20,955 nucleotides of DNA from a virus: positions 1 through 20,955 of IMG/VR virus record IMGVR_UViG_3300019776_000872; one strand, written 5' to 3'. The notes under the pieces were generated by a model. The model searched no databases. It was not told the DNA's origin and worked only from the letters and a program-made list of their open reading frames with translations. This document shows, piece by piece, positions 1 to 20,955 of the stretch. The translations under genes and the position numbers were made by a program. The number at the start of each line of letters is the position of its first letter. Position 1 is the stretch's first letter.

Positions 1-80
1 CGCTCAACGGCGCGAACTCGTCGCGCCAGTATGGCGGCGTGCTGACCAGCTTCCTCGAGGTCGAAGAGCTGGTCGCCTGA
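1..80 (+). CDS. 3' end of a phage structural (probably tail) protein
   Basis: Only the last 25 codons are present, ending in TGA at 78-80. The residues before the stop (…SFLEVEELVA) form an ordinary acidic, hydrophobic C-terminus. The gene lies directly upstream of the lysis cassette, where the last tail-tip or fibre gene usually sits. That position is the only reason for calling it a tail protein; the fragment is too short to assign by itself. Confidence 0.45.
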   Translation, partial: LNGANSSRQYGGVLTSFLEVEELVA

Positions 81-104
81 CTTCATCGAACATCGGAGGG
101 CCGA

Positions 105-791
105 ATGCCCATCTATCGCAGCTGGCGGGATTTCCCGCCGGGCCAGTGGCGCTGGCCTCATTTCAGCCCAGCGGAACTGGCGTGCCGAGGCACCGGCATG
201 CTGGAGATCCATGAGCCCAGCCTCGACAAGCTCGAGGCGCTGCGTGGGCTGCTCGACAAGCCGATGATCGTGCTGTCGGCCTATCGCAGCGCGCAGCATA
301 ACCGCGCCGTGGGTGGGGCGAAGCACAGCCAGCACCTGCTTGCGCGCGCCTACGATATCTCGATGGCGAACCACGACCCGGCGGCGTTCATCACGGCGGC
401 CAAAGCCTGTGGGTTCACCGGGTTCGGCAGCTACCCGCACCAGAACTTTATCCACATCGACACCGGCCCGGCGCGCAGCTGGGGCAAGCCGTTCCCGCCC
501 CGGCCGGTGACCGTGCCGGTGGAAAGCGACCCGCCCGCCGATGGTGATGACGCGCCCGACCGGTTCGCGCCCGAGGCCGCGCCGCCCTCGGTGATCGAAA
601 GCCTCGCCAAGCCCGAGGTCGTGTTGCCGGCCGCAACATCGGGCATCGGCGCGCTGTGGGCGGCGTTCGCGGAGACGCTCAAAACCAGCCTGCCGCTGCA
701 GATCGGGCTTGCCGTGCTGCTGGTGGTGGCGCCGTTGGCGCTTGCCGTTTGGCTGGTGCTGCGGCACCGCGCCGTGCGGCAGGGGGACTAG
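105..791 (+). CDS. Peptidase M15-family endolysin with C-terminal membrane anchor
   Basis: The 228-aa protein reads as a zinc D-alanyl-D-alanine peptidase that cuts peptidoglycan cross-links during lysis. The M15 signature is visible: SAYRS near residue 58, KHSQH with ligand His76, AYD with Asp83, and FIHID with His116. The usual SxHxxGxAxD pattern has Ala at position 79 instead of Gly. A Pro/Asp-rich linker (about 130-165) leads to one hydrophobic segment near residues 196-220, followed by a basic tail. There is no N-terminal signal. Most phage M15 endolysins are soluble, so the anchor is unusual and may tether the enzyme or give it a pinholin-like role. A GGAGGG site precedes the ATG. The next gene starts one base after this stop. 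Confidence 0.85.
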   Translation: MPIYRSWRDFPPGQWRWPHFSPAELACRGTGMLEIHEPSLDKLEALRGLLDKPMIVLSAYRSAQHNRAVGGAKHSQHLLARAYDISMANHDPAAFITAAKACGFTGFGSYPHQNFIHIDTGPARSWGKPFPPRPVTVPVESDPPADGDDAPDRFAPEAAPPSVIESLAKPEVVLPAATSGIGALWAAFAETLKTSLPLQIGLAVLLVVAPLALAVWLVLRHRAVRQGD

Positions 792-1127
792 ATGCGCCAG
801 TACCTGATGCTGGCGCTGCTGGCCGGGCTTGCCGCATCGACGCTGGGCGGGCTGTATCTGGCGGTGCGGCAGGCGGGCCACGCGGCCGGATTTGCCGAGG
901 CCTCGGCCGCGTGTGCCGCAGAACGCCAGCGGATGGAGGATGCCAACCGCGCCGCCATTCGATCCGCCGAACAGCAACTGCTGCGCACGGCGGATGAACT
1001 CGCTCAAAAATCCAAGGAACTCGACGATGCGCTTGCCGCTACCGATGAAGCGACTGCTGCCGATCCTCGTGGCCCTGAGCAGTGCCTTGCTGCTGACGGG
1101 CTGCGCCGCCTCAACGCCATCCGCTAG
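792..1127 (+). CDS. Rz-like inner-membrane spanin (i-spanin)
   Basis: A 111-aa protein with an N-terminal hydrophobic helix (about residues 4-28) and a long charged, Ala-rich region (about 35-90) of heptad character. This is the usual topology of an i-spanin: inner-membrane anchor with periplasmic coiled coil. Its 3' part overlaps, in another frame, a lipoprotein gene starting at 1045, which is the classical Rz/Rz1 nested arrangement. Spanins join inner and outer membranes in the last step of Gram-negative lysis. Sequence identity within this family is low, so the call rests on topology and on the overlapping partner. Confidence 0.75.
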   Translation: MRQYLMLALLAGLAASTLGGLYLAVRQAGHAAGFAEASAACAAERQRMEDANRAAIRSAEQQLLRTADELAQKSKELDDALAATDEATAADPRGPEQCLAADGLRRLNAIR

Positions 1128-1341
1128 CGCGCGGCTTGGCCTGCCGTCGCTGCCAACCGCGCTCACCAGCTGCGCGCGGCCAAGCGCTTTGCCGGCCGCG
1201 TCGATGAGCCGGGCCGATGTCGAGCGCTACTGGGCGCGCGACCGTGCGGCGCTCGTCAGGTGCGGAGCCAATGTCGCCGGGCTGGTCGGCTATTACGACC
1301 AGATCGCGCGCGCGTTCGATCGGGCTGGTGAGGTGCGCTGA
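1045..1341 (+). CDS. Rz1-like outer-membrane lipoprotein (o-spanin)
   Basis: The frame is open from 829, but the real start is the ATG at 1045. From there it encodes a lipoprotein signal peptide (MKRLLPILVALSSALLLTGC) with a clear lipobox LTGC, giving a 98-aa precursor. The mature part begins AASTPSASARLGLPSLP, Pro/Ser-rich like other o-spanins, and ends in a short charged domain (ADVERYWARDRAALVRCG). It overlaps the Rz-like gene by 83 bases in a different frame. Its TGA overlaps the next start as TGATG. The overlapping pair strongly supports a two-component spanin complex. Confidence 0.8.
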   Translation: MKRLLPILVALSSALLLTGCAASTPSASARLGLPSLPTALTSCARPSALPAASMSRADVERYWARDRAALVRCGANVAGLVGYYDQIARAFDRAGEVR

Positions 1342-1724
1342 TGCCGACCGGGCCGGTAACCTGGGACACCATCATCTGGCTGGTGACGGTGCTGATCGGC
1401 GCCATCAGTGGCGCATCGACCGTGCTGTGGATGGGCTGGCGGTTCTACCGCTCGCTGGTGGCGCGAATCGACATCGAGGCAGCGCGGGCAAAGCTCGCCG
1501 AAGAGCGGCTGGAGCGGATGATCAACGAGGCCGCGCAGCATGTTGCCGAGACCTATGCCACAAAGTCCGGCGTGACCGTTGCCGTCGAGCGCGTCGAGAG
1601 CGCCGTGCAGCAGCTCAGCGGGCAGGTACAGACATCGGTCGACAGGCTGTCCGAGCGGATCGATCGCCTGCTGGAAATTCAGGCGGCGCCGACCGCGCCA
1701 CCCCGACGACGATCGACGACTTAA
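1341..1724 (+). CDS. Small membrane / coiled-coil protein of the lysis cassette (holin-like?)
   Basis: A 127-aa protein with one hydrophobic segment at about residues 10-32 (WLVTVLIGAISGASTVLWMGW). A long amphipathic, heptad-rich region (about 40-115) and a basic tail follow. It is the last lysis-cluster gene and is translationally coupled to the Rz1-like gene. A single-span membrane protein here could be a holin or antiholin, but no family motif is recognised and the long coiled coil is unusual for a holin. Left as a membrane protein of unknown function. Confidence 0.6.
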   Translation: MPTGPVTWDTIIWLVTVLIGAISGASTVLWMGWRFYRSLVARIDIEAARAKLAEERLERMINEAAQHVAETYATKSGVTVAVERVESAVQQLSGQVQTSVDRLSERIDRLLEIQAAPTAPPRRRSTT

Positions 1725-1771
1725 GGCGCTGCACCCACGGCGCCCCGCGGGCAGACGCACGCGGGAAACTC

Positions 1772-1809
1772 GACCCGGCTTCTCGGTTGAGCAGCCGGGT
1801 CTTTTCTTT
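1772..1809 (+). terminator. Intrinsic terminator after the lysis cassette
   Basis: A perfect 9-bp stem (GACCCGGCT at 1772-1780 with AGCCGGGTC at 1793-1801) has a 12-nt loop and is followed at once by TTTTCTTT. It ends late rightward transcription before the oppositely oriented nuclease gene. On the minus strand no T-tract follows the stem, so it is probably one-directional. Confidence 0.9.
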
Positions 1810-1814
1810 GACGC

Positions 1815-2201
1815 TCAGCCGCACCAAGGCCCCTCGCCGCGCACGTAACGGCGCACCAGGCCCTCGGCCAGCAGCTGCGCGCCAACGTCGATGCCGCCGG
1901 CGGTGACGTGCGCCAGCGTGCGGCCATAAGAATCGTGCCCGTGCCGGTCGATGCCGATCGGCTCGGCCTGCATGAGCTGCCAAAGGCGCGCCTGCGCGGC
2001 GCGGGCCATCTGGCCGCTCGATCGGCAGCGCTTGCCCTCAAGCTCGGCAGCGTCGATGTCGAGCAGGCGCACTTTCTCCCGGCCCAGCCAGAGCGTGTCG
2101 CCATCGACGACGCAGTCGTGCCGATGCCCACCAGAGCACAGCCCGAAGGCAAGGGCGGGTGAGGTCAGCAAGATCAGGCAGATGGCGAGAAGACGCCGCA
2201 C
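1815..2201 (-). CDS. Secreted thermonuclease-family (SNase-like) nuclease
   Basis: A 128-aa protein. The GTG at 2201 is preferred over the upstream TTG at 2213 because GGAGG lies five bases before it. The N-terminus is a signal peptide (MRRLLAICLILLTSPALA). The mature part has the staphylococcal-nuclease pattern: VVDGDTLWL (Asp33), VRLLDIDAAELEG (Arg45, Asp48, Glu53) and DSYGRTLAHV (Arg94), followed by LLAEGLVRRYV. It is therefore probably an active Ca-dependent nuclease exported to the periplasm. It stands alone on the minus strand between the lysis terminator and the attachment region, a typical place for an accessory (moron) gene. It might degrade incoming or host DNA; that role is inferred. 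Confidence 0.8.
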   Translation of the reverse strand: MRRLLAICLILLTSPALAFGLCSGGHRHDCVVDGDTLWLGREKVRLLDIDAAELEGKRCRSSGQMARAAQARLWQLMQAEPIGIDRHGHDSYGRTLAHVTAGGIDVGAQLLAEGLVRRYVRGEGPWCG

Positions 2202-2213
2202 GTATTCCTCCAA

Positions 2214-2381
2214 ACGTCCATCAACAAAGCTTATGCAGCCAAATCAGCGGTGCGGGGAGCGTGCCAAAAACCGCAGGAATGTCAAAGACCCTGCATTCCC
2301 GCACTTATTACTTAAGTAGTTGAAATGTATAAAGTTTGGTGACCCCGACGCGGTCACAACATTGTCAAACGGCCATTGATT
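2214..2381. other. AT-rich intergenic region, candidate attP
   Basis: This non-coding stretch lies between the nuclease start and the integrase stop and is clearly more AT-rich than its surroundings (for example 2301-2340). It holds a GGTGCGGGGA box at 2249-2258, an inverted copy (ATTCCCGCAC) at 2295-2304, and a 6-bp inverted repeat GTGACC/GGTCAC at 2339-2344 and 2352-2357. Two more copies of the box flank a loop inside the integrase 3' end. AT-rich DNA with short repeats beside int is the expected form of a tyrosine-integrase attP. The core sequence cannot be identified without attL/attR. Confidence 0.45.
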
Positions 2382-3497
2382 TTACTCGTGTTTTTCGGGC
2401 ATTCCCGCACCCGCGTCAGAGGTGCGGGGAATGTTGTTCGCGGCTTGTACCATATCGAGGTAGCCTGTCATCAGTTTTGATGAGGCTGAGCCGCCCAGAA
2501 GCTCGCGATTCGCGGCGCGCGTGTAGAGCTCCGCCTGGGCCAGCGTCGTCCATCCCCACATTGCCATCAGCTCGTGCGCCGATGCCCCGGCCTGTGCCGC
2601 GAGCGTCGAGCCGAGCTTGCGCAAGCCATGCGCCCGGCCGGGCACGCCAGCCTCCTTGCAGCGGGCGCGGAACCAGTTGCCGAAGCTCGCGCCGCTGGCC
2701 CAGGGCGTGCCCTTGTCGGACAGCAGGAACGCGAGATCGCCTGTTTCGGTGGCAGTGATCGCCTCGATGAGCGGCGGCAGCGCCGTGAAGGTGACCAGCA
2801 CGCCCGAGGATTGCGCCGTCTTGCCGGGCCGGAACCGGATGGTGCCGCCGCGCACATGCTGGCGGCCGAGCTGCACCGCATCGGAGATGCGGAAGCCGGT
2901 AAAGAGCAGGATGCGGAGCGCAAGGTTGGCCATGGTGCCGAGCGGGTGCCGCGCCTCGTAGGCCATGACATCCTCGATCTGCCACATGGTGCGGCCACCC
3001 TTCAGCGGCTTGACATAGTCGACGGCTTTCGCCGGATCGGAATCGATGATGCCGCGCTCTTTGGCGAAGGCGAAGAGCGGCTTGATGGCCTTGAGCCAGT
3101 TGTTGGCGGGGTGCCCCTTGCCGGTGGCCCGTTTGTCGCGCCCGGCGATGATGGACGCCTCGTCGATGCGACGCAGCTGCAGGGTGCCCTGCTTTTCGAC
3201 CAGCTGGCGATAGGCCGCGTCGCGCCGGCGGCGCGTGATCTCATCGAGGCCGCGCCAGTGCAGGCTTTCCTTATAGGCGGCCACCACCCAGGCGACACTG
3301 CCCGGCACGCTGGCCGGGCCCATGCCCGGCTGCGGTACCGGATCACCCCTGAGCACGGCCTGATAGGCCGCCTCGAATTCGGGCGAGCCGTAATCGGGCA
3401 AGCGGATGCGCTTGCCCTTGCCCACGCGATAGTAGCAGACGCGGGTACCGTGGCGGTTGAGTTCGCGGGTGACGTTGGGGGGCAGCCTCGTGCGCAT
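2382..3497 (-). CDS. int: Tyrosine site-specific integrase
   Basis: From ATG 3497 the protein is 371 aa. Residues 1-60 resemble an arm-binding/N-terminal domain (RELNRHGTRVCYYR), about 65-170 a SAM-like core-binding domain, and about 175-340 the catalytic domain. The full catalytic set is visible: Arg203 (TGFRISD), Lys226 (RPGKTAQ), His290-x-x-Arg293 (HGLRK), Trp316 in the His/Trp position, and nucleophile Tyr325 (AELYTRA). The frame stays open to 3635, but that extension is Pro/Arg-rich, overlaps the upstream gene and lacks a clear ribosome site; 3497 lies just after that gene's stop. It is the last gene of the P_L operon. It integrates and, with an excisionase not recognised here, excises the phage. 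Confidence 0.9.
   Translation of the reverse strand: MRTRLPPNVTRELNRHGTRVCYYRVGKGKRIRLPDYGSPEFEAAYQAVLRGDPVPQPGMGPASVPGSVAWVVAAYKESLHWRGLDEITRRRRDAAYRQLVEKQGTLQLRRIDEASIIAGRDKRATGKGHPANNWLKAIKPLFAFAKERGIIDSDPAKAVDYVKPLKGGRTMWQIEDVMAYEARHPLGTMANLALRILLFTGFRISDAVQLGRQHVRGGTIRFRPGKTAQSSGVLVTFTALPPLIEAITATETGDLAFLLSDKGTPWASGASFGNWFRARCKEAGVPGRAHGLRKLGSTLAAQAGASAHELMAMWGWTTLAQAELYTRAANRELLGGSASSKLMTGYLDMVQAANNIPRTSDAGAGMPEKHE
2401..2433. repeat. Inverted repeat in the integrase 3' end
   Basis: ATTCCCGCACC at 2401-2411 faces GGTGCGGGGAAT at 2421-2432 across a 9-nt loop, complementary apart from one extra G. The same box occurs at 2249-2258 and, inverted, at 2295-2304. It may be integrase arm sites or an RNA hairpin at the end of the int transcript. 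No T-tract follows in the direction of int transcription, so it does not look like an intrinsic terminator. Confidence 0.5.
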
Positions 3498-3504
3498 GAG
3501 CGCA

Positions 3505-3726
3505 TCAGAGGTCGATAATGTCGCTGTCGTCAACTGAGGCTCCATCACGGTGGGTGGCGGAGCGCGCGGGGACGAGGCCCTGATCAGTGGGCCCGGCCGA
3601 TGCCGGCACGACCCGCATGGTGCCATCGGGCGCAATTTCGAGCGCGCCCGGATAGGCGACCTGGTGCATGGCGCGCAGCACGCGCGCGATATCGGCCTGG
3701 GTAATGACGGCCGGGCGGCGGCTCAC
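3505..3726 (-). CDS. Small conserved-type phage protein upstream of int
   Basis: A 73-aa protein starting at GTG, whose first bases overlap the stop of the previous gene as GTGA. The N-terminus (RRPAVITQADIARVLRAM) is a short helical segment. An EIAPDGTMRVVP strand and an acidic end (DDSDIIDL) follow. Small proteins of this pattern occur before integrase genes in alphaproteobacterial prophages. The helix could be DNA-binding, which would fit an excisionase or recombination directionality factor; position alone suggests this, and no family was recognised. Confidence 0.65.
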   Translation of the reverse strand: MSRRPAVITQADIARVLRAMHQVAYPGALEIAPDGTMRVVPASAGPTDQGLVPARSATHRDGASVDDSDIIDL

Positions 3727-3929
3727 GACCCGGCCTCATGCTGGGGGCGGCGGACATTGCGCCGCTGGAACGCCATGCGCGTGCCATCGGCCAGCGTGAC
3801 CGCCACCTGGTGAGTGTAGAGCGCGGCGACGATGGCGCGCTGCCAGCCGCTGTTGGCGCTGCCTTCGACCGCGCGCAACCGGCAGACCTCGACCACATCG
3901 CCGAGCTGATAATCGGGCGCGTCGGGCAT
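3723..3929 (-). CDS. Small hypothetical protein, SH3-like/KOW-like barrel
   Basis: The open frame runs to 4109, but the start is taken as ATG 3929, which overlaps the upstream stop as ATGA. The resulting 68-aa protein has alternating strands: YQLGDVVEVCRLR, WQRAIVAALYTHQVAVTLADG and TRMAFQRRNVRRP. This resembles a small SH3- or KOW-like barrel with a basic C-terminus, so nucleic-acid binding is conceivable. No function is assigned. Confidence 0.6.
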   Translation of the reverse strand: MPDAPDYQLGDVVEVCRLRAVEGSANSGWQRAIVAALYTHQVAVTLADGTRMAFQRRNVRRPQHEAGS

Positions 3930-4207
3930 CACCAGAGATCCTCGGAAAACAGATGCTGGCTCGATGAGTGGAAGGGCAGCAGCTGCCCTGCCTTGCGGGC
4001 AATCTCCTTGCCCTCCTCGCGGCCGACGAAGCGCTGGCGGCTGGTGATGAAGCCCTGCCGCTCGGGCTCGGTGGCGGCGGGGAACATGGCCGCCATCAGC
4101 CGCAGGCACTCGGCATGCCGCGCGGGCGGCAGCAGCGAGATGGTGAGCCCATCGATCTCAATGGCGGCGGCGATGATGCGCTCGCGGGCGCGGAACGGCC
4201 AGATCAT
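3929..4207 (-). CDS. Hypothetical phage early protein
   Basis: A 92-aa protein from ATG 4207, overlapping its neighbours by ATGA at both ends. A C-terminal segment, GFITSRQRFVGREEGKEIA followed by RKAGQLL and a final SSQHLFSEDLW, matches a pattern I associate with small early proteins of many temperate phages (TSxxRFVxREEAxxIA…AGQ…LxSEDLW). Their biochemical role is not known to me. It lies in the middle of the left operon. Confidence 0.7.
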   Translation of the reverse strand: MIWPFRARERIIAAAIEIDGLTISLLPPARHAECLRLMAAMFPAATEPERQGFITSRQRFVGREEGKEIARKAGQLLPFHSSSQHLFSEDLW

Positions 4208-4413
4208 GAGGGCAGCTCCGCGACGATGATCACGAAGCGGCGGCCGTCCGTGCACCGCACGTCGAGCATGCTCCCGTAACGCTCGATGACGGCGACGGGC
4301 GGATCGGTGTAGGGCTGCGCCAGCCCCTGCGCCGCCTTGCGGGCAATATCCTTGGCAGCATCGGTTGCGCCGCCAAGTGGCCCGTACTCAGAGTCTTGTC
4401 GATGCGCGCTCAT
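4204..4413 (-). CDS. Small hypothetical early protein
   Basis: A 69-aa protein with ATGA overlaps on both sides. It has a helical segment (DAAKDIARKAAQGLA) followed by strands VAVIERYG, MLDVRCTDGR and RFVIIVAEL. No known domain was recognised. Its place in a tightly coupled operon and its coherent composition support a real gene. Confidence 0.6.
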   Translation of the reverse strand: MSAHRQDSEYGPLGGATDAAKDIARKAAQGLAQPYTDPPVAVIERYGSMLDVRCTDGRRFVIIVAELPS

Positions 4414-4565
4414 GGCCTGACCTCAGTTGTCTGGGTGGTGGGCTGGTGCTGGGCCTTGCGGTGCGCCTCGACACCCTTGAAGCCGTGCAGCAGCTTGCCG
4501 CAGTCGGGGCAGGGATAGCTGGCACGGCTCGAAGCGCGGCGCTTGGTGCGGTTCTTCTCGCTCAT
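4410..4565 (-). CDS. C2H2-type zinc-finger miniprotein
   Basis: The open frame extends to 4676, but the Arg/Pro-rich extension is a shadow of the neighbouring frames. ATG 4565 overlaps the upstream stop and gives 51 aa. The protein begins with a basic tail (MSEKNRTKRRASSRAS), then one finger with the spacing Cys-x2-Cys-x12-His-x4-His (CPDCGKLL … VEAHRKAQH). Single C2H2 fingers are rare in bacteria but known in small phage and Ros/MucR-related proteins. A DNA- or protein-binding early regulator is plausible. Confidence 0.7.
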   Translation of the reverse strand: MSEKNRTKRRASSRASYPCPDCGKLLHGFKGVEAHRKAQHQPTTQTTEVRP

Positions 4566-4651
4566 GCGCCGAACTCCAGCCGCAGGATCATGAGGGCGAG
4601 CACGCCGAGGAAGACGAGCACGCAGGCGAGATCGCCGAGGTGGGTGCTCAT
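4562..4651 (-). CDS. 29-aa single-span membrane peptide
   Basis: This 30-codon frame runs from ATG 4651 to TGA at 4562-4564. It encodes MSTHLGDLACVLVFLGV followed by LALMILRLEFGA, essentially one transmembrane helix of about 18 residues. It overlaps the upstream stop (4648-4650) and the downstream ATG (4565) by ATGA, exactly like the annotated genes around it. The perfect fit into the overlap chain is the main argument that it is translated. Function unknown. Confidence 0.6.
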   Translation of the reverse strand: MSTHLGDLACVLVFLGVLALMILRLEFGA

Positions 4652-5025
4652 GCCGTGCCAACCTGTTCCGGCTCAAGGGTCCGGGCCTCGCCTAATTCGC
4701 CGTTCATCGCGTCGGCAAAGGCTTCAGCCGTGAGCGCTGAAAGCTCAAGCATTTCGGCTGCCGCAATTGTGTCAAAGGTGGACTTCGCTAGCATCCCGGC
4801 GCTTTCGCCGGCGCACCACGCGAAGACTTGGTCAGGATAGCCACCATTGAAAACGTCTGCCATGGCGACGGTCCACTCAATGCGAGCCAGCGTCAGCCGG
4901 TGGCGGATTTTGTAGTAGGCGCGGTCATCGTCTTCAGTGGCAGCAGACATCCCTCGCGCCAGCGACGCATCCGCATGCGCGACAAGCTGCGCACGCATCG
5001 CGTCGAGATCGTAACGCTCGGCCAT
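4648..5025 (-). CDS. Hypothetical early protein
   Basis: A 125-aa, acidic, mostly helical protein from ATG 5025 (a GTG lies one codon upstream). It carries YYKIRHRLTLARIEWTVAMA and WCAGESAGMLAKSTFDTIA. No family recognised. ATGA overlaps on both sides place it as the second gene of the P_L operon, where phages commonly keep host-takeover and accessory functions. Confidence 0.6.
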   Translation of the reverse strand: MAERYDLDAMRAQLVAHADASLARGMSAATEDDDRAYYKIRHRLTLARIEWTVAMADVFNGGYPDQVFAWCAGESAGMLAKSTFDTIAAAEMLELSALTAEAFADAMNGELGEARTLEPEQVGTA

Positions 5026-5462
5026 CACTGCACCGCCTTGGGCGCGATCGAGCGCTTCGCCAACTTGCGGCCGATGCGGGCCATGATGAGCGGCCAGAGA
5101 TCGCCCAGCTCCACCGACGAGTAGCCGTTGGCGCGAAGCATGGCGAATATGCGCTGATCATCGGGCAGAAGCGGCTCGAGGATGGATGCCGCCTCGGTGA
5201 CGCGCTGGCCCGGCGTCTTGTTTTCGGCGAGGTCGGCACCCTGCGCGATCAGCCGCTTGGCCGCGCCGATATTCGCCTTGAGGTCAGCGAGGCTCACATC
5301 GCAGGTCTCTTCGGCCTGAAGAAAATCATCCTCGGTGGTGGGCAGCCCGAGCGCATCCTGCTGGCGCATGACGCGGGCCATGCGGAGCGGGATGGGGGTG
5401 GCAGGCCAATCGACGCGCACCTGGTGAGCGCGGGGCTGGGTGGAAAGTGCGGCAGCGGACAT
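5025..5462 (-). CDS. First gene of the left early operon, hypothetical
   Basis: The start is placed at ATG 5462, not 5474, because GGAG lies six bases before it and nothing resembling a ribosome site precedes 5474. The 145-aa protein has a Pro-rich N-terminus, an acidic middle (TTEDDFLQAEETCDVS) and a C-terminal segment (AMLRANGYSSVELGDLWPLI) that reads like a helix-turn-helix-sized bundle, with a basic tail. It is about 23 bases from the expected start of P_L transcription. No family recognised; an early regulatory role is only inferred from position. Confidence 0.6.
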   Translation of the reverse strand: MSAAALSTQPRAHQVRVDWPATPIPLRMARVMRQQDALGLPTTEDDFLQAEETCDVSLADLKANIGAAKRLIAQGADLAENKTPGQRVTEAASILEPLLPDDQRIFAMLRANGYSSVELGDLWPLIMARIGRKLAKRSIAPKAVQ

Positions 5463-5491
5463 GTCTCGCTCCATCGGTTGACGATGGGGCG

Positions 5492-5520
5492 AACGTAGTG
5501 CGCTATTTATGGCGCGTCAA
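5492..5520 (-). promoter_or_regulatory. P_L early promoter
   Basis: Reading the minus strand: TTGACG (5520-5515) as -35, a 17-base spacer, and TACGTT (5497-5492) as -10. The spacer is almost exactly the operator at 5500-5515, so bound repressor would block polymerase directly. The predicted start near 5485 drives the nine-gene operon that ends with int. Confidence 0.65.
5500..5515. promoter_or_regulatory. Operator O_L1
   Basis: The sequence is GCGCTATTTATGGCGC. Its exact reverse complement is the operator at 7038-7053 inside P_R. The outer half-sites are GCGC/GCGC separated by 8 bases. It lies between the -35 and -10 boxes of P_L. Confidence 0.8.
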
Positions 5521-5528
5521 TGGCGCGT

Positions 5529-5544
5529 GCGCTGTTTTTAGCGC
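5529..5544. promoter_or_regulatory. Operator O_L2
   Basis: The sequence is GCGCTGTTTTTAGCGC, the same GCGC-N8-GCGC layout with an AT-rich centre. It lies just upstream of the P_L -35 box and overlaps the stop codon of the zinc-ribbon gene (5538-5540). An extra GCGC half-site at 5523-5526 lies between it and O_L1. Confidence 0.7.
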
Positions 5545-6239
5545 GGCAGTACTTCGCGCAGCCGGTCCAAGAAACCGAGCTGGCGCTCGGAGCCGCCGCC
5601 CGACAGTTCAAGTGCCTCCGTCGCGATGGACAGCAACTCATCGGCTTGATCGCTCGAAAACGCCTGCGACCGCTTCAATGCCCGGCGAAGTTCGATGGTG
5701 TCGGTCGGACGGTCATCGAACCACCTACCGGCAGCCGCCAGATCGTTGGCTAGGACGGTCCCTCCATGGGTGGCCCTTACCACCTCCCTGATCACATGAC
5801 GCCGTGCGTCAGCATGCAACGGTTCGTCGCCGCTGCGCAGGAGGCTAGCAAGGATGGTGCCGGTCGCGTTGAGGTATTCAGGCGGCTCGAAACTTGGCGC
5901 GGTAAGGCGGCGGGGCTCGGCTTCGATCTGCCGAGTGCTGCCTGTGCCATCAAACCGATAGCCGCAATGCTTGCAGACCCGAGCATCGGCAAGGATGGTC
6001 TCTGCGCAATCTGGGCATTGTTTCTGTTTGCGCTTTTCCTTCGGCTCAGGCGCCGCCGGGGCGTTGACGGTCACCTGCAGCGGCCGATCGTCTACCTTCG
6101 GCAAGACCAGGGCGAACAGCAGGGCAAACACCCCGAAGAACAGGCCGATCAGAAACCAGCCGCAGCCGCTGTGGCCCTTCGACGACGCAATGACCCCGGC
6201 GAGGATGCCGCAGCCAACCCAGATCGCAATGAATACCAT
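5538..6239 (-). CDS. Membrane zinc-ribbon protein in the repressor operon
   Basis: A 233-aa protein. Residues 1-48 contain two hydrophobic helices (MVFIAIWVGCGILAGVIA; GWFLIGLFFGVFALLFALVL) separated by ASSKGHSGCG. A zinc ribbon follows at about 74-95 (CPDCAETILADARVCKHCGY), then a helical acidic region of about 130 residues that could be TerB-like, though this is uncertain. It starts 12 bases after cI and is co-oriented, so it is likely expressed in the lysogen. Membrane proteins in that position are often superinfection-exclusion or lysogenic-conversion factors. The N-terminal pattern resembles host zinc-ribbon membrane proteins, so a captured host gene is possible. Confidence 0.75.
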   Translation of the reverse strand: MVFIAIWVGCGILAGVIASSKGHSGCGWFLIGLFFGVFALLFALVLPKVDDRPLQVTVNAPAAPEPKEKRKQKQCPDCAETILADARVCKHCGYRFDGTGSTRQIEAEPRRLTAPSFEPPEYLNATGTILASLLRSGDEPLHADARRHVIREVVRATHGGTVLANDLAAAGRWFDDRPTDTIELRRALKRSQAFSSDQADELLSIATEALELSGGGSERQLGFLDRLREVLPR

Positions 6240-6251
6240 TCGCCCCTACTC

Positions 6252-6977
6252 TCAAAACGAGTAGAGGTCACCGTCCGTCAAAACCTTGTGCCAGACAAGC
6301 CCCGGCCTGATGATGAACTGAATGGTTGCCGGGGGGTTGAACTGCTCGACCACAAGAGTGGTGCTCGTGATCTTCACCAGGCGCTTGATGAAGGCCCGGT
6401 TTTCGCCATTGTTGCTGTCCGGCTCCTGCACCACGATGTAGTCGCCGCCGCGCGGCTTTTTGTGCGGGTGGCAGAATATCAGGTCGCCGGGCTCAAAGCG
6501 GGGATACATCGAATCACCCTCGACATAGAGCGCATAAGCATCCTTCACGCCAAAGAGGCCCGGCGGGCGGCGAACATACTCGATCACGTCGGTACTCAAC
6601 TGGAACGCGCCTTGCCCCAATTCGGAGCCGGCTGCGGTACCTAACGTCGGCAAGTCTTTCGGAAGGTTGAATGCAATAGGTACCTTCACCTCTGGTGCGA
6701 ACCGCACCTCAGAGGGGTAGCCGGGCGTCGCTGAGATGCTGTCCGCTTCCGCCGCCGCCTGATCATGCCCGGTGAGCAGGTATTGCTCGGATACACTCAA
6801 CGCCTGAGCCAGCTTGATCAGCGTGTCGCCGCGCGGGTGGTCGGTGACGCCGGTGATGATGTTGCGGATCGTGCTTTCGGGCACGCCGGAGCTTTCGGCG
6901 AGGGCGCGGCGCGACCGGCCAGATTTCTCGATGAGTTCGTTGAGGCGCGAACCCAATGAATTGCTTGGCTTTTCCAT
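6252..6977 (-). CDS. cI: CI-like repressor (HTH-XRE plus S24 LexA-like protease)
   Basis: A 241-aa protein. The XRE helix-turn-helix occupies about residues 8-68 (SRRALAESSGVPESTIRNII). The autocleavage site is Ala116-Gly117 (GTAAGSELG). The S24 catalytic pair is Ser156 (EGDSMYPRFEPGD) and Lys198 (FIKRLVKI). It is therefore an SOS-inducible repressor cut by RecA-stimulated self-cleavage. ATG 6977 lies 4 bases from an operator (6981-6996), so autoregulation is likely. There is no Shine-Dalgarno before the ATG, which suggests a leaderless message as for lambda cI; no clear maintenance promoter could be read. It forms an operon with the zinc-ribbon gene. Confidence 0.95.
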   Translation of the reverse strand: MEKPSNSLGSRLNELIEKSGRSRRALAESSGVPESTIRNIITGVTDHPRGDTLIKLAQALSVSEQYLLTGHDQAAAEADSISATPGYPSEVRFAPEVKVPIAFNLPKDLPTLGTAAGSELGQGAFQLSTDVIEYVRRPPGLFGVKDAYALYVEGDSMYPRFEPGDLIFCHPHKKPRGGDYIVVQEPDSNNGENRAFIKRLVKITSTTLVVEQFNPPATIQFIIRPGLVWHKVLTDGDLYSF

Positions 6978-6980
6978 GAC

Positions 6981-6996
6981 GCGCCAAACTTAGCGC
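6981..6996. promoter_or_regulatory. Operator next to the cI start
   Basis: The sequence is GCGCCAAACTTAGCGC, a GCGC-N8-GCGC site differing from O_R1 only in the central bases. It sits immediately upstream of the cI ATG, suited to negative autoregulation. Confidence 0.7.
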
Positions 6997-7031
6997 ACAT
7001 CAATGCGCAGATGGTGCGCTGAATTTGGCTT
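6993..7031. promoter_or_regulatory. Further operator half-sites between cI and P_R
   Basis: GCGCACATCAATGCGC at 6993-7008 shares its first half-site with the preceding operator. A GCGC follows at 7016-7019, beginning a degenerate site whose other half is GGCTT (7016-7031). GCGC boxes thus start at 6981, 6993, 7005 and 7016, about every 12 bases. Confidence 0.5.
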
Positions 7032-7059
7032 GACAGTGCGCCATAAATAGCGCGATCCA
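7030..7059 (+). promoter_or_regulatory. P_R early promoter with operator O_R1 (7038-7053)
   Basis: A perfect TTGACA at 7030-7035 is the -35 box. About 18 bases on, GATCCA (7054-7059) is the weak best candidate for -10. O_R1 (GCGCCATAAATAGCGC, 7038-7053) fills the spacer and is identical to O_L1 in inverted orientation. Transcription should start at about 7065, at the first base of the next ATG. Confidence 0.65.
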
Positions 7060-7065
7060 TGGCGC

Positions 7066-7341
7066 ATGATGACCCTCACCGAACAGCTTCTCGATGTTTG
7101 CGACCGGTACTGCGCCCATGTCGGCAGGGCCCGCAGTCGCGTTTCGACCCGCGTCTTTGGCAGCGGTGACCGCCTCGACGGCATCGCCGCCGGCAAGGAC
7201 CTGAACACCCGCAGCTTCGAGCGCGCCATGGCGTGGTTCTCGCAGAACTGGCCGGCCGATCTCGCGTGGCCCGAAGACATCGCACGGCCAGTGGCGGCGC
7301 AGGCCCGCCCGCTCCGCGCCGATGAAAGGATGGAAGCATGA
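7066..7341 (+). CDS. Cro-position DNA-binding protein
   Basis: A 91-aa protein (ATG at 7066 or 7069). The segments LTEQLLDVCDRYCAHVG, SRVSTRVFGSGDRLDGIAAG and TRSFERAMAWFSQNWP match a small helix-turn-helix type seen beside repressors in alphaproteobacterial prophages. It is the first rightward gene, divergent from cI across the operators, so it probably acts as the Cro-like competitor. No ribosome site precedes the ATG, and the predicted start of transcription coincides with it, pointing to leaderless translation. The repressor function is inferred from position and fold. Confidence 0.7.
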   Translation: MMTLTEQLLDVCDRYCAHVGRARSRVSTRVFGSGDRLDGIAAGKDLNTRSFERAMAWFSQNWPADLAWPEDIARPVAAQARPLRADERMEA

Positions 7342-7439
7342 GCGAGTGGCAAATCATCGCGGGATGCGCCGCGCTTATCTGGCTGGCCTTGGCCTGGTGC
7401 TGCTGGGCGCTGTTCGCCATCAACAAGGGCGAGGAGTGA
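7338..7439 (+). CDS. 33-aa membrane peptide
   Basis: This frame begins at ATG 7338, overlapping the previous stop by ATGA, and ends with TGA at 7437-7439. It encodes a Trp/Cys-rich hydrophobic helix (IIAGCAALIWLALAWCCWAL) with a short polar tail (FAINKGEE). GAGGAG at its 3' end serves the next gene. The overlap and the one-helix design support a real product; the function is unknown. Confidence 0.6.
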   Translation: MSEWQIIAGCAALIWLALAWCCWALFAINKGEE

Positions 7440-7442
7440 GCG

Positions 7443-7760
7443 ATGCAGCGGCAATCGCCTCTCGTCACCTTCCGTCAGAACCTCGGGCACCTGCAGGCCA
7501 AGCAGGCGCTTTCGCCCGCGCCGCGGTTCGAGGCGTTTGTCACTGCGCTTGCCGGTGACCGGGTGAGCTTTCTGGAAACCGAGCGGGGACGGCAGCTCAG
7601 CGCGATGATGGACGCGCAGCGGCAGCGGCGCGAGGCGAAGTGGCGCGTCGAGGCGCGGGTGCAAAAACTGTGGTGGCCGATGAAGAGCATCGCCTGGTGG
7701 TTCAAGGACCGGCAGCTCTGCGACGCCCTCGCCGCAGCCAAGGAGCGTGGCGAATGGTGA
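7443..7760 (+). CDS. Hypothetical basic early protein
   Basis: A 105-aa protein with a good ribosome site (GAGGAG, 7431-7436). It is basic and aromatic-rich in its second half (RREAKWRVEARVQKLWWPM, then KSIAWWFKDRQLCDALAAA). No family was recognised. It is the last gene of the first rightward cluster and converges on the minus-strand gene 6 bases away. Confidence 0.55.
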   Translation: MQRQSPLVTFRQNLGHLQAKQALSPAPRFEAFVTALAGDRVSFLETERGRQLSAMMDAQRQRREAKWRVEARVQKLWWPMKSIAWWFKDRQLCDALAAAKERGEW

Positions 7761-7765
7761 TGCGC

Positions 7766-8086
7766 TCACAGCAGCCGCGTCCGCAGCAGGTGCAGCGTGT
7801 CGCCGACGATTTCGGCCGCGATGCTCTCCGCCTCGGCCGCATCGTAGGGGCCGAGTTTGGGCAGCGTTTCGGCGATGGGCGCGGCCGACCAATCGGCAGC
7901 GAGGGCGAAGTTTTCGAGCGTGCGCCTCAAACGCTCGCTGCCCGGAAGCTCCGCATCGAGCGGGCCAGGCATGGCGAGTTCTGCCGCGAGGCTGACCGCG
8001 AGGCGCACCAGCACATCGTTGGCGATGGCATGCGCCACATAGAACGTCGCGTGGCTGGGCAGCTCGCCCGTCTCGTCATCGCTCAT
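7766..8086 (-). CDS. Minus-strand hypothetical protein inside the right operon
   Basis: From ATG 8086 this is a 106-aa acidic, helical protein (SHATFYVAHAIANDVLVRLA, then AESIAAEIVGDTLHLLRTRLL). GGAGGG nine bases upstream decides the start. The frame remains open to an ATG at 8356. That extension is low-complexity, Gly/Ala/Glu-rich and weaker in third-position GC, and it overlaps an array of perfect inverted repeats, so I do not include it. The gene faces the rightward early operon, so P_R read-through would produce antisense RNA to it. Function unknown. Confidence 0.55.
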   Translation of the reverse strand: MSDDETGELPSHATFYVAHAIANDVLVRLAVSLAAELAMPGPLDAELPGSERLRRTLENFALAADWSAAPIAETLPKLGPYDAAEAESIAAEIVGDTLHLLRTRLL

Positions 8087-8094
8087 TTTGTCGC

Positions 8095-8331
8095 GCCCTC
8101 CGTTCGGGCCACTGAAACCGACGCGGGTTTCCGCGTCCAGCTTTTCGATTGCGCGTCCTCCCTCGCGCGATCCACCAGCCGCAACCTCCTGGCTGGTGAC
8201 TGGCCCGGCGCCACTTTCCCCCTTCCCGGTGGCGCCGGGCATCTTCTCTTCAGCTTTGTCGGAGTTGAGCGAAACGGCTCCGGCAGAGGGCTGCGGCGGG
8301 CGCCCCGCCTCTTGGCGACCCGCCGCAGCCT
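8095..8331 (+). ncRNA. Candidate structured RNA: six to seven tandem stem-loops
   Basis: Back-to-back inverted repeats lie at: 8095-8098/8106-8109 (4 bp); 8120-8126/8131-8137 (7 bp, 4-nt loop); 8148-8155/8164-8171 (8 bp); 8173-8180/8191-8198 (8 bp); 8203-8214/8229-8240 (12 bp perfect); 8258-8264/8278-8284 (7 bp); and 8289-8300/8319-8330 (12 bp perfect, extended by CGCC/GGCG inside). The wobble pairs (8150:8169, 8259:8283, 8288:8331) are G-U only in plus-strand RNA and would be A-C in minus-strand RNA. This suggests a rightward transcript. The element lies between the Cro cluster and cII, where lambda has nutR/tR1. It may be an antitermination site, a terminator cluster or an independent ncRNA. 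This is the content of the 8087-8386 gap. Confidence 0.5.
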
Positions 8332-8386
8332 CACCCTTCGGAAACACTCTGGTCATTCGAAAATCTCGTCATCAGGCAATGGCGGC

Positions 8387-8446
8387 ACCATGCCCGGCAT
8401 GGTTGCGCGGCGTCATGCCGTAAATCGGGGGCACGTCACGGCATGA
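8387..8446. promoter_or_regulatory. CATGCC/GGCATG palindrome cluster before the CII-like gene
   Basis: A perfect 17-bp palindrome ACCATGCCCGGCATGGT lies at 8387-8403. A second inverted repeat, TCATGCCGT (8413-8421) with ACGGCATGA (8438-8446), overlaps the ATG of the next gene. Four equivalent half-sites in 60 bases suggest operator sites, perhaps for the CII-like protein itself. No convincing -35/-10 pair was found here. Confidence 0.5.
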
Positions 8447-8928
8447 AGGCGAGGCAGTTTCCGGCAAGCGTCTATTCGGGGCTGAAGGCGACGCTGCGCG
8501 CCATGGTGAGCCAGAGCTTCGGCGGCCAGAAGGTGGCGGCAGCCGCGACCCGCGTCGAGCAGGGGATGATCTCGGACTATTGCAGCACCAATGACGAGCA
8601 CGCCGAAAAGCACGTGCCGGCCGATGTGCTGCTCGACCTGATGGCGGCATCGGGCGACACGCGCGTGCTGCGCTATCTCTGCGAGCAGGTGAACTGTCTG
8701 CTGGTGCCGCTGCCGACCGGTGGCACCGGCGAGATCGGCGACCGGATGGGGCGCAGCGCCAAGGAATTCGGCGACGTGCTGGTGCGGATTTCCGAAGCGA
8801 TGGCCGATGGCGTGATGAGCCCGGCCGAAGCCGAGCAGGCGCTGCGCGAAATCCTCGAGGCGATGCTGCAACTGAGCGCGCTCGCCGAAGCGGTGAAGGC
8901 CGCGCGCGACAAAGGCGAGGGCAAGTGA
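8443..8928 (+). CDS. CII-like phage regulatory protein (CP76 type)
   Basis: A 161-aa protein. The N-terminal half reads as the helix-turn-helix of the phage regulatory CII/CP76 family: YSGLKATLRAMVSQSFGG, then QKVAAAATRVEQGMISDYCS, then HVPADVLLDLMAASGDTRVLR. The C-terminal half is a helical region (EFGDVLVRISEAMADGVMS) probably for oligomerisation. In this family the protein acts as a transcriptional regulator in the lysis-lysogeny decision. A palindrome overlaps its start codon, so self-control of transcription or translation is likely. Its ribosome site is poor. The next gene overlaps by TGATG. Confidence 0.75.
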   Translation: MKARQFPASVYSGLKATLRAMVSQSFGGQKVAAAATRVEQGMISDYCSTNDEHAEKHVPADVLLDLMAASGDTRVLRYLCEQVNCLLVPLPTGGTGEIGDRMGRSAKEFGDVLVRISEAMADGVMSPAEAEQALREILEAMLQLSALAEAVKAARDKGEGK

Positions 8929-9191
8929 TGGGCGATGTTCTGCTTGGGCGGCGCGTCGACCGGCTTTCCGAGCGGCCGATGTGCGTGACGCTATCGATGG
9001 GCCCGAACTCGGCCGGCACGGTCACGGTGAGTTTTCCCGGCAAGGCGGGGCAGCGGCCCATCGGGCTTACGACCCGCGAAATCTACCGGCTGCACGCGGC
9101 GCTCGGGCTCGCGAAGCGACTGATCGAGGCCGATGACGGCGAGCGTACCACGCGGTGCTTCACCAACCTTCTGGAGCATGTCGATGTCTGA
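8928..9191 (+). CDS. Hypothetical phage protein
   Basis: An 87-aa protein from ATG 8928, which overlaps the stop of the CII-like gene; a GTG lies one codon upstream. Strands (CVTLSMGPNSAGTVTVSF) are followed by a helix (LTTREIYRLHAALGLAKRLIE). No known family. It links the regulator to the DNA methyltransferase gene. Confidence 0.6.
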   Translation: MGDVLLGRRVDRLSERPMCVTLSMGPNSAGTVTVSFPGKAGQRPIGLTTREIYRLHAALGLAKRLIEADDGERTTRCFTNLLEHVDV

Positions 9192-9203
9192 CGAAGTGCA
9201 GGG

Positions 9204-10367
9204 ATGGGCGTGAATGTGGCTTTACCTCCCGGATATCTCGACACCATCAGCCTCTGCACCGGCGGCGGCGGGCTCGACCTCGCCCTTGAGCTGGCAATCG
9301 CAGGTGCTCGCAGCGTCTGCATGGTGGAGAGGGAAGCCTTCGCCGTCGCGCACCTGGTTGCAGCGATGCGAGCGGGTCGACTGGCTCCGTGCCCTGTGTG
9401 GAGCGATGCCCGCACCTTCGACGGCCGCCCATGGCGCGGCCTTGTGGATGGCGTCATTGGCGGCATCCCGTGCCAGCCGCATTCCCTCGCCGGGCGGAAG
9501 CGCGGCAGCCTCGACGGGCGCGACCTGTGGAGCACGGCCCGCAAGCTCATCGTGCAGGCCCGGCCATGGTTCGTGCTCATCGAAAATGTCGGCGGCATGC
9601 TCGCGGCGGGGGCTGACGAAATCGCTGGCGCCGAGCGGGTTTGGCGAGACTTACAGAAGCTGGGTTTTGCGGTTGAGGGCGGATTGTTCACGGCGGCAGA
9701 AGTTGGCGCGAGCCATCAGCGCGAGCGGCTTTTCATCCTCGGAATCCATGACGGGCTCGGGCTCCAGCGGGAGCTGGCCGACCGCGACGGCGAACGACTG
9801 GAAGGGCTCGGGCCCGACGTTGGAGCGCGCGGACGGCAAGATGCGCGGCGACCGGCTGGACTACGCGACGGAACAGATCTGGAGCACGCCGCGCTCGTCG
9901 GGCGGGGAGAAGGGTGGGCCGAACCAGAGTTTCGGGGCGGGCGGCATACCGCTGCCGGCGCAAGCAGGCCAGTGGTACACGCCAAATGTCCCGAATGGCG
10001 GACGGAAGCTGGCGGACAGCAACGGCGCGCGGAACCGGACATCGGGGCGGCAGGAAGGGTCGAAGCATCACGACGGGGTGACGCTGAACGACGCGATCAT
10101 CCTCTTTTCCCTCCCGGCCCCGGAGACATGGCCGGATGGCGGGAAACCCTCGCCCGAGCGCCGCAGCTTGAACCCGCTGTTCGTCGAGTGGCTGATGGGC
10201 TGGCCGCCGGGCTGGACGCTGCTGGCGCTGCCCGCGTCGATCGGCTCCGCATGCTCGGAAACGGCGTTGTGCCTCTGGAAGGCGCGTATGCGATCCGCAC
10301 TCTGCTCGCTCCCCTCGCCGATCGCGGCTCCGCCCGCGCAGCTCAGCTTCTTGGAGGCGTGAGGTGA
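9204..10367 (+). CDS. C5-cytosine DNA methyltransferase
   Basis: A 387-aa protein. Motifs in order: SAM-binding SLCTGGGGLDLALE (about 16-29), PCQ with catalytic Cys90 (GGIPCQPHSLAG), ENV at 127-129 (VLIENVGGM), QRERLF at 172-177, and motif X LGNGVVPLEGAYAIRTL near 351-367. It should transfer a methyl group to C5 of cytosine. Residues about 185-300, the target-recognition part, are low-complexity and Arg/Gly-rich, because the same DNA also encodes a protein-like sequence in another frame (see 9748-10362). The TGA lies 5 bases before the next ATG. It probably protects phage DNA against restriction or alters host methylation. Confidence 0.85.
   Translation: MGVNVALPPGYLDTISLCTGGGGLDLALELAIAGARSVCMVEREAFAVAHLVAAMRAGRLAPCPVWSDARTFDGRPWRGLVDGVIGGIPCQPHSLAGRKRGSLDGRDLWSTARKLIVQARPWFVLIENVGGMLAAGADEIAGAERVWRDLQKLGFAVEGGLFTAAEVGASHQRERLFILGIHDGLGLQRELADRDGERLEGLGPDVGARGRQDARRPAGLRDGTDLEHAALVGRGEGWAEPEFRGGRHTAAGASRPVVHAKCPEWRTEAGGQQRRAEPDIGAAGRVEASRRGDAERRDHPLFPPGPGDMAGWRETLARAPQLEPAVRRVADGLAAGLDAAGAARVDRLRMLGNGVVPLEGAYAIRTLLAPLADRGSARAAQLLGGVR
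9748..10362 (+). CDS. Overprinted frame: phage methyltransferase C-terminal-like protein
   Basis: This second frame inside the methyltransferase gene is open from 9214 to 10362. From ATG 9748 (204 aa) it stops looking like a shadow and reads as a known phage sequence type: WPTATANDWKGSG, IWSTPRSSGGEKGGPNQSF, YTPNVPNGGRKLADSNG, SLNPLFVEWLMGWPPGWT and LWKARMRSALCSL. Such WPTP…LNPxFVEWLMGWPxGWT segments form the C-terminal part of many phage C5 methyltransferases. The main frame over the same bases ends in an equally good motif X. Either both frames are used, or the gene descends from a frame change. The start codon and any expression mechanism are unproven, and the ribosome site is weak. Confidence 0.45.
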   Translation: MTGSGSSGSWPTATANDWKGSGPTLERADGKMRGDRLDYATEQIWSTPRSSGGEKGGPNQSFGAGGIPLPAQAGQWYTPNVPNGGRKLADSNGARNRTSGRQEGSKHHDGVTLNDAIILFSLPAPETWPDGGKPSPERRSLNPLFVEWLMGWPPGWTLLALPASIGSACSETALCLWKARMRSALCSLPSPIAAPPAQLSFLEA

Positions 10368-10372
10368 GCGCG

Positions 10373-13063
10373 ATGAGCTATGCCGACTTCCTCGCAGCAA
10401 AGATGGTGTTTGCGCCGGAAGGCGGGTTCGATGTCGCCGATGACGAGATCAACCCGCTGCTGAAGCCGCACCAGAAGGCCATTGTCCGCTGGGCCTGCAA
10501 GGGCGGGCGCCGGGCGATCTTCGCGGCATTCGGGCTCGGCAAAAGCTTCATGCAGCTTGAAGTGCTGCGGCTCGTGAAGGTGAAGACCGGGCGCTCGGTG
10601 CTGCAGGTGGCGCCGCTCGGCGTTCGGGTCGAACTCCTGGCGGATGCGCGCACGCTCTCGACTGCCGATCACGTCGACATAACGGACGCGCAACGCCGCG
10701 ATCACGCCAGGTGGCTCGAACGGCATCCGGAAGGCGTGATCGATCTCCGCTTCGTCCGCCGCACGAGCGAGATCGAGCATTTGGTCGATGGCTCTGGCAT
10801 ACGCCAACCGCAGCCGGGCCACTATCTCGCCAACTACGAGAGCATCCGCGACGGCAAGCTCGACCTGAGGCTCTTCGGGGGCGCGTCGCTCGACGAGGCC
10901 TCGGTGCTGCGCGGCTTCGGCGGCACCAAGACGTTCCGCGAGTTCATGAAGCTCTTCGACGGCATGGCCTACAAGTTCGTCGCCACGGCGACGCCGAGCC
11001 CGAACGAATATATCGAGCTGCTCGCCTATTCGGCCTTCCTCGAAGTGATGGATGTCGGGCAGGCGAAGACGCGGTTCTTCAAGCGCAACAGTGAGAAGGC
11101 CGACACGCTCACCATCCACCCGCACAAGGAACGCGAGTTCTGGCTGTGGGTGGCGAGCTGGGGCCTGTTCGTCGAAAAGCCGTCCGATCTCGGGTTCTCG
11201 GACGAGGGCTACACGCTGCCGCCGCTCGAAGTGCACTGGCACGAGCTGCCGAGCAACCACCTGACGGCGGGCGAGGAGAAATCCGGGCAGGCGCGGTTGT
11301 TGAAGAATGCCGCAGCCTCGCTGCCCGACGCGGCGCGGGAGAAGCGCGAAAGCCTCGACGCGCGCATCGGCAAGCTGATGGAGCTGAGGGCGCTTGACCC
11401 TGAGGCGCACCGCGTCATCTGGCACGACCTCGAGGCGGAGCGGCACGCGATCGAGAGGGCGGTACCGGGCATCAAGTCGGTGTGGGGATCGCAGGATCTC
11501 GATGAGCGCGAGAAGCGGCTCACCGATTTTGCCTACGGGCGCCTGCCCGAGCTTTCGACCAAACCGGTGATTGCCGGGCAGGGCTGCAATTTCCAGCGGT
11601 ACTGCGCCTGGGAGATTTTCGTCGGCATCGGCCACAAGTTCAACGACCTGATCCAGGCGGTGCACCGGACCTACCGGTTCCTGCAGCGGCGGCCGGTGCG
11701 GATCGACCTGATCTACACCGAAGCCGAGCGCTCCATCCGCGACAGCATCGAAGCCAAGTGGCGGCGCCACGAGGAGCAGAGGGCGATCATGACCGGCATC
11801 ATTCGCGAGTACGGGCTTTCAGCTGTCGCCATGGCGGCGACGCTCAACCGAACGATGGATATCGAGCGGGTGGAGGTAGCGGGGCCAATTCTTGCCCCAC
11901 GCTCTGGCGAAGGCGCCAACCGCTTAGGGGTCCCCAGCTTCGTTCTGGTCAATAACGACTGCGTCGAGGAAGTGCGGCTGATGGCGGACAGCTCGGTCGA
12001 CCTCATCGTCACCTCGATCCCGTTCTCGACGCAGTACGAGTACTCGCCCAGCTACCGCGACTTCGGCCATACCGATGACGACCGGCACTTCTGGTCGCAG
12101 ATGGATTTCCTCATTCCGCAGCTCTTGCGCGTGCTGGCGCCGGGCCGGATCGCGATGATCCACGTCAAGGATCGCATCGTGCCGGGCGGGCTGAGCGGGC
12201 TCGGCTTCCAGACCGTGTCGCCCTTCTCGGACGATTGCGTGGCGCGGTTCCGACAGCATGGATGGGCGTTCCTCAGCCGCATCACGGTGACTACCGACGT
12301 GGTGCGCGAGAACAACCAGACCTATCGGCTCGGCTGGACCGAGCAGTGCAAGGATGGCAGCCGGATGGGCAATGGTTTGCCCGAATACTGCCTGATCTTC
12401 CGCAAGCCGCCTTCGGACAACTCGAACGGCTATGCCGACAAGCCCGTGAAGAAGGAAAAGCGTGCCTGGGATGCCGGCAAGTGGACCACCGGAGGCTATA
12501 GCCGCGGTCGGTGGCAGCTCGATGCGCATGGCTATCACCGATCGAGCGGCAACAGGCTGCTGACGCCCGAAGAGCTGCGCGGGCTCGATGCGAGCGTGAT
12601 CTACAAGCTGTGGAAGAAGTTCAGCCTCGGCGCGGTCTACGATTTCGAGCATCACGTCTATGTCGCCGAGGGCCTCGAGGCGGCGTCGGCCCTGCCGAGC
12701 GACTTCATGTTGCTGCCGCCGCACTCGCCGCACGAGGCGGTGTGGACCGACGTGACGCGCATGCTGTCGATGAACACGCTGCAGGCCGCACAAGGGCGCG
12801 AGCTGCACCTCTGCCCGCTGCAGTTCGACATCATCGACCGGGCGATCACGCAATATTCCGAGCCGGGCGACGTGGTGTTCGACCCGTTCGGCGGGGTGAT
12901 GAGCGTGCCCTACCGTGCGCTGAAGCATGGCCGAAAGGGCCGGGCAGTGGAACTCAACCCGGCCTATTTCCGCGACGGCTGCGCCCATGTGGCGCGCATG
13001 GCCGAAGAGCTGGCGACGCCCGACCTGTTCGGGCTGCTCGACGTTGAGGAACAGGCGGCATGA
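10373..13063 (+). CDS. SF2 helicase - DNA methyltransferase fusion
   Basis: From ATG 10373 (GAGGTGA upstream; a GTG lies at 10364) the protein is 896 aa. The N-terminal half is an SF2/SNF2-like ATPase: Walker A FGLGKS near 53-58, Walker B LDEAS near 173-177, TATPSPN near 205, and a C-terminal lobe with motif VI QAVHRTYRF. The C-terminal third is a beta-class amino-methyltransferase, with motif IV DLIVTSIPF first and SAM motif I VVFDPFGGVMS near the end. The catalytic tetrapeptide is S-I-P-F, not the common S/D-P-P-Y/F. It probably methylates N4 of cytosine or N6 of adenine while translocating on DNA. No nuclease domain is visible, so it is more likely protective than restrictive. Confidence 0.85.
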   Translation: MSYADFLAAKMVFAPEGGFDVADDEINPLLKPHQKAIVRWACKGGRRAIFAAFGLGKSFMQLEVLRLVKVKTGRSVLQVAPLGVRVELLADARTLSTADHVDITDAQRRDHARWLERHPEGVIDLRFVRRTSEIEHLVDGSGIRQPQPGHYLANYESIRDGKLDLRLFGGASLDEASVLRGFGGTKTFREFMKLFDGMAYKFVATATPSPNEYIELLAYSAFLEVMDVGQAKTRFFKRNSEKADTLTIHPHKEREFWLWVASWGLFVEKPSDLGFSDEGYTLPPLEVHWHELPSNHLTAGEEKSGQARLLKNAAASLPDAAREKRESLDARIGKLMELRALDPEAHRVIWHDLEAERHAIERAVPGIKSVWGSQDLDEREKRLTDFAYGRLPELSTKPVIAGQGCNFQRYCAWEIFVGIGHKFNDLIQAVHRTYRFLQRRPVRIDLIYTEAERSIRDSIEAKWRRHEEQRAIMTGIIREYGLSAVAMAATLNRTMDIERVEVAGPILAPRSGEGANRLGVPSFVLVNNDCVEEVRLMADSSVDLIVTSIPFSTQYEYSPSYRDFGHTDDDRHFWSQMDFLIPQLLRVLAPGRIAMIHVKDRIVPGGLSGLGFQTVSPFSDDCVARFRQHGWAFLSRITVTTDVVRENNQTYRLGWTEQCKDGSRMGNGLPEYCLIFRKPPSDNSNGYADKPVKKEKRAWDAGKWTTGGYSRGRWQLDAHGYHRSSGNRLLTPEELRGLDASVIYKLWKKFSLGAVYDFEHHVYVAEGLEAASALPSDFMLLPPHSPHEAVWTDVTRMLSMNTLQAAQGRELHLCPLQFDIIDRAITQYSEPGDVVFDPFGGVMSVPYRALKHGRKGRAVELNPAYFRDGCAHVARMAEELATPDLFGLLDVEEQAA

Positions 13064-13290
13064 CCCGGCGCGAGCGGCTCATTGCGTTCCACCGGCCGCG
13101 CTTCGAAAGCATGCTCGCCGACCTCGGGCTCGAGCCCGGATCGGTGCTGATCGGGCCGGGCTTTCGCCTGGTGGATGACCGCACGCGGCGCGACCTGACC
13201 CCGCCGCTCAACAACCAGACGCTCGCCGAAGGGCTGAGTTCAGCCATCAAGCTCGGCGCCCTGCTGCTCGAGGAGAGAGACCATGCGTGA
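13060..13290 (+). CDS. Hypothetical phage protein
   Basis: A 76-aa protein overlapping the helicase-methyltransferase stop by ATGA. It has a basic N-terminus (MTRRERLIAFHRPRFESM), then LGLEPGSVLIGPGFRLVDD and a Leu-rich helix. No family recognised. The coupling suggests an accessory role in the modification/replication block. Confidence 0.55.
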   Translation: MTRRERLIAFHRPRFESMLADLGLEPGSVLIGPGFRLVDDRTRRDLTPPLNNQTLAEGLSSAIKLGALLLEERDHA

Positions 13291-13651
13291 ACGCTTGCCG
13301 GAAAGGCGCGAGAGCGAGGCGATCGAGGTGGTGCATCGCTGGGCTCCGGGCACGCCGCAGGAGATCCACGAGCCGCTGCTGGTGACGGTGGGGTGCTACC
13401 CGGACGGTCGCGTCGGGGAGGTGTTCATCGACAGCCTCGCAGAGGCCAGGGGCAAACTGGCCGCACGCGTGACCGACCTGCAGAAGGACGTGGCGGTGCT
13501 GATCTCGATTGCGCTGCAGCACGGCGCAACGGTGGGCGAGCTGCGCGCGGCCGTGGGGCACGCCGAAGTCAACATCATGGGGCGCGTGCAGCAGATGCCG
13601 GCGACGATTGCCGGGACGGTGCTCGACGCGCTCGCGAGCGAGGTGAAGTGA
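13283..13651 (+). CDS. Stand-alone TSCPD-domain-like protein
   Basis: A 122-aa protein with GAGGAGAGAG before the ATG. The pattern LPERRESEAIEVVH, LVTVGCYPDGRVGEVFID, VAVLISIALQHGATVGELR matches the TSCPD fold otherwise found at the C-terminus of B12-dependent ribonucleotide reductases. Single-domain copies occur in alphaproteobacterial phages. No reductase gene is seen nearby, so a role in nucleotide metabolism is only a guess; it might bind or modulate the host enzyme. Confidence 0.6.
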   Translation: MRERLPERRESEAIEVVHRWAPGTPQEIHEPLLVTVGCYPDGRVGEVFIDSLAEARGKLAARVTDLQKDVAVLISIALQHGATVGELRAAVGHAEVNIMGRVQQMPATIAGTVLDALASEVK

Positions 13652-13977
13652 TGGCGGGGGATTTCATCGTCAAAAGCTACCGCGTTCAAGTAGACGGCTT
13701 TCCTGCCCACACCTACCTGGCGGCAACGCCGGCGCGAGCGCGTGCGCGCGCTTGGGAGAGCTATTGCTCGTATCGCTACGTGCCCTTCAGCGAGTTTCTG
13801 AAGATCAGCAAGATCGAGAGGGCGGAGAACGATCCGCGCCTCGGCAAGCCGATCATGGTGGCTGGGCTTCGCGCGTTCTGGGTGGGGCAAGATCGGCAGT
13901 ATGTGCACTTCGTGCGCCCGCATACCGATGTGGTCATCTGTTCCCATCCGAACGACGTCAGCGAGGTGCCGGCCTGA
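13651..13977 (+). CDS. Hypothetical phage protein
   Basis: A 108-aa protein from ATG 13651, overlapping the previous stop by TGATG. It reads as an alpha/beta protein: FIVKSYRVQVDGFPAHTYLA, then ARARARAWESYCSYRYVPF, then GLRAFWVGQDRQYVHFV. The first part resembles phage proteins that start with a KSYRV-type strand, but no function is known to me. It ends overlapping the primase start. Confidence 0.6.
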   Translation: MAGDFIVKSYRVQVDGFPAHTYLAATPARARARAWESYCSYRYVPFSEFLKISKIERAENDPRLGKPIMVAGLRAFWVGQDRQYVHFVRPHTDVVICSHPNDVSEVPA

Positions 13978-15233
13978 TGTCGCTTCCCGCTGCGCTCGAA
14001 GCCCTGAAGGAAGAGGCCTTGCAGGTGAGCTGCGAGGCCTGGGCCTTGCGCGCCCGCTGGCCGCTGAGCAAGGGCCGCGAAATGGTGGGGCCGTGCCCGG
14101 CCTGCGGCGGCACCGACCGGTTTTCGATCAACACGCAGAAGAACATCTTCAACTGCCGGAAGTGCGGCATTGCGGGCGAAGGCGTGATCCGGCTGGTGAT
14201 GGAGGTCGACAAGGTCACCTTTGTCCGCGCCTGCGAGATCATCACCGGGCGCTCGGCGGCCGACCCCATCGACCAGGCGCGCACCGAGCGGCTGAGGCAG
14301 GAGAACGCCAAGGCAGCGGCCGAGCGCGACGCGGTGGCGGCACGCGAGCGGCAGAAGGCGCGGCGCGCCGCGGCCGACACGTGGAAGGCCGGGCAGCCGC
14401 TGCTCGATGACGGGCCGGTGGTGGCCTATCTGCGCCTGCGCGCGCTCGAATTCGACGGCCATCCGCTCGTCATCAACTGGCGCGGGCTGCGGCTGAGGCA
14501 GGCGTTCTCGCTGCCCTGGGTGGAGACGACGAAGGACGATGCCGGCCGCCCCATCTACCGCAAGCTGCATGAGGGGCCGGCGATGCTGGCCGAGATCGTG
14601 CTGCCGCAGCGGCTGGTGGCGCCGGGCGATGCGCTGCGGCAGTTCGGCGGCATTCATCAGACCTGGATCGACCTCAGCCGAGACAAGGGCAAGCTGGCAC
14701 TGCCCCCCGACGACAAGGGCAAGAAGCGTCCTTCGAAGAAGATGCGTGGGGCCAAATCGGGCGGGGCGATTCCGCTGTTCACGCCGGCTGGGGCTCGCCG
14801 GATCGTGATGGGCGAGGGCATTGAAACGGTGCTGACGCCGCTCTGCCACGCGCCCGAAGCCGACACGGCCTACTGGGCAGGCGGCGACGTGGGCAACATG
14901 GCGGGCGATGCGCTGCGCGACGAGCGTAACCGCCAGGTGCATGACGTGCCGGACATGGCCGACATCGAGTGCTTCATCGCGCCCGACTGGTGCGAGGAGC
15001 TGGTGTTTCTGGGTGAGGCCGACGAGCCGGGCAAGCACCAGCGGGAAAAGTGCATCCGCGGGTTGCGCCGCAGCGAGGCCTGGCGCCGCGCCCGCATTGC
15101 CGACGGCGCGCCCCTTGCCCCCCTCAGCATCAAATATGTGCCGCCACCCGATGGCGGCTACAGCGACCTGAACGACCTGGCGATGGCTGGGGAAGAAGAA
15201 GACGGCCGCAGCGGCGGCGAAGGGGGCGAGTGA
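13977..15233 (+). CDS. DNA primase (CHC2 zinc finger plus Toprim)
   Basis: From ATG 13977 (TGATG overlap) the protein is 418 aa. A zinc ribbon with Cys40-x2-Cys43 and Cys60-x2-Cys63 (CPACGGTDRF … NCRKCGIAGEG) binds template DNA. A helical Lys/Arg/Glu linker follows at about 100-135. A Toprim-type catalytic region includes VMGEGIETVLT near residue 279, GGDVGNMAG near 305 and FLGEADEPGK near 345. It should make primers for phage replication, and it is coupled to the SF3 helicase, its natural partner. Confidence 0.85.
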   Translation: MSLPAALEALKEEALQVSCEAWALRARWPLSKGREMVGPCPACGGTDRFSINTQKNIFNCRKCGIAGEGVIRLVMEVDKVTFVRACEIITGRSAADPIDQARTERLRQENAKAAAERDAVAARERQKARRAAADTWKAGQPLLDDGPVVAYLRLRALEFDGHPLVINWRGLRLRQAFSLPWVETTKDDAGRPIYRKLHEGPAMLAEIVLPQRLVAPGDALRQFGGIHQTWIDLSRDKGKLALPPDDKGKKRPSKKMRGAKSGGAIPLFTPAGARRIVMGEGIETVLTPLCHAPEADTAYWAGGDVGNMAGDALRDERNRQVHDVPDMADIECFIAPDWCEELVFLGEADEPGKHQREKCIRGLRRSEAWRRARIADGAPLAPLSIKYVPPPDGGYSDLNDLAMAGEEEDGRSGGEGGE

Positions 15234-17020
15234 TGGCACGCAAGGCGAAGACGGTGAAGGAAGCCGTGGCCGCGGCCGAAGAGATCGCGCCGATGGATGT
15301 GGCCGAACCGGCGGCGCCGGAAGACGAGGAAGTCGATTCTCCAGACGGCAGCGAGGGCGATGACGAGGAGTTCGGCACGCGCTTTACGCCCGACGACCTG
15401 GTGATTGCCCGCGAGTGCGCCCCGCTCGACCAGAACGACCGCGACAATGCGCGGCGGATGCTGCGCTGGTTCGGGCAGGACCTGGCCTATGTGCCGGGCA
15501 TGGGCTGGCTGGTGTGGCGCGAGAACCACTGGAAGCGCGACGAGAGCGACCTCTATGCCCGCTTTCTCGCACAGGAGCTCGTCGACCGGATCAAGCTCGA
15601 ATGCCTGATGATCGAGCCGACCGGCGGACAGAAGCAGCTGCTCGCCGCTGCCGAGCACGCGGCGAAGAAAGACCCCGAGAAGCTGACCCCAGCCGACATG
15701 GGGCTGATCAAGCGGGCGCAGGAGCTGCGCGACCAGATGCGGGCCAAAAAGGTGGCACGCCGGAAGTTTGCCGTGAGCTCCGGCAATGCCGGCAAGACCG
15801 AGGCCATGCTGAAGCAGGCGGCCAGCCTCAAGACCGTGCCGCCGGACCGGCTGGATGCCAACCGCATGGTGTTCAACTGCCGCAACGCAACCCTGCGCTT
15901 CGACCGGCTGCCCGACCCAGAACAGGATATCGACGCCAGCGACGTGGAGCAGCGCTTCGTGGGGCACTGGGAAGCGACGCCGCACGAGCGCGCCGACATG
16001 ATCACCAAGTGCGCCGACGTGGTTTACGACCCGGAGGCGACGTGCCCGCACTTCCTCGAGGCGCTCGAACTCACCCAGCCGGATGCGAAGATGCGGCTGT
16101 TTCTGCAGGTGTTCCACGCCTACGCGCTGCTGGTGGGGGGCAATGACGAGCAGAAGCTGATTTTCCACTACGGCACCGGCGCCAACGGCAAGACGGCCTT
16201 CATCGAAGCGATCGGCCGGATGGCCGATGCCTACCGCGCCGTGGTGTCGCCCGACACGATTACCGGCGACGCGCAGCGGGACGGCTCGAAGGCGAACTCG
16301 GACATTGCCCGCCTCGTCGGCGCGCGCTTCGTGACCATTGAAGAGCTGCCGCGCGGCGTTGGCCTAAAGGAAAACCTGATCAAGGCGCTGACCGGCGGCA
16401 CGCGGATGACGGCGCGGTTCCTGCAGAAGGAGATCTTCGAGTTCGACCCCGACTTCACGGCGGTGATGAGCGGTAACGACATGCCCACCGTGTCGGGCAC
16501 CGATTACGGGATCTGGCGGCGGCTGCTGATCGTCAAATGGGGCGTGACCATTCCGCCCGAAAAGCGGATTGCGCCCGGCATCCTGAACCAGCGGTTCAAT
16601 GCCGAGCGGCCAGGTATCCTCAACTGGCTGATTGACGGGCTGATGCTCTACCTGAAGCACGGGCTCGACACGTTTATCCCGAAGGAAGTCGTGGATTTCA
16701 CGGAAGAGTATCGCGAGGAGCGCGACCCGGTGGGCAGCTTCGCCAGCCAGTGCATCGCACCCAGCGAGGGCACGACGGTACGGGCGCGCGACATGCAGAA
16801 CGCCTATGCCAGCTGGTGCGAGGCGAACGGCCTGAAGCCGTGGAACACCACGGCGCTCGGCAACCGGCTGACGGCGCTCGGCTACAGGAAGTTCAAGAAC
16901 CAGCTGGTCTATTACAGCGACATCAAGCTCGTGAACGTGCCCAGCAAGTTCGACCCGAACGAAGGCCCGCCAGAGCGGCCGGCCGCTGACCCAGGCTGGC
17001 AGCCGGGAGACCTGAAATGA
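15233..17020 (+). CDS. D5/P4-type SF3 replicative helicase
   Basis: From ATG 15233 (overlapping the primase stop) the protein is 595 aa. The first 50 residues are acidic and disordered. A D5-N-like region covers about 60-290. The SF3 ATPase has Walker A YGTGANGKTAF near 311-321, Walker B FVTIEELPRG near 366, and motif C FTAVMSGNDMP near 408. The last 75 residues form a winged-helix module ending VYYSDIKL, which has a relative in the antirepressor-like protein. With the primase it forms the replisome core and probably unwinds at the phage origin. The next gene overlaps by ATGA. Confidence 0.9.
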   Translation: MARKAKTVKEAVAAAEEIAPMDVAEPAAPEDEEVDSPDGSEGDDEEFGTRFTPDDLVIARECAPLDQNDRDNARRMLRWFGQDLAYVPGMGWLVWRENHWKRDESDLYARFLAQELVDRIKLECLMIEPTGGQKQLLAAAEHAAKKDPEKLTPADMGLIKRAQELRDQMRAKKVARRKFAVSSGNAGKTEAMLKQAASLKTVPPDRLDANRMVFNCRNATLRFDRLPDPEQDIDASDVEQRFVGHWEATPHERADMITKCADVVYDPEATCPHFLEALELTQPDAKMRLFLQVFHAYALLVGGNDEQKLIFHYGTGANGKTAFIEAIGRMADAYRAVVSPDTITGDAQRDGSKANSDIARLVGARFVTIEELPRGVGLKENLIKALTGGTRMTARFLQKEIFEFDPDFTAVMSGNDMPTVSGTDYGIWRRLLIVKWGVTIPPEKRIAPGILNQRFNAERPGILNWLIDGLMLYLKHGLDTFIPKEVVDFTEEYREERDPVGSFASQCIAPSEGTTVRARDMQNAYASWCEANGLKPWNTTALGNRLTALGYRKFKNQLVYYSDIKLVNVPSKFDPNEGPPERPAADPGWQPGDLK

Positions 17021-17517
17021 GGCCCGACAAGGACAGCTGGTTCGAGTGGACGCCGGCGCGCATCGAACAACTGAAGGCCGGAATCACCGATGGCAAGAGC
17101 TTCGCGGTGATCGGGGCGGAGCTGGGTTGCGGGCGCAATGCGGCCATCGGCAAGGCGCACCGGATGAAGCTCAGGGTGCCGCAGGTGGCGAAAAAGCAGC
17201 AGGCGCGGCCGGTGGTGGTGCCGAGCAAGGCGACACGCGAGCGCAAGGCAGCGGAGCGGCCGAAGCTGGGCAAGGCCGACTTCAACGGCGGCAAGCCGCT
17301 GGAAGAAGGGCTGAGCCTGAGGCTGCTCAGCAGCGATGCCTGGGAGGCGTTGCCGGGCACGGTGCCGGTGCCGCTTGCGGTGCACAAGACGGGCTGCCGC
17401 TGGCCGATCGGCGATCCGCTGCAGCCGGGCTTCGGGTTCTGCGGGTGCGAGACCGAGGGCAAGCAGGTTTACTGCGACGCGCACCGGCGCCGCGCCTACA
17501 CGCGGGAGCTGGTGTGA
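17017..17517 (+). CDS. gcrA: GcrA-family cell-cycle regulator
   Basis: A 166-aa protein with both GcrA hallmarks. The N-terminus is the DNA-binding helix-turn-helix (FEWTPARIEQLKAGI, then GCGRNAAIGKAHRMKL). The C-terminus is the sigma70-contacting zinc-like domain (GCRWPIGDP, GFCGCE, VYCDAHRRRAYTREL). In Alphaproteobacteria GcrA activates promoters carrying CcrM-methylated GANTC. A phage copy beside two DNA methyltransferases could redirect host cell-cycle transcription or drive methylation-dependent phage promoters. It is translationally coupled to the helicase. Confidence 0.9.
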   Translation: MRPDKDSWFEWTPARIEQLKAGITDGKSFAVIGAELGCGRNAAIGKAHRMKLRVPQVAKKQQARPVVVPSKATRERKAAERPKLGKADFNGGKPLEEGLSLRLLSSDAWEALPGTVPVPLAVHKTGCRWPIGDPLQPGFGFCGCETEGKQVYCDAHRRRAYTRELV

Positions 17518-17534
17518 TGGCGACGCGTGCCGCT

Positions 17535-17957
17535 TCAGCCGGGGCTTCGGCCTTCAATGAAAATGTCGATCACGATGTTGATCGGGTCATCCTCGAACTC
17601 TTCCTCGTCGCGGATCTGCAGATCGACAAGTCGGCCGGCGAGCGGGCGATTGTTGCTGTTCATGCCAATGCGATAGGCGAGCTTGCGGCTGATGTAGCCC
17701 AAATGGAAGACCTGCTCCGGCTTCAGAAACCCGCCCTTGACGTAGCCGAAGACAGCAACTGCGAAACTATCAGCCTCATTGTCGCCCTCGCGCTCCACGC
17801 GAATGCCGAACTTGCGCCGGGCCCGCAGAGCATCGGTGACTGCCCGCATGTAAGCCATGCACTCTTCCGGCCGGTAGCGCTCGCCAACAATGGAGACCTT
17901 GTCGAACCACAAGGAATATCCACGTGGCGGTTGCTCGCTGGCTGCTGCAAAATCCAT
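17535..17957 (-). CDS. HIRAN-like domain protein (opposite strand)
   Basis: A 140-aa protein with an excellent ribosome site (GGAGG five bases before ATG 17957). The sequence fits a HIRAN-type fold: KVSIVGERYRPEECMAYM, then FGIRVEREGDNEADSFAVAV, then QVFHLGYISRKLAYRI. A C-terminal acidic extension (LQIRDEEEFEDDPINIV) follows. HIRAN domains bind 3' ends or stalled DNA forks, usually inside helicases; stand-alone copies occur in bacteria and phages. It is the only minus-strand gene in the replication block, so it may be expressed separately, perhaps in the lysogen. It converges on gcrA, 17 bases away. Confidence 0.65.
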   Translation of the reverse strand: MDFAAASEQPPRGYSLWFDKVSIVGERYRPEECMAYMRAVTDALRARRKFGIRVEREGDNEADSFAVAVFGYVKGGFLKPEQVFHLGYISRKLAYRIGMNSNNRPLAGRLVDLQIRDEEEFEDDPINIVIDIFIEGRSPG

Positions 17958-18084
17958 GTTTCCCTCCAGAATTGCACAACAGAGACAAGCAAAGGCGGCG
18001 GCGAGAGTCGAGCCCCAGCCTGCTTGTTGACAGCCGAGGACATCGCGCGCATGTTGAGCCTGCTTCGGGAGACCGGAGCCGGGG

Positions 18085-18230
18085 TTCGAAGCCCGCTAGT
18101 TCTCAGGCGCCCAAACCGCGCCGCGACCCGTTCGCCGGGCGCGGTTTCGTTATGTCGGGGCGTAGTGGGGAGCCGCAAGGCTCGCCGATTCCTGAGATCG
18201 GTCTTCGAACCCGCTACGCCTCGGCGCCCA
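18085..18230 (+). repeat. Imperfect direct repeat of about 28 bases
   Basis: 18085-18113 and 18204-18230 share TTCGAA, CCCGCTA, CTC and GGCGCCCA in the same order with small gaps. TTCGAA occurs a third time at 18232-18237. The two copies flank the hairpin at 18113-18147 and the structured leader, so the region may have grown by duplication. Confidence 0.5.
18113..18150 (+). terminator. Terminator-like hairpin
   Basis: AAACCGCGCC (18113-18122) pairs perfectly with GGCGCGGTTT (18138-18147) across a 15-nt loop and is followed by CGTT. The T-run is short, so termination may be partial. It would stop rightward transcripts coming from the gcrA block, through the antisense side of the HIRAN-like gene. 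Confidence 0.5.
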
Positions 18231-18275
18231 GTTCGAAGGGGGTTCCGAGGTCAAACGCGATCTCAGGAGACCCAG
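18155..18275 (+). promoter_or_regulatory. Structured leader with a ribosome-site-sequestering alternative fold
   Basis: Fold 1 is a three-way junction. It is closed by 18156-18165 with 18214-18223 (10 bp, one G-U). It holds hairpin 18170-18183 (GAGCC/GGCTC, GCAA tetraloop) and hairpin 18185-18201 (CCGAT/ATCGG, 7-nt loop). Fold 2 pairs CCTGAGATCG (18191-18200) with CGATCTCAGG (18258-18267), burying part of the AGGAG ribosome site of the gene at 18276, with an inner 8-bp helix 18203-18210/18231-18238. The two folds cannot coexist. The G-U pair fits only plus-strand RNA. The 17958-18275 gap holds this, the hairpin above and the repeat. Confidence 0.5.
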
Positions 18276-18488
18276 ATGGGCAAGATTGATTTCCTGCGCC
18301 GCAGCGCGCAACCCCCGCACCCCCGACAGCTGATCGAAGACGAAATCGAGCGCCTGATCGGCCTGCTCGATGCGCTCGACGGCGATGCCGATTTCGAGCC
18401 AGACGAAGAGGGCGAGCCCTGGCTTGCGAGCTTTGGCGGCTACCACGATGTCGGCGACGACCGCGAAGAAGACGAGGTGGCGGCATGA
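18276..18488 (+). CDS. Small acidic phage protein
   Basis: The open frame extends far upstream, but ATG 18276 with AGGAGA six bases before it is the clear start. The 70-aa protein begins MGKIDFLRRSAQPPHPRQLI, has a helix EDEIERLIGLLDALDG, and an acidic tail (DFEPDEEGEPW … DDREEDEVAA). I associate this composition with small prophage proteins of Hyphomicrobiales, function unknown. Acidic proteins of this size can be DNA mimics, which is speculative here. It is coupled to the next gene by ATGA. Confidence 0.65.
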   Translation: MGKIDFLRRSAQPPHPRQLIEDEIERLIGLLDALDGDADFEPDEEGEPWLASFGGYHDVGDDREEDEVAA

Positions 18489-19234
18489 GCGAGGTGGTGA
18501 TTTTCCACGGCGACGCGATCCATGCGGAGCGGGTGGATGGCCGCGTGATCGTGGCGGTGAAGCCGATCGTGGAGCGGCTGGGGATCGACTGGAACGGGCA
18601 GTTTCAGCGCATGAAGCGAGACGAGGTGCTGGAGCAAGGTATGTGTGTAATAACCATACCTACGCCCGGTGGCGTCCAAGACGCCGTGGGCCTGCCGCTC
18701 GAGCTGCTGCCGGGTTTCCTGTTCGGGATTTCGGCCGAGCGGGTGAGCGACCCCGCGGCGCGGGCCGCGATCATTGCCTACAAGCGCGAGTGCCACGAGG
18801 TGCTGTTCCGGCACTTTTTCGGGCCGCGCGAGGCGCCGCAGATTGACTGGGAAGAGGCGCGGGAGAAGCTGGCGCTGGTGCGCGAGCTGCGGCTGACGCA
18901 TGGCAAGGCGGCGGCGGCGAAGCTGTGGGCCGATCTCGGGTTGCCGCTGCCCGAAGAGGCGCCCGCGCCGACGCGGGCCGACGCCACGCAAGGCGTTGAT
19001 TTCGTGCGGTTGTTCCTGAAAGAGCGCACGGCGGAAGCGCCGGGCGGACGGGTAAGCGCGACCGAGCTTTACCGCGCCTTCTGCGCCTGGTGCACCGAGA
19101 CCAACAGCCCGGTGATGACGATGACGGCGTTCGGGCTTTGCGCGCGGCGCTGCGGGCTGCAGAAGAGCAAGATGCAGACGGTGTACTATTTCGGCATCCG
19201 CATCCTGCACCTGAAGGAACTGGTGGAGGGCTGA
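18485..19234 (+). CDS. Antirepressor-like protein with D5-type C-terminal module
   Basis: A 249-aa protein. Residues 1-115 follow the P22 antirepressor N-terminal domain pattern: VIVAVKPIVERLGIDWNGQF, RMKRDE, LELLPGFLFGIS, IAYKRECHEVLF. A helical linker follows. The last 75 residues (VSATELYRAFCAWC … TAFG … KMQTVYYFGIRI) align by eye with the C-terminus of this phage's SF3 helicase. Antirepressors neutralise phage repressors; here the second module might instead target replication. A structured leader lies upstream of its operon. No terminator follows directly. Confidence 0.7.
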   Translation: MSEVVIFHGDAIHAERVDGRVIVAVKPIVERLGIDWNGQFQRMKRDEVLEQGMCVITIPTPGGVQDAVGLPLELLPGFLFGISAERVSDPAARAAIIAYKRECHEVLFRHFFGPREAPQIDWEEAREKLALVRELRLTHGKAAAAKLWADLGLPLPEEAPAPTRADATQGVDFVRLFLKERTAEAPGGRVSATELYRAFCAWCTETNSPVMTMTAFGLCARRCGLQKSKMQTVYYFGIRILHLKELVEG

Positions 19235-19335
19235 CCAGCCCCTCCCTTCGGCGACCCTGCCTTTGGGGGAGGCCTCGCGCCCGCGCGCGCCGCCGCCCCC
19301 ATCCCCCACCAGAGGGGAAGACAAGCGGTGTCCTA

Positions 19336-19372
19336 GCTGTCCTCGCCGCCAGAGGCGGCGCGACAGGACAGC
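19336..19372. repeat. Large two-part hairpin inside the repeat region
   Basis: GCTGTCCT (19336-19343) pairs with AGGACAGC (19365-19372). Inside it CGCCGCC (19344-19350) pairs with GGCGGCG (19354-19360) around a 3-nt loop. Only a 4-nt bulge (19361-19364) separates the two helices, giving a 15-bp stem. The outer helix is made of two inverted copies of the GGACAGC repeat. No T-tract follows. Confidence 0.65.
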
Positions 19373-19629
19373 CAGGACCGTTTTCGACAGTGTCGATTGC
19401 GCTGTCCTGACACCAAAGCAACAGCAAAATCAACAGCTTGACAGCATTTCGTGGACAGCAGGACAGCTGAGCTTCGCGTATATTGCTGCAGTGGGGGTTC
19501 GGGGTTGGATTTTTCCATATCACATGTGCTCAGCCTTCCTTGCTCTCCTGCGTTCCATTTTGTGCAACTGGCGTAACTATTTACCGGGCTGGACAGCCCT
19601 CTCCTCACTGTCTCAAACGGTCTAGAGGG

Positions 19630-19643
19630 GTCCCGGAAGGGAC
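19630..19643 (+). promoter_or_regulatory. Hairpin over the NusG-like gene's ribosome site
   Basis: GTCCC (19630-19634) pairs with GGGAC (19639-19643) around a GGAA tetraloop of GNRA type. It contains the probable ribosome site GGAAGGG, three bases before the ATG, so translation of the antiterminator-like gene may be held low. Confidence 0.5.
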
Positions 19644-19645
19644 TG

Positions 19646-20332
19646 ATGAAGATGGCAGCGACAAAAGCGATGTGGCGGGACGGTGACGGCAAGGTGCATT
19701 GCGAGGATCGGGCGGCGATAAGGCGGGTGGAGGCGGTAGGCCGGTGGCGGGAGCGCAATGCCGAACAGCTTGCCGGTCTCGCCTGGTATGCGCTGGTGAT
19801 CCGCGGCGGGCGGGAAGCCGAAGTCGAGGCCATTCTCGAGCGGCGCGGGTTTTGCGCCGTGGTGCCGAGCTGGCGCGAAGAGCGGCGGGTGCATCGGCGC
19901 GCCAAGGCCAAGCGCGAGGTGCGGGTACCGATTGCGCGGGGCTATGTGCTGGTAGGCTTCGATGCGGCGCAGATGGGCGCCGGGCTGCCGCCCTGGCACG
20001 CGGTGTTCGATATTTCGATGATTGCGGGCGTGGTGGGGCTGGATGACAGCGGCCGGGCCTGGCGGCTGCAGGGCAAGCAGGTGGCGGCATTCCTGCTGGA
20101 TAACGACATGGTGCGCCCGAAGGCGGCTGTCGAGGTGGCATCAGCTGGCGATATCGAGCTGGGCGACGTGGTGACCATCATCCACGGGCCGTTCAGCGGG
20201 TTCCGCGCGCCGGTGATTGCGGTGGCGCCGGACAAGGTGCGGGTGCTGGTGAAGCTGTTCGGCCATGACAGCGAGATGGATATCGACGGGCAATGGATTG
20301 CGCGTGCAATGCGGGCGCACGCGACGGCTTGA
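19646..20332 (+). CDS. NusG/RfaH-like transcription antiterminator
   Basis: A 228-aa protein. After about 40 residues comes an NGN domain: AGLAWYALVIRGGREAEVEA, ILERRGFCAVVPSWREERR, then RVPIARGYVLVGF. A KOW motif follows at about 170-210 (ELGDVVTIIHGPFSGFRAPV, then VRVLVKLFGHD). NusG paralogues bind the RNA polymerase clamp and make it processive. Here the gene directly precedes strong RNA hairpins, an intrinsic terminator and the packaging end of the genome. A role as the late-gene switch, functionally like lambda Q, is therefore likely but inferred. An ATG lies two codons downstream as an alternative start. Confidence 0.8.
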   Translation: MKMAATKAMWRDGDGKVHCEDRAAIRRVEAVGRWRERNAEQLAGLAWYALVIRGGREAEVEAILERRGFCAVVPSWREERRVHRRAKAKREVRVPIARGYVLVGFDAAQMGAGLPPWHAVFDISMIAGVVGLDDSGRAWRLQGKQVAAFLLDNDMVRPKAAVEVASAGDIELGDVVTIIHGPFSGFRAPVIAVAPDKVRVLVKLFGHDSEMDIDGQWIARAMRAHATA

Positions 20333-20379
20333 CAGACTGAGAGAAGCGGCTCACCTTCCGCGACGGATGACTTGGTGAT

Positions 20380-20434
20380 CTGCCGCAGGTGCAAGGCACC
20401 CGAGCGGCAGCCGGGCCCAGACAGCGAGACTGTC
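20380..20434 (+). other. Tandem RNA hairpins downstream of the NusG-like gene
   Basis: Hairpin 1: CTGCCGC (20380-20386) with GCGGCAG (20404-20410), and inside it GGTGC (20388-20392) with GCACC (20396-20400), a 12-bp interrupted stem. Hairpin 2: GACAG (20420-20424) with CTGTC (20430-20434). No T-tract follows either. Their place between a transcription-factor gene and a terminator suggests a cis-acting site. Confidence 0.55.
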
Positions 20435-20462
20435 GAACGCCCGCATCATGTCCGGAATTCTG

Positions 20463-20497
20463 ACCCGCCCTGCATGCCCCCGCAGCGGCGGGTTTTT
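20463..20497 (+). terminator. Intrinsic terminator after the NusG-like gene
   Basis: ACCCGCC (20463-20469) pairs with GGCGGGT (20487-20493), extended inside by CTGC (20470-20473) with GCAG (20482-20485), and is followed by an unbroken T-run to 20497. It separates early/middle genes from the HNH and packaging genes. Confidence 0.85.
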
Positions 20498-20535
20498 CAT
20501 TGCCCTGATGTGTGGCCGCAAATTTGCGAGGGGCG

Positions 20536-20910
20536 ATGCGCGACCGTCGCGATGATCGATCTGCGGAAGCCGCTCAGTATCGCAGGCTTTACAAGCTGGC
20601 GCGATGGTGCGGGCCGGATGGACGGCGGGCTCAACAGCTGGCCGCGCATCCGCTGTGCGAACGGTGCCTAGCCAAGGATATCGTCAACGATGGCTCGAAG
20701 CGGCTCGATGGCAGCTTCGAGCCGAACCCTCGGCGGCGGTACCTGGTAGCGAACCACAAGGTGCCGCATCGGGGCGATGAGCGACTGTTCTTCGAGGGCG
20801 AACTCGAGACGCTGTGCCCGGATCATCACGACCTCGTCGTGCAGAAGGAAGAGCACGGTCGCGTGGTGGAAGAGATAGACCCGCGCACGGGCTTCCCATT
20901 CGGGCAGTAG
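20536..20910 (+). CDS. HNH endonuclease
   Basis: From ATG 20536 (GAGGGG just upstream; a GTG in frame lies at 20512) the protein is 124 aa. It has the phage HNH arrangement: a CERC zinc pair near residue 46, then VANHKVPHRGDERLFF with the HNH core His, and ETLCPDHHD with the last Cys and His residues. In HK97-like phages an HNH protein encoded beside the terminase genes stimulates cos cleavage. Here it is the last gene before the window end, where a terminase gene is expected next. The core has Asn-His where Asp-His is more common. Confidence 0.85.
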   Translation: MRDRRDDRSAEAAQYRRLYKLARWCGPDGRRAQQLAAHPLCERCLAKDIVNDGSKRLDGSFEPNPRRRYLVANHKVPHRGDERLFFEGELETLCPDHHDLVVQKEEHGRVVEEIDPRTGFPFGQ

Positions 20911-20955
20911 CCCCCGGGGGGTGGTCAAATCTCTGGGGCCCCTCGTCCTAAGGAC
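20911..20955. other. GC-rich end, candidate cos region
   Basis: Immediately after the HNH stop come the palindrome CCCCCGGGGG (20911-20920), GGTGGTCAAATCTCT, and a second palindrome GGGGCCCC (20935-20942). Short GC-rich palindromes between HNH and small terminase genes are where cos sites lie in HK97-like phages. The window ends here, so the cut position cannot be set. Confidence 0.4.

Follow-up and report, generated by a model that had tools for sequence, protein, structure and literature searches.

Tandem hairpins with anti-Shine-Dalgarno-type loops upstream of cII in a lambda-like phage control region and in related phages

What kind of element is a row of seven hairpins standing directly before cII in a phage control region, and on which strand, if either, would it work as RNA? 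The question is raised by IMG/VR virus record IMGVR_UViG_3300019776_000872, whose 20,955 bases are the window analysed here. The control region of the window is lambda-like, with a CI repressor gene on the minus strand (6252-6977), a cro-position gene (7066-7341; PHROG match phrog_7669), the hairpin array on the plus strand (8095-8331) and cII (8443-8928; PF06892, phrog_101). The original prediction had set the array between the Cro cluster and cII, which is right, with the amendment that orf105 (7443-7760) and the leftward gene orf106 (7766-8086, minus strand) share that interval. orf106 has neither a Pfam nor a PHROG match, and a scan of genome contigs for it gave no match; among viral contigs it has a single relative, in L002, at 60% identity and in the same gene order, where the homologue starts at an internal methionine and homology ends at that point.

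Within 8095-8331 all seven of the proposed hairpins were confirmed. H1 (8095-8109) is a stem of 4 bp, GCCC-UCCGUUC-GGGC, with CCCUCCG running across stem and loop; it is weak by itself, and the strand opposite carries the likely ribosome-binding site (GGAGG) of leftward orf106. H2 (8120-8137) has 7 bp, GACGCGG-GUUU-CCGCGUC. H3 (8147-8172; 9 bp including one G-U) and H4 (8173-8198; eight Watson-Crick pairs, nine in the fold, with the loop (GC)AACCUCC(U)) follow one another with no gap, and the linker ACUG (8199-8202), which runs into GCCCGG and is like the ACUGGCCGGG-type linkers of relatives, leads on to the GC-rich H5 (8203-8240; 12 Watson-Crick pairs, 13 in the fold). On the 3' side of H5 lies a pyrimidine-rich tail, AUCUUCUCUUC (8241-8251), which is possibly a weak terminator tail, and a 5-bp closing helix (8112-8116/8249-8253), predicted from the single sequence, would enclose H2-H5. 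H6 (8254-8288) and H7 (8289-8330; 12 bp plus an inner 4-bp helix at 8301-8317) again adjoin without a gap; the sizes first given for the stems need correction at H6, which has 14 bp including four G-U pairs and not 7. The loops of H3 (UCCUCCCU), H4 (AACCUCCU) and H5 (the C-rich UUUCCCCCUUCCCG, with CCCCC in place of CCUCC) are anti-Shine-Dalgarno (aSD) sequences or near variants of them, displayed in succession over 8147-8240, and neither H6, with the loop AGCGAAA, nor H7 has such a loop.

The fold is specific to one strand. On the plus strand 8087-8356 reaches -145 kcal/mol (z -8.01), as good as none of 200 dinucleotide shuffles, against a z of -3.56 for the complement, and when 200-nt windows along the entire record were compared, the one at 8101 was the top plus-strand structure, with the window of a C4 RNA narrowly second. 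The argument for the plus strand from G-U pairs, already made in the original prediction, holds and is stronger than it was put there, H6 alone supplying four. Codon-level selection on the minus frame at 8087-8356 had been named as the finding that would overturn an RNA; we checked codon-position GC and found no codon signature in that frame. The frame is open over 196 codons through array and orf106, and in the extension codon-position GC is 0.72/0.61/0.69, compared with 0.74/0.48/0.84 in orf106, the other genes of the window also differing from the extension. Given the strand-specific folding, the codon-position GC and the internal start of the L002 homologue, the array is best read as a plus-strand RNA. 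The folding, the G-U pairs, the lack of a minus-strand codon signature and the recurrence described below together give good support to the claim that the phage RNA runs rightward. A CsrB/RsmZ-like reading, suggested by GGA loops on the complement, was rejected on z-score and G-U bias. A promoter scan restricted to the sigma-70 type found none near the array. There is no second copy of the array within the record, and no close relatives of it were found in viral, phage or plasmid collections.

Does anything of the kind stand before cII in other phages? Loci were gathered from viral contigs by their cII homologues, 92 cII loci being dereplicated to 52 clusters, and the count covered hairpins whose loop contains CCUCC or CUCCC, up to 400 nt upstream of cII and on the cII-sense strand. 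Such hairpins occur in 13.5 of the 52 clusters, where 0.52 would be expected and the maximum of 200,000 simulations was 5; on the antisense strand they occur in 0 of 52. In raw terms the sense-strand rate is 0.754/kb over the 400 nt that precede cII and 0.022/kb elsewhere, a local background taken from the few kilobases around cII, and the raw antisense count is one hairpin, directly at the cII start. The element as defined is absent from about three quarters of cII clusters; where present it precedes cII by 70-300 nt, in the orientation of that gene. When no motif was pre-selected, CCUCC, CUCCC and UCCUC emerged as the commonest loop 5-mers (13, 12 and 11 loci; 12-14-fold enriched), CTCCTCC was found upstream of cII at 10 loci in sense and at 0 in antisense, and other YC-rich words (CCACC, CACCC) had no sense-strand excess. 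Pairs of aSD hairpins no more than 25 nt apart number 11 upstream in sense, some of them from near-identical phages, 0 upstream in antisense and 8 on both strands of the remainder of 636 kb. A plasmid prophage of Sphingomonas paeninsulae, which turned up only after the counting rule was set, has two aSD hairpins 162-90 nt before its cII. That the plus-strand CCUCC might be nothing other than leftward ribosome-binding sites was rejected, this being possible for only 4 of 28 hairpins.

Since the relatives were picked via cII, other phage contexts are under-sampled. A search of viral contigs for the module CTCCTCCC-N(8-30)-ACTGGCYGG was uninformative, so short a pattern often matching by chance; among the 80 loci listed, cII was present in two, both already known. 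Tandem aSD hairpins were seen elsewhere in L005 (Aurantimonas phage AmM-1; about 2934-3010, minus), L105 (549-682, minus) and L024 (about 2603-2650, plus). Those of L005 and L105 are on the strand opposite cII, which suggests an RNA that is not restricted to the cII position.

Across the relatives the stems vary and the loops and the strand are conserved. Tandem-module MAFFT alignments were poor because stem lengths differ. Between close relatives, stem substitutions mostly keep the pairing, chiefly via G-U. Three pairs of hairpin A have changed between L025 and L026, each retaining its pairing by way of G-U, and in hairpin B a double change has turned one G-C pair into A-U; the pattern is similar in L027/L028, L031/L032 and, for hairpin B, L036/L037, and two double changes separate L074 from L082 when these are aligned by eye. 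Pairing is lost in the first hairpin of L036/L037, at one pair in L038/L039 and in apical extension pairs. In the stems of aSD hairpins G-U outnumbers A-C by 31 to 13 (p 0.005), as against 132:142 in control hairpins elsewhere. These pair-keeping changes were seen in relatives that are not close to the window's own array.

The layout also recurs. Its usual order is an aSD hairpin or a CUCCUCCC stretch, a linker near ACUGGCCGGG and a long GC-rich hairpin whose loop is often aSD, the counterpart in the window being H4, ACUG, H5 and AUCUUCUCUUC. In eight relatives (L030, L038, L041, L046, L052, L067, L074 and L082) a U-rich tail follows 3' of the last hairpin, and several elements have no U tract. 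In the window a further dyad, UCAUGCCGU-loop-ACGGCAUGA (8413-8446, plus), has the cII AUG in its 3' arm and GGGGG (8427-8431) in its loop, and the cII start likewise falls in the 3' arm of a hairpin, with a mostly G-rich loop, in L025, L026, L029, L032, L038 and L039. The cII-start dyads of the window and relatives follow the pattern UCAYNGCGUAA...UUACGCCAUGA; one arm contains the start codon, and the loop is often G-rich. Such a dyad might be a hairpin that acts on translation, an operator in the DNA or a site of the pRE type. On the minus strand of L027, L028, L038-L041, L046 and L052 a small conserved leftward ORF (with an M-x-RF-x-x-Y-x-PS-x-AL-type start) begins just upstream of cII and runs antisense to the hairpin element; MTRFSNDQSVSEG*, 13 codons at 8372 on the minus strand of the window, is a possible remnant of it.

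Tandem hairpins with a CCUCC core in aSD loops and with variable stems are what characterises the cuckoo RNAs, and this description suits H3-H5, the arrangement being tandem in several relatives too. In a permissive scan the Rfam model of CcsR1 matched 8167-8243 (plus), which is H4-H5, over its full length with 29.1 bits, under the gathering cut-off of 65.3, the E-value being 2e-5 for a search of 281 bases and 0.0015 for one of the whole window. L010 too has a CcsR1 match in the corresponding position before cII (E 0.84 over 52 kb), and in ten further relatives the model had no match at E<=10. The second family, alpha-r14 (RF02344), has no match in the window, and in other phage loci it scores below threshold (L105 35.9 bits, L005 24.2 bits). 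The cuckoo loop 9-mer CCUCCUCCC appears in full in no loop of the window and in several relatives, e.g. L029, L030 and L031, and no DUF1127 gene was matched among the six flanking proteins scanned; the other marks of cuckoo RNAs are a promoter of the stress (RpoH) type and maturation by RNase E to stable sRNAs. Because its score falls below the Rfam cut-off, and it has neither DUF1127 linkage nor the exact 9-mer, the array was not filed as a cuckoo member. To judge from sequence and predicted fold, it is best read as a phage version of a known aSD-loop RNA type.

With CcsR1-4 of Rhodobacter sphaeroides (RF02791) the array thus shares tandem GC-rich hairpins and C-rich aSD loops and, for CcsR1, sequence similarity to H4-H5 across the whole model. 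It departs from them in scoring below the curated cut-off, in the absence of a DUF1127 gene from the flanking proteins scanned, in having three aSD-type loops within seven hairpins and in its setting, which is the early region of a phage before cII and not a chromosomal stress operon. The source of CcsR RNAs is the 3' UTR of a transcript that encodes a protein (PMC8625941), and their processing is treated in PMC10253847. In alpha-r14 RNAs every loop has the aSD motif, the stems are hypervariable and the number of hairpins varies (PMC7143759; PMC3927594 section 2.7). It is in hairpin number, hypervariable stems and aSD loops that the family (NfeR1/Smr14C2, SmelA075/SmelA099) resembles the phage element, but its members are described as multicopy sRNAs of Rhizobiales genomes and the window itself is unmatched.

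The account that we favour, and hold to be somewhat better than an even chance, is that the array is a structured aSD-loop RNA of the early rightward transcript which pairs with Shine-Dalgarno sequences and lowers translation. The array would lie on a transcript of the pR type, after the cro cluster and before cII, and its core, H3-H4-H5, would hold out C-rich aSD loops on tandem stable stems, an architecture like that of the alphaproteobacterial cuckoo RNAs (CcsR, alpha-r14) and of the elements in the same place in related phages. We infer that such an RNA is transcribed and processed, working as a 3'-UTR-type or processed small RNA, and that its loops pair with the Shine-Dalgarno sequences of phage or host mRNAs so that less is translated, such pairing being the simplest role for exposed aSD loops. 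Since several relatives have a U-rich tail on the last hairpin, the element may also end some cro transcripts before cII, at the tR1 position. It probably acts in trans. A phage's own aSD loops match its own cII ribosome-binding site no better than those of other phages do (permutation p 0.45); a specific cII target is therefore unsupported, and this lack of co-adaptation fits a general trans-acting aSD RNA, or a generic cis effect.

A cis effect of a more particular kind would make the aSD hairpins part of the cII leader, where they would govern the translation of CII from the very RNA that carries them; their loops could, for instance, pair with a GGGGG or GGAGG displayed by the loop of the cII-start hairpin. 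The shared strand and the 70-300 nt between element and cII would suit it, as would the cII starts in the 3' arms of hairpins with mostly G-rich loops in the window and six relatives, and in the window the CCCCC of H5 faces the GGGGG at 8427-8431. We nevertheless think it unlikely, because loops and cII sites are not co-adapted, and because the U-rich, terminator-like tails between element and cII in several relatives suggest that the transcript often ends there. Those tails, present after the last hairpin in eight relatives, speak in turn for a termination element equivalent to tR1, be it an intrinsic terminator whose hairpins are decorated or a site where Rho loads via C-rich loops. The map position is that of lambda tR1, the plus-strand loops are C-rich (27 C to 5 G), and the sole terminator-like site of 6900-8600 is H5 with its tail; yet one site is not above the 1.4 expected by chance, so that termination at H5 is possible only, and the U tract is missing in several elements. 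Rho prefers C-rich unstructured RNA, but the array offers short loops on very stable stems, and Rho loading becomes less likely because the loop signal is the aSD word itself, CCUCC/CUCCC, other YC-rich words being without sense-strand excess. As an account of the whole element, termination thus appears rather doubtful, somewhat more so than control in cis; the terminator cluster named in the original prediction may survive as a part of the element, through the U-rich tails of several relatives, and not as its explanation.

The original prediction had also offered a put-like antitermination element and a P4-like immunity RNA. Lambda nutR/tR1 with the cII leader has the same map position between cro and cII and a rightward RNA, and acts via boxA/boxB, N and Rho, but what is conserved in the phage array is the aSD loops; HK022 put RNA, which acts on RNA polymerase, likewise comprises at least two stable hairpins in an early phage transcript, and the Rfam scan of the array region gave no match related to it. 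The phage encodes a NusG-like protein (NusG and KOW domains; 19646-20332, plus), from its domains a candidate processive antitermination factor, which together with the map position could be counted in favour of a protein-binding antitermination or immunity RNA, whether HK022 put-like, nut-like or P4-like. Against this, base-pairing loops of cuckoo (CcsR/alpha-r14) type on variable stems point to RNA-RNA contact, and the only match to an RNA of this class is the C4 antisense RNA (RF01695) at 18148-18231, a phage regulatory RNA that likewise has hairpins and has no match at 8095-8331; the reading seems to us improbable. Fainter still is the case for a leftward coding sequence in the minus frame 8087-8356, with hairpins arising by compositional chance. 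The frame stays open for its 196 codons through orf106, and in several relatives a leftward ORF that looks conserved lies on the strand opposite the element, but codon-position GC in the extension is unlike that of genes, the L002 homologue begins internally with homology stopping there, and the G-U bias and the difference in z-score favour the plus strand. That the array is a mosaic of the host's mobile palindromic repeats, the main alternative at the outset, is to our minds very unlikely. High GC and numerous palindromes would accommodate it, but the array is single-copy in the record and unmatched in phage or plasmid collections, and the relatives combine variable stems with constant loops and a constant strand.

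If the favoured reading of an aSD-loop RNA is true, temperate phages of a large group that has received little study have a host-like base-pairing RNA at the heart of their genetic switch, the cuckoo RNAs gain a setting in phages, which might be their origin or a rival to them, and many sequenced prophages should make a plus-strand aSD-loop RNA between cro and cII. We would go further only tentatively, and with less than even confidence, in supposing that alphaproteobacterial temperate phages have repeatedly put a cuckoo-type aSD RNA in the early transcript between cro and cII, where it would damp translation broadly while lysis or lysogeny is decided and be tied to the host's aSD stress-RNA network by mimicry or by competition for mRNA. 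The literature searched holds no report of an aSD element before cII, and the recurrent phage element appears to be unreported; the key cuckoo-RNA papers are outside that literature and earlier notice is possible.

Some features of the window and of the cII collection stand apart from the array. The C4 antisense RNA (68.6 bits, plus strand) is preceded by an isrK-like match of 35.2 bits, below cut-off, and the two belong to a c4/ant-like module in which the RNA part (18062-18231, plus) is followed by a P22_AR_N antirepressor-type gene (18485-19234, plus). An 899-aa protein (10364-13063, plus) has a C-terminal N6/N4 DNA methylase domain after a long N-terminal part that matches no Pfam family. 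Among the cII homologues, those of L210 (Synechococcus phage MinM1) and L211 (Nostoc phage Nsp-JY10), both listed as cyanophages, are like those of alphaproteobacterial-type phages.
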